A stretch of DNA of 44,573 bases from a virus. This document shows, one piece after another, positions 1 through 44,573 of this stretch (within the stretch, counting starts at the first letter, position 1; every line of letters begins with the position of its first letter). The translations under genes were made by a program, and so were the position numbers. The notes beneath the pieces are model-generated. The model worked only from the letters and a program-made list of their open reading frames with translations. It was not told where the DNA came from and did no database searches. Location of the stretch: the IMG/VR virus record IMGVR_UViG_3300022542_001185, positions 1 to 44,573 of that record. The stretch is one strand, 5' to 3'.

Positions 1-125
1 AAGGTATAATCTATATTCCCCAGAGAAGATCCATCTTCTGCCCGAGCTTTAACTGCTTCTTCACTCACGGTAAATACCGGTTTCTTAAGTTCTCTGGAAT
101 CTTCTTCTCTTGACCATACTTCTAC
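1..125. repeat. Terminal direct repeat, left copy (circular-assembly overlap)
   Basis: These 125 bases are identical to the last 125 bases of the window (44449-44573). The repeat lies inside the large polyvalent gene and the frame continues perfectly through the join. It is therefore best read as the overlap of a circular or circularly permuted genome, not as a physical end in the virion. Confidence 0.95.
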
Positions 126-1502
126 TGCTTCATCAAATTCTTCTTCGGTAGCGATTGAGGCAAATCCTATAACTTCATCTTCTTCTAATAGTTCTTTATC
201 GATCTGTATCTGTTCTTCTTTTCTGGCAACAATCCTTCCTGCCTGAGTTCCTGCTCTCACCATATTAGGAAGTTGTAATAGAAAAGTAGCCTGTGCTGTC
301 TGTTTTACAGTTTCAATCATGGCACTTTGCCAATCCTCTAAATCTTCCGGTTCAAATTCTGTACCTTCTAGTTCGTTTGTAAACTCTTTGGCTATCTCAT
401 TAGCTGTTCTCTGGATTATTTCCTGAGAAAGTTCTTCAAATATTTCTTCTCCGGTTCCGGCAACCGCTGTTCCTACAACTTTAACAACACCTCTTGACAG
501 TGTTTCCAAAGCTCCCCTAAAAGCCCCTTCAACAGTTAAGCCACTTAAAGCTCTTGCTGAAGCTCTTTCAAGAAAAGGTTTTATTCTGGCTGCTCCTATT
601 TTCTTCAGAGCATCGGATATAGGACCTGTTCCTGCAACCAATAATTTAGTACCAAGGAATTCAAGTCCTGCATATGGTATCTGTCCCCAGTTAGCTACTG
701 TTCTAGCGATATCTTCATTTACAGGCTTCCCCTCTGGATCTCTCATTTCCATAAGATCACCAAATATTATCCCTCCTGCTAGGTCTAATGATTCTCCAAA
801 AGAATTTGCATTCCCCGCCGTGATAGCAAATTTCGCTAAGATAGACAATCCCAATCCGATTGACTCTTTTCCCATTAATCCTTTTGATAATAAAGCTAGT
901 ATTGCTCCGGGAACAAGATGTTTACCTACGGCCCATGAATAAGGAAGAAGGTTGGCCGTTGAACCAACCATTCCTGTCAACCATCCTTTATCAGAAATGT
1001 CCACCGGAGGAATTTGTTTTTCAAGAAGTTCTATTCCCTGAAACCATGCAGCCCTTCTATCTGATTCTGGATTATTCTTAATATCTGCCCATAGTTCAAC
1101 CTGATTGATATATATTCTTCCTGTTTTAAGTTGATTACCTATATATTCTCCGAATTTCTGCGGGTTGTTAGAAATACCTGATATCTTTTCTGTCAGTTGA
1201 TCATAATTATTATATACATAATCTGGAGATAACCCTAATTGTTGAGACATAATCATCGTTGTTCTTATCTTAGACATAGAACTCATTGGATCATCTACGT
1301 TTTCAAGATAATTTCTTATTGTATTATTTGCCTGTTGTGCCTGTGCGAAAGATTGACCAAATTCTATGATCTGAGGATTTTTCTTTGGCGGTCCTGGTTG
1401 CGGAGGTGTAAATTCTATTCTTTTCGGAAGTTTTGAATTCACTGGTTCAGGAGCTATATTATTTTGTTGTGCTTTCCCAGCTTCGTACTCTATTATCTGC
1501 AT
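1..1502 (-). CDS. Giant polyvalent/ejected virion protein, N-terminal part (continues at right edge)
   Basis: These are the first ~500 codons of one very large gene that runs off the left edge and resumes at 44448; joined it is about 2141 residues. The ATG at 1502 overlaps the previous stop by one base (TAATG). The N-terminus is proline-rich (residues ~17-45), followed by glycine/alanine-rich hydrophobic stretches (~175-230) and then an acidic segment leading into the metalloprotease region encoded at the other edge. Lying last in the run of nozzle and internal virion genes, and with this size, it matches the gp16-type or polyvalent proteins that podoviruses eject with their DNA. That role is inferred from context and from the C-terminal domains. 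I see no recognisable domain in this N-terminal portion. Confidence 0.8.
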   Translation of the reverse strand, partial: MQIIEYEAGKAQQNNIAPEPVNSKLPKRIEFTPPQPGPPKKNPQIIEFGQSFAQAQQANNTIRNYLENVDDPMSSMSKIRTTMIMSQQLGLSPDYVYNNYDQLTEKISGISNNPQKFGEYIGNQLKTGRIYINQVELWADIKNNPESDRRAAWFQGIELLEKQIPPVDISDKGWLTGMVGSTANLLPYSWAVGKHLVPGAILALLSKGLMGKESIGLGLSILAKFAITAGNANSFGESLDLAGGIIFGDLMEMRDPEGKPVNEDIARTVANWGQIPYAGLEFLGTKLLVAGTGPISDALKKIGAARIKPFLERASARALSGLTVEGAFRGALETLSRGVVKVVGTAVAGTGEEIFEELSQEIIQRTANEIAKEFTNELEGTEFEPEDLEDWQSAMIETVKQTAQATFLLQLPNMVRAGTQAGRIVARKEEQIQIDKELLEEDEVIGFASIATEEEFDEAVEVWSREEDSRELKKPVFTVSEEAVKARAEDGSSLGNIDYT

Positions 1503-3556
1503 TATTGCCCTATTCCTCTTGTTCTGCCTCTAGTTGGTCTGCTTGCGTTCCCTTGAGGTATTATCTGTTCGTCAACTTCTAATAATTGTCTTAATCTTTC
1601 GCCTCGTACATCTCCCCTTAATTGTAGTGGTTCTATATCTATATCGGGAGTTCTTTTTAAAAGTTCTTGAAGCTTTCTCCATAATTTTACAGCTTCAAAA
1701 GATTCTGTTGTACTTGTCTCTGGTAATTGAACAGATTCATCTTCAATATATTCACCAATTTGCCCATTCCAAACTTTCCATTTTTCTTCTCTGCCTTCTA
1801 ATTCGAGTCTATAAAGATTGTCTGCGGTTCTTGCTGTAGGAAGATTTGTTTCAATCTCTATTCCCATTATTGCATCAACACCAGGATAATCCAGTTTAAA
1901 AATATCTTCAGCTTTTCTAGACATCTGCCCGACTACAACGGTAACATTAACTCTATCTTTTTCTGCACCCGATAAATCATCATAAGAATTTTTAAAGAAG
2001 ACTGTTTTTGCAACATTATCTTGAAGGGTATCAGTAGACATTGTTGGATCTGTAAGGAAATTGCCTAATTCTGCTAGATTTGTCCTGCCTACCAGCCTGC
2101 CTTCTAACCCATGTTTTATTAGTTTTTCAATATCAGTCCAATGGATGTTCCCATCATCTTCTCTTATGGGTTGATCTTTCAGAATGTTACTAACAATTTG
2201 ATCTTGGAAATTGGCTATGAGTTGTTTCGCTGTATCTACCGTAAACCCCTGTTCTGTAGCAATTTCTTCTGCTGTTAATCCATCGGAAAATTGTAAATCC
2301 CTCATCGCTTCCATCATCTCATTCTGTCCTGATAATATATCTAGCGGGTCTTTACCCCAAAAGCCTTGCTTCCCCATATCTTCTACGGCTTTTGTATATA
2401 AAGAGACTGCTTGTTCATTTTTACGTCCGAAAGCAGGATTATCTGCCCAATCCCTAAATTTTATATATGTCGAAGCTTGAATAAAAGGCGCATTATCATA
2501 AAGAATTCTCAAATAAGGTGCTCTATCTGTATTTGCCATAAGAGCATCATCTAATCTTCTGAGAGCTGCCGGGTCATCCGGTTTTGCCCCTTTATCTCTA
2601 TCTGAATTCTGCCTTCTAAGTGCTGCTCTAAGTTTTTCACTTTGAGAAGAGTTTAAAGCATTAAATATACCATCATCAGCAAGCATAGCGTCAAGTTCAG
2701 GCATGGTACTAATCTGCCTTGTGCTTATACCACCAAAACCATCTTCGAGATTTAATTCCTGAGTGGCTGCCAATGCTTCTTTTTCTAACCTTATTCTCTC
2801 CTGCTCATTTGCATTAAGAATTTGAAAAGCTTCTTCTTTTCTGTCCTGTGGAAGATTAGAAGCTTCTACTGCGGTTTTGCTTTCTGTAAAAGTTAATTTG
2901 CTAAACTTTGCATCTGCAAGAACTTCATTCCTATCTATAAAGCTAGTATGATCTTCTGCTTGTTCCTGAGTTATGAATCCAGAAGATAGTGCCAATGCTA
3001 TTGCAGTATCAGCAGATTCTGAAGCTACCATAGTTCCTGCTTCTGAATCTGCTGTTAATATGTCCGAAGCGAACTTTCTTATATTATCATTAGTCTTATT
3101 AGACATATACGCTATATTTGTATCTAATGCAGACTGTATAACATCGTTTCTAATATCCTCTGTTTTTCCTTTCCACCTTTGAGTCATCACGTTTCTAAGT
3201 CTTTCATTACCTATATTATTGATTATATTCTTCTGTATCTTTTCTGAAAATGCTAACCAGTGTTTTTCTTTTTTAGTGATAATATCATCAGTACCGTATG
3301 GGTCTGAAAGAATAGGATTTGTTCTTAGAGCTTTATTATATAAAGTCATCTCTTCACTTATTGCCAGATCTGTTTCTACTGCCATGAAATTGAATTCTGC
3401 CTGTTGATACTGTTTAACAAATTGTGCTGTTCTTCCTGCCGCCTCTCCTATTGCTCCGATTACAGGAGATACAGGAGCTGCTAATGGACCGGCTACTTCT
3501 GTCGGTTGAGTTGGGATTCCTACTGTCGCTGTTCTTCTTATATCTATACGTGCCAC
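1502..3556 (-). CDS. Internal virion protein, 684 aa (gp15-like by position)
   Basis: This is a long, mostly helical, polar protein without signal peptide or membrane segments. Its start is GTG at 3556, seven bases after a GGGG Shine-Dalgarno; the ATG two bases upstream is out of frame. The N-terminus holds Thr/Pro/Ala-rich low complexity (residues 8-40), then charged helices with many Gln, Glu and Lys. It sits between a small alanine/glutamine-rich virion protein and the giant polyvalent protein, the order used for ejection proteins gp14-gp15-gp16 in T7-like and epsilon15-like phages. The role as an internal core/ejection protein is inferred from this order and from composition; no motif proves it. 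Confidence 0.65.
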   Translation of the reverse strand: MARIDIRRTATVGIPTQPTEVAGPLAAPVSPVIGAIGEAAGRTAQFVKQYQQAEFNFMAVETDLAISEEMTLYNKALRTNPILSDPYGTDDIITKKEKHWLAFSEKIQKNIINNIGNERLRNVMTQRWKGKTEDIRNDVIQSALDTNIAYMSNKTNDNIRKFASDILTADSEAGTMVASESADTAIALALSSGFITQEQAEDHTSFIDRNEVLADAKFSKLTFTESKTAVEASNLPQDRKEEAFQILNANEQERIRLEKEALAATQELNLEDGFGGISTRQISTMPELDAMLADDGIFNALNSSQSEKLRAALRRQNSDRDKGAKPDDPAALRRLDDALMANTDRAPYLRILYDNAPFIQASTYIKFRDWADNPAFGRKNEQAVSLYTKAVEDMGKQGFWGKDPLDILSGQNEMMEAMRDLQFSDGLTAEEIATEQGFTVDTAKQLIANFQDQIVSNILKDQPIREDDGNIHWTDIEKLIKHGLEGRLVGRTNLAELGNFLTDPTMSTDTLQDNVAKTVFFKNSYDDLSGAEKDRVNVTVVVGQMSRKAEDIFKLDYPGVDAIMGIEIETNLPTARTADNLYRLELEGREEKWKVWNGQIGEYIEDESVQLPETSTTESFEAVKLWRKLQELLKRTPDIDIEPLQLRGDVRGERLRQLLEVDEQIIPQGNASRPTRGRTRGIGQ

Positions 3557-3559
3557 ATT

Positions 3560-4051
3560 TTACCCCTGCCAGAAATTCTGATATATATTTGCCTGATTTA
3601 AAGTTCCTAGAAAAGATGTTCCTCCCTGAATCCCTCCAGCTATTGCCTGCTGTGTACCAAACTGTCTGGTAATATCTGCCTGTTGTCCTAATATATCTGC
3701 CTGACTCAATCCGAGAGCAAAGGCTCTTTGTCCTGCTTCTCTAGTTCTTGCCACATCTGTAGCTATTGACTTCCTGGTTTGAGCCAGTACAGCCAAAGGG
3801 CTTCCCTGCTCTAAGGATACCCCTGCACTTGCAACGCCCGCTCTCTGGCTTCCTACGAAGGCTTCTCCCTGAACTCTTGTTCTTCTTGCTCTTTCAAATA
3901 AGGATCTTCTTACAAGTTCTCCCTCTTCCCTTCTGAGTTGTGCCTGCTGCTCCAAAACTCTGGCATTCTGTTCTCCTGCCTGGCTTTGCGCTATTCCCTG
4001 AAAGATTGAGGCTCCCGCCTGTATCGCTCCTAATATAATCATTGGCCACAT
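3560..4051 (-). CDS. Small internal virion protein, 163 aa (gp14-like by position)
   Basis: The protein starts with a hydrophobic segment (residues 1-20, WPMIILGAIQAGASIFQG) and continues as alanine/glutamine/arginine-rich amphipathic helices. Such proteins occur immediately after the nozzle gene in epsilon15-like podoviruses and are thought to form the membrane-spanning part of the DNA ejection channel. A GAGGTGATT Shine-Dalgarno precedes the ATG. The stop is 3 bases before the GTG of the 684-aa gene, so the two are probably co-translated. Assignment rests on composition and gene order. Confidence 0.6.
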   Translation of the reverse strand: MWPMIILGAIQAGASIFQGIAQSQAGEQNARVLEQQAQLRREEGELVRRSLFERARRTRVQGEAFVGSQRAGVASAGVSLEQGSPLAVLAQTRKSIATDVARTREAGQRAFALGLSQADILGQQADITRQFGTQQAIAGGIQGGTSFLGTLNQANIYQNFWQG

Positions 4052-4055
4052 ATAA

Positions 4056-6737
4056 TCACCTCGAATATGAAATATCTGAAATTATAGCCAAAATAGTCAT
4101 TGGTAATGGCTGATTATGGACTATCAAAATATTTGCTTCTTCAGTTGAAGAACTATCTAACTGAATTTTTTTATTGCCTGTAAATAATGAAGGAGGAAAA
4201 CCAAAAGGAACAGCGGTATTCCTATATCTTATTTCCTGAAGATTGTTCTCATCAGGGCCTACAAATCCACCCAATGTGTTAAATACCTTTAGAGTTACTT
4301 CTGAAATTCTTTTGTCTGATCTTATAGAACTACTTCTTGGAATTTCTATACTTTCCGGTTGCAATCTCATAGTGTATGGTAATCCGACAACAATAGTATT
4401 ACATTCAGATTCTATCGTAATAGAGCCACTTGAAACTGTCTTATTAAGGAATACGGCCCCATCTCCAAGAACAAGAAGAATTTCTCCTTCCAAATGCGAC
4501 AACCCTGTTATAGTATCTGTTGATTTCATAAAAGAGCCACCCTCTGGGTCATCAAATTCATCTAAAATAAAATAGTCACCTATAGGCAAATCCCATAAAT
4601 CAAATGTTTTTGTCCCTGTATTAAGATTTTTGACAGTAAGGGATTTTGAGTCTATCCCTGGAATTCCTGTTTCTAAAAATTTTACTCTATCATCATTTGC
4701 AAAATCTTCATCTCCGATATAGGTTATTGTAATCTTTGATGCACTCCATGTTATATTTGCAATAGAAAATACATCCCCCTCTATGTGTGTTGATGATGAA
4801 TCCGAAAAAACAACCAGTGATTGTGTCGTGGAAATTCTTGTGCTCATTTCTTCTATATATCTAACATCTGTTCCGTTTATATTTCTTCTTACTATAAACC
4901 ACAATACATCTTCATCTCCTGATCCGTTTACCGATGCAACATTTTCAAATCTTCCCTGAGTTGTATGTCTATGCCACCCTGCTATGCCACTTAACCTATC
5001 ATATGTTAATCCAATAAGATCTCCATTATTCTTTACTGACCATAAAATAGAATCGGGATTCTGTTGATATGATGATTGAGATATTCCGCTCTGTGTTATA
5101 TGATCTGCAAAAAATGTCAGATCATTTGCAAGATAAGCCCTGTTATCATTAGAATATTTATACTCTCTTAACTTACGGCCGCCTTTTTGAAAAAATAAAA
5201 GTGAATCCGCTACAAAAATTGACTGTTGGTATTCGCTCCCATAAGCTGATTGCCTGTAAACCTGAATATTTGTCGGAGTTATTGCAGCCGAAGCACTACC
5301 CGAAGCAAGCCATTCACTACTGGATGTTCCTATCAGAAGAACATCTTTTGCAGCCATCCATTTAATCCTACTCGATCTATCGGCTGCTATTTTAAAAGTA
5401 AAGGAATCATCATCATCTGTACTCATGGAAAAATTGTTATATTCCCCTATTTTAGAAGCTGAAATAGATTGCGGATTATTTTTAGTTCCTCCAAGGAACA
5501 ATCTATCACCCATAAACGAAATAGAAGAGGGATAATCCCCATCTTCGTTATACAACGGATTTCCGGTTATTAAATCCCAATATCTCCCTTCTGCTAACGA
5601 TCCACCTGTTACTGTCTTCAGAGATCTCCATAGTCTGAAATCTCCTGGATCATATGCATAATCATTAAGATTATATGTGTCTAATACATCCCATTCAAAA
5701 AGAGTCTGGGGAGACTTTATATCAGCAAGGCTTATACCTGTATCGTCCCAATGATAAACAAAAGTTTCAGTTGGTTCTTGATATTCTATATCGTAGTTAC
5801 TCTGCTTTCCGTAACCACCGCTTTCTATTATTTGAGAATATATACTAAACCATACTATTTTCCATTTCCCTACTCCGTATACTGCATTCAGCCATTCATC
5901 TCTAGTATAAGATCCGTCACCAAAATTTTTCCATTCGTATTTTTCTATTCTTCTCGGAACCCAAACAAATCCCGCAATAGAATCAGGGTCCCCTGGTTCT
6001 TTGTTTGAATGATTAGAATTTGCTTTCCAAAGTATTTCACCATGAACTGCATAATCTCCAATAGAATAAGCTCCTCCGACCCATGCAGTAATATCACCCG
6101 AAAGATCAGGGAGAACAGTTCCAGATTCATTCCAATCTCCGATAGTCGGAGTATTACCAGTATTTTTGATATTAGATATAAAATAATCTCCATTATAGGC
6201 TATGACTGTGCCTCTTTTATATTCTACAGAACTTATCCATTGGGTGGCTTTGAATCCCATTATATTAAAAAAGAATCCGTCTTCTGTTTTTTTTAATTTT
6301 CTTATCTGGTAATTTTCATGCGCAAAAAATATTGTTCCTTCAGTCTGAGCATATTGAATAGTCTGCACATCTCCAGAATTATATTCTGTATTTATTACGA
6401 GATCCCCGCCTCCATTCTGAACTAACGATTTATTTAAAACATCCCATATTCTCAGGTAATTATGTCCTAATTCAAGAATGTAAATTTCACTATCGTTAAC
6501 TTCAAAAGGAATTAATTTAACAGGAGCACTTGAAGCTGTTATTCCCGGAGGGTTATATGTTGTCCCGATATAAGCAGTTCCAGGCCTTTTCTCCACACCA
6601 CCCTGCGGAACCATAATACAATTTTCCATTATTTTACAGCCCTGATAGTATCCTGGAAGATCTACCCTGCCTTCTACCCTTGAGGAAAGTTCTCCCTTAG
6701 AGAAATCATTACGGATCGGATAAGTTATTTGAGCCAT
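4056..6737 (-). CDS. Tail nozzle / tail tubular protein B-like, 893 aa
   Basis: The N-terminus carries the hallmark of podovirus nozzle/stabilisation proteins: FSKGELSSRVEGRVDL (residues 12-27), then YYQGCKIMENCIMVPQGG and a KRPGT element near residue 50. This family (T7 gp12 functional class) forms the distal tail tube. Between about residues 165 and 395 there are three short modules with a Y-x-G-D/N-x-V, aromatic, Y/W-x2-L pattern resembling chitin/cellulose-binding CBM5/12 repeats, inserted in the propeller part; two more occur in the tail fibre. A GGAGT Shine-Dalgarno precedes the ATG, which directly follows the gp11-like stop. It is probably cotranslated with its structural partner. Host-surface binding by the inserted modules is inference. 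Confidence 0.85.
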   Translation of the reverse strand: MAQITYPIRNDFSKGELSSRVEGRVDLPGYYQGCKIMENCIMVPQGGVEKRPGTAYIGTTYNPPGITASSAPVKLIPFEVNDSEIYILELGHNYLRIWDVLNKSLVQNGGGDLVINTEYNSGDVQTIQYAQTEGTIFFAHENYQIRKLKKTEDGFFFNIMGFKATQWISSVEYKRGTVIAYNGDYFISNIKNTGNTPTIGDWNESGTVLPDLSGDITAWVGGAYSIGDYAVHGEILWKANSNHSNKEPGDPDSIAGFVWVPRRIEKYEWKNFGDGSYTRDEWLNAVYGVGKWKIVWFSIYSQIIESGGYGKQSNYDIEYQEPTETFVYHWDDTGISLADIKSPQTLFEWDVLDTYNLNDYAYDPGDFRLWRSLKTVTGGSLAEGRYWDLITGNPLYNEDGDYPSSISFMGDRLFLGGTKNNPQSISASKIGEYNNFSMSTDDDDSFTFKIAADRSSRIKWMAAKDVLLIGTSSSEWLASGSASAAITPTNIQVYRQSAYGSEYQQSIFVADSLLFFQKGGRKLREYKYSNDNRAYLANDLTFFADHITQSGISQSSYQQNPDSILWSVKNNGDLIGLTYDRLSGIAGWHRHTTQGRFENVASVNGSGDEDVLWFIVRRNINGTDVRYIEEMSTRISTTQSLVVFSDSSSTHIEGDVFSIANITWSASKITITYIGDEDFANDDRVKFLETGIPGIDSKSLTVKNLNTGTKTFDLWDLPIGDYFILDEFDDPEGGSFMKSTDTITGLSHLEGEILLVLGDGAVFLNKTVSSGSITIESECNTIVVGLPYTMRLQPESIEIPRSSSIRSDKRISEVTLKVFNTLGGFVGPDENNLQEIRYRNTAVPFGFPPSLFTGNKKIQLDSSSTEEANILIVHNQPLPMTILAIISDISYSR

Positions 6738-7304
6738 CTAATCACTCCATTTTGTTACTGCTGCCGGCGCTTCTCTGTCGTTTGCCCCGATAATTCCCAT
6801 CGCCGATAGCATAGCCCCGGAGAATTCCTGAAATAATAATCTCATAAGAGATTGATCCTGTGTCAGTTTTAAATTTAACTTAGTAGCTAGTCTTAGATAA
6901 AATGGTTCTACAAAAAGAGTGGGGAGATCATTATCCTGTGTGATATGTTTTATGTATTTTATATAATTATGGCTTAAATCTGATAATAAATATTTGCCTT
7001 CTATTCTGTATGCATCTTCTAAATCAGTATAATCATCACTACTTATCTGGGTAATAACCCTTAGATAATCTGTAGGTAATGAATATTTATATGAGTATTC
7101 AGTAAAATTATCACCGGATACTGCCGCGAGGACTTTACGCTCTACAGCAAAGCTCCATTCATGTGAAGTTAATAATTCATCTTTTGTCTGTTCATAATAT
7201 AAAGAACAAAATTGAGCTTCCAGGCTACTCTGACTCAGAGATGTAATCCTCTGCTGACCTAACCTTGTTAATGCCATATTGCAAATTCCTACTTGAGAAC
7301 TCAT
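6738..7304 (-). CDS. Tail tube adaptor, gp11/tail tubular protein A-like, 188 aa
   Basis: The opening SSQVGICNMALTRLGQQRI is the standard start of the podovirus head-tail adaptor family (T7 gp11 class), which sits between portal and nozzle. The family pattern continues with C-x2-YYEQTKDELLTSHEWSFA and a YSLPTDYLRV motif. The length is normal for the family. A perfect AGGAGG lies 5 bases before the ATG. The stop directly abuts the nozzle ATG, so the two tail proteins are likely made in step. Confidence 0.85.
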   Translation of the reverse strand: MSSQVGICNMALTRLGQQRITSLSQSSLEAQFCSLYYEQTKDELLTSHEWSFAVERKVLAAVSGDNFTEYSYKYSLPTDYLRVITQISSDDYTDLEDAYRIEGKYLLSDLSHNYIKYIKHITQDNDLPTLFVEPFYLRLATKLNLKLTQDQSLMRLLFQEFSGAMLSAMGIIGANDREAPAAVTKWSD

Positions 7305-7319
7305 GTATCCTCCTGCTAC

Positions 7320-7346
7320 AAAGGGGCCGTTAAGCCCCCTTTTTTT
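7320..7346 (-). other. Intercistronic hairpin upstream of the adaptor gene
   Basis: An AAAGGGG/CCCCTTT stem with a short loop lies between the 88-aa gene stop and the adaptor Shine-Dalgarno. Read on the minus (coding) strand it is followed by only three U, so it is probably not an efficient terminator of the late operon. On the plus strand it is followed by seven T and could stop antisense transcription. A role in mRNA stability or processing is possible. Confidence 0.5.
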
Positions 7347-7611
7347 ATGTTAGATCGTCTTCCTCTTGTGTTTTATCTTCTTCCTGTTCAACCAGCATTT
7401 TCTTGTATTCTGCCTTCTTCACAAAGTGATGTGGAATAATCTGCCCGTCTTTTGTTTTGAGAGATTTCCCTGCTTTAAAGAAAGAAATACCAAAGGTACA
7501 ATCTTTTTTTGCAATATATATTCCACCTTCCGCTTTTATGTAACCTTTTACAATCTTTGGTTTTTTTGCTTCTGCCGGTTTTTTAGGTACTGCTTTTTTA
7601 GGTACTGCCAT
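7345..7611 (-). CDS. Hypothetical protein in capsid/tail block, 88 aa
   Basis: This small protein has a lysine/alanine/proline-rich N-terminus containing the repeat VPKKAVPKKPAEAKKP, a short beta-rich centre (GYIKAEGGIYIAKKDCTFG) and a very acidic C-terminus. It overlaps the cement-protein stop by one base. Being wedged between cement and tail adaptor genes suggests a minor head component or head-tail joining accessory. I do not recognise the family. Confidence 0.6.
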   Translation of the reverse strand: MAVPKKAVPKKPAEAKKPKIVKGYIKAEGGIYIAKKDCTFGISFFKAGKSLKTKDGQIIPHHFVKKAEYKKMLVEQEEDKTQEEDDLT

Positions 7612-8000
7612 TATACAATCCTTTTCTCAATATCAGGGACTATTGCTGAATAAATTTTACCTGTTGTCGGATCTGTTCCATTAACAGCATAGTAGAATCT
7701 TGTGTACTGCTTTATAGTCATTGGAATATCAATTTCAATCAGTACTGCATCTAAAGCTAAAACAGCAAGCAGGAAGTTTACTTTAAAAACTTCTGTGGTG
7801 TCTGATGAAAAGTTATCATCCGAAGTCTGAAAAATAATATCCAGTGAAGTTAAAGTATTAAATACTTCTGAACATTTCACAAAAAGATAAGCCTTTCTAT
7901 GAGGTCCACCCGGTTTTATCTGATTAACAACTACTGTAGAAGCAGCAGTCGCTGTTATTGCCTGATCAGCTGAATAGACTAAATCTTTATCTATATACAT
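7611..8000 (-). CDS. Bbp16-like capsid cement/decoration protein, 129 aa
   Basis: The N-terminal pattern D-L-V-Y-S-A-D-Q-A-I-T-A-T-A-A-S-T is characteristic of the Bbp16 family of capsid cement proteins, named from Bordetella phage BPP-1. Those proteins sit at local threefold positions and stabilise the shell. The rest is beta-rich, as expected for that jelly-roll family, and the length fits. A GAGGAG lies just before the ATG, and the gene follows the capsid gene across a short hairpin, matching the BPP-1-like order. Confidence comes from the N-terminal signature plus position. Confidence 0.8.
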   Translation of the reverse strand: MYIDKDLVYSADQAITATAASTVVVNQIKPGGPHRKAYLFVKCSEVFNTLTSLDIIFQTSDDNFSSDTTEVFKVNFLLAVLALDAVLIEIDIPMTIKQYTRFYYAVNGTDPTTGKIYSAIVPDIEKRIV

Positions 8001-8011
8001 CTTTTCTCCTC

Positions 8012-8028
8012 GGCCGGATTAACCGGCC
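8012..8028 (-). other. Intercistronic GGCCGG/CCGGCC hairpin after the capsid gene
   Basis: A perfect 6-bp GC stem with a 5-base loop lies between the capsid stop and the cement-protein Shine-Dalgarno. No U-run follows on the minus strand, so it should not terminate strongly. It may protect the 3' end of capsid mRNA or tune the cement/capsid ratio. Confidence 0.5.
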
Positions 8029-8038
8029 TTTATTTTGA

Positions 8039-9025
8039 TTAGGTTATTCTTGCTTCGGTATTAATAAGAGCATCAACTCTTCTTACGGGAATCTCATCAA
8101 AACTCAAAACACGTCGACCTTCTACTGTCTCAACAGTCAGGTTAACATTGGTATCTGTTCTAATCTGATGTCTTAGAGCTGTTCTTATCTCTCTTCTCAT
8201 ATAGAAAGCTGCATTACCTCTTGCAAGGTTAGGGATCTGTTCAGCCGCATCAATCATGAATTTCACAAGATCAGGAGCTGAAGTATCGGTAATAATTGCA
8301 GACCAGTCTATGTTCGCAATTCTAATAACATATCTCCAGTCCCTTACTGTCAATCCAATATCCCATTTGTAATGAGTTCTATAACCTTCATAACGACCAC
8401 CTGCTGCATCTGTAAGAGTCTGCTGTCCAAGATCTTCATGGGTGAATCCCATTTTTGAACCTTTAGGGTAAATAGCATGAGCTGTACTGTTCCCCCAGAC
8501 AATCAACCATATAGAAGTATTATCTGGTCCTATCCCACCAGCATCGATTATATTATATCCACTCTTGTCAATATCTGTGCTTAGAGAAGCATATCTCGGA
8601 GCGAATCCGGTAAACTTTTCTGGATCAACCGCTACATTTCCATAAAATATAGTAGAAGCCATTTCCTGATTCATTGATTCAAGGAATGCAATATCTTCAG
8701 AAAGTCTGAATTCTGCTGTATTTCCATTAAGATCAGCCAAGGCTTTATCCACTTCTGCATAAGCCTCCAGCATACCAGTTACATCTGTAATCGGTAAAGT
8801 CTGGCTTTTAGAAGGCTGAACACCATAGTTTAACAATCTCCATGTTACACTTGGAAGTCCTGTTCTTACGGTTGTTCTATGCCCTGTTAGAAGATTTCCT
8901 TCTATTGGAACCATATCATCAAGGATTTCATTTGTATCATGAAGGAGTTCTATAATCATTGCAATTTTGTCTTTTTCATCAAGACGGTTTGCTAAATCTA
9001 CATATGTAGGTCTTGTTGCTGCCAT
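8039..9025 (-). CDS. Major capsid protein, epsilon15 gp7/BPP-1 type (HK97 fold)
   Basis: At 328 residues it is the usual size for the epsilon15/BPP-1 capsid family. Recognisable features are the N-terminal helix region (DKIAMIIELLHDTNEILDDM, residues ~19-38), the RTGLPSVTWRLLNYG stretch, the ISTxF-like region MASTIFYGN and the IYPKGSKMG/GLTVRDWRYVIRIANID beta segments seen in this family. HK97-fold assembly is family knowledge. A strong GAGGAG Shine-Dalgarno precedes the ATG, and short hairpins flank the gene on both sides. Scaffold lies upstream and the cement protein downstream. Confidence 0.9.
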   Translation of the reverse strand: MAATRPTYVDLANRLDEKDKIAMIIELLHDTNEILDDMVPIEGNLLTGHRTTVRTGLPSVTWRLLNYGVQPSKSQTLPITDVTGMLEAYAEVDKALADLNGNTAEFRLSEDIAFLESMNQEMASTIFYGNVAVDPEKFTGFAPRYASLSTDIDKSGYNIIDAGGIGPDNTSIWLIVWGNSTAHAIYPKGSKMGFTHEDLGQQTLTDAAGGRYEGYRTHYKWDIGLTVRDWRYVIRIANIDWSAIITDTSAPDLVKFMIDAAEQIPNLARGNAAFYMRREIRTALRHQIRTDTNVNLTVETVEGRRVLSFDEIPVRRVDALINTEARIT

Positions 9026-9055
9026 TTGATTCTCCTCTCCGATTTCTCGGAATTA

Positions 9056-9796
9056 TTATTTACCCTGCTCTGGATACATTACCTCTGCTGCGGAAAGTTT
9101 CTTAGGTTCATTTCCACCTTTAGGTTTATTTATAGTGTCCTCGGAAATCATATCTCCAAGTTTTGCCAAAACCTGAACTAATCCGGGATCATTATCAAGG
9201 CCAGTCTCTTTAAGTTTGGCTTTAAATTCATCTCCACCGAAATTCAGTATTCTGGTTACTTTGGCCATTGCTGCCTCGTAATTGTCACCATATTTTACCC
9301 TCATGGCTTTTTCAGTCTCTTCCTTGGCTTTTACCTTGGATTCAGTCTGAGCTTTTATTCCGGTTGCCTCTAAAGACTTCCAATCATTGTAAAACTCTTT
9401 TGCCTGGTCTTTGGTTAAACCTCTTTTTAAAGACTGTTCTCTGAACCATTTATCAAAATTCTCATCCTTCCCTGCTCCGTTGGGTATTTCTCCGAACACG
9501 TAATCTTCTACTTTAAGGGGTACTCCCATACTCTCCTTAAATTTATTTACTTCTTCTTCAGAAGCACTTTCTCCAGGTCTATTAATAGACTTAGAAAGTT
9601 TTTCTTTCTGGCTATAATAATCTTCTATCACAGAGTTGATATCTTTATGTTTAGATAATTCTTCCCCATGTACATTCCAGATTTCATCTTTTACAGCCGA
9701 TCCCCATCCAGTTTTTTCTACGGTCTTAACTTCTTGTGGAGGATCACTTGGCGGATTCCCTCCCTTGTCGTCTTGATTCCTAAAAACCTTAATCAT
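9056..9796 (-). CDS. Capsid scaffolding protein, 246 aa
   Basis: This highly charged helical protein without cysteines lies directly before the capsid gene. It contains the motif VEDYVFGEIPNG (residues ~97-108), a WFREQSLKRGLTKDQAKEFYN segment, and the C-terminal SAAEVMYPEQGK, all typical of phage scaffolds of the P22/T7/epsilon15 type. The first ~30 residues are proline-rich and probably disordered. ATG overlaps the previous stop as ATGA. It is expected to guide procapsid assembly and then leave the shell. Confidence 0.8.
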   Translation of the reverse strand: MIKVFRNQDDKGGNPPSDPPQEVKTVEKTGWGSAVKDEIWNVHGEELSKHKDINSVIEDYYSQKEKLSKSINRPGESASEEEVNKFKESMGVPLKVEDYVFGEIPNGAGKDENFDKWFREQSLKRGLTKDQAKEFYNDWKSLEATGIKAQTESKVKAKEETEKAMRVKYGDNYEAAMAKVTRILNFGGDEFKAKLKETGLDNDPGLVQVLAKLGDMISEDTINKPKGGNEPKKLSAAEVMYPEQGK

Positions 9797-10077
9797 TCAT
9801 GTTCATCCTTCTGGTAATAGGGCATATCCATTAAAGCGTTGACTATTCGTCTAGCGTTATGTTTCTGCCAAATACCTAATCTATTTAATAGAACCCTTGC
9901 GGAGTTCTGTTTTGCCATTTCCTGTTCTGTCTTTATGTCACCACAAAAGAAATTCAGATCAGCAAGAATATCTGTTAAAACTGTTCTTCCATCTTCTGAA
10001 TTATATACACCTCTTACAGTTTCTCTATCTTTAAGCATCTGTTCTCTTTCTGTTCTTTTTATATTCTCGTTATCCAA
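9793..10077 (-). CDS. Bbp19-like phage protein, 94 aa
   Basis: The core GRTVLTDILADLNFFCG, then NSARVLLNRLGIW, resembles the Bbp19 family found beside portal genes of BPP-1-like podoviruses; the family's role is unknown. I set the start at TTG 10077, not at the ATG 72 bases further upstream. An AAGGAG lies 6 bases before this TTG, and the resulting overlap with the portal stop is 8 bases, not 80. A nearby ATG (residue 16) is also possible. Conserved neighbourhood suggests a head assembly role. Confidence 0.65.
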   Translation of the reverse strand: MDNENIKRTEREQMLKDRETVRGVYNSEDGRTVLTDILADLNFFCGDIKTEQEMAKQNSARVLLNRLGIWQKHNARRIVNALMDMPYYQKDEHE

Positions 10078-11725
10078 GTTGTTCTCCTTGTAATAAAGCT
10101 TCAGAAGGAGATCCCGGCTCTGGCGCTTTTGATCCCTTATTAACTGCACTGGCTTCTTTTTCCATAGTCTCAGCCTGCTGTGCCTGTGCCTGTGCCTGAA
10201 GTATCGGCGCTAATATAGCTTGATATTCACCTTCGTCTCTTATTACAGAACCCGGCATACCGCTGCCGGAAAGAATCTGTTTGGCTAACTCATACTCTTT
10301 AATAATAAATGCCATATTAGGAAAAGCCTGAAGTAATGGAATAAAGTTCTGTAATGAAGCCATTGGTCCCTGTGTTTTTAAGAATCTTTGCTGAGCCTGG
10401 GCCAGAGGTCCTATATAATCTATTCTTATTGGAATATTTCTTATCAGTAATTCTGGAGGAGGTTCTGGAATCCATTTATTTCTTGCTGCTATAATAAATA
10501 ATCTCTGGAATACCGGATCAAGAAATTCTCTTGTAAGCCTTGTAATCAATCCACCCAGAACAGTAGCTTTTTCACCCTGTCTCTCCAGAACTTCAGTAGC
10601 AGTCATCTGAGGGGTATCGGAAGCTGCAATTGTCAAAAATATATTTGTAAAATAATGATCTTTCACAATATTCTGATAATAAACTTCCCTGTCAACTCCT
10701 ATTGGGTATCCCTGCCCGATAGGTATAGGGGTAGGCAATCTCTCCATATCATAAGCTTTTAATTTAAAATTCGGTTCTATTTTATAGTCATTAAAAAGTT
10801 CTGCCGGGACAGCCACTGTAGGATTAGATATCAATTGAGCTACATCTGTTGTTGATTTACTTATTTCATTTAATCTCTGTATGTCGGCATAACCATCTAT
10901 AGAAGGAGAATGTGGGTAAACTTCCTCTGAATCAAAAGAATATCTGTCAATACTCAAAGGAAAACTATCAAATCCACTCTCTCTTAATAATACATCATGA
11001 TTTAAAAGAATATGTATAGATGCAAACGGTTTATTGATTTTATCTAATTTATATATATCTCTATCTTTTCTAGGAAATATTGCATGAATAAGTTCATATC
11101 TCTGAAATGGTTTTCTTTCAGAATTTTTCTTGAAATTTTCAGGAAAATCTGCATCTGGATATTCTTCCAATATATCTCTTGCAGTTAATGTGAAATGATG
11201 AAAAAATGTATCTACAACATTTAATGCATTAGTTTCTATATAAACCCCTTTCGGAGCATATGTCGTGAAATTTACGGTGAACTCATTAAGATCCTCTGTC
11301 ATCATCATAGATCCAAGACCCGCTGTTCCTGCATCTACAAATACCTGATAAGCTCCTGAATAAAAATTACCTGTATTTAATATATGATAAAAAACCCTAT
11401 CAACCGTATCAAACCATGCTCTAAACCCAGGAATATCCTCATGAATAGGAAGTTCTGGAACAGTTCTAAACCATGGAGCTTTCGGTGAACATACATTACT
11501 TACTAATCCGTTAGCCATCAGATAGACAGAGGATCTTGCAGTTCCATCTCTAGCATCCCTATCTACCGTATAAGTTCTTGGTTCTGTATTAACATTCATA
11601 CTGGATCGACTTGGAATAACAAGCTTAAGAACATCCTCAACAGTATCAGCCCATGGTTGTCTCTCTGTTTTAAGAGATGTAAAATGAGTTTCTATTGTTT
11701 TTACCATTTCGCTATTATCAGCCAT
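10070..11725 (-). CDS. Portal / head-tail connector protein, 551 aa
   Basis: This is a podovirus-type portal (T7 gp8-like head-tail connector family). Typical features are the N-terminal helix ending in KLVIPSRSSM, the DGTARSSVYLMANGLVSNV segment, the PKAPWF element near residue 80, and the helical C-terminal region with TATEVLERQGEKATVLGG (residues ~370-390). A glutamine/alanine-rich tail (QAQAQAQQAE) follows. Length matches the family. It forms the dodecameric ring through which DNA is packaged and to which the tail attaches. An AAAAGGA precedes the ATG. Only 15 bases separate the start from a strong terminator, so readthrough may control its expression. Confidence 0.9.
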   Translation of the reverse strand: MADNSEMVKTIETHFTSLKTERQPWADTVEDVLKLVIPSRSSMNVNTEPRTYTVDRDARDGTARSSVYLMANGLVSNVCSPKAPWFRTVPELPIHEDIPGFRAWFDTVDRVFYHILNTGNFYSGAYQVFVDAGTAGLGSMMMTEDLNEFTVNFTTYAPKGVYIETNALNVVDTFFHHFTLTARDILEEYPDADFPENFKKNSERKPFQRYELIHAIFPRKDRDIYKLDKINKPFASIHILLNHDVLLRESGFDSFPLSIDRYSFDSEEVYPHSPSIDGYADIQRLNEISKSTTDVAQLISNPTVAVPAELFNDYKIEPNFKLKAYDMERLPTPIPIGQGYPIGVDREVYYQNIVKDHYFTNIFLTIAASDTPQMTATEVLERQGEKATVLGGLITRLTREFLDPVFQRLFIIAARNKWIPEPPPELLIRNIPIRIDYIGPLAQAQQRFLKTQGPMASLQNFIPLLQAFPNMAFIIKEYELAKQILSGSGMPGSVIRDEGEYQAILAPILQAQAQAQQAETMEKEASAVNKGSKAPEPGSPSEALLQGEQLG

Positions 11726-11739
11726 AGAATCCTTTTAAC

Positions 11740-11788
11740 AAAAAAAAAGAGATCTTCCAATCTATCCATTATGGATAGGGAAGATCTC
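11740..11788 (-). terminator. Strong intrinsic terminator upstream of portal gene
   Basis: On the minus strand a 10-bp stem (GAGATCTTCC with GGAAGATCTC) is topped by a second 6-bp stem (CTATCC/GGATAG, loop of 5, 3-base bulge) and followed by nine U. This is the best terminator in the window, yet it lies inside the late operon. Portal expression must therefore use readthrough or antitermination. Confidence 0.9.
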
Positions 11789-11831
11789 TCGCTTCAAAGT
11801 CGAGTCGAACCTCTTTATTCAACCAATTTCA
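11740..11831 (-). ncRNA. Predicted ~92-nt small RNA or leader attenuator before portal
   Basis: A consensus promoter (11838-11866) would start RNA near 11831, and the terminator ends it at ~11740, giving about 92 nt. The transcript has an unpaired 5' part, a possible hairpin CTCG..CGAG around a TTGA loop (about 11786-11803), then the long terminator helix. The CGAG arm borders the terminator stem, so alternative pairings are conceivable. It holds a GGTTCGACTC element that recalls a tRNA T-arm, but no tRNA can be folded. I cannot tell from sequence whether it is a free sRNA or an attenuator. Confidence 0.6.
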
Positions 11832-11837
11832 ACACTT

Positions 11838-11866
11838 ATTCTATAAGTTCCTGCAATATTTGTCAA
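11838..11866 (-). promoter_or_regulatory. Consensus sigma-70 promoter TTGACA-17-TAGAAT
   Basis: On the minus strand TTGACA (11861-11866) is followed after exactly 17 bases by TAGAAT (11838-11843), six of six and five of six matches to consensus. It lies in the only sizeable non-coding gap of the late region, just upstream of the predicted RNA and portal gene. It is the best promoter match that I found. Confidence 0.75.
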
Positions 11867-11892
11867 ATGTATTGCAGTTTAACGAATAATCT

Positions 11893-12057
11893 CTATAGTT
11901 TTTTCTTCTGATCTATTTTTTCTATATCACATATATTTCTTACAATCTTTGTTATTGCTCCCTGATGTTTTGTAATTGATATATTCAAATGCCCGTATTC
12001 TAATGTCGGTTCTATCTCAGATATCCATTCAATAAGTTCGGCTATGTTTTCGTTCAT
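11893..12057 (-). CDS. Small protein after terminase nuclease, 54 aa
   Basis: ATG at 12057 overlaps the nuclease stop as ATGA. The protein starts MNENIAELIEWISEIE and has a centre YGHLNISITKHQGAITKIVR resembling the short DUF2292-type pattern (Y-G-x-V-x-I-x-x-x-x-G-x-I). It ends with a lysine-rich tail. Function unknown. It is the last gene before the promoter/terminator unit. Confidence 0.6.
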   Translation of the reverse strand: MNENIAELIEWISEIEPTLEYGHLNISITKHQGAITKIVRNICDIEKIDQKKKL

Positions 12058-12713
12058 CTATTTTCATTCCTATTAACCACACTTGAAATTCCGTGTGTTT
12101 TATCCATCCACCAGACACCTAAACCAATAGCTAAAACCAGATCATCATGAATTTTTTCCAGCCAGGCCTCATAGCTATCGTGACCGGTTTTTTGATCTAT
12201 TTTCATTTTAAATCCCTGAAGTTCTTCTACGAAAGTTTCTATTATCGGCATTTTTTCAGGAGGAGGCATCTTGAATCTTCCTGACTGCCATGCAGCTACA
12301 AGGGCGGTTACTATATCCCTCTTTGGAACATTGTATCCGTGTTTTGTTGAATTTGCAGAATTCCCGCTTGTTATACTTATGCCTATCGGAGCAAGATCAT
12401 ATAAATACATTATCTGCATTATAGGTATCCCTATTCCGGTTCTGTCTACTACAAGCTGAATATCTCCTACATATCTGGGATTTTCAACTGTAGCTTTTAT
12501 CATTTCGCAAATTTTAGGATATGTAGTTTTTAATGGTATCCGTGTTAAATATTTAAGATGTAATTCCGATACCACCATTATTTTTTCGCTTCTTATCGGC
12601 CTTGAATTTACTGTAGGAATATTAGGATCTCTTATTTTTTCAATCCTTTCAAGAATTCCCATTGCTGCATAATCATTTTCCGATCCAAGATCCATACAGC
12701 AACAATATCTCAT
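12054..12713 (-). CDS. terL: Terminase large subunit, nuclease half (split), 219 aa
   Basis: The protein is the RNase-H-like nuclease domain of a large terminase without the ATPase. Expected acidic residues are visible: D8 in CMDLGSENDYAAMGI, D90 in QLVVDRTGIG, and D190/D191 in IHDDLVLAIG. It starts exactly where the nuclease domain normally begins, so no part of the enzyme is missing. ATG overlaps the stop of the preceding 58-aa gene (ATGA). The ATPase half is encoded 0.5 kb upstream at 13189-14112. The two polypeptides presumably associate to cut concatemeric DNA during packaging. Confidence 0.85.
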   Translation of the reverse strand: MRYCCCMDLGSENDYAAMGILERIEKIRDPNIPTVNSRPIRSEKIMVVSELHLKYLTRIPLKTTYPKICEMIKATVENPRYVGDIQLVVDRTGIGIPIMQIMYLYDLAPIGISITSGNSANSTKHGYNVPKRDIVTALVAAWQSGRFKMPPPEKMPIIETFVEELQGFKMKIDQKTGHDSYEAWLEKIHDDLVLAIGLGVWWMDKTHGISSVVNRNENR

Positions 12714-12886
12714 ATTTCACCTTCTTTATTTTTGGTAACAGGTTCTCTGCCTTCCATAGCTGCAATAGCTATCTCCAGCCCATCATAAATTCCCATCATA
12801 TAATCGCTATGATCCCAGTTGACATCCTGTCCGTGAATATCTCTCAGATTCTTTATCCCATCAATCCTTTCCACTAGTGTTGTCAT
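12710..12886 (-). CDS. Small phage protein between terminase halves, 58 aa
   Basis: The sequence starts MTTLVERIDGIKNLRDI and has the core HSDYMMGIYDGLEIAIAAMEGREP. Helical phage proteins with a similar Y-M-x-G-x-Y-x-G-L-E-x-A-x-A-x-x-E-x-R-E-P core are common, but I know no function for them. The gene begins immediately after the 101-aa stop (TAA then ATG) and its TGA overlaps the nuclease start, coupling it to both. Confidence 0.65.
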   Translation of the reverse strand: MTTLVERIDGIKNLRDIHGQDVNWDHSDYMMGIYDGLEIAIAAMEGREPVTKNKEGEI

Positions 12887-13192
12887 TTATTCTGTCACCT
12901 CTTCATATGTCTTTTTAAATATATCATGGTCACATGAGTAATATTCACCTTCTACTCCACGTATAACCATATTTCCCCATTTAGCTAAATGGTCACCTTC
13001 AAGAACTTGAAGTATTATTCCATCTTTCTCCAGTTCTTTATCTACAAACTCATACCATTTATCTTGTCCTATTTGAGAAGTCTGATTAGTATATTCCCCT
13101 ATAAATAAATAACACTCCTGAAAAGACACTCTATTCCTTTCTAATAATACAGCTTCAATAATTACAGGCTTCTTTCTATATTTCATTTTCAT
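12887..13192 (-). CDS. Phage protein of the 'MKYRKKPV' type, 101 aa
   Basis: It starts KMKYRKKPVIIEAV and ends with GDHLAKWGNMVIRGVEGEYY, then HDIFKKTYEEV. This is a widespread small phage family (PGDYG-like ending G-x-Y/E-x-Y..C...F..TYE) of unknown function. ATG overlaps the stop of the terminase ATPase gene (ATGA). Its position inside a split terminase gene is unusual. Confidence 0.7.
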   Translation of the reverse strand: MKMKYRKKPVIIEAVLLERNRVSFQECYLFIGEYTNQTSQIGQDKWYEFVDKELEKDGIILQVLEGDHLAKWGNMVIRGVEGEYYSCDHDIFKKTYEEVTE

Positions 13193-14112
13193 TCTCCCGT
13201 AAAGACAATGTCCAGGAAATTGTCTACTTTTATATTTTCTGAATACATCGTATTTTCAATACCTTCTACCTTAATTGAATCATCATATGCACTTTCAATC
13301 AGATCAAGATCAAAGACACTCTCCATACCTTCCAGAAACTCACATCCATATTCTCTTCTAAACCATATAGGTCCTATCTCACCTAATTCTTCATAAAGGA
13401 ATTCAAGGGAGTGTCTTGGGGAATAAAAAGCATCTATTCCTTTTTTGACATATTCAGCTTTAAATTTCTCCTCTTTAGGTCTTTCGACTATCTTCCCGTC
13501 AATCAATTCATATCTTGGAACAACCAAAATCTTTTTCCATGCAGGATTTTTTGTCCAGGCTTTAAAGAAAAATCCAGATTTAGTCCATGGGGTACTTAAT
13601 ATAATAATAGTGGAATTAGGGTTCCCTGTACGCATAGGCCTTAAAGCTTTATATGTAGCATCAAGAACTCTCGAAGCTTCATCTATAATTATCAGGTCCG
13701 GGTCTGAATAACTTCTTACACTTTTCTCTGTTCCTGGAAGAACAATAACACGGCTTCCGTTTATGAATCTTTTCTCAAAGGTTGAATCCCCGGGCATTTC
13801 AATAAGCTCCGGGTCCAATTGAATAAAATCTGAAACTTTCTGCATCGTCTGTTTGGCCTGATCTTTACTGGAGGCCACTATGAGCACAAGAGCATTTCTT
13901 TTATGTTTTGCTGTATGCAGGCCTCGGCCAGCAACTATTGTTGACTTCCCACTCTGCCTCGCACACATGAGTATGATATTTCTAGGGACTGGATCAAGCG
14001 CCATTTTCTGCCACTCGAATGTCTGGTTCCAGATCCTGTCAATATAACTCACTGGATCAATCATATCAGAAAATATTCTTCTGACATGATCCTCCATTTT
14101 ATATTTAGTCAT
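13189..14112 (-). CDS. terL: Terminase large subunit, ATPase half (split), 307 aa
   Basis: This is the packaging motor domain. An adenine-binding WQ lies at residues 34-35, Walker A ARQSGKST at 51-58, Walker B LIIIDEASRV with D144-E145, and coupling motif ILSTPW at 171-176. The C-terminal FRREYGCEFLE..VFDLDLIESAY is the normal linker before the nuclease domain. Translation then stops after a short non-conserved tail and the nuclease is encoded separately. It powers DNA translocation at the portal. Downstream genes are coupled through ATGA overlap. A weak GGGATATT precedes the ATG. Confidence 0.9.
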   Translation of the reverse strand: MTKYKMEDHVRRIFSDMIDPVSYIDRIWNQTFEWQKMALDPVPRNIILMCARQSGKSTIVAGRGLHTAKHKRNALVLIVASSKDQAKQTMQKVSDFIQLDPELIEMPGDSTFEKRFINGSRVIVLPGTEKSVRSYSDPDLIIIDEASRVLDATYKALRPMRTGNPNSTIIILSTPWTKSGFFFKAWTKNPAWKKILVVPRYELIDGKIVERPKEEKFKAEYVKKGIDAFYSPRHSLEFLYEELGEIGPIWFRREYGCEFLEGMESVFDLDLIESAYDDSIKVEGIENTMYSENIKVDNFLDIVFTGE

Positions 14113-14139
14113 TTTAATATCCCGTTATCATCGTAACCT

Positions 14140-14160
14140 GCCACCCCCATAGGAGGTGGC
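14140..14160 (-). other. Hairpin between Tad2-like gene and terminase ATPase gene
   Basis: GCCACC pairs with GGTGGC and two further G:C pairs form above a mismatch, with a 3-base loop. No U-run follows on the minus strand, so it is at best a weak terminator. It sits between the small accessory genes and the packaging genes and may be a processing or pausing site. Confidence 0.4.
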
Positions 14161-14173
14161 TTTCAGCTCATGC

Positions 14174-14419
14174 CTAAACAACACACCAATCTTCTGCAAG
14201 AATATCAGTTTGGCTGGCCAACCAGGGAACGAATTTATTATCCGCAGTTTTCATTCCTATCCATGGGAGTGTTTCCCATCCTTCCCCGTTATCTTTCACA
14301 TCATACTCATCCCCTCTAATTAGCTTCAGCCACATTCCTTTACCGTTCCACCCAACTCTTGCTACTTTCTGCCCATTTTTTAGGCAATTCAAAATTTCGC
14401 TAAAATTAAAAACCCCCAT
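14174..14419 (-). CDS. tad2: Tad2-like (DUF2829) anti-Thoeris protein, 81 aa
   Basis: The whole protein matches the DUF2829/Tad2 pattern: FSEILNCLKNGQKVARVGWN (residues 5-24), GKGMWLKLI, LPWIGMKTADNKFVPWLAS, then QTDILAEDWCVV. Tad2 proteins act as sponges that bind the glycocyclic ADP-ribose signal of Thoeris defence; this is established for characterised members, not shown for this one. The DUF2829 family is large and broad, so activity is an inference. AGGAGATATT precedes the ATG. It lies in the late operon between small terminase and large terminase with other small accessory genes. Confidence 0.75.
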   Translation of the reverse strand: MGVFNFSEILNCLKNGQKVARVGWNGKGMWLKLIRGDEYDVKDNGEGWETLPWIGMKTADNKFVPWLASQTDILAEDWCVV

Positions 14420-14430
14420 AATATCTCCTA

Positions 14431-14628
14431 TTATCTCTTTTCTTCATAATATCCACATCTCGGCTGCTCTAAATCCAATACCGCTCCACCTGGATTGAAT
14501 CCACAACAGTCTCTTTTTATCTCTACAAATATTTTCCGCACTTCATCACAGAGAGCATTATAGACAACCTTCGAATCAAAGCAATCTGTAATATAATGAA
14601 ATCTACAACCGTTACATTGGTGTACCAT
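14431..14628 (-). CDS. Cys-rich small protein, 65 aa
   Basis: Seven cysteines are spaced as C5-x2-C8, C16, C27, C41-C42 and C58, with a VHQCNGCRF start and a CCGFNPGGAVLDLEQPRCGYYEE end, suggesting metal binding. I do not recognise the family. GAGGTATTAA precedes the ATG. It is 11 bases upstream of the Tad2-like gene and likely co-expressed. Confidence 0.6.
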   Translation of the reverse strand: MVHQCNGCRFHYITDCFDSKVVYNALCDEVRKIFVEIKRDCCGFNPGGAVLDLEQPRCGYYEEKR

Positions 14629-14704
14629 TTAATACCTCTATAATAATAAGAATCAGAAACACATAAACAGAGATGGTTATAAAATCACTTCTACCGTATT
14701 TCAT
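14612..14704 (-). CDS. Possible 30-aa membrane peptide in the 14629-14814 gap
   Basis: The 185-base gap upstream of the 65-aa gene holds one short frame encoding MKYGRSDFITISVYVFLILI and a short polar tail, a single membrane span. Its 3' end overlaps the next start by 17 bases. No convincing Shine-Dalgarno is visible, so this may be chance. I see nothing else clear in the gap. Confidence 0.2.
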   Translation of the reverse strand: MKYGRSDFITISVYVFLILIIIEVLNGTPM

Positions 14705-14814
14705 TTTTACACCGCTGTTCTGCGCCACTAGACGTTTGAACAGAAACAATTATTGCCGCTATTGCTTGCCTAGATAAAAGAACACCTCCTGACCTCCCGA
14801 CTATATTAAAAGCA

Positions 14815-15720
14815 CTAATTAGCCAGTACTGAATATTCCTTGGCAACTTTTCTTCTTTTGGTATCCCCAGCATTTTTTTTGACCACTCCGGTATTTCCGC
14901 AAACTTTACATCGGCCTTCACAACACCCTTCGTCATCAGTTCCTCGATCCTCACACTCCAAGTCACATTGAGTACAAAATAGCCCATCAGCATTTCGGCA
15001 TTCAGGACACAGCTCAGTGCCAGCCGCCAGCCACGGCCAATCAATACAAGGAGGTTCTATACCTTTTTCAGCTCTATTTACCGGTAGAAATTTTTCCACT
15101 TTATAATCTTTGCTGTATATGGGATATTTTAAACCGGACCGTTCGTGTGCGCCGTTTCCATCGGGTATTATTATATCACCTTGCGTAGCAATCCGATTTT
15201 TTTTATCCGTTTGTGTATGTTTCCTTAACCACTCTCCTGCCGACTTCCTATCTGGACTTACCAGTAAATCTCCCGTAATATTACCCGGCTTATCTTCCAT
15301 CCACTTATTATAGTAGTACGATGACCCATTTCTCAACGGAGTACTTTCCGTCATAATTTTTCCCGGCAACCCTTTAAACTCAGTTGGTTCCTCCAGTACA
15401 TCAATTCCCATCATGAGTTTATTCAGATCATTTATTATATTTATTGTCGATTCTTTTTTATGTGCAGAATTGCTTACCTCTGATCCAATATGAGATTTTG
15501 CAGGCTCAGCTAAAACGGGGGGAAGAATATATTCACCCACCCCGGCTATATGAGGGGGGTAGGGGGGGTAACTTTTTTTTACTAAAGGATTGTTTCTTAT
15601 GTTATTACTGTTTTGATGTTCGGTCGGGTAAGGGAGATTAAGTGATTTACCGCTATATTCAAAGGTTGTTAAGTTGTTGGTATTCATGCTATCAGCCAGG
15701 TCTTTGATTGTTATCTTCAT
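14815..15720 (-). CDS. Unknown protein with C-terminal multi-Cys zinc region, 301 aa
   Basis: The N-terminal ~100 residues are Ser/Asn/Pro-rich, probably disordered, with KKSYPPYPPHIAGVGEY around residue 50. The centre (~110-215) is a mixed alpha/beta region of unknown type. The C-terminus (~225-285) holds CPEC, CTQC, C-x3-C-E-D-R-G, CC-E-G-RCKVCGNTG, at least four CxxC-like pairs recalling DnaJ-type zinc modules. It starts at ATG 15720 after AAGGATATTAA. Neighbouring small terminase genes suggest late expression. I do not recognise a family or function; DNA or RNA binding through zinc is possible. Confidence 0.6.
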   Translation of the reverse strand: MKITIKDLADSMNTNNLTTFEYSGKSLNLPYPTEHQNSNNIRNNPLVKKSYPPYPPHIAGVGEYILPPVLAEPAKSHIGSEVSNSAHKKESTINIINDLNKLMMGIDVLEEPTEFKGLPGKIMTESTPLRNGSSYYYNKWMEDKPGNITGDLLVSPDRKSAGEWLRKHTQTDKKNRIATQGDIIIPDGNGAHERSGLKYPIYSKDYKVEKFLPVNRAEKGIEPPCIDWPWLAAGTELCPECRNADGLFCTQCDLECEDRGTDDEGCCEGRCKVCGNTGVVKKNAGDTKRRKVAKEYSVLAN

Positions 15721-15920
15721 TTAATATCCTTCTTATCCTCTGCCGGTTTGTTCTGCTCTTCCCAGTTGTCCTCAAGCCAGTTCATGCCTTCTTCCATCTC
15801 TCTATCTGTGCAATGCCTTTTATTTACTCCAGTATATGCTTGGTCAATAGCTTTCATTTCATTATGGAATTGTTCTAACCCTTCTTTTCTCATTTTCAGT
15901 AAAGCGTCAACTGTTAACAT
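15717..15920 (-). CDS. Hypothetical acidic helical protein, 67 aa
   Basis: This charged protein is predicted helical throughout (LLKMRKEGLEQFHNEMKAID, then MEEGMNWLEDNWEEQN). GAGGAAAACA precedes the ATG and its end overlaps the next start by four bases. No family is recognised. It belongs to the chain of small genes between the two terminase subunits. Confidence 0.55.
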   Translation of the reverse strand: MLTVDALLKMRKEGLEQFHNEMKAIDQAYTGVNKRHCTDREMEEGMNWLEDNWEEQNKPAEDKKDIK

Positions 15921-16089
15921 TGTTTTCCTCTTTGTTCTCAGGTTTAATTTTGGCTGACCAAACCATAGAATTAAGTAGTTCCATCTCTTCGCCTGTAATC
16001 AAGTCGTGGACCATTGCCTCATAAGTCATAGATTCTAGCTCTTTTCTCATTAGCTTTTCGGCCTCTTTTATTTTCAATCTTCTAGTCAT
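15907..16089 (-). CDS. Hypothetical helical protein, 60 aa
   Basis: I chose ATG 16089 over one 18 bases upstream because GGAGAATAATA precedes it correctly. It overlaps the small terminase stop by 8 bases and the next gene by 14. It begins MTRRLKIKEAEKLMRKELES, a basic helix followed by an acidic one. Function unknown. Confidence 0.5.
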   Translation of the reverse strand: MTRRLKIKEAEKLMRKELESMTYEAMVHDLITGEEMELLNSMVWSAKIKPENKEENNVNS

Positions 16090-16807
16090 TATTATTCTCC
16101 TCTGCATCCGGCAAGCTCAGTCTCATTTGTTCGGCCAGTTTTTCTCTGGCTCCAGGGTATTGAGCAAGTAAACTAATCACTTCTTTAGTAAATGCAACGA
16201 ACAAGGGTTGGTTAGTTATATTGATCGTAGTATTTCCCAGTTGCCCGCAGAGATCACCAAACAACCTGATATGCTTATTCAGGGCATTTGCGGCAGCAAT
16301 CAGCGTGTGAGCTCTGTCTGTTGTATTTATCTCTATTTTTGTAACCACCGTGTCATTATCCATTGTGTTTATCAGCCGATCAATCATAACCTGTAGGTTT
16401 TCTTTAGCTTTAATCTGAGTTCCAGATGCGGTTGTCTTCATATAAGATACTGTTATTTCCGTTCCTCTTGCGCCTAAGAACAGCTTATCAGGGTTTTCAG
16501 GGTCCTGTAATTGCTCTAAACATGCATTAGAAAGCTTCACAACATTGCCAATATGGCTCTGTAATAGGTTTAGAAGCTCCTCTCCTTCTTTCAAGTTGCG
16601 TTCCGCCTGTGAAACACTGCACTTTACCACCAAGTATTTATTCTTGTATCTCGACAGTGATGAGTCAGAACAATTGTATTTTAAACCGAGTTGTCGTAAT
16701 GAAACACCTGCAATAATGTCTTTTTCAATTTCTTTGATGTCCGGGCGGTTCTTAAGGAAGTTTTCACCTTTTTTGTGTGGTTCTTTATTATCTTTCATTT
16801 TATTCAT
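16082..16807 (-). CDS. terS: Putative terminase small subunit, 241 aa
   Basis: Residues ~25-60 form a helix-turn-helix (IEKDIIAGVSLRQLGLKYNC, then SSLSRYKNKYL), as in small terminases that recognise the packaging site. A long helical middle (QAERNLKEGEELLNLLQSHI onward) could serve ring oligomerisation. The C-terminus is alanine/leucine-rich helix ending in an acidic tail. It is first in the packaging operon and upstream of the large terminase. AGGAGATAAACAGTA precedes the ATG. A different HTH regulator is the main alternative. Confidence 0.6.
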   Translation of the reverse strand: MNKMKDNKEPHKKGENFLKNRPDIKEIEKDIIAGVSLRQLGLKYNCSDSSLSRYKNKYLVVKCSVSQAERNLKEGEELLNLLQSHIGNVVKLSNACLEQLQDPENPDKLFLGARGTEITVSYMKTTASGTQIKAKENLQVMIDRLINTMDNDTVVTKIEINTTDRAHTLIAAANALNKHIRLFGDLCGQLGNTTINITNQPLFVAFTKEVISLLAQYPGAREKLAEQMRLSLPDAEENNND

Positions 16808-16837
16808 TACTGTTTATCTCCTTTTATCTTTCGGTCG

Positions 16838-16867
16838 ATAATATATCGTGTTAATATATCGTGTTAA
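16838..16867 (-). promoter_or_regulatory. Candidate promoter for the packaging/late operon
   Basis: On the minus strand TTAACA (16862-16867) and TATTAT (16838-16843) are 18 bases apart, each one mismatch from consensus, ~30 bases upstream of the small terminase ATG. Tandem AATATATCGTGTT repeats cover the spacer, so binding of a regulator or of the small terminase could control it. Confidence 0.5.
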
Positions 16868-16879
16868 TTGAATCATGTT
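16840..16879. repeat. Tandem 13-bp repeats, possible operator or pac element
   Basis: AATATATCGTGTT occurs twice head-to-tail (16840-16852, 16853-16865), followed by a diverged third unit, AATTGAATCATGTT (16866-16879). The array lies in the divergent gap between the minus late operon and the plus island, overlapping the candidate promoter. Spacing of about 13 bp places units on slightly rotated faces of the helix. Confidence 0.65.
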
Positions 16880-16957
16880 AATAAGATAGGACATGTTTGT
16901 TGTGTTATAGATGTTTCTTTATTCTGCCGATCTTTTAAAACTTTTTTATTTATTTGT

Positions 16958-16986
16958 TTGCATTTAATAACAATTAGTATTATATT
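16958..16986 (+). promoter_or_regulatory. Candidate promoter of the plus-strand island
   Basis: TTGCAT (16958-16963) and TATATT (16981-16986) are separated by 17 bases in a very AT-rich stretch about 90 bases before the first plus-strand gene. The -10 box is good and the -35 poor, so a phage or host activator may be needed. The rest of the 16880-17076 gap shows nothing clear to me. Confidence 0.35.
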
Positions 16987-17076
16987 GATTATGAGATTTA
17001 AATAAATAATTAAAAATACATTTAATAATCCATTCAAAAAGCTTCGTCAATTAAACTTTTTTTAAGAGGTGTGATT

Positions 17077-17202
17077 ATGGAACTTGAAACATTATATTCC
17101 GAGCTGAGCATTGTTTTTCATGAAATTAAACGATTACATGGAGAATTCCTGGTTCTCTGTACTGCAATAGGAGACAAGAGGTGTAATCATGGAAGATTAT
17201 GA
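17077..17202 (+). CDS. Small leader protein of the plus island, 41 aa
   Basis: ATG at 17077 follows AGAGGTGTGATT. The peptide starts MELETLYSELSIVFHEIKRL and ends in CNHGRL. It overlaps the next start by 14 bases, and that gene has an almost identical Shine-Dalgarno sequence (AGAGGTGTAATC). This suggests translational coupling. Function unknown. Confidence 0.5.
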   Translation: MELETLYSELSIVFHEIKRLHGEFLVLCTAIGDKRCNHGRL

Positions 17203-17581
17203 AAAGAATTTAAATACAATAAAATCCGGGCTTAACGAAGCTCTCTTAGGTTTAGCTGAATTAAGGTATGGATTAGGCCGAGAAGATAAGGAATTTAAAA
17301 AACTGGTATGGACAACAAATAGGAATGAATTTTATACATTCTATGAAACCGGACAGATTAAAAAGCCTGATGGTTATTTGTCCGATGGTAAGTCGTGGGA
17401 ATTCGTGGGACTATTGGAGCGTAAGCCGTTTGGTCATGGTGGGGTTTTCATAGGCAGAAAACAGATATTTGAAAACCTGGACTTCTACAGAGACAATAAA
17501 AACATGAAGTACAAGAATGGGAAGAATAAATATATTGTTGTAGATGACGACCACGGCACTTATAGAAACTGGGGCGATTAA
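17189..17581 (+). CDS. Unknown protein, 130 aa
   Basis: A helical N-terminus (residues 1-40) is followed by a beta-rich part with aromatic residues: FYTFYETGQIKKPDGYL, WEFVGLLERKPFGHGGVFIG, then NKYIVVDDDHGTYRNWGD at the end. No cysteine, membrane span or signal. Family not recognised. The stop is directly followed by the ATG of the next small gene. The compact soluble type and placement in the accessory island would fit a host-takeover or counter-defence protein, but that is speculation. Confidence 0.55.
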   Translation: MEDYEKNLNTIKSGLNEALLGLAELRYGLGREDKEFKKLVWTTNRNEFYTFYETGQIKKPDGYLSDGKSWEFVGLLERKPFGHGGVFIGRKQIFENLDFYRDNKNMKYKNGKNKYIVVDDDHGTYRNWGD

Positions 17582-17722
17582 ATGACCGGCAACGAAAGAG
17601 CGGAGGCAATCCGGGAGTACAAGAGTATTGTTATTATTATCAATGGTTTCAGCCGGGAAAATGACACTGTAAAAAGTCTCAGGACTCAGGCTGAAAATAT
17701 CAAGAAGAAATTTAATTTATAG
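17582..17722 (+). CDS. Small helical protein, 46 aa
   Basis: ATG follows the preceding TAA without a gap. It starts MTGNERAEAIREYKSIVIII and ends AENIKKKFNL. It has its own stop just 10 bases before the next start, whose Shine-Dalgarno is AGAGGTG. Function unknown. Confidence 0.45.
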   Translation: MTGNERAEAIREYKSIVIIINGFSRENDTVKSLRTQAENIKKKFNL

Positions 17723-17732
17723 AGGTGATACC

Positions 17733-18617
17733 ATGGAAGATGTAAGGTTGTTAGAATCAAAAATAACCGGTTTGTATGATCTGGCTTATCGTGCTTTTTC
17801 CGGTACTTCTTTTTCTCCTGAGAAAAGAGCCGAGAGTACTGTTGAATGGGTTGAAGCTCAGTTAAAAGAGGATCTTGAAAAGATCCTCAATGAGTCCGGC
17901 AGTACCGGGAATTATAGAGAGAAATTTATTAACCATGTCCATACATGGCTTAATGCAAAGTCAAGGTGTATGAGTTCTATGATAACCGGCCCTGCAAACT
18001 TTCCAGTTGCCAGAAATCAGAAAAATATGCGGTATGAAGATAACGCATATAAAAACTGGGATAAATGGAGGGAACGTTATATAAAATCTGTTTTCAGAGT
18101 TCCAACCCCTTCCCCTGAAGAGGATCTCGACAAAGCATTGAAGGATTATGAAAAAACATTCCAGAATCAAGAACTTATGAAGACGGCGAACAAGATTCTC
18201 AGAAGAAAATCCGGGGACCATTCAGAAAAGAGGCTGGAATTGGTGGAGGCTGGATTTTCGGAAAAGGTTGTTGATGAGGGGTTAATGAAACCCGATTGCT
18301 ATGGAGACTATGGTTTTGCTAGCTATTCTTTGACAAATAACAACGCAAAGATAAAACGGCTTAAAGAAAAAGTTCTTACCATGAAAAGCCGGATCGCTGT
18401 GAAGGCTTCCTTTGAGCCGATTCGATTTGATGGTGGGGAAATTTCTATCGATAATGATAGGGTGGTTATTAGCCATGATGAAAAACCAGAACAGTCCATT
18501 ATCGACCACCTAAAATCTAGGGGTTTCAGGTGGAGTCGAAATTATGGGGCGTGGAGCAGAAAACACACTGCTAATGCGCTGTATACTGCAAAAATAATTG
18601 TAGGGGTTTCTGTATGA
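17733..18617 (+). CDS. Polyvalent/antirestriction-associated type protein, 294 aa
   Basis: Two segments look like those in phage and conjugative-element polyvalent proteins. One is the SRCMSSMITGPANFPVARNQ stretch (residues ~77-96). The other is the C-terminal module with KPEQSIIDHLKSRGFRWSRN, then YGAWSRKHTANAL (residues ~250-285), which in other proteins appears as LKxxGFRWsp..gaWqR. Such modules accompany antirestriction and DNA-processing domains. I see no catalytic motif here. The ATG follows AGAGGTGATACC and the stop overlaps the next gene as ATGA. Recognition is from memory of patterns, so the exact family needs a profile search. Confidence 0.6.
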   Translation: MEDVRLLESKITGLYDLAYRAFSGTSFSPEKRAESTVEWVEAQLKEDLEKILNESGSTGNYREKFINHVHTWLNAKSRCMSSMITGPANFPVARNQKNMRYEDNAYKNWDKWRERYIKSVFRVPTPSPEEDLDKALKDYEKTFQNQELMKTANKILRRKSGDHSEKRLELVEAGFSEKVVDEGLMKPDCYGDYGFASYSLTNNNAKIKRLKEKVLTMKSRIAVKASFEPIRFDGGEISIDNDRVVISHDEKPEQSIIDHLKSRGFRWSRNYGAWSRKHTANALYTAKIIVGVSV

Positions 18618-19096
18618 ATATAGAATATAGAGTTACGGACAATGTATTATTCGATCCTGAGAAAAATGATGTTCTTGACGGTATAGTACAGCGTATCGAT
18701 GATGGTGTTTTCTTCGGCCAGTGGGGCCGGAATAATGACGGAAGCCCACAAAGGATAGAAGACAGTCAGAAGAGATATTTTAAAGACGGCCGAAACTGTG
18801 TTGTTATACTTGATATTGATCAGGCTATTTATATTCAGGAAAATTCCTATATAACCGGTTTTAAAGAAATCGATTACGACCGGTTTGACGAAATGCTGAA
18901 CGTTCTTCCTCCTATGCGTTGGGGGTCATATAACTGTATTGAAATATTTGCTATGTCTGAACGCTGGAGCGGTTGTATAACTGATTTCTATTTTCATGTA
19001 GATAATAAGTATTTCTGTAAAAGGGATACATTAAAGAAATCCTGCTTTGTTCTGGCGAAAGAATTGTATGAATTCCTTGGTACATATAAGAAATGA
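18614..19096 (+). CDS. Unknown protein with DUF1419-like C-terminal segment, 160 aa
   Basis: The N-terminal half is beta-rich and acidic. The C-terminal half contains YDRFDEMLNVLPPMRW, then a SERWSGCITDFYFHV strand pair and KYFCKRDTL. This loosely resembles the 'W/F..ML.VLPP..W....F..SER..G.I...Y...G.RYF' pattern of plasmid-borne DUF1419-like proteins. Start ATG overlaps the 294-aa stop (ATGA), so the two are probably functional partners. A terminator follows 7 bases after the stop. Function unknown. Confidence 0.5.
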   Translation: MNIEYRVTDNVLFDPEKNDVLDGIVQRIDDGVFFGQWGRNNDGSPQRIEDSQKRYFKDGRNCVVILDIDQAIYIQENSYITGFKEIDYDRFDEMLNVLPPMRWGSYNCIEIFAMSERWSGCITDFYFHVDNKYFCKRDTLKKSCFVLAKELYEFLGTYKK

Positions 19097-19102
19097 TTTA
19101 CT

Positions 19103-19137
19103 AACCTATAGCTTTAATCTAGGTTAAGCTATAGGTT
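19103..19137 (+). terminator. Intrinsic terminator of first plus-strand operon
   Basis: AACCTATAGCTT (19103-19114) pairs perfectly with AAGCTATAGGTT (19126-19137), a 12-bp stem with an 11-base loop, followed by only a short T stretch. It closes the 17077-19096 gene set; the weak U-run suggests partial termination. Confidence 0.65.
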
Positions 19138-19144
19138 TTACCCT

Positions 19145-19231
19145 GCCACTTAAGCAGCTTTAAAAGTCCTTTGTTGGTTAGTTGTTACTAGGTACGTGTG
19201 ATGCGGTCGGGTTTAATTCCTGAAGGTGGCA
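19145..19231 (+). ncRNA. tRNA-like fold (degenerate tRNA or structured leader)
   Basis: GCCACTT (19145-19151) pairs over 7 bp with AGGTGGC (19224-19230). Directly inside the 3' arm lies a T-arm-like hairpin, TCGGG-TTTAATT-CCTGA (19207-19223), with the correct 5-bp stem and 7-base loop. An A follows as discriminator. The middle does not form a convincing D-arm or anticodon arm, and T56 replaces the usual C. It may be a decayed tRNA, a tRNA mimic or a leader structure for the next gene, whose Shine-Dalgarno begins 20 bases later. Confidence 0.3.
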
Positions 19232-19264
19232 TATCTTATTCTATAAACATAAGGAGGTGTTTCA

Positions 19265-19480
19265 TTGAATCATTTAGATGAAATTAAATGTCAGTATGAG
19301 TGTTTAAAGATCTTATCCGGTGGTGATATAAATAAGGTAAATAGCCTTGTAGAATCTGGCGAACTCCCCGCATTGTTCAGAAAAGTAATCACCATGATTG
19401 AACAGAAATATAATAGAGTTCCAGAGCCAGAGGAATTAATATACATAACGGCTATATTAGACAGAAAAAGGAGGAGATAA
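19265..19480 (+). CDS. Hypothetical protein, 71 aa (TTG start)
   Basis: TTG at 19265 follows a perfect AAGGAGGTG at proper spacing, so this start is well supported. The protein is helical: NHLDEIKCQYECLKILSGG, then LPALFRKVITMIEQKYNR and a basic RKRRR end. First gene of the second plus operon, after the tRNA-like fold. A tiny frame of 19 codons (19483-19542) lies downstream. Function unknown. Confidence 0.55.
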   Translation: MNHLDEIKCQYECLKILSGGDINKVNSLVESGELPALFRKVITMIEQKYNRVPEPEELIYITAILDRKRRR

Positions 19481-19552
19481 AAATGAAAGTAAGAATATTA
19501 AATTATTCTTTTTACCGGTTGAAAATTATTAATATATTTTAAGGGAGTAATT

Positions 19553-19735
19553 ATGAACAATTTTAGAATCATTGTTAAACAGATCACTAACTATGGAACT
19601 TTCAAAGATGTTGTTACCGTTAATCTTCCAGACATTAAAAATGTTCTGCCTAAAAAAATCAGAGATAAAATAACAAAGCTCAGCACACTTCAGGAAGTTG
19701 AAAAAGTAACAATTTCCATTGAATCCAAAGAGTAA
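19553..19735 (+). CDS. Hypothetical protein, 60 aa
   Basis: A GGGAGTAATT Shine-Dalgarno precedes the ATG. The protein looks alpha/beta: NNFRIIVKQITNYGTFKDVV, then a basic helix PKKIRDKITKL and a final strand VEKVTISIESKE. No family recognised. It lies in the run of short plus-strand genes. Confidence 0.5.
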   Translation: MNNFRIIVKQITNYGTFKDVVTVNLPDIKNVLPKKIRDKITKLSTLQEVEKVTISIESKE

Positions 19736-19789
19736 TTAGTTATGGATTATTTGAAAAGCAGAACATTAAATTCTTAAAGGAAAATCAAA

Positions 19790-19963
19790 ATGGATGAAAA
19801 AACTTTCAATATCATTAAAATCAATCAAAACGGTAAAAGAATAATAGTAGTACGGGGTGTAACTTCATATGTAGCCGATACTATCTGTCGTGAGTACAAC
19901 AAAGCATCAAGAGTGTGTAACCGGCACAATATAAGAAAATATGTCTCTGAGCAGTCAATGTGA
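19790..19963 (+). CDS. Hypothetical basic protein, 57 aa
   Basis: AAAGG precedes the ATG. The sequence begins MDEKTFNIIKINQNGKRIIV and ends with a basic helix containing CNRHNIRKYVSEQSM. A short N-terminal beta unit followed by basic helices could bind nucleic acid, but this is only compositional. Function unknown. Confidence 0.45.
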   Translation: MDEKTFNIIKINQNGKRIIVVRGVTSYVADTICREYNKASRVCNRHNIRKYVSEQSM

Positions 19964-19968
19964 TTGAC

Positions 19969-20127
19969 ATGTATACTTTTATTAATCTTTTTTATTATGA
20001 GATTATCGATTCAATTCTGTCAGAAATTCCAGATGCCGATGTGTCAAATTATGACAAAATTGAAGAATATATTATGAATGATGATGAATTATGGAATTGG
20101 GCAATATCTAAGGGGGTTGAAATATGA
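19969..20127 (+). CDS. Hypothetical acidic protein, 52 aa
   Basis: It starts MYTFINLFYYEIIDSILSEI and is strongly acidic after residue 18, ending in DELWNWAISKGVEI. The acidic, DNA-mimic-like composition is noteworthy but unproven. The start is 5 bases after the previous stop, with no strong Shine-Dalgarno, so coupling is likely. Confidence 0.4.
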   Translation: MYTFINLFYYEIIDSILSEIPDADVSNYDKIEEYIMNDDELWNWAISKGVEI

Positions 20128-20140
20128 AAGGACTTTGTCA

Positions 20141-20245
20141 TTGATAACTATATTTAAGATTATTAAATCAATCTTAATCTACTTTGCTTTTCATACAATC
20201 ATATCCTATTTAATTCTGGCTATTTTGAAAATGTTAAACCCCTGA
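20141..20245 (+). CDS. Possible 34-aa membrane peptide (TTG start)
   Basis: TTG at 20141 follows AAAGGA by 8 bases. The frame encodes a basic start and two hydrophobic stretches (IYFAFHTIISYLILAILKML) and ends inside the terminator stem. It could be a small membrane protein or chance AT-rich hydrophobicity. Confidence 0.25.
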   Translation: MITIFKIIKSILIYFAFHTIISYLILAILKMLNP

Positions 20246-20262
20246 GATTTCAGGGGTTTTTT
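20236..20262 (+). terminator. Convergent terminator between plus island and early module
   Basis: AAACCCCTGA (20236-20245) pairs with TCAGGGGTTT (20250-20259) around a 4-base loop, followed by six T on the plus strand. On the minus strand the U-run is short, so it is stronger for the plus island but probably also ends the early minus operon. Confidence 0.85.
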
Positions 20263-20264
20263 AT

Positions 20265-20543
20265 TTAGTAGTCCTTAAATCCGGTCCAGCTCTTTTCTAT
20301 GCATCTCGTAGGTACTTCGTAATGTATAAATTTCCGCATTTTTGCTATATCTTCGGCTGAATCATCCGGTAAATTCATCATAGATAATACTTTTTTTGAG
20401 AAAGCCAGTTCAATTATTTTAGATGCTGACTCCCCGTATACAATCTTCCTGGCTACTGCTTTTGAATAGTATTCCGGTATTCCGTAAGATCTTGCAGCGT
20501 CAAAATAAGACTCTTCCAAGTTTTCCATTTCTTTAGTATCCAT
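20265..20543 (-). CDS. Hypothetical protein, 92 aa, end of early operon
   Basis: This acidic, helical protein begins MDTKEMENLEESYFDAARSY and carries RKIVYGESASKIIELAFSKK in the centre. It is the last early gene before the convergent terminator. No motif recognised. Confidence 0.55.
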   Translation of the reverse strand: MDTKEMENLEESYFDAARSYGIPEYYSKAVARKIVYGESASKIIELAFSKKVLSMMNLPDDSAEDIAKMRKFIHYEVPTRCIEKSWTGFKDY

Positions 20544-20549
20544 AAACCC

Positions 20550-20813
20550 TCATGTTATCCTTAAAAAAGCAGGAGTTCCCCAGTATTCACTATTTAGGCT
20601 ATTTTTTGTTTTGTAGATAGGATGTGCTATAAATTCTTCCAGTTTTTTATTTTCTTCTTTATTTAGATACCTCTGTTTTTCCCCTTCTGAGTTTCTTGCT
20701 TCCCTGATTTCCTTTATACCGGCGTCAAATATTATCTGAGATAAAATTCTTGTTTTCCATCCGTATTTTTTAGATATATCTGATAAAAAAATACGATCTT
20801 CTTTTATATCCAT
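20550..20813 (-). CDS. Putative DNA-binding small protein, 87 aa
   Basis: FLSDISKKYGWKTRILSQII (residues 9-28) has the spacing of a helix-turn-helix or KilA-like winged helix, followed by basic turns (ARNSEGEKQRYLNKEENKK). The start ATG directly follows the stop of the preceding 51-codon frame. DNA binding is inferred only from the predicted helices. Confidence 0.5.
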   Translation of the reverse strand: MDIKEDRIFLSDISKKYGWKTRILSQIIFDAGIKEIREARNSEGEKQRYLNKEENKKLEEFIAHPIYKTKNSLNSEYWGTPAFLRIT

Positions 20814-20969
20814 TTAATAATCCTTTTTCAAAAAATCTTCCTTATCTTCGGCCGGATTCCGAATGACTGTATCTCTCTCTGGTTTACCCTTGTACAATAG
20901 AGTGCCAAAAATATCAGGTAACAAGGAAGACAACCGTAAGCCCCCGTCTTTGGTGAGCTTAATTTTCAA
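20814..20969 (-). CDS. Possible 51-aa protein or readthrough tail of MazG-like gene
   Basis: A TTG at 20969 directly follows the TGA of the MazG-like gene and is in the same frame. 51 sense codons then run to a TAA that abuts the next ATG. The peptide reads MKIKLTKDGGLRLSSLLPDI with an acidic C-terminus. It could be a separate TTG-started gene (the Shine-Dalgarno is weak) or a readthrough extension. The neat fit between neighbours argues that it is translated. Confidence 0.4.
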   Translation of the reverse strand: MKIKLTKDGGLRLSSLLPDIFGTLLYKGKPERDTVIRNPAEDKEDFLKKDY

Positions 20970-21659
20970 TCAATATTCTTTCCCGTGTTTATGTGGTCTT
21001 TCTTTATTGTATTCCATTTTTGCAAGAATATGTTTTTCTATAGGAATTGAATTTTGTTCACAAAAACATTCCAGCCTTTTGATAACAAGAGATATTTCCT
21101 CTACTTCTTTATCTATAGAGTCAGACTGATCATAATAAATCTTGATTCCGGGAAGATTTGTCAACATTCCTGTTAGCCAGAAAAATTCAGCACCTATATT
21201 TTTGAAAGTTTGCATTTCTAGTAGGGGGTATTCTTTTGGCTCAATCCCTAAATATCCGCACAAATCAAACAGTCTTAAAAATACATCCGCAATTTCATCC
21301 TCAAATGTGTCTTTTATTTTACATTCAAAATAATATTTTAAATTTTCTTTTTTAAGATCATTTCTTGACCATTCTTTTTTATTGTGGATATCCATTAACA
21401 TTTTATATCCAGACCAATCGGTAAATTTATTATTTCTATGAGCTTCAAGTGCTTCACCCAATTCGGATACAATCAACATTAAAAGTTCACCTATATTTTT
21501 ATTTGTATCAACCCCAGGATCTTTTATACAATTGGAACAATTTCGGTTTGCTCCATCATTATTAATATATATACCTTTGCAGTTAAGACAAGTATAAAAG
21601 CCCTTATCAATCATAGCCTGATGGTGTTCTTTTATTATCTTTGGTATGTCAAGTTTCAT
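20970..21659 (-). CDS. MazG-like nucleotide pyrophosphohydrolase with zinc ribbon, 229 aa
   Basis: Metal-binding helices of the all-alpha NTP-PPase fold are clear: E66-x2-E69 in LIVSELGEALEAHR and E122-x2-D125 in FEDEIADVFLRLFD, with a C-terminal KMEYNKERPHKHGKEY as in phage MazG proteins. A zinc ribbon, C24-x2-C27 with C41-x2-C44, precedes the fold. Such enzymes hydrolyse (d)NTPs, cleanse nucleotide pools, or lower alarmone signals; which one applies here is unknown. It lies near the end of the early operon. The zinc ribbon is an uncommon addition. Confidence 0.8.
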   Translation of the reverse strand: MKLDIPKIIKEHHQAMIDKGFYTCLNCKGIYINNDGANRNCSNCIKDPGVDTNKNIGELLMLIVSELGEALEAHRNNKFTDWSGYKMLMDIHNKKEWSRNDLKKENLKYYFECKIKDTFEDEIADVFLRLFDLCGYLGIEPKEYPLLEMQTFKNIGAEFFWLTGMLTNLPGIKIYYDQSDSIDKEVEEISLVIKRLECFCEQNSIPIEKHILAKMEYNKERPHKHGKEY

Positions 21660-21698
21660 CTTCCCCCCGATTCAAAAAGCATTTGATAATTTCTATTA

Positions 21699-21899
21699 TT
21701 ATTCTTCATATTTCTTCCATATTAAATATAATTCAGAGGGTGGAACACCTATTGAAGATCCAATTATTAGTATTCTTTCCTTTCCTTCCCAGTTTACACG
21801 ATCTCCGAAGAAGTAAGTTTTGTTTTTCTGCCAGAATTCTGTTACCTTTTCAAGAGGTTCTTTTATTTCTTTCTGTATATTATCTCCGTATAAACTCAT
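21699..21899 (-). CDS. Hypothetical protein, 66 aa
   Basis: Contains an N-terminal helix (NIQKEIKEPLEKVTEFWQKN) and a short DRVNWEGKERILIIGSSIGV strand-turn region. GGGGATTAAA precedes the ATG, 1 base after the previous stop. No family recognised. Confidence 0.5.
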   Translation of the reverse strand: MSLYGDNIQKEIKEPLEKVTEFWQKNKTYFFGDRVNWEGKERILIIGSSIGVPPSELYLIWKKYEE

Positions 21900-21900
21900 T

Positions 21901-22125
21901 TTAATCCCCTTCTTCTATCTCATCGACATATACACCTATGTAATGCCCTCCAGACCGGCAACTTAGGATATTAAGTTCTGAAGTTATGTTATCGGTGCAG
22001 TTATCACCTTCACCTTTTGCTTCCGGCCTGTCAAAAAAACAACCTTTACATTTATTTCCTCTTTTATCAGGAACCCATATAATTTTTACTATGGCCGATG
22101 TGTATACTTCTTTTCTAGTTTCCAA
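21901..22125 (-). CDS. Cys-containing small protein, 74 aa (TTG start)
   Basis: Starts with TTG at 22125, overlapping the previous gene by 11 bases. It has NKCKGCFFDRPEAKGEGDNC and a later LSCRSGGHYIGVYVDEIEEG, a C-x2-C...C...C pattern also seen in short phage proteins of unknown function. Probably a metal-binding mini-protein. Confidence 0.5.
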   Translation of the reverse strand: METRKEVYTSAIVKIIWVPDKRGNKCKGCFFDRPEAKGEGDNCTDNITSELNILSCRSGGHYIGVYVDEIEEGD

Positions 22126-22462
22126 TTTTCTTCTCGAATCTATTTAAAAGACCTTTGGCCTGATTTGTTACATCTTCTGCTTTTTTTATTAGTTCTGCCG
22201 GATTTGAGAGTTTTTTAACTTCCTGCTTAAAATATATCCTGTTCCTCTCAATCGCTAACTCATAATCTTCAGAATCATTCATCAAGGTAAAGAGTTTAAC
22301 CTGTAGGTGATGTAGATCTCCAGCCAGTTTTCTGATCTGCCTTTTGAGCTCTTTTTTAGAAGGGTTATCTTCCCTATGATTCATTATGATTCTATAAAAA
22401 AAACCATCTTCTCTTTTTAACTGCTTTCTCATAATTAAAAATAATTTTATTTTAGACAACAT
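22115..22462 (-). CDS. Hypothetical coiled-coil protein, 115 aa
   Basis: ATG at 22462 follows GGAGTAATAA and overlaps the lipoprotein stop by 11 bases. It is basic and helical throughout (KKELKRQIRKLAGDLHHLQV, later LIKKAEDVTNQAKGLLNRFE). No catalytic motif. Possibly a structural or adaptor partner of the upstream lipoprotein, based only on coupling. Confidence 0.5.
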   Translation of the reverse strand: MLSKIKLFLIMRKQLKREDGFFYRIIMNHREDNPSKKELKRQIRKLAGDLHHLQVKLFTLMNDSEDYELAIERNRIYFKQEVKKLSNPAELIKKAEDVTNQAKGLLNRFEKKIGN

Positions 22463-22964
22463 TTATTACTCCCGGTATATTAAAAACTTTCCAGAAAGTA
22501 TATCTAAAGGCAATTGGTATATCTAATGAATACCGGCTTAAGTTATACACATCGAAAACTATATTCTCAATGGCTACTGATGCGTGATTTATATCTCCAC
22601 CTTCCTCAATTATCCTTACCAGATTCGTATCTACCAGTACTAAATCAAACTCAATTCCGAATACGACATACGCTATATTCATCACTAGAATAGCAAAATC
22701 GTCACAATCTCCATACCCTCTTTTAAGGACCACTTCAGGATCATCCCATTTATCGCCTTCATCCGGCATATAAACTATTCTGGACATTATCCATGGAGAA
22801 ATATCCTCAATAACCAATATTTCTGAAAAATCCCCATAATAGATATTGTGGCCTGACGCTCTTTCTGAAAAAATATTATCATGCAATTCGTCTGTGGTAG
22901 GCCATAACGAGCTACATCCCGAAAATGCCATAATTAAAATAGTTAACATTAAAATCTTCTTCAT
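22452..22964 (-). CDS. Lipoprotein with transglutaminase-like Cys-His-Asp domain, 170 aa
   Basis: A lipoprotein signal is clear: MKKILMLTILIMAFSGC with lipobox at C17. The mature part has a transglutaminase-like cysteine-proteinase triad in order: C87 in RGYGDCDDFAILVM, H127 in INHASVAI, and D138 in IVFDVYN. The GDC-x-D-x-A context is typical of that papain-like superfamily. The protein should be membrane-anchored, facing the periplasm. In the early operon such a surface lipoprotein could exclude other phages or modify the envelope, but the substrate is unknown. ATG overlaps the previous stop (ATGA). Confidence 0.75.
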   Translation of the reverse strand: MKKILMLTILIMAFSGCSSLWPTTDELHDNIFSERASGHNIYYGDFSEILVIEDISPWIMSRIVYMPDEGDKWDDPEVVLKRGYGDCDDFAILVMNIAYVVFGIEFDLVLVDTNLVRIIEEGGDINHASVAIENIVFDVYNLSRYSLDIPIAFRYTFWKVFNIPGVINVV

Positions 22965-23143
22965 TTTTTCTCCCTCATATTCTCTAATTCTCCCATCGGC
23001 CTATTTGTCAAAACTACCAATTTATTATCTTTTGTAAATACCTGATTAACCAAATGTCTGCATATTCTAAAATCCTGATCATCCATTGCTACCGGATATA
23101 AAATATTATCTTTTGTGTAGAAAAAAACTATTCCATCTTCCAT
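22961..23143 (-). CDS. Hypothetical protein, 60 aa
   Basis: Begins MEDGIVFFYTKDNILYPVAM and ends with KLVVLTNRPMGELENMREKK; an alpha/beta mini-protein. Overlaps both neighbours by one or four bases. No family recognised. Confidence 0.5.
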   Translation of the reverse strand: MEDGIVFFYTKDNILYPVAMDDQDFRICRHLVNQVFTKDNKLVVLTNRPMGELENMREKK

Positions 23144-23715
23144 TATTCCCCCGCCTTTAAAATATATTTCTGATTGTCTATTGTATAAAATCTCGGGGCC
23201 TCATTCCAGCCTATTTCCCACACTAGCCAAGCATAAACAATTCCAGCTGATGGATATTTACCGTCTCTACGTATTAGGGCTCTAAGATCCGGCATCCTGC
23301 TGAATACATATATATTTTTCAGCCATTTATATGCTCCAGCTTTGTATCGGGCCTGTCCTGATAAATAATTAGTCCTGAGAAGGAAAGCAAATTTTACAGT
23401 ACATATCTCTTTTGCTTTCATCACGAATTTATCTGTTTCTTTTCCGTAAGGAGGATTGGTGATTATGTATGGATATTTTTTATTTTCTGTATAAAAATCC
23501 TTTCTATGTAACGATACTGGATGGTTTATATCAAATTGATCAACTTTTAAAAACAGACCATTTAATATTTTTGTTATACAACTCTTCCCACATGCTGGTT
23601 CTAATACAGGCAGAGAAGAACTGAAATGTTCTTTTTGTAATAATTGTTCTGTTAAACTGTAGTGTGTATTAAAATTATTATTATCTGCTGATCTGTGAAT
23701 AAAAGATCCACCCAT
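23143..23715 (-). CDS. Adenine-specific DNA methyltransferase-like protein, 190 aa
   Basis: Motif I for S-adenosylmethionine is LEPACGKSCIT (residues 38-48), with acidic D61 in DQFDINHP as the next strand end. Catalytic motif IV is TNPPYG (86-91), typical of N6-adenine or N4-cytosine amino-methyltransferases. At 190 residues it lacks an obvious target-recognition domain, as in many orphan phage enzymes. It likely methylates phage DNA against host restriction. No restriction partner is nearby. TAATG overlaps couple both ends. Confidence 0.75.
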   Translation of the reverse strand: MGGSFIHRSADNNNFNTHYSLTEQLLQKEHFSSSLPVLEPACGKSCITKILNGLFLKVDQFDINHPVSLHRKDFYTENKKYPYIITNPPYGKETDKFVMKAKEICTVKFAFLLRTNYLSGQARYKAGAYKWLKNIYVFSRMPDLRALIRRDGKYPSAGIVYAWLVWEIGWNEAPRFYTIDNQKYILKAGE

Positions 23716-23966
23716 TACTGATCTGCCTCATATTCTGCAACTTTTCTTAAAAATACTCTACCTGTTGGTATATAATTATTGTACTGGTCTTTGTATTCTG
23801 GCTTTCCGGCAGATGAAATAACAAATGGTAAATGTTCTGAACATACACTTTTTTTACCGGCCAGGACATAAGTATCTTTTCCACATATTTTCATAGTATT
23901 AGTTTTGGAATCCCATTCATTTTCAAAATCACAGGATCTTTTATTCTTAGAAATTTTAAATATCAT
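23715..23966 (-). CDS. Hypothetical protein with Cys/His pair, 83 aa
   Basis: Contains FENEWDSKTNTMKICGKDTY followed by VCSEHLPFVI, a C-x(n)-C-x2-H arrangement that might hold zinc, and a C-terminal basic helix. GAGGGGATAAT precedes the ATG. Function unknown. Confidence 0.5.
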   Translation of the reverse strand: MIFKISKNKRSCDFENEWDSKTNTMKICGKDTYVLAGKKSVCSEHLPFVISSAGKPEYKDQYNNYIPTGRVFLRKVAEYEADQ

Positions 23967-23967
23967 A

Positions 23968-24180
23968 TTATCCCCTCAATATTTCATTTATATGATCTTC
24001 TAAAACATTATCATCTAAACCAAAAACAGAATATTCCTTTTTAAGCTTCTTTTTGATTCTTTTCTTTTCGGCTTCTGCCCCGGCGACAAAAGCAAAAGCA
24101 AAAGCAAAAAATTGAGATACTGCAATTTCATTGGTATTTTTATTAAATTCTTCAAAAGACTTTAAAATTTTATTATCCAT
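23968..24180 (-). CDS. Hypothetical protein with hexanucleotide-repeat segment, 70 aa
   Basis: An amphipathic protein with FFAFAFAFVAGAEAEKKRIK in the middle; the Phe-Ala repeat is encoded by a CAAAAG hexamer array (24087-24110, read on the other strand). The array could change copy number without breaking the frame. C-terminal half is charged helix. Function unknown. Confidence 0.5.
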   Translation of the reverse strand: MDNKILKSFEEFNKNTNEIAVSQFFAFAFAFVAGAEAEKKRIKKKLKKEYSVFGLDDNVLEDHINEILRG

Positions 24181-24379
24181 GATACCTTCTTATATCTCTG
24201 GCTGGCACCCAGAATATTCTCATATCTCCTGGATTAAGAGAATAACATCTATATTCCTGTGTAGCGTGATCAATATCGACTACCTCTATCAGTATTAAAA
24301 CCCTATCTACAAAAATAGAACCAAGATCTCCTATTTTATACTTTTTATCAGATCTATTATTGCTTCTTTTTTTCTTCAA
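24173..24379 (-). CDS. Hypothetical basic protein, 68 aa
   Basis: A lysine-rich start (KKKRSNNRSDKKYKIGDLGS) precedes a small beta domain (VLILIEVVDIDHATQEYRCY) and ends in WVPARDIRRYHG, resembling short SH3-like barrels found in phages. Overlaps the previous gene by four bases. Function unknown. Confidence 0.5.
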   Translation of the reverse strand: MKKKRSNNRSDKKYKIGDLGSIFVDRVLILIEVVDIDHATQEYRCYSLNPGDMRIFWVPARDIRRYHG

Positions 24380-25056
24380 TTCCTGCCTCCATTAACAATC
24401 TTTTTATTTAATTTTTCTATGTCAATCCATGGCATTTTATATTTATTTCCAATCATATTTGATCTGATTCTTTTGTAATTATTTTTATCTAATAAATCTG
24501 AATATTTATTACAACAGACTCTACAGCTACAATCTTTACAATTGGCAAACGGTTGTGTTCCAATTCCATAACTATTACATTCTGGTCCAAATACATAATT
24601 TCTATCTTCATTCCGTTTTTCATATATTGTACATATGGGGCAGTCTTCCTGTATAAGTTCAATATTTCCCGGCATTGATTCTGTAACTTTTGCTGCACAT
24701 TTTACATCGAATTTTAAGCTCCCACATACTGGACAGCGCCGACCTCTTGGCCCATATTCCTTTCTGCATTTTTTACAGATACACCACCATACCTTCTTTT
24801 GTTTTTTAACTGCTCCCTTAGTAATAAATTCCATTTCTTCGGCATAATCGTAGAAATGTTTCATAGAAGGAATGAAATTTTCTTTGACAGACCGGCTGAC
24901 ATGATTAAATACATCCTCAAGATGCTTCTCTGGACAGTATTTCATAAAAGTATAAAGCTCGGTGGTAAATAATTCATTTCTTTTCTTTGAATTTTTTGCT
25001 GTATCTCCAACTCTATATTTTAATGTTAAATTAAAAACAAAATCTTCTTTAAGCAT
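24376..25056 (-). CDS. Multi-zinc-ribbon protein downstream of replication gene, 226 aa
   Basis: I place the start at ATG 25056, overlapping the previous stop by 8 bases; a TTG 27 bases upstream is less likely. The N-terminal ~90 residues are helical, with KYCPEKHLEDVFNHV resembling helicase-loader-type segments. Then come several zinc pairs: CICKKC, RRCPVCG, CPIC, and a C-terminal ANCKDCSCRVCC cluster. It follows the DUF1376 replication protein, so a role in replication initiation or helicase loading is plausible. No Walker motif is present. Confidence 0.55.
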   Translation of the reverse strand: MLKEDFVFNLTLKYRVGDTAKNSKKRNELFTTELYTFMKYCPEKHLEDVFNHVSRSVKENFIPSMKHFYDYAEEMEFITKGAVKKQKKVWWCICKKCRKEYGPRGRRCPVCGSLKFDVKCAAKVTESMPGNIELIQEDCPICTIYEKRNEDRNYVFGPECNSYGIGTQPFANCKDCSCRVCCNKYSDLLDKNNYKRIRSNMIGNKYKMPWIDIEKLNKKIVNGGRN

Positions 25057-25354
25057 CTTTAGGGAAATCCTCCATATTAACAACTACATAATCGTTAACC
25101 TCAGAATCGTTTTTATAATCGTTATATAAATCTTTATCATGTTCTTTAAGGTCCTGATGATCAACTTCTGGAGCTAGAGGGCAACTGAACGAATAACATT
25201 TTCCTATTTCTTTATCACCTATTATTTGTGTCTCTTCGCAATCGGGATGATTACAATTATAACCATTATTTACTTCTAGGGTATCTGAATTAAAAAAACC
25301 GCACATCGTGGTAAATTGATCAATGTGTATTATTTTTATTTTTTTTAAACTCAT
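25049..25354 (-). CDS. Hypothetical Cys-rich acidic protein, 101 aa
   Basis: Contains CGFFNSD, NCNHPDCEETQ and CYSFSCPLAPEVD, a set of five to six Cys that may bind metal, followed by an acidic helix. ATG overlaps the replication protein stop (ATGA). The short 'Y-S-F-x-C-P-L-A' element recurs in other small phage proteins, but I know no function. Confidence 0.5.
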   Translation of the reverse strand: MSLKKIKIIHIDQFTTMCGFFNSDTLEVNNGYNCNHPDCEETQIIGDKEIGKCYSFSCPLAPEVDHQDLKEHDKDLYNDYKNDSEVNDYVVVNMEDFPKDA

Positions 25355-26412
25355 TCACTCCCCTCCAGTTCATTTATTTTATCCCTGAATTTGATTTTCT
25401 CGTCCTCTGGAAAAACATCTGAATCTATATAGCTCTGATATTTCTCTATTTCCTTCTGAGTTCCTGTTAATTCTTTTGATTTAATTGTTGGTTTTTCATT
25501 ATTCAATGGATTCCATTTTCTTATTGTTAGATTATGGTTCTTGTATCTATAACCATGTATTTCTATTCCTTCGTCTAATTTAACAATCAATTCTTTAAGA
25601 TGAATAGATCCGTAATCTTCTTCCAGTTTTTTAAATTGTTTATCTGTCAGTCTGACGTGATTATATTCTCCATATTTATGTTTCTTCTCTGGAGGTTTAT
25701 ATGATTCTGAATGTGAATGTGAATGTGAATGTGAAGATGTTTTATTTTGGTTTTCTAGTTTTAACCTATAGGTTTCTTCTAGCTTTCCAGCTATAAACCA
25801 TTTGCTTTTTAGTTTCTCTGGTATGTCTTCAATAAATTTTAATCTGTAATCTGTTGTGTGTTTATTAGACTTATCCCTATTACATCCACTGCATAAAGGT
25901 TGAATGTTTGTAATTTCCAATTGTCCACCAAGAGATTTAGGTATAATGTGGTCCATTAGCGGCACTGCCCCTTCTGGGAGTTTCTCTTCACAGCATAAAC
26001 ATTTGTTATCGAAAAATAACACCATCTCATACCAATCCTTATCTAATTGCTTCTTTATCGCTGTGCAACCTCTTATCGAAGTGAATTCTTTTGGCCTACC
26101 CCCTAGCCTCCCATTCTCTTGTGCCCTTTTGCTTCTATTTTCCGCTTTCGTTTTCTCCGCTGACAATCTATTGTTTATATAAAAATCTTCATGCTCTTCA
26201 AAAAAATCCTCAAGAATTCCTATTAGAAAGCTAACATCTTCTTCTGATGTTTTTGTTATCTTTTTTAATTTTTCTATATCTTTTGGAATTACACCTTTTT
26301 TCCAGCAATGTATCATGAGTAAAAGATACATCCCATGTTCACGATTGGACAAAGCCATCGTATCAGCTATATAATCATTTACATAAAAAGGGAACCATAT
26401 ATCAACTTTCAT
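25351..26412 (-). CDS. DUF1376 replication protein with embedded HNH domain, 353 aa
   Basis: Residues 5-110 (WFPFYVNDYIADTMALSNRE onward, ending NGRLGGRPK) match DUF1376, a domain of phage replication initiators. Residues 138-190 are an HNH endonuclease core: C138-x2-C141, D154-H155, N169, C174-x2-C177. After a Ser-His repeat (SHSHSHSHS), residues ~250-310 carry YGEYNHVRLTDKQFKKLEED and KNHNLTIRKW, the usual C-terminal piece of DUF1376/DnaD-type proteins. An HNH has thus been placed inside a replication gene. It may nick DNA or be a domesticated homing enzyme. Confidence 0.75.
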   Translation of the reverse strand: MKVDIWFPFYVNDYIADTMALSNREHGMYLLLMIHCWKKGVIPKDIEKLKKITKTSEEDVSFLIGILEDFFEEHEDFYINNRLSAEKTKAENRSKRAQENGRLGGRPKEFTSIRGCTAIKKQLDKDWYEMVLFFDNKCLCCEEKLPEGAVPLMDHIIPKSLGGQLEITNIQPLCSGCNRDKSNKHTTDYRLKFIEDIPEKLKSKWFIAGKLEETYRLKLENQNKTSSHSHSHSHSESYKPPEKKHKYGEYNHVRLTDKQFKKLEEDYGSIHLKELIVKLDEGIEIHGYRYKNHNLTIRKWNPLNNEKPTIKSKELTGTQKEIEKYQSYIDSDVFPEDEKIKFRDKINELEGSE

Positions 26413-26951
26413 ATTACCTCATTTTGATAAATTCTAAAAAGTATCCCTTTAGGTCCGTGTCTTCCTAATCTTCTTAACGCATGGACAAGGATATTATTTT
26501 CTGCAAACAGGTTCCTCTTGAATGATTTACTGGCTTTCTTCTTATAGAATCTGCCGTTTTTTACCCAATACAAACCCCATCCTTCTGGTATTTCTTCCGG
26601 TTTTAATAGTCCTGATGGACACACGTAATATCTATACTTCCCTAAATGCGGAGCTTCTATATAGTATAGTTCCGGCCAATATTGTTTGTAAAAAGCATCA
26701 AATTTTATTAGGTTTGGATTATTTTTAAAGTTCCAATATCCTTTTGGTTTCCATTTTGTCCTACATTCTTTCATTTTATCTGCTTTAAAATCAGATCTGC
26801 TCATCTTAATTTCATAAAGAGTTGAAACATTATAGTTGAAAGTTAAAACATCCGGTTCCTCGTAAGATCCACTTTTATATTCATATAAAGCTATCTGCGC
26901 TTTTTTAACAAATCTTTCAGCCGTTAATTTACAAAGGTCATAGTGTGTCAT
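26409..26951 (-). CDS. PD-(D/E)XK nuclease-like phage protein, 180 aa
   Basis: The signature EPDVLTF..TLYEIKMSRSDF gives D34, E47 and K49, the PD-(D/E)XK catalytic pattern (related to MmcB-like families). The later YRYYVCPSGLLKPEEIPEGW is typical of this phage family. The C-terminus is basic (KKKASKSFKRN). It is probably a DNA-processing nuclease used in replication or recombination. ATG is directly after the zinc-ribbon gene's stop and the end overlaps the DUF1376 gene. Confidence 0.7.
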   Translation of the reverse strand: MTHYDLCKLTAERFVKKAQIALYEYKSGSYEEPDVLTFNYNVSTLYEIKMSRSDFKADKMKECRTKWKPKGYWNFKNNPNLIKFDAFYKQYWPELYYIEAPHLGKYRYYVCPSGLLKPEEIPEGWGLYWVKNGRFYKKKASKSFKRNLFAENNILVHALRRLGRHGPKGILFRIYQNEVI

Positions 26952-27296
26952 TCATCCCCCGTTGAGAGAGATTTTTACCTTCTCTTTTACCAGATTTCCG
27001 GCTTTATTATATTTTAAATCTTTCGGTATTCTCTGGATATATATTTTATTCTTACAAAATGGACACTTTGTAACTCTGCCGAATTTCTTATCATATTCGA
27101 ATTTCATATTTACTATTTCTATCAGATTCCTGCATTTCCCGCATTTATACCACTGTGTCTTAAGTTTGGGATTATTATTTAATTCTGTCTCGATAAGATC
27201 TTTATTTTTCCTCTGGACCTCTTTACTTAGAGATATTGAAAGTCTTCTTGTTATAGCTGCAAAAATCTGGACTAATTTTTTCTTGATTATTATCAT
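26952..27296 (-). CDS. Zinc-ribbon protein, 114 aa
   Basis: I chose ATG 27296, preceded by AGAGGA, over one 27 bases upstream that has no Shine-Dalgarno. A basic N-terminus is followed by a four-Cys ribbon, YKCGKC..TKCPFC (26 residues apart), as in short transcription-factor-like ribbons. It lies directly after a 55-aa gene with one base between them. Function unknown. Confidence 0.55.
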   Translation of the reverse strand: MIIIKKKLVQIFAAITRRLSISLSKEVQRKNKDLIETELNNNPKLKTQWYKCGKCRNLIEIVNMKFEYDKKFGRVTKCPFCKNKIYIQRIPKDLKYNKAGNLVKEKVKISLNGG

Positions 27297-27297
27297 A

Positions 27298-27465
27298 TTA
27301 CCAATTCCTCTGGAAAGGATCATATTCTATAGAAGGTTTCGGTTTATATATTTTCCCGTTTGCTTTACAGGTTCCCTGTGGGGATCTTTTTGAACATCCT
27401 TTTCCGAATTTATCACATAATTGGCAAGAAGATTGCCAATGAATACATATTTCTTTATTATTCAT
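27298..27465 (-). CDS. Cys-rich mini-protein, 55 aa
   Basis: ATG at 27465 overlaps the previous stop by one base (TAATG). It encodes MNNKEICIHWQSSCQLCDKF and then GKGCSKRSPQGTCKANGK, five Cys in a likely metal-binding array. The exact fit between neighbours supports it as a gene despite small size. Confidence 0.55.
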   Translation of the reverse strand: MNNKEICIHWQSSCQLCDKFGKGCSKRSPQGTCKANGKIYKPKPSIEYDPFQRNW

Positions 27466-27668
27466 TATTTATCTCCCCACAAATCAATATATCTATTTAT
27501 TATTTCATCAACATCAACAGGTGTAAAATTATTTTTTCCTTCCGGGGTGTTCATACACTGGAAGCAGGGATATTCATAACATAGTTTTTTGAAATGCTCA
27601 CATGCTATACAATCGTGACTATTTATTGATTCTTTTATAATCCATGGAATATCTATTTTCTTTCCCAT
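27465..27668 (-). CDS. Cys-rich small protein, 67 aa
   Basis: HDCIACEHFKKLCYEYPCFQC gives five Cys in 21 residues, followed by an acidic helical end. Probably binds a metal. It forms a run with neighbouring Cys-rich mini-proteins. No family recognised. Confidence 0.5.
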   Translation of the reverse strand: MGKKIDIPWIIKESINSHDCIACEHFKKLCYEYPCFQCMNTPEGKNNFTPVDVDEIINRYIDLWGDK

Positions 27669-27670
27669 AT

Positions 27671-28066
27671 CTATTCCCCCTCTATAACTTCTTTTATTTC
27701 TGCCACCAGAGCTTTTACCTGTCCAGGCTTATTCCCTATATTAAAAAAATCATTACAGTCTTTTGACTGGCAGACTATTTTAAGATTCAATTTATGATGA
27801 ATAATTTTCTTGCCATAGAGAGAAATTGCGCCCTGACCAATTCTATGCGCCAGTTCAAACCCGTGGAGATTAAGAGGGGTATTACATCTTTCACAGCAGC
27901 ACCCTCTCTCATAATATAACTCTGCCTTTATTATGAAAAAATCAAACTTTTCTCTTTCTGTCACTGTCAGCCTCTTCCTTATTTCATAGTTAATAAGTTC
28001 CCCGAACATTTTCGACTTACCGGATTGTCTCGCTGCCCTAAGAATATTTCTGTCAATTTCTATCAT
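27671..28066 (-). CDS. HNH endonuclease-like protein, 131 aa
   Basis: C-x2-C (CERCNTPLNLHGFELAHRIG) is followed by LAH, then IIHHKLNLKIVC and CNDFFNIG, the layout of an HNH nuclease with a zinc site. The N-terminus (ILRAARQSGKSKMFGELINY) resembles a Walker A but is too short for an ATPase and is probably coincidental. It may aid recombination, packaging or resolution. Confidence 0.65.
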   Translation of the reverse strand: MIEIDRNILRAARQSGKSKMFGELINYEIRKRLTVTEREKFDFFIIKAELYYERGCCCERCNTPLNLHGFELAHRIGQGAISLYGKKIIHHKLNLKIVCQSKDCNDFFNIGNKPGQVKALVAEIKEVIEGE

Positions 28067-28209
28067 TTTTTCCTTTTATTCTTTTTATTTAATTTACAGC
28101 AAAGTTTACAGTTAGATAGTAACCCTTTCTCTTTTTTATCTCTCGGCCAGAACCTATCAAGAGACTTAATGCCACGGCATTGAAAACATTCCTTGACTCT
28201 TATACTCAT
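28063..28209 (-). CDS. Endonuclease VII-type zinc motif protein, 48 aa
   Basis: Start set at ATG 28209, after GGAGATGTA and overlapping the previous stop by one base; the ATG 39 bases upstream is less likely. C-x2-C...C-x2-C with KECFQCRGIKSLDRFWPRDK is the N-terminal zinc motif of recombination endonuclease VII-like proteins. It lacks a catalytic domain. Its 3' end overlaps the HNH gene, so the two might act together. Confidence 0.55.
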   Translation of the reverse strand: MSIRVKECFQCRGIKSLDRFWPRDKKEKGLLSNCKLCCKLNKKNKRKK

Positions 28210-28484
28210 TACATCTCCATCACTTTTAGAATTAAAGCTTTCCGACAATCTTCCCGATTTATATATAATTCTTCCTCTTCAAATTCATCTTCCCTGATAT
28301 GATAAGTATCTGGCTTTCCTTTCCTTTTAATTTGGTATTCTACATAGAAAGGTGATTCTTCGCCCTGCCCACATTTTGAATTAAACTTTGTTGCTGTTAT
28401 CCTTACTACATAAGCATCTACAATAGTATTATTGTCTAACAAATACACATCCTGTCTGATTTCTAATTTAGTTTCTATTTTCAT
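28209..28484 (-). CDS. Hypothetical protein, 91 aa
   Basis: ATG 28484 is preceded by GGAG at 7 bases and is preferred over one 27 bases upstream. The sequence is beta-rich (ETKLEIRQDVYLLDNNTIVD) with an acidic C-terminus. It resembles small phage DNA-metabolism accessory proteins, but no family is named. Confidence 0.5.
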   Translation of the reverse strand: MKIETKLEIRQDVYLLDNNTIVDAYVVRITATKFNSKCGQGEESPFYVEYQIKRKGKPDTYHIREDEFEEEELYINREDCRKALILKVMEM

Positions 28485-28671
28485 TATCATACTCCAATAT
28501 AGTATATTCATGAGATAATACTGTTACTTCTAGCCCTGATTCTGCCAGAATTACCATAGAATCTAATCTACCACGTATTTTATGATGAATCATTCTGGCA
28601 TTATATACTTTTCCCTTGGTGCATTTATGGATTTCTGCCACTGGTAAATCTACCGTTAATTTTATTTGCAT
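28468..28671 (-). CDS. Hypothetical beta-rich protein, 67 aa
   Basis: Begins MQIKLTVDLPVAEIHKCTKG and has alternating strands up to VTVLSHEYTILEYD. The start overlaps the resolvase stop by 10 bases. Small SH3-like folds of this sort are common in phage early operons. Function unknown. Confidence 0.5.
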   Translation of the reverse strand: MQIKLTVDLPVAEIHKCTKGKVYNARMIHHKIRGRLDSMVILAESGLEVTVLSHEYTILEYDNENRN

Positions 28672-29123
28672 TTTTTAACACTCATTACATATGCGATCAT
28701 TATTGCTGAAGCTTCATCTTCGTCTACCGGATCTGAATTTGATACTTTGGCAGCAGCTTTAATCAACATAGAGTTTTTTAATTTCTTCCATTTGTAATCT
28801 GTTAAGTCTTTAGGTCTTTTACCATATAAACCGGCTCTGCTCTGCCAGGTTGCCGGAGCTACTAATTCATATTCGGTATGAACCATTTTACAGATTCCTA
28901 TAAGTTCTCCAGTACATCTGGAAAGTTTCTTGAGTGTATCGGCGTTTTGACTAAAATATTGATCTTCTATATAGACCTTTTCGACACTTTTGAAGATCTT
29001 CACTAGAGCATCGACTACTGAATGATTCAACTCAGCATCAAATTTAAATGTAGCTATAAGCTTATCTTTCCATAATGCGATTGCTATTGGTTTCGCATAT
29101 GAAGGATCAATTCCGGCTATCAT
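28662..29123 (-). CDS. RuvC-like Holliday junction resolvase, 153 aa
   Basis: RNase-H fold resolvase pattern: D6 in MIAGIDPSYAKP, E53 in KVYIEDQYFS, and D134/D136 in VDEDEASAIMIAYV. PATWQSRAGLYG is the typical mid-protein motif. I start at ATG 29123, correctly spaced from CGGAG, not at the ATG 21 bases upstream. The enzyme should resolve branched DNA made by RecT-driven recombination before packaging. It overlaps the Lar-like gene by 17 bases. Confidence 0.8.
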   Translation of the reverse strand: MIAGIDPSYAKPIAIALWKDKLIATFKFDAELNHSVVDALVKIFKSVEKVYIEDQYFSQNADTLKKLSRCTGELIGICKMVHTEYELVAPATWQSRAGLYGKRPKDLTDYKWKKLKNSMLIKAAAKVSNSDPVDEDEASAIMIAYVMSVKKCK

Positions 29124-29505
29124 TATTTTTCTCCGGTTTTCCATGGTGGGTGGCGACTATGCATTTGCTGACAGTGAAATTGTATATAGCTTTTTTGTGT
29201 TCATAAAGTTTCCATTTTTTAGTTGATTTCATATCATTATGATACAATCCCCACACCGGCCCATCATCAGGATAAGACTCTCCTGTTCTTTCTTCCCACT
29301 GGTCTACTGTTTCGTGTGTTGGTTCGTGGCGGGTGTTCCATAGTTTGATTATGTCTTCTTCTCCATGCATAGCCGCTCTTGTTAAAGTTATACATGGTTT
29401 ATTTGTGCATTCAATTTGGTTAGTCTGTCGCCTATTATCTTCGTTGGCAGATTTTAATATTGCCTTACTACCACATCTAGGGCATTCTCTCAATTTATCA
29501 TTCAT
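29107..29505 (-). CDS. Lar-like zinc-ribbon protein, 132 aa
   Basis: The N-terminal ~45 residues match the Lar restriction-alleviation pattern: CPRCGSKAILKS, then ECTNKPC, and DIIKLWNTRHEP (WNxR). Lar proteins modulate type I restriction, but many phage proteins share only this short ribbon, so function is tentative. The C-terminal half (VWGLYHNDMKSTKKWKLYEH) is unrelated to Lar. ATG overlaps the previous stop (ATGA). Confidence 0.55.
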   Translation of the reverse strand: MNDKLRECPRCGSKAILKSANEDNRRQTNQIECTNKPCITLTRAAMHGEEDIIKLWNTRHEPTHETVDQWEERTGESYPDDGPVWGLYHNDMKSTKKWKLYEHKKAIYNFTVSKCIVATHHGKPEKNNDSRN

Positions 29506-29984
29506 TTTCCCACCATTACTTTAACAGTATAATATTCTGTCTGGAGATCCCCAATATAAGCATCTGCCTCAAAACACCACTGGAGCATAATTTCTGTGGC
29601 CTGCCAGAGTTCCTGTTTATTAAGCTGAGATATTGAATTTTTAAATCCATCTCCATGCCTCAATAAAAGTGACTCAATACATGTTTGATATATATGTTCT
29701 TTATACTCTTTAGATTCATCTCCAGAAGCCTTACATATTCTGTCTCTTAGAGTAAAGAAAAATCTTTTTGCTCTGCCGGTTATTTCTTCCGGCCAAGGAT
29801 GTAGAATTACTTCAAAAGGCTTGGTAAAATCTATTTCCCCGGAAAACATATTAAGAGTGTTTAGATATTCTTCTCCAAACTCAAAACAGATTATATTCTT
29901 GTCCCTGTATTTATCCGGTGATTTGAGAAGATCAGATTTATAGACTATCCAGCCTTTTATGATCCGCTCCTTAACTTCATTCAT
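29502..29984 (-). CDS. Possible NinB/Orf-like recombination accessory protein, 160 aa
   Basis: PFEVILHPWPEEITGRAKRF, then FTLRDRI, a central helical part and LNKQELWQATEIMLQWCFEA recall the layout of phage NinB-type proteins (strand, Gln/Arg-rich turn, helices, final helical LxxxE..E). The similarity is weak. Its position between the exonuclease and resolvase genes supports a role in recombination mediated by RecT. Alternatively it is an unrelated ssDNA-binding helper. Confidence 0.35.
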   Translation of the reverse strand: MNEVKERIIKGWIVYKSDLLKSPDKYRDKNIICFEFGEEYLNTLNMFSGEIDFTKPFEVILHPWPEEITGRAKRFFFTLRDRICKASGDESKEYKEHIYQTCIESLLLRHGDGFKNSISQLNKQELWQATEIMLQWCFEADAYIGDLQTEYYTVKVMVGK

Positions 29985-30286
29985 TTCTCACCCTTTCTTT
30001 GATGAACTCTAACCGATTCTCTCATTAACTTTTGTGCTTTAAATCCTGCCCCCTGATTAACAATCAGAGATCTTTTCTGTTTGGTCATGATAGATGTTAA
30101 TTCTATCTGAAGAACAACTCTTGCAAGGAATTCTTTAATAAACTTAAATATATCGAATCCATCCCGCTTGTCAGAAATAAATACTCTATTTCTGTTACTG
30201 CTATTGTGGCTTACTCTTGTTCTGGTAGGTTTTATTTTATCTCTCGGGGACCCTGAATATATCTTTGATATTCCATAGTAACTCAT
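29981..30286 (-). CDS. Hypothetical strongly basic protein, 101 aa
   Basis: Rich in Arg/Lys and Ser (PTRTRVSHNSSNRNRVFISD, ending SVRVHQRKGEK), likely nucleic-acid-binding. No motif. Overlaps neighbours by four bases at both ends in the recombination operon. Confidence 0.5.
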   Translation of the reverse strand: MSYYGISKIYSGSPRDKIKPTRTRVSHNSSNRNRVFISDKRDGFDIFKFIKEFLARVVLQIELTSIMTKQKRSLIVNQGAGFKAQKLMRESVRVHQRKGEK

Positions 30287-30474
30287 TTATTTATTCCTCC
30301 TGCTTCTAGTTCTTTTAGGGCTTCATTAACCTCATTATAGGCTCTTACCATTAAGTCATTAAGTGTTTCAACATCTGATATATCAAAATTATGGATGTTT
30401 ATCTCTGGGGCATCTTCTAGCATATCAAATGTGCTCTTAATAGATTCCACAAATTCCTGCATAACCTCTTCCAT
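30283..30474 (-). CDS. Hypothetical acidic helical protein, 63 aa
   Basis: ATG 30474 shares one base with the exonuclease stop (TAATG) and is preferred over one 18 bases upstream. It starts MEEVMQEFVESIKSTFDMLE and ends in an acidic helix. Acidic partners of exonucleases exist, but function here is unknown. Confidence 0.5.
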   Translation of the reverse strand: MEEVMQEFVESIKSTFDMLEDAPEINIHNFDISDVETLNDLMVRAYNEVNEALKELEAGGINK

Positions 30475-31046
30475 TATTTTATTCCTTTCCAATTTTGGAT
30501 TCTTGCTGCCGCTATAGCGTAGCTCTGATCTGAATAATCGTGTTTTTGCGCTTTATATTTCCCATTTTTCTTCAAATATACACATAGTAGTTCCGGTAAA
30601 GATTGTTCAAAAAGAACTGAATAAGCCAATCCGTATAGAATCAACTGGAGTACGTTCCATTTAGCCGGTGCGCCGTTTTTTATATCTAATATGGTTCTTA
30701 CTCCATCTACAAGACATATTCTATCTGCGGTCCCGGCATAACCAAGAATAGGATGATATAATTGTACTTCTATCTCTGAAGGCTCAACAGTAATATTCAA
30801 ATCCTTTCGTGCTGTTATCCAACCCTCCAGATAAGGCATATCCTCGCTGGCTATTGTTCCCCAATCAAGTGTTCTGTTATCATATAGTTCTGTCAATAAA
30901 TGCCTTCTTTTCCCGTTAGCAGCTCCAGCATCAGTATAAAACGGAAGAGCTTTCATACAACCACAATTTTTTAATATTGTGGTCACAGACGGAAGTTCCC
31001 TTCCGTCTAATGTATAGATATGTTTTGCTTCATCGAATTCCAGCAT
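30474..31046 (-). CDS. RecB/PD-(D/E)XK exonuclease, 190 aa
   Basis: The start FDEAKHIYTLDGRELPSVTT is typical of phage PD-(D/E)XK exonucleases. The active site follows: E93 in IEVQLYHP, G-T-A-D108, D121-I-K123, and Q134 in NVLQLILYGLA. It would resect double-strand ends for the RecT annealase encoded upstream in the same operon, forming a Red-like pair. TAATG couples it to the preceding coiled-coil gene. Confidence 0.8.
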   Translation of the reverse strand: MLEFDEAKHIYTLDGRELPSVTTILKNCGCMKALPFYTDAGAANGKRRHLLTELYDNRTLDWGTIASEDMPYLEGWITARKDLNITVEPSEIEVQLYHPILGYAGTADRICLVDGVRTILDIKNGAPAKWNVLQLILYGLAYSVLFEQSLPELLCVYLKKNGKYKAQKHDYSDQSYAIAAARIQNWKGIK

Positions 31047-31705
31047 TAAAACTTCTTCACTTTATTGTTGTAGAATCTAACTCCATCGAAAAGCTTTTTC
31101 CCTTCTGTCGATTTTGCATAATCATTTAAAGCCTTCTGATTAACTTCAAGAAACTCTGTATAACCTAACCTGACAACTGCCATAAGGAATTTGTGAAAAT
31201 CGATTACTTCCCCTTTCCAGTTATCGGTCGTAGATCCGGCAGTCTTAAAAGTTGATTGAACATGAACATCGGCTACAGCTACATTAGCCTCTGGATCGAG
31301 AGCTGATATGATCCCGTTAGCTATTTCATTTCCCTGATCAATATTTTTCTGCAATTCTGTCTTAATTTTTTCTTCTTTGGCCAGCCTGATTGCTTCCTGC
31401 TCTTCCTCAAATGATATCATGAGTTTTTTCAGCTTTTCCTTGCTTTCTGTCGGTCCTTTAAGAAATGTTTTTTCCAGAGCTACAGCATCTTTATGAGCTT
31501 TCTGCGTACTTTGTTTTATCGGGGAGAAGTGAGACTTCACATCTTTAATTATTTCATTAATAGCCTTCCCCAATACCTGAGCTATTGAATAATCATCTTC
31601 TGTTTTAATGGAAAGTTCTTTTACCATTACCGATACATCTGTTGAAGCTTTTTTCAGTTTTACTTCAGGGTTAATTACTTCAATTTCTATTTCTTTTTCT
31701 GACAT
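31046..31705 (-). CDS. Coiled-coil phage protein of the recombination operon, 219 aa
   Basis: Typical of a widespread phage family found with RecT-like genes: an N-terminal helical region (EDDYSIAQVLGKAINEIIKD), a HFSPIKQSTQKAHKDAVALE motif, a central coiled coil (residues ~90-125), then a C-terminal domain with GEVIDFHKFLMAVVRLGYTE and VRFYNNKVKKF. Function is not established. AAGGAAGAGAATAA precedes the ATG. Likely expressed with the exonuclease and RecT. Confidence 0.65.
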   Translation of the reverse strand: MSEKEIEIEVINPEVKLKKASTDVSVMVKELSIKTEDDYSIAQVLGKAINEIIKDVKSHFSPIKQSTQKAHKDAVALEKTFLKGPTESKEKLKKLMISFEEEQEAIRLAKEEKIKTELQKNIDQGNEIANGIISALDPEANVAVADVHVQSTFKTAGSTTDNWKGEVIDFHKFLMAVVRLGYTEFLEVNQKALNDYAKSTEGKKLFDGVRFYNNKVKKF

Positions 31706-31890
31706 TTATTCTCTTCCTTCTTGGCTATTCTCTCAAGTTCACTTTTTAGAAATGCCGGATCTCTATCTATTTTATTACAATATTTTCTGGCATCTGTATG
31801 GGCCCAATCCTCATAAAGAGTAAATCTTTTAAGCTCTATACCTTCATGCACAATAACAACATCCGTTCCTGATTCATATTTATGTGCCAT
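31687..31890 (-). CDS. Hypothetical protein, 67 aa
   Basis: A beta N-terminus (KYESGTDVVIVHEGIELKRF) leads into a charged lysine-rich helix ending KKEENKCQKKK. It overlaps the coiled-coil gene start by 19 bases. No family recognised. Confidence 0.5.
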   Translation of the reverse strand: MAHKYESGTDVVIVHEGIELKRFTLYEDWAHTDARKYCNKIDRDPAFLKSELERIAKKEENKCQKKK

Positions 31891-32211
31891 TTAATCTTCC
31901 GGTTCCCAGTTTTCTACAAGTTTTATAATTCTGCCAGCCGCTTCAGATCTTTTCTCTTTGGTGTTGGCACTTGTCCAGGACCAATAGTCAGAACAATTAT
32001 CGTTGCCCCCAGATAAATCTCTTAGTGGGCAAAAACTGCAATTTTCTGCTCCATCTATTTCACATAGAGCACAACCACCTGAAAAATCTTCAATCTTATT
32101 GTAAATCCTCTCCGGTAAATTTTCCTTATCGCCAACTGCCGGATTATCTCTTAGATATCGCCACACTTCCAGAGTAATTTCTTTAGCTTTTGTTTTGGTT
32201 AATTCAACCAT
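31891..32211 (-). CDS. Cys-rich phage protein, 106 aa
   Basis: A helical start (EITLEVWRYLRDNPAVGDKE) is followed by GGCALCEIDGAENCSFCPLR, then CSDYW and a helix. This 'CPLCE..C..CPL' layout is common in phage early regions and suggests zinc binding; no function is known. The stop abuts the next gene directly. Confidence 0.55.
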   Translation of the reverse strand: MVELTKTKAKEITLEVWRYLRDNPAVGDKENLPERIYNKIEDFSGGCALCEIDGAENCSFCPLRDLSGGNDNCSDYWSWTSANTKEKRSEAAGRIIKLVENWEPED

Positions 32212-32214
32212 TTT

Positions 32215-32421
32215 CTATTTCCTTTTTGATATATATATACGTTCTCCACCTCTCAGTCTAAATAATATATCTTTTAAAATTTTTTCTGGTGTAGCCTTAT
32301 TACTTGCTATAGGATAATCGGATAGTTTGAAGGGTTTATAGTTATTATCACCCCACCATAGAGTTCTATTCATAATATTTTCCGGTAGATTATTAGCATT
32401 CAGAACATCGTATTCATCCAT
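32215..32421 (-). CDS. Hypothetical protein, 68 aa
   Basis: Begins MDEYDVLNANNLPENIMNRT and ends with a basic tail (FRLRGGERIYISKRK). Overlaps the recT stop by 8 bases. Function unknown. Confidence 0.5.
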   Translation of the reverse strand: MDEYDVLNANNLPENIMNRTLWWGDNNYKPFKLSDYPIASNKATPEKILKDILFRLRGGERIYISKRK

Positions 32422-33388
32422 TACTTGTATCCCTCACCAGATCGTTAAATAAGTCTTTTAGTAGATTCTGATCGTTCATATGCTCTTTTGCCGATTTTAT
32501 GTAATCCATTTTCCCTTTTGGATATTGATCATTTGACATAGGAGGCAATTTACTCTTGTTTACCAGAGCTATTATCTCATGAAAATAGTTGATTTTGGGT
32601 GTCTGCGGCTCCTCTGCCGCACGTTCTTCGAATTCTGATGGTAATATAGGTGCAGATTGGTTCTGATGCTCTGGCAAGCCTTCTGCATCCATCACTGTCT
32701 GTGCTGGAGGTTTGGATTTACTAAAAGGTTTGCTGAATGGCTTTTGAGGAAGTTCGTGATCACTCCGGGTTTCCTGTTTGATAGGTTTGGGATCTTCTGG
32801 AGTTACATCTCTTTCATCATGATCCGGCATTTCATCAATAGTATAAGGAATCCCATGGAGAACATCTTCAAAGAAGAGTCTGAAGCACTGAGACATAGCT
32901 GTTTTTCTGGTCATCATTCTCGGCTGTTTAACCCAAAATTTGTTCGGAGTTCCGTCTTTTTTTGTCTGAAAAGCTTCCGTATAATGAACTGTCCACTTCT
33001 GGACTCTCGACCTATCTTTCCTTTTCACCACTAATGTTGCCCAATACTTCTCTATCGGAGTTTCTGCCGAAGCCGTTTCTATATCCCAGTATTCCATTAA
33101 GCCGGATTCCTCAGCTTTCTTCAGGTACGTCTCGTACCCTACGGTAATGGCTAACGTTCTGTATTCGCCCTTTCCGTAAGCTACAACATGGATTTCTCGC
33201 TTGAAAGGATTAAGCTGATACATCTTAGCCATTTCTTTATAGGCTTCCATTTCGTAAGGCAGAAGCTGTGTTCCGATCCCCATAGTTTTCATGAATTTAT
33301 TCAAAAGGTCATCTGTTATTGGAGTCGAGATTTCTCTCTTCTGAACGGCGACAATCTCTTTGGTTTTTTCTTTTTTAAACAGGTTCAA
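32414..33388 (-). CDS. RecT/Bet-family single-strand annealing recombinase, 324 aa
   Basis: Family landmarks are ELMAKMYQLNPFKREIH-like MAKMYQLNPFKREIHVVAYG (residues ~48-67), ITVGYETYLKKAEESGLMEY, and KQPRMMTRKTAMSQCFRLFF, then GIPYTIDEM. The C-terminal ~120 residues are Pro/Ser/Lys-rich linker plus a small helical domain, as in Bet proteins that contact host SSB. It starts at TTG 33388 after GGAGGAG. Together with the downstream exonuclease it should carry out strand-annealing recombination and replication repair. Confidence 0.85.
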   Translation of the reverse strand: MNLFKKEKTKEIVAVQKREISTPITDDLLNKFMKTMGIGTQLLPYEMEAYKEMAKMYQLNPFKREIHVVAYGKGEYRTLAITVGYETYLKKAEESGLMEYWDIETASAETPIEKYWATLVVKRKDRSRVQKWTVHYTEAFQTKKDGTPNKFWVKQPRMMTRKTAMSQCFRLFFEDVLHGIPYTIDEMPDHDERDVTPEDPKPIKQETRSDHELPQKPFSKPFSKSKPPAQTVMDAEGLPEHQNQSAPILPSEFEERAAEEPQTPKINYFHEIIALVNKSKLPPMSNDQYPKGKMDYIKSAKEHMNDQNLLKDLFNDLVRDTSNG

Positions 33389-33390
33389 TT

Positions 33391-33585
33391 TTACATCTCC
33401 TCCTTCGACATCTTCTTTCTTCCACGTTTCTTATTCCTTTTATGGAAGGCTTCTTTCTCTGATTTTTTCCACACGTATTGATTCCCGAGCATGGTAACAC
33501 CATTCTCTTTTGCCCATTTCAAGGCAATCGGTTGAGTGATACCCTCTTCAGTTATCACCTCTTTGGTTGTATATAATTTAGTCAT
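33391..33585 (-). CDS. Small HTH (MerR/excisionase-like) protein, 64 aa
   Basis: KLYTTKEVITEEGITQPIAL, then KWAKENGVTMLGNQYVWKKS, has the winged-helix layout of excisionase or MerR-type DNA-binding domains, ending in a basic helix (KRNKKRGRKK). First gene of the early operon, with only an AGGA directly before the ATG. The promoter -10 is 6 bases upstream, so the mRNA may be leaderless. It could autoregulate the early operon. Confidence 0.55.
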   Translation of the reverse strand: MTKLYTTKEVITEEGITQPIALKWAKENGVTMLGNQYVWKKSEKEAFHKRNKKRGRKKMSKEEM

Positions 33586-33591
33586 ATCCTA

Positions 33592-33620
33592 AATGTAGTT
33601 TATTAAAATGTTTTCGTCAA
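33592..33620 (-). promoter_or_regulatory. Early operon promoter TTGACG-17-TACATT
   Basis: On the minus strand TTGACG (33615-33620) and TACATT (33592-33597) are 17 bases apart, five of six and four of six consensus matches, in the only gap upstream of the early genes. It starts immediately after the late-operon terminator. The predicted start site falls at the A of the first ATG. Confidence 0.65.
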
Positions 33621-33629
33621 GTAATATAT

Positions 33630-33657
33630 TAAAAAAGATCCCCAATAATGAGGATCT
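33630..33657 (-). terminator. Intrinsic terminator of the late/lysis operon
   Basis: Minus strand AGATCC pairs with GGATCT (33652-33657 with 33636-33641) and is followed by a run of six U. It sits just after the spanin locus and before the early promoter, separating late and early transcription units. Confidence 0.85.
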
Positions 33658-33668
33658 GGAATTTTATG

Positions 33669-34145
33669 TTATCTGCCGAATATTAAAATCAGTACAAGAA
33701 TCAGTATTGTGGCTGTTTCTCCTATAATTATTCCGTTACGGATTTTCTGCCCTTTCAATATAGAATTGTAGCTCTGAATTAAGTTCTCCAAGTCCATCTG
33801 CAACTTTCTGAATTCCCTGTCTGCTATCGCTGATTCTTCCAGATAAAGATCCCAGTCCAGTTTCAATACTTTCGCTGATGTCAATAATTTCAGGTGTTTC
33901 TGTTCCCAGTTCAACAATTTCTGATTCAAGATCACTGACTCTTCCAGCAATTCTGATACGGTCTGAGTTGAGGCTTTCAATTGTAGCTGAATAACTTCTA
34001 ATTGATCCCTGTAATTCTGCGTTCTCTCGCTCCAAGCCTTTAGTTGTTCCACGGGAATAGGCACATCCTGTGATAAACCCTGAACCGAAAATGAGAACAG
34101 CAATAACACCGACAATAATATACTTAAATACTTTCTGCATTTCAT
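33669..34145 (-). CDS. Overlapping frame: possible spanin partner, 158 aa, C-terminal membrane span
   Basis: This frame starts 5 bases before the lipoprotein frame and runs 67 bases past its stop. It encodes a signal-peptide-like N-terminus (KYLSILLSVLLLFSFSVQG), coiled-coil helices and a C-terminal membrane span (ATILILVLILIFGR, last ~20 residues) ending just before the terminator. Many Leu/Gln codons in the overlapped part look like a shadow of the other frame, but the unshared 3' end has normal codon use. It may be a true second gene, or the C-terminus of a frameshifted lipoprotein spanin. Confidence 0.45.
   Translation of the reverse strand: MKCRKYLSILLSVLLLFSFSVQGLSQDVPIPVEQLKAWSERTQNYRDQLEVIQLQLKASTQTVSELLEESVILNQKLLNWEQKHLKLLTSAKVLKLDWDLYLEESAIADREFRKLQMDLENLIQSYNSILKGQKIRNGIIIGETATILILVLILIFGR
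33736..34140 (-). CDS. Spanin-like lipoprotein with coiled coil, 134 aa
   Basis: The N-terminus has a lipoprotein signal: MQKVFKYIIVGVIAVLIFGS, then GFITGC with lipobox I-T-G-C26. The mature part is coiled coil (ENAELQGSIRSYSATIESLN, later DSRQGIQKVADGLGELNSEL) without further membrane span. Position next to the holin and lysin, plus a second overlapping frame, fits outer-membrane spanin genes (Rz1 class) that fuse inner and outer membranes at lysis. Codon use is normal, so this is the primary frame. AAGGAG lies 9 bases before the ATG. Confidence 0.6.
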   Translation of the reverse strand: MQKVFKYIIVGVIAVLIFGSGFITGCAYSRGTTKGLERENAELQGSIRSYSATIESLNSDRIRIAGRVSDLESEIVELGTETPEIIDISESIETGLGSLSGRISDSRQGIQKVADGLGELNSELQFYIERAENP

Positions 34146-34345
34146 TCTTCTCCTTCCTTTCTTTTCTTTAATGAACTAATTGTCATATAAGAAACTATAA
34201 TTCCACCAATAATTCCTATAGCAACCCAAACATCACTATTATTTGCAGCTACACCATAAATTGACATTCCTGTAACATATAATATTGCCCATAAAACTAT
34301 CCACCATCTTCTTGATCCCATTTTCTTTTTCATTTTTTCTGTCAT
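34142..34345 (-). CDS. Holin-like protein, 67 aa, two membrane spans
   Basis: A charged start (TEKMKKKMGSRR) precedes two hydrophobic spans, WWIVLWAILYVTGMSIYGV (residues ~13-31) and VWVAIGIIGGIIVSYMTI (~39-56), and a lysine/glutamate tail, the layout of class II holins. It lies between the endopeptidase and spanin genes with ATGA overlaps at both ends. It would form lesions in the cytoplasmic membrane to release the lysin. Assignment is by topology and context. Confidence 0.65.
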   Translation of the reverse strand: MTEKMKKKMGSRRWWIVLWAILYVTGMSIYGVAANNSDVWVAIGIIGGIIVSYMTISSLKKRKEGEE

Positions 34346-34815
34346 AATGTTTCATATCCTATTAAAACACAGAAGCCGTAACCTATTTGATCAAATCCTA
34401 CAAAAAGAATTTCCACATTTTTAACCTTTTTTCTATTAAAATATATCTTAAAATGATCTTTTGATCTATGTCTATCTTTTGGAACCAGATCATAAGCTGG
34501 ATGATTCTTACCATAAATCTTTTTATATTCTTTACACATATATTGAGTTGTTATTACCAATTTGAATTTAAATAGATCCTCATCTTTAAAATAATCTAAT
34601 TGTGTTTTACAGGGTTTATATCTTTTAAGAATTCCAATTTCTCTCAGTCGGATAATTTTTCTGACAAATCCATAAATCAGATCAATATGAAGATGATTAA
34701 ATTTTGATTGACCTGAAGTTCCCATTATTCCAATAAAATCACCAAACTTTAATGAATCTCCAACTTTAAGATGAGACATAGATTCAAGATGAGCATATCT
34801 TACTGTATATTTCAC
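34342..34815 (-). CDS. Circularly permuted M23-type endopeptidase (lysin), 157 aa
   Basis: All M23/LytM zinc and catalytic elements are present but in permuted order. The N-terminal half holds TVRYAHLESM (H9), KVGDSLKFGDFIGIMGTSGQ and NHLHIDL (H41, H43), which normally ends the fold. The C-terminal half holds NHPAYDLV (H105, D109) and FDQIGYGFCVLIGYE, which normally begins it. A basic linker (residues ~52-85) joins the two. It should cleave peptidoglycan cross-bridges. GTG at 34815 overlaps the previous stop as GTGA. Located beside holin and spanin genes. Confidence 0.75.
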   Translation of the reverse strand: MKYTVRYAHLESMSHLKVGDSLKFGDFIGIMGTSGQSKFNHLHIDLIYGFVRKIIRLREIGILKRYKPCKTQLDYFKDEDLFKFKLVITTQYMCKEYKKIYGKNHPAYDLVPKDRHRSKDHFKIYFNRKKVKNVEILFVGFDQIGYGFCVLIGYETL

Positions 34816-35621
34816 GGTGTTGAATCCTCATACCGCTCCATAACCCCATCGAAACTTGCTGTCATCACATTTGATGCAATAGCATCCCTAATCTCAATCC
34901 ACACAAGAGTCTTCTCCTGAAATACTTTAGGAACTTCAGGCCATTCAATAATTTTTTGATCACTGTCTTTAAACACTAATGAGTGTATAACTCTTATTCC
35001 CTCATTTAGCTGATATTCCATTAACATAATCTCTCCAACTAATGAACCGGTTTTAGAACCTTCAAATCTCAGAATATCAATATACATCTTGCATCCTGCG
35101 AATACCGGCATTACTGCTTTTTGAGTTTGCCCATATCCCTGGTATATCATCGCCATAGTAGCCCCTGCACCAGTTTTTTTTATAGTGATATGCCCAGCAG
35201 TTCTCTGCGCGCCAGAGTTTTTTATTTTAGCTCTATACACATAAAGAAATTCTTGTGTTGTAGAAGATGAAACAGTTACCCCATTAGTTGCAAGTATTTC
35301 TTCGATAGGATTCCAATTTATATCCACTCCCTGTATTAAAATTGCCTTTGCCCCTGTTCCTGACGGATTATCCTGAGCGTCTGAACTAATCAGTTCAACA
35401 GCAGTTGCAACTGTCTCAATTACAATGGGTCCATCTTCATCCTGGATTACATCTCCTATAGCCGATGCTGTAGGATTTCTGCCGAATTTATCAATTCCAA
35501 AAGTCCCAGGTTCATCTCCTTCAGCAACAGTATTCCCCCAAGGTTTAAGCCCTTTGGTTAATCTTTTAGAAATCGGATCACTTCTTCTTCCTGCTAATTC
35601 TGTTAAATCTGTTATACTCAT
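34812..35621 (-). CDS. Virion structural protein, 269 aa
   Basis: Beta-rich, with VATAVELISSDAQDNPSGTG, then AILIQGVDINWNPIEEILAT and QEFLYVYRAKIKNSG, a pattern shared with tail-associated or decoration proteins of marine podoviruses. It has no membrane span. AGGAGGAATTT precedes the ATG. It lies between fibre and lysis genes and is probably a minor virion component. No exact function. Confidence 0.55.
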   Translation of the reverse strand: MSITDLTELAGRRSDPISKRLTKGLKPWGNTVAEGDEPGTFGIDKFGRNPTASAIGDVIQDEDGPIVIETVATAVELISSDAQDNPSGTGAKAILIQGVDINWNPIEEILATNGVTVSSSTTQEFLYVYRAKIKNSGAQRTAGHITIKKTGAGATMAMIYQGYGQTQKAVMPVFAGCKMYIDILRFEGSKTGSLVGEIMLMEYQLNEGIRVIHSLVFKDSDQKIIEWPEVPKVFQEKTLVWIEIRDAIASNVMTASFDGVMERYEDSTP

Positions 35622-35630
35622 AAATTCCTC

Positions 35631-36152
35631 CTAATATTCGAACCAATTCAGCCTAAATCCAACCAAGGGTGTAATTGCTGCATCCAAGTTTGTTATTCTT
35701 ATTAAAACCTTTGTATTCACTACAGGTTTAAAAGGTAGTGATCCGGGAATAATTATTGCAGTTGAAAATGCTCCTTGCGAAGATGCTGGAATCGGTATTC
35801 CAGAAAACCTTGTTCCCAAATCAGTTATAGTTGGATTTAATTTAAACCTCATTTCCGGCAGTTCTGTATAAAAATCACCATTTCTATTGAATCCCTGAAG
35901 AACTGAACCCGACCCTTCTGTGTCTGCTGTAATTCCACTATATATTTCCATTGTTAAAGATGCGCCAAGAACCGTAATAGTAGGAACAATAGCTTCAGCA
36001 TGTTCTCTTGTTAATGTGGTTATGTCGGCAACAAAATCTTTAACCTCAGAAACAGCAAAGGTATAAAATTCAGAGAATGTAAATGCTCTCCCCATTTCAT
36101 ATAATATCTGGTATTTAGACGGATAATATCTTCTATTTAAAACTGTATTCAT
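35631..36152 (-). CDS. Probable virion structural protein, 173 aa
   Basis: Beta-rich protein with few charges in the middle, e.g. TITVLGASLTMEIYSGITAD and ending VGFRLNWFEY, typical of phage tail or decoration proteins. ATG overlaps the preceding stop (ATGA), and the next gene is another structural candidate. Family not recognised. Confidence 0.5.
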   Translation of the reverse strand: MNTVLNRRYYPSKYQILYEMGRAFTFSEFYTFAVSEVKDFVADITTLTREHAEAIVPTITVLGASLTMEIYSGITADTEGSGSVLQGFNRNGDFYTELPEMRFKLNPTITDLGTRFSGIPIPASSQGAFSTAIIIPGSLPFKPVVNTKVLIRITNLDAAITPLVGFRLNWFEY

Positions 36153-36361
36153 TTATCCATACCCTTTATAGTGAAATGATTCATGATCAAATCTAATTTT
36201 TTACTTATTCCTTTTAATTCGGCATCAATTCTCTCATCGTGTTTTTCTATTTCATTTATCTTTTTTTCGTTATGCCGACTCCACATGCCATCAATTACTA
36301 TCAGGCCGAAAAGAATCCCTGCTGTACCATATCCTATCATATTGCTGAAAAAACTGCCCAC
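36149..36361 (-). CDS. Small membrane protein with coiled coil, 70 aa (GTG start)
   Basis: GTG at 36361 follows GGAGGGGTT. The N-terminal hydrophobic span (IGYGTAGILFGLIVIDGMW, residues ~9-27) is followed by a charged helix (NEKKINEIEKHDERIDAELK). This is a signal-anchor topology like holin-associated or i-spanin proteins. It could be the inner-membrane spanin partner or an accessory holin; function unproven. Confidence 0.5.
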   Translation of the reverse strand: MGSFFSNMIGYGTAGILFGLIVIDGMWSRHNEKKINEIEKHDERIDAELKGISKKLDLIMNHFTIKGMDK

Positions 36362-36384
36362 AACCCCTCCAAATAATTTTATGT

Positions 36385-36693
36385 TTATTTTCTAAATAAA
36401 CTCCATACATGAGCACAATCTCCTGTTCCATTTTTAATTACAAATAAAGAGCATTTTTCACAAATACATTTACCAATTCTATGGGGACAATTTTTCTGAA
36501 TACGAACATAACCATATACTAAAAATGATTCTATATTTTTTCGACCTCTTGTCCACTCTTGTAATTTTCCTTTCTCTGTTTGAATCATAATAACAGATTG
36601 ATTTAATGTATCATCTAATGTTAATACACATTCTTTAGGAATACTATATTTCTTAAATATTTTATAATCTTTTTTTATTGTTCTTATTTCCAT
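36385..36693 (-). CDS. Hypothetical protein with C-terminal Cys cluster, 102 aa
   Basis: Basic N-terminus (KKDYKIFKKYSIPKECVLTL) and C-terminal NCPHRIGKCICEKCSLFVIK plus a further Cys-His, a possible zinc site. AAGGAGAAATATAA precedes the ATG. It lies among fibre and virion genes. Function unknown. Confidence 0.5.
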   Translation of the reverse strand: MEIRTIKKDYKIFKKYSIPKECVLTLDDTLNQSVIMIQTEKGKLQEWTRGRKNIESFLVYGYVRIQKNCPHRIGKCICEKCSLFVIKNGTGDCAHVWSLFRK

Positions 36694-36705
36694 TTATATT
36701 TCTCC

Positions 36706-37167
36706 TTAAATAGTAATCATTTCAAAGTCATATTTTTCTATAAGTTTTAAAAAAGACATCAACATAGAATAAGCTTGTTCAATTTTTTCTTTTTCTATAT
36801 ATTTTTCTGTTTTTTCTTCAACTCCAGTTACAACAAGAACTTTTTCCCCATCCGGTTCTTTTACTATTTTTGTTATATTTTTTGGCGGAGGAGCATCAAA
36901 AACTTTTTTCCATTTCTGACTGATGTTAAAAATAAAATCTATAATATTTTCATTTACTGTATCTTTCAGTAATTCCCATAAAATATTATTTTCTTTTTTT
37001 GAAAAAGTTAGATGTATCTGACAAGATTGTTCTAATGTTTGTTCTAAATAAAGAACTCCCTTTAAAGGAACAACATTTATTGTTATTGTTAAATTATCTG
37101 AATCTCTATCTATAACCCTTATAGACTCTCTTAATAAAAGTCTATCATCTATTTTTATACCATACAT
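36706..37167 (-). CDS. Hypothetical protein after collagen-like fibre, 153 aa
   Basis: The true start is ATG 37167, six bases after AGGAGG. The same frame stays open for 100 more codons upstream, but that part overlaps the fibre gene. The protein begins YGIKIDDRLLLRESIRVIDR, is beta-rich at first and charged helical later (EEKTEKYIEKEKIEQAYSML). It may be a fibre chaperone or minor virion protein, based on position only. Confidence 0.55.
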   Translation of the reverse strand: MYGIKIDDRLLLRESIRVIDRDSDNLTITINVVPLKGVLYLEQTLEQSCQIHLTFSKKENNILWELLKDTVNENIIDFIFNISQKWKKVFDAPPPKNITKIVKEPDGEKVLVVTGVEEKTEKYIEKEKIEQAYSMLMSFLKLIEKYDFEMITI

Positions 37168-37177
37168 ATAACTCCTC

Positions 37178-38275
37178 CTAAATACATTTTCTAATAAAAA
37201 TAATTGAATAGTATGCTGGTCTATTATCAAAACTTGATCCACTTCCCTGATAATCTGAATAATGTCCGATAATGGGTAAATCTGTTGTATGTGTATGCCA
37301 TGCCGAAACAGTTCCCGAAGATACTGATACCCAATTTCTGTTTTTTGCACTTTCATCTGTAATGGTTCCTGCGGTTGTATTATATCTTGTTCCTGTTCTA
37401 TAATAAGCATGACTATGATTAGCACTAGGATTTCCAGAGGTTTTTGCTCCATGATTATGTGTTGCATAATGTCTATGCGAAGGCATATTAGCTGTTACTA
37501 ATATTCTTGTATTACTTCCTCCTGTTGTTCCTGCTCCTGCGACTACTTTTCCCATTACAAATCTATCTACTAAATTAGGACAATTCCATGAATCATTTCC
37601 TGATATACAGGCATACCAGCCTGGCAATGTTGAATTATCTGTCCATGCTCCTGAAGCTCCTCCACTGCCTCCTCCTATATGATTTGCATCAAACATTATA
37701 ATAGTACCTATGGGTAAGTGCCTTGTATTATCTACATAATTTTTTACTGCTTTTTCTGTTGGTATGCTATCATCACTATTACCTGATAATGTTCCATCTG
37801 TATCTTTTTGTGCTCCATCTAATTTATCAGCATCTAAGCCTGAACCATCACCGTCAACAGTTAAAAGTTTCTCAAGTAGAGTTCCTGCCGACATTGTACC
37901 ACCTGAAGTTATGGGAGTTTTTCCTCTGGGACCACTTTCTCCTTTCTCACCTCGTTCCCCTTGTTCGCCCTTTTCGCCGTCTTTTCCGTTCAGGCCGTCT
38001 TTGCCGTCTTTCCCTGATATGCCGTTTAGTCCCTGTTTTCCGTTTATGCCATCTTTTCCGTTTATGCCGGGGATTCCCTGAGGACCCTGTTTTCCATCCC
38101 GACCATCGAGTCCATCTAAACCCTTATCGCCGTCTATTCCAGATTTTCCATCTCTTCCCTGTTTTCCCTCTCTGCCGGGAAGCCCCCGTTCTCCTCTGAG
38201 AACTTTTCTTTTCTCAGAGGATTTTAAGCTTATGAGTTTATTGATCTCTCTTTTTCTCTCGGCCGATAATGACAT
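37178..38275 (-). CDS. Collagen-like tail fibre with C-terminal collar/receptor domain, 365 aa
   Basis: After a basic coiled start (residues 1-27), residues ~28-120 are Gly-X-Y collagen repeats, for example GLDGLDGRDGKQGPQGIPG. An SIPTEKAVKNYVD element follows, then a tail-collar-like domain with LPIGTIIMFD (~192-201), NCPNLVDRFVMG and a His-rich NMPSHRHYATHNHG tip, ending in RPAYYSIIFIRK. It probably forms a trimeric fibre that binds the host surface, with metal-binding histidines as in long tail fibre tips. It lies next to the 414-aa fibre protein. Confidence 0.8.
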   Translation of the reverse strand: MSLSAERKREINKLISLKSSEKRKVLRGERGLPGREGKQGRDGKSGIDGDKGLDGLDGRDGKQGPQGIPGINGKDGINGKQGLNGISGKDGKDGLNGKDGEKGEQGERGEKGESGPRGKTPITSGGTMSAGTLLEKLLTVDGDGSGLDADKLDGAQKDTDGTLSGNSDDSIPTEKAVKNYVDNTRHLPIGTIIMFDANHIGGGSGGASGAWTDNSTLPGWYACISGNDSWNCPNLVDRFVMGKVVAGAGTTGGSNTRILVTANMPSHRHYATHNHGAKTSGNPSANHSHAYYRTGTRYNTTAGTITDESAKNRNWVSVSSGTVSAWHTHTTDLPIIGHYSDYQGSGSSFDNRPAYYSIIFIRKCI

Positions 38276-38293
38276 TATTTCTTCTTCCCTCTT

Positions 38294-39538
38294 TTATACT
38301 TCAGCAGTTATTGTTACCCACCCTCTATTAAACCCGGTTGCGTTATAATTAACATTATCAAACATACTTCCTGTTGCCGCTCTTCTAACAGATATAGTCG
38401 CTCCTCCTGAAGTATGAGGGGATTCTGTTAAAGAGCTATAGAGGGTATCTGCATCATCTCTAACTGTAACGTTTAAGCTCCTTATATTTTTATAATTATT
38501 AAGATTGTGAGTTACAATTGCGGTAATATCTGTATCCATATCCCAATCGCCAATTTCTATAACTTTTGTTTTTAGGACAATATTATCCGTCTGAATCCCA
38601 TTGAAGGTTGGAGAGGATGAAGTCTTAACATCCTGATCAACATTTCCTACTACTGGTCCTACTTCCTGTAAAGCTGTTTCAACTTCTGTTCCTGTAAAAT
38701 ATCCTCCTGAATCTGTTATATTAACTTTATCTGCGTTCTGCCAATATTCCCAATATGCAGGGGAAGAAGAGGGAGTATTCCCAATATTGCTCGCCTGTAA
38801 AGAAATATAAAGGTCCCCAAGGTAAGATACGACCGCATCCAAGGCATAAGTTGTGCCATTATCCCAAGCATTTATATTCTGAAGATTGTAAAGCCCCCAG
38901 TAAGCTCCCACTACAGGATCATTTCCTAGTGTTGACTGTAGAGCAATATAAAATAATCCATCTGCCTGAATTATATCATTAGTAGAATAGGTATATCCTG
39001 CATCATATTGTCTTGGGATAAATCCCGGATGAACTTCCGGTTCACCTGTGGTAATATGGAAACCTAAAACACCACCCTTAAGATCATCAATAGGAGGCAT
39101 GATCATAGATATTCCTACATCCGATTCCTGAAGTTTTACAGACCGGTCTACTCCGTCTTTATTCTGTTTTGTCAGGATTGTATTTTTGTCATAAGTCTGT
39201 TCGAGATTTTCAGGATCATAATTAGCATTGCTTGTTATGTCGGTCAATTGCGTATAGGGAGCATCCAGTTTTATTGTCAGTTTTATGCCTGAAGCATAAG
39301 GGCTGGAAGTAGAACCGAGTCCTGTTATATCTCCGGTAATAGTGGTTATTGTATCTGCTACTGTATCGACTGTGTAGTTGGTATCTTTTACCAGAGGATA
39401 TTCTGCTCCTGTCGCTATTACAGTATAATAAACAGCTATATTTTCGGCCGTTTTAAGATATTCCAACGGTGTAATATTAAATTCTTCTACTACCCCATCG
39501 CAATCATATGGTAAATATAATATATCATTCTGTATCAT
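38294..39538 (-). CDS. Tail fibre with podovirus N-terminal adaptor and CBM-like repeats, 414 aa
   Basis: Residues ~1-140 (ITPLEYLKTAENIAVYYTVI, then ITSNANYDPENLEQTYDKNT) are the podovirus fibre anchor seen in T7-type fibres. Residues ~180-265 hold two copies of a carbohydrate-binding-like module (TYSTNDIIQADGLFYIALQS and NGTTYALDAVVSYLGDLYIS, each ending in YW), as in CBM5/12. The C-terminal ~100 residues are a beta domain. GGAGGTGAAATAG precedes the ATG, which overlaps the polyvalent gene end by 14 bases. It links tail and receptor-binding parts. Confidence 0.75.
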   Translation of the reverse strand: MIQNDILYLPYDCDGVVEEFNITPLEYLKTAENIAVYYTVIATGAEYPLVKDTNYTVDTVADTITTITGDITGLGSTSSPYASGIKLTIKLDAPYTQLTDITSNANYDPENLEQTYDKNTILTKQNKDGVDRSVKLQESDVGISMIMPPIDDLKGGVLGFHITTGEPEVHPGFIPRQYDAGYTYSTNDIIQADGLFYIALQSTLGNDPVVGAYWGLYNLQNINAWDNGTTYALDAVVSYLGDLYISLQASNIGNTPSSSPAYWEYWQNADKVNITDSGGYFTGTEVETALQEVGPVVGNVDQDVKTSSSPTFNGIQTDNIVLKTKVIEIGDWDMDTDITAIVTHNLNNYKNIRSLNVTVRDDADTLYSSLTESPHTSGGATISVRRAATGSMFDNVNYNATGFNRGWVTITAEV

Positions 39539-42500
39539 CTATTTCACCTCCAAACATTATGTACTGTAAAGGCTTTTTATTTTTTATGCCTTCATATATT
39601 CTTTTAGGTCCTATATACGGTATCCCGACTCCGGTACCTACCGCTTCATACATGCTAAATATCATTCTTTCCAGTTCCTTCTCTGACAATTCTTCCCCGA
39701 ACAAGGCTTTCCCTGCTAATGATAAACCTCTTATACCCTTTGTTACAGGCGTTAGTATCGGCAAGGTATAATTAAATCCATCCATTTCACTACTTGCCAC
39801 TCTGCCGAATACCGGTAGGGAATTCACGACCTGATCTGTAAAAACTTCTCTAAAATCCTCATCATCCCTTGGCAGTCTTCTGTTAGCAATCATCCACATG
39901 GCCAATGCGGAAATAGTCAGACCCATATATAATCCAGACATTTTACCGAAATGATGATGCAGTAAAGCCTGCGGAGCATCGTATGTTGCTATGTTGAATA
40001 TCTGGTTAAGCTGATTTGTAAACTGTAGAAAGATAGAAAGAAAGTTATCTTCGGCATATATCCTTGCAACATCTTTAGCTGAAGAAGCCGGTTGTGTATT
40101 CAATACAGCTCTTGTAGCAATTCTGGCTGCATCTTCTTTAGACATGCTTCTTCTGTTTTTATCATAAACAGCCTTCCATCCGGCAGTCACTACCAACTGG
40201 TCTGTCTTGATAATTCCCTTCATTCCTGCAAGCCCAACTTTCTCTACAATTTTTAGAAAATCTTTATTGGCCGCTTTCTTTAATTCATCAATATATCTTT
40301 CAACTGATCTTTCTCTCATCTGTGGAGCCAGTCGTTCCATGATCTCCCTTGTCTTCTCAAAAGCTGTAATCGTCTGATACATTCCTGACAATAAATCAGC
40401 CGGTGAAGAATATCCCATAAATAAAGCAATAGAAGGGGCCTGCTTCATCATGGTGACAACATTAAAAGAAAGATAAGCTATAGAACTGGATCTTCTTAAA
40501 TGTCTTACCGCCCTGTTCCAGACTGTGTGAGATTTGTTTATGCTCGGATTAGCAACCCTATTAACATATTGCTGCAACTCATTCGCATGGAGTTTAAAAC
40601 CTGTAGCTCTTGTAGCTGCTTTAAAATCACTGTTAGATAAAATTCTGTTTGCTCTTGATATTATATCAGCATGGGCTATATAGTGTTCATGATCTCTTAC
40701 GTCAGCTTCCCATGTTGAAAAAATATCCAGCTCTATCCCGCCTATTTCTTTATGACTTTCTTCACTTATGTTTTTCCTTTCCAGCAGGAATTTCTTTTTT
40801 AAAGTTTTTCTTTTAAAGTCCCGATTACTTAATTCGGCCTCAACTCCTGTAGAGAACATGGACAGGGTATGTATGGGCATATAATTATCTTCTCTTTTTG
40901 TTTCCCTGTTTTCATCAACCCTTCTCGCATCCCTGAGTCTTTCAAAATTATCTCCACTGAAATCTTCTATCATATAATCGGCCATTCTTAATATTTTTTC
41001 AGGAATTGCCTGGACCATTTCATTCCGCATATTCTCTGTTATTCCGTTTCCGAACTCAACATGTCCTCTTGCCTTCTCATTTCTATAAAAAGCATAAACT
41101 CCTGCTATTTCTGCTGCTGTTATTTTTAAACCGGATATTTCATATACTTTACTCAATTCCTTTGCTGTTATACCCAGTTCATTATATTTTGCTTCCCATG
41201 CATCTCTTCTTTTAAAGAACTCTTCAAGCTCTGCGTTAGTGGCATCGTCAAAATCATTGACAAAGAAATCATGGATAGGACCCTTAAAATCTCCACCCTT
41301 AATTCCTATCCCGCCGTCCATCATATCAGCCACCCGTGCAAGTCTCATGTTGCCTAAATAGAATTCTTCAGGTATATCTTTCAAATTCCTTTTTTCAGAT
41401 ACAAAAGGAGGCTGATCAGGGATAGCTTTTCCTTTGGTCATGGCATTATTAAAAGCTTCAACTAGTGATAAATCTTTAGTTTCTTTAGCTTCCTTCCTGG
41501 CTGCCTTTATTGCCTTTCCAATATTGATCAATCCCTTTATCTGACTCTTCATATTCTCAAGTTCTTCAACGCTGATTTCTCCAAGACTTTTTTTGTTTAG
41601 GGATTCAAGCTTCTTCTGTGTAATCCCGAGTTCTTTTGCTGTCAGATCCCCGGCTATAACCTTATCTATTTCTCTTTTAACTATGGTTATATCAGTCCTG
41701 AAATGAGGATCGACTGTTTTTCTCAGGCTTTCAATAATCAATCTCTGTTCAATTGCTACAGTAGTAGGGATAGGTCTTGATATATATTTCCCTAAATCCC
41801 TTATGTGCTGTTTCAGTTTTCTCTTGGAATCCCTATCTTTATAGTGTTTATTCCGCTCATCCTTGGTTTTTTTGATTGCTGCCTTTACTGCTTCACTTCT
41901 AGTTCTGGCAAATTCTTTAGTGAGCTTTTTTATCTGATCATTATCATCTCTGATAACTTTTTCAGATTCGGCAAGAATAATGTCAATTTCTTCAAGAGTC
42001 AAAGATCCGTCTCTAACCTTGCCCTGTAATCTTACATCTTCCAGTTCTCTTAATATCTTATATCTATTCTTAGCGAAAGGTTCGGGTCTTTTCATTTCAT
42101 CGACTATTTCGAATTCTCTGGCAAATTCTCTTTCTTTCTGTAATTTCTTTAGTTCTGTTTTATCGCCCCCAAATTCTCCTACAAACTCCCGCATCTTCGC
42201 CGGATTGTTCTTATAGATCTTCCTGATTAAAACTATCTGAGAATCGTTTATTGTTTTCTTTGTTTTGTATCTTTCTGCCTGTGCAACTAAGCTTACCGGA
42301 ACTCCTGCATCTCTGGCTTTCTTTACATTTTTTGACATTGCTATTATCGAATCAATAATATATCTATCTGTGAGTTTTTTAATCCATCGTTTATTGCCTT
42401 CGTTTATATCTATTGTAGATATCTGCTGTCTGGCTATTTCGTAGAAATTCTCTAACCATTTATCCCCTATGTCCTGAGTCCCGAATACCGCTTCATCCTT

Positions 42501-44573
42501 AAATTCTTCATAAGTATCAAAGCCTTGAGCCATTTCTGTAAGCCAGTCAAAATCAGAAAGCATTTCAGCATTATCCTTTCTTCTCTCTATTTCATCGACC
42601 GCCCATTTTTCATCAGGAAATTGCTTAAGTATTTTTATAGGAACATCATATCCTTTATTTACAGCTTCTTTTATCTTTTTAACATATTCATCTTTATCCG
42701 GCTGGAAGAGAGCGTTGCGATTTATTGAATTACCGGCATAAAATCTGTCTATCTGGGCTTTCACTTTTGTAAATCCGGCAGAAGAAATAAGATAATCCTT
42801 TCGTGTACCATCGGCCAATTCTATCTGAACCTCTCCACGGTCAACTATTTTCCTGATTTGTTTATATTGTTCTGGAGTCGGTAATGCCCCTAGATCAGCA
42901 AATCCATTTCTGGCATCCACACGGGCTCCACCCATATCAAGAAATACTTCTATTGCTGTATGTATTTCTGAATGAAATACGAATCTTCTTCCTGCCAGAT
43001 AATCTCTGCCAGTTGCCACATAGCGATCTCCCTCTTTAATATAACCCTCTGAACCCTTTCTTCCGGTAAAGTCCAGCATACGACCATCAGGAAGCACATA
43101 ACCGGCTTCATTTATGTCTTCAGTTAAGCCAAAGTCTTCAATTGACTGATTAAGATCCTTCTCCGGCATTGAATCAAATTTCTTATCTGTCTGAAAAAGT
43201 TTACCTTCGGCATTCTCTCTTGTAATCTCAACTGTTGTTCCATCATTTAAATCTTTCAGCCTTTCTTCCGATAAAAGGCCATCGAACAGCATTTTCATTT
43301 CTTTTGTGATATGTGGTGATTCCCGGAAAGAAATATAGATTTTTCTCATGTATTCGGCAAATTTCTGGAAAATGGATTTCATTCCTTCCTGATCCGTCTT
43401 CCCTTCCCATATGTAATTCTCAAAACCTTCAGCAAAAACTTCTTCCATAGAATTAGTCCATTCTCCGGTTTCTAATAATTCTATTTCTTTTTTTACTTTG
43501 GTTATACCTAAACGATCTTCTAACAGTTCGGCCTGTGCTAAATTTGAAATCAGTTGTTTTCTTGCTTCTTTTGTAGCCCATCCTGAAGCTACATTTAATT
43601 CCTGTTCAGTTAATTCTCTTCTGAAAATGTGAGCTAATTCATGAACCCATGAAGAGAAATCAGAAGTGTCTTTTACAAAAAGCATTGCCCTGCCTTCGTC
43701 TGCAAAGTCAACACCCGCCTTATGCTTATTTCCCAGAACATCTATACTATCCCCAGGTTTTGCAAAAATATCTTCTACAAAGGTATCTTTAATATATTTT
43801 ACCGGTGAAACATCAAGTCTATTTGCTCTCAGTGATACGAGCTCCACAGCCCCTTCGATCTCCTGCGGTGTCATTACCGGAAAATTCTCTTTTAATTTTC
43901 TGCTAAATTCTTTACCCTGTTTAGTCTTAATAAAATCACCCTTTATTTTTTCTATAGGGTTGGCATCTCTAAATTCCTGAGAATCCATTTCAAATTCCGG
44001 TTTAGGATCTGTTTTCAGTAAAGTTGATTTCTCTTCCTGAATTCTTTCTATGGAAGTTATGCCGGTATCAAGATCTATCTGGGCAAATTCAAGATCTTCC
44101 TTGAGATCATCTAATCTCTCTAATAGTTCAAGCTTCTCTTCGTTATCTTCTGTCGATTCAATGGCCGATTGAATAGTCTGTATTTGAGAATCAACATCCT
44201 CAATGAAAGCTTCAGATGTTTCTATTTCTGTCTGAAGATCATCAATTATCTTATTATATTCTTTTATTACCGGATCTCTATCTTGCAGAGTTCTGCCTAA
44301 AAGATCTTCAGGAGAAATCTCTGTAGGTTCCACAATTATCTTGTCAGGGAATTTCTCTCTTATGGCATCCATCATATCATCTGCCACCTCTATATCAATC
44401 CCTTCTTCCAGATTTATTTCATCTATTAAAATATTGTCTTCTTCATCAAAGGTATAATCTATATTCCCCAGAGAAGATCCATCTTCTGCCCGAGCTTTAA
44501 CTGCTTCTTCACTCACGGTAAATACCGGTTTCTTAAGTTCTCTGGAATCTTCTTCTCTTGACCATACTTCTAC
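39525..44573 (-). CDS. Giant polyvalent/ejected virion protein, C-terminal part (metalloprotease domain)
   Basis: This is the continuation of the gene that starts at 1502; together ~2141 residues. In full-length numbering, ~558-650 is a coiled coil. The motif VHELAHIFRR with HExxH at 770-774 and a downstream EEVFAEGF (candidate third ligand E841) form a zincin protease. Residues ~948-1063 (VLPDGRMLDFTG, later LPTPEQYKQIRKIV) resemble an LPD-type polyvalent-associated domain. A long helical C-terminus holds MGLTISALAMWMI. Such proteins enter the cell with phage DNA. The GTG at 44516 is internal. Confidence 0.8.
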   Translation of the reverse strand, partial: VEVWSREEDSRELKKPVFTVSEEAVKARAEDGSSLGNIDYTFDEEDNILIDEINLEEGIDIEVADDMMDAIREKFPDKIIVEPTEISPEDLLGRTLQDRDPVIKEYNKIIDDLQTEIETSEAFIEDVDSQIQTIQSAIESTEDNEEKLELLERLDDLKEDLEFAQIDLDTGITSIERIQEEKSTLLKTDPKPEFEMDSQEFRDANPIEKIKGDFIKTKQGKEFSRKLKENFPVMTPQEIEGAVELVSLRANRLDVSPVKYIKDTFVEDIFAKPGDSIDVLGNKHKAGVDFADEGRAMLFVKDTSDFSSWVHELAHIFRRELTEQELNVASGWATKEARKQLISNLAQAELLEDRLGITKVKKEIELLETGEWTNSMEEVFAEGFENYIWEGKTDQEGMKSIFQKFAEYMRKIYISFRESPHITKEMKMLFDGLLSEERLKDLNDGTTVEITRENAEGKLFQTDKKFDSMPEKDLNQSIEDFGLTEDINEAGYVLPDGRMLDFTGRKGSEGYIKEGDRYVATGRDYLAGRRFVFHSEIHTAIEVFLDMGGARVDARNGFADLGALPTPEQYKQIRKIVDRGEVQIELADGTRKDYLISSAGFTKVKAQIDRFYAGNSINRNALFQPDKDEYVKKIKEAVNKGYDVPIKILKQFPDEKWAVDEIERRKDNAEMLSDFDWLTEMAQGFDTYEEFKDEAVFGTQDIGDKWLENFYEIARQQISTIDINEGNKRWIKKLTDRYIIDSIIAMSKNVKKARDAGVPVSLVAQAERYKTKKTINDSQIVLIRKIYKNNPAKMREFVGEFGGDKTELKKLQKEREFAREFEIVDEMKRPEPFAKNRYKILRELEDVRLQGKVRDGSLTLEEIDIILAESEKVIRDDNDQIKKLTKEFARTRSEAVKAAIKKTKDERNKHYKDRDSKRKLKQHIRDLGKYISRPIPTTVAIEQRLIIESLRKTVDPHFRTDITIVKREIDKVIAGDLTAKELGITQKKLESLNKKSLGEISVEELENMKSQIKGLINIGKAIKAARKEAKETKDLSLVEAFNNAMTKGKAIPDQPPFVSEKRNLKDIPEEFYLGNMRLARVADMMDGGIGIKGGDFKGPIHDFFVNDFDDATNAELEEFFKRRDAWEAKYNELGITAKELSKVYEISGLKITAAEIAGVYAFYRNEKARGHVEFGNGITENMRNEMVQAIPEKILRMADYMIEDFSGDNFERLRDARRVDENRETKREDNYMPIHTLSMFSTGVEAELSNRDFKRKTLKKKFLLERKNISEESHKEIGGIELDIFSTWEADVRDHEHYIAHADIISRANRILSNSDFKAATRATGFKLHANELQQYVNRVANPSINKSHTVWNRAVRHLRRSSSIAYLSFNVVTMMKQAPSIALFMGYSSPADLLSGMYQTITAFEKTREIMERLAPQMRERSVERYIDELKKAANKDFLKIVEKVGLAGMKGIIKTDQLVVTAGWKAVYDKNRRSMSKEDAARIATRAVLNTQPASSAKDVARIYAEDNFLSIFLQFTNQLNQIFNIATYDAPQALLHHHFGKMSGLYMGLTISALAMWMIANRRLPRDDEDFREVFTDQVVNSLPVFGRVASSEMDGFNYTLPILTPVTKGIRGLSLAGKALFGEELSEKELERMIFSMYEAVGTGVGIPYIGPKRIYEGIKNKKPLQYIMFGGEIDDTE
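44449..44573. repeat. Terminal direct repeat, right copy
   Basis: Exact copy of bases 1-125. Removing one copy gives a 44448-bp circle with an intact reading frame across the join. Confidence 0.95.

Follow-up and report, generated by a model that had tools for sequence, protein, structure and literature searches.

Enzymes of the M23 (LytM/lysostaphin) family (PF01551), such as LytM, EnpA, ShyA and TagE, carry an Hx3D motif first and an HxH motif later, and the InterPro M23 domain spans the stretch from one to the other (PMC9662197). The second histidine of HxH is a zinc ligand and the first a water-activating residue, while LytM H260 may assist water activation (PMC9662197). In EnpA, Arg21 stands eight residues ahead of His29 (PMC8269130). 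Phages also encode M23 hydrolases, endolysins and tail-associated domains alike (an example is Microbacterium phage Evcara gene 12), and these are in normal order.

A natural permutation of a peptidoglycan-hydrolase fold, with catalytic residues kept in swapped order, has been reported for the NlpC/P60 hydrolases (YaeF, LRAT-like; PMC6403190), and the permuted endopeptidases of the CIRPIN preprint refer to the same family (PMC12667903). The NlpC/P60 enzymes are the nearest analogue of the phage protein described below, but they are cysteine peptidases with a papain-like fold, unrelated to M23. The phage protein shares Hx3D, HxH and a third histidine with the M23 enzymes, and both its halves are homologous to M23 at the family level. 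It differs from them in its swapped halves, in its new termini, which fall between the GYG and YAHL strands, and in a new linker, itself conserved. No permuted M23 enzyme is described in the accessible parts of PMC9662197, PMC6403190, PMC12419801, PMC4594094, PMC8269130, PMC12667903 and PMC3320104, and neither "permut" nor "circular" occurs in the accessible text of the M23 review among them (PMC9662197). None was found in the literature searched, most subscription journals and bioRxiv aside, which leaves uncontradicted the statement of an earlier note on this DNA that a permuted phage M23 lysin is not known to have been described.

A phage gene with the M23 motifs in swapped order

The window, that is, the whole stretch of viral DNA analysed (44,573 nucleotides; IMG/VR record IMGVR_UViG_3300022542_001185), contains at 34342..34815 on the minus strand a 157-residue ORF predicted to encode a circularly permuted M23-type endopeptidase. 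The GTG start overlaps the preceding ORF's stop codon, and the TGA stop overlaps the ATG of the ORF that follows. The protein begins directly with an M23-half domain, and an export signal is absent as judged by eye. Residues 2-46 (34678..34812, minus strand), covering positions 44-87 of the 96 positions of the Pfam profile and matching LytM in the predicted model, correspond to what is normally the second half of the M23 domain (YAHL strand, GD..G..GTSG and HLH). Residues 47-84 (34564..34677, minus strand) form a new linker from the old C-terminus to the old N-terminus, in which Q72, F76 and L81 are invariant in 12 of 12 family proteins. Residues 85-157 (34345..34563, minus strand) correspond, by hhalign and by a match of the model to EnpA, to the normal first half (ITT strand, Hx3D and GYG strand), which is now C-terminal and ends the window protein with GYGFCVLIGYE.

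The motif set of PF01551, namely Hx3D, HxH and a third histidine about 30 residues before HxH (PMC9662197), is present as H105/D109, H41/H43 and H9, all encoded on the minus strand. H9, in YAHL (34789..34791), is the expected equivalent of LytM H260 and occurs in all 11 family proteins that have the region. H41 and H43 of the HLH motif (34687..34695), with roles assigned, as for H9, through PMC9662197, and H105 and D109 of HPAYD (34489..34503), predicted to bind zinc, are invariant in 12/12. Equally invariant is Y97 (34525..34527), which lies eight residues before the Hx3D histidine, the spacing known from EnpA (PMC8269130), and is a candidate counterpart of LytM Tyr204 and EnpA Arg21. What departs from the PF01551 definition is the order: HxH precedes Hx3D in all 11 full-length family proteins, the window protein included. 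The earlier note had placed these histidines, the aspartate and the GYGFCVLIGYE end at the same positions, as the ORF translation confirms, and its claim that all zinc and catalytic residues are retained agrees with their conservation across the family. Its reading of the gene as a circular permutation is supported by the family profile, by homologues of the same order and by the predicted fold. We consider it very likely that the gene encodes an M23 zinc endopeptidase that has been circularly permuted in nature, most likely a monomer with the normal M23 fold and most likely a phage endolysin.

The window ends in an exact 125-bp terminal direct repeat (1-125 and 44449-44573), and the contig probably represents a whole genome, either circular or terminally redundant. 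This repeat, together with the break of a metagenome-assembled genome (MAG) contig of the same phage within the permuted gene, could point to an assembly or circular-contig artefact as the source of the swapped order. The gene is internal to the window, however, and the artefact is refuted because the same order recurs in contigs from other samples and metagenomes, in proteins 36-55% identical to that of the window, which leaves this explanation with practically no probability.

Elsewhere in the window, the terminase large subunit looks split (12054-14112, minus strand), with an ATPase part at 13189-14112 separated by a 101-aa ORF from a 219-aa ORF (12054-12713) that is possibly the nuclease part; neither the 219-aa nor the 101-aa ORF had a Pfam match. 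Rfam gave no match within the window. The end of MAG contig SOIB01000205.1 (L065) matches the window at 96.5% identity over 1845 bases, compared with 99.97% at the contig start, which suggests a strain mixture.

The swapped order is shared by a family of phage proteins

Scans of viral contigs and genome contigs uncovered at least ten further distinct full-length proteins with the swapped order (L001, L002, L003, L005, L006, L007, L014, L066, L067 and L069), 36-55% identical to the window protein; a search for same-order homologues was among the checks proposed in the earlier note. Identical or near-identical copies (L008, L013 and L070) were each counted once with their set. A damaged copy, L012, is counted beside the full-length members; it was excluded from rotation scoring and from the tree, and kept in the conservation count, the PDB profile comparisons and the models. 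Its damaged N-terminal region (L012:2985-3060) reflects either real decay or an assembly error. The same swapped order in distantly related phages argues that the rearrangement is real and inherited. The family is surely under-counted, because the viral scans were capped, used few peptide patterns each, and were still turning up new members (L066, L067 and L069) in the final two rounds.

Two members lie in contigs named after bacterial candidate phyla: L013, from the same phage as the window (99.97% identity over 3515 bases), in one named Candidatus Stahlbacteria, and L014 in one named Candidatus Cloacimonadota. Searches of the phyla of the two member-bearing MAGs returned 1 of 124 genomes at E 1e-15 and 1 of 147 at E 1e-12, in each case the MAG itself. 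Genomes of three other phyla, in sets that hold no positive control, gave 0/398, 0/395 and 0/296 at E 1e-15. With the rotated profile (see below), 86 of 121 genomes from the phylum to which the L014 MAG belongs, that MAG included, reached E 1e-12; these matches lie mostly at about 52-124, spanning the join, and thus reflect homology to ordinary M23s across the join and not extra permuted copies. A plasmid search with one query (L067) matched nine records, none with 80% coverage. The sole INPHARED record with a place covering at least 80% of a query, among five family queries, was Staphylococcus phage S-CoN_Ph25, which turned out to encode a normal-order M23.

Rotation restores a contiguous match to M23

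Against the Pfam Peptidase_M23 model, whose gathering score is 28.7 bits, the window protein in native order scored 31.8 bits, with the match confined to residues 2-46. In the native-order full-length family proteins, the model covered the second half only (from 43/45 to 87/90 of 96), at the protein N-terminus. Eight of the 11 full-length proteins were then rotated by a cut before residue 79 and scored again. Rotation raised the score in 8/8, by 4.3 to 11.0 bits (31.8 to 36.1, 35.1 to 42.9, 44.3 to 54.4, 51.0 to 60.0, 34.3 to 42.6, 32.6 to 39.4, 38.7 to 47.6 and 35.7 to 46.7), with all eight above the gathering score. Each rotated protein gave a single contiguous match starting at profile position 2 to 24, compared with 43 to 45 in native order.

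A profile of 21 normal-order M23 sequences was used as a yardstick. For 19 of these, the order is no evidence that Hx3D normally comes first, because the pattern by which they were selected demands Hx3D before HxH. The premise of the earlier note that Hx3D comes first and HxH last in normal M23s is instead borne out by PMC9662197 and by 17 non-family M23-like frames fetched around search matches (near-copies L018/L083 and L032/L034 included), 15 of which have Hx3D within 100 residues upstream of YAHL/HxH; the remaining two, L017 and L019, show no plain Hx3D pattern in that stretch. When compared with the yardstick by hhalign, the native family profile gave two matches in swapped order (2-51 to 72-120, and 128-148 to 47-67, or 129-149 to 47-67 in another comparison), whereas the rotated profile gave one match across the old termini (51-126 to 47-120) with a score of 143.3. 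Column-shuffled controls of the rotated profile averaged 124.0 (sd 1.3, maximum 130.9), and 0/200 reached 143.3. Rotation of the family profile also raised its scores against M23 entries of the PDB, from 36.9 to 46.0 bits for TagE, from 36.8 to 46.0 for ShyA and from 25.9 to 31.9 for LytM (2b0p). Furthermore, the alignment of rotated L002 and L003 with the normal M23 model starts ahead of Hx3D and runs past HxH, and both conserved Hx3D residues, H and D, fall on their equivalents.

For single proteins, 8 of the 11 rotated sequences exceeded all 500 of their shuffles and L067 was borderline (5/500 shuffles as good). The corresponding counts were 58/500 for L006 (27/300 in a first run) and 161/500 for the window protein (82/300 in the first run). 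The rotated M23 profile search proposed in the earlier note thus supports the permutation for the family, with scores rising in 8/8 and the family profile beating 200 shuffles, but not for the window protein alone. The window sequence is too diverged to beat its own shuffles, and the case therefore rests on the family and the predicted fold.

The window protein's C-terminal half adds no significant score and Pfam matches residues 2-46 only, as would be expected if an M23 C-terminal half had been joined to an unrelated domain in which Hx3D and GYG occur by coincidence. Against such a coincidence stand the results of the eight members and of the family profile against their shuffles, the placement of Hx3D on normal Hx3D in rotated L002 and L003, the invariance of H105 and D109, and the match of the model to the N-terminal half of EnpA. 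At the family level, a coincidental motif is close to refuted, and we regard it as highly improbable overall.

The predicted fold supports a permuted M23 domain

AlphaFold2, run on a 9-row alignment, produced a confident model of the window protein (pLDDT 94.5, pTM 0.89), with the linker at pLDDT about 90-97 per 10-residue block. The model of L003, also from a 9-row alignment, reached pLDDT 92.2 and pTM 0.88, with the linker at 81-97; three of the five L003 models were weaker (pLDDT 84.2, 71.0 and 70.1). Sequential Foldseek searches of the PDB and BFVD returned no match at E 0.001, which is expected of a permutant but is no proof of one.

Comparison with VIA-align 2 aligned the halves of the window model separately to M23 structures: residues 1-80 to LytM 252-316 (Z 3.0, rmsd 2.5, 65 residues), residues 1-75 and 1-85 to lysostaphin 321-384 and 321-392 (Z 2.4), and residues 71-157 to EnpA 2-71 (Z 2.5, rmsd 3.2, 70 residues). 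Residues 1-78 of the L003 model aligned to LytM 252-315 (Z 3.0, rmsd 2.1, 64 residues), and among the 50 rows listed for this model M23 matches were to its N-terminal half only. LytM H291 falls within the LytM-matched stretch. That stretch contains H260 and H293, and the EnpA-matched stretch contains H29 and D33 (PMC9662197 and PMC8269130 among the sources). That H9, H41, H43, H105 and D109 share one zinc site is only implied by the models. The rows compared were drawn from Foldseek's best 850 and 994 chains, so the absence of other M23s among them is uninformative.

The matches to M23 halves are in swapped order, but at Z 2.4-3.0 they are low, and unrelated proteins reach 4.0 and 4.4. Mitoribosome chains top the comparison for the window model (Z 4.0 and 3.9), and RNA polymerase beta' insert chains match the whole L003 model (Z up to 4.4); both were read as sharing a common beta arrangement and not as relatives. 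Given these equal or higher unrelated rows, the structural matches support the permutation rather than prove it. The structure prediction called for in the earlier note thus gave a confident fold, the two halves of which match LytM and EnpA weakly and in swapped order.

A linker as long as residues 47-84 could permit the halves to be swapped between protomers, in which case the enzyme would be an obligate dimer or regulated by assembly, with no complete site within one chain. The confident monomer models and the high pLDDT of the linker in the window protein, though less uniformly high in L003, argue against this arrangement, to which we give only a slim chance. In the favoured reading, a monomeric permutant, the conserved linker of about 40 residues would bridge what were once the N- and C-termini, the chain would now begin and end between the GYG and YAHL strands, and it would most likely take up the normal M23 fold. 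Zinc would be held by H43, H105 and D109, and water activated by H41 and H9.

Origin of the permuted proteins

In a tree of the shared core (43 rows, 11 permuted and 32 ordinary), the permuted proteins occupy one side of a branch with support 100/98, and many other forks are weak. This grouping is consistent with a single origin of the permuted M23 proteins. Two models, permutation by duplication and fission-fusion, are the usual accounts of how circular permutants arise (PMC3320104). No tandem or duplicated intermediate was seen in the window record and ten related records (a set to which L066, L067 and L069 do not belong), and neither model is favoured for the permuted M23. In SCOP, M23 is placed in the 'duplicated hybrid motif' fold; the internal pseudo-repeat of this fold would ease a swap of halves. 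The window record holds one family match and each of the ten related records one at best, that of L012 being damaged. Two MAG records also hold weak N-terminal matches to ordinary M23s, and the Stahlbacteria MAG contig has an additional partial family copy at its other end. In L074 (Microcoleus phage My-WqHQDG), two M23-type genes nearly adjoin, one of them annotated as LytH-like; this is the kind of duplication that could yield a permutation.

A wider proposal is that the family represents a single-origin, phage-only, never-described lineage of active permuted M23 endolysins, in which the linker and the freed termini altered substrate groove or specificity and made C-terminal fusions possible, as in the two members with a NAGPA-like domain. 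We put this forward tentatively, as a possibility that is more doubtful than probable.

Neighbouring genes suggest a role in lysis

Directly downstream of the hydrolase gene lies a small holin-like ORF with two hydrophobic stretches (34142..34345, minus strand), called by hydropathy and with no PHROG match. It is followed by two overlapping spanin-like ORFs on the same strand. The longer (33669..34145), also with no PHROG match, has an N-terminal signal-like stretch, a coiled coil by eye and a C-terminal hydrophobic stretch. The other (33736..34140) lies inside it in a different frame and has an N-terminal hydrophobic stretch and a coiled coil by eye; its counterpart in L021 matches an Rz-like spanin weakly (E 0.0065). 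The two overlap almost completely, with starts 5 bases apart.

An ORF with a hydrophobic stretch directly follows the hydrolase gene in the window and in 9 of 11 related contigs, among them that of damaged L012; in the other two, which carry the NAGPA fusions, such an ORF lies upstream instead. The overlapping two-frame spanin-like pair recurs in 5 of the 11 (L014, L021, L026, L066 and L028), with starts 2-4 bases apart in the first four and 49 bases apart in L028. PHROG matches were weak, to an Rz-like spanin (that of L021) and to a holin (E 0.02), at one locus each, and for the window's own neighbour ORFs the one match, at E 0.0042, was to an unrelated name. The holin-like and spanin-like assignments are based on hydropathy and position, and the hydropathy rule behind them also flags a stretch within the hydrolase itself. 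L025 and L067 have a lysis set unlike the window's, consisting of a small hydrophobic ORF, then one that by eye resembles a lipase, and then an ORF hydrophobic at both ends that is perhaps a single-gene spanin.

The holin-like and spanin-like neighbours suggest an endolysin role, and the term lysin is used here on the basis of this gene neighbourhood. As a holin-dependent endolysin, the permuted protein would stay in the cytoplasm until the holin-like membrane protein opens the inner membrane; the released enzyme would then cut a peptidoglycan peptide bond, and the overlapping spanin-like pair would handle the outer membrane.

Alternatively, the permuted fold might lack peptidase activity or serve another phage role, virion-associated or regulatory. 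Among the phage M23 relatives returned by tblastn, many carry a tail-protein annotation, degenerate LytM regulators exist (PMC8416486), and two members bear a C-terminal NAGPA-like domain (L001, E 6.4e-16; L069, E 0.025, below Pfam's cut-off). Loss of activity is at odds with the conservation of all zinc and catalytic residues, and a virion role with the setting of the gene, a small ORF followed by hydrophobic and spanin-like ORFs and not part of a tape measure. We therefore consider this alternative unlikely, and an endolysin the better reading.

Implications

M23 hydrolases are under study as antibacterials, and searches bound to the normal motif order see permutants as half-domains only. 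Structure comparison offers a clear case as well: the model of the window protein is confident (pLDDT 94.5), yet a sequential search left it unplaced. From a natural permutant one can read where the M23 fold accepts new termini, which makes linker and fusion sites testable.
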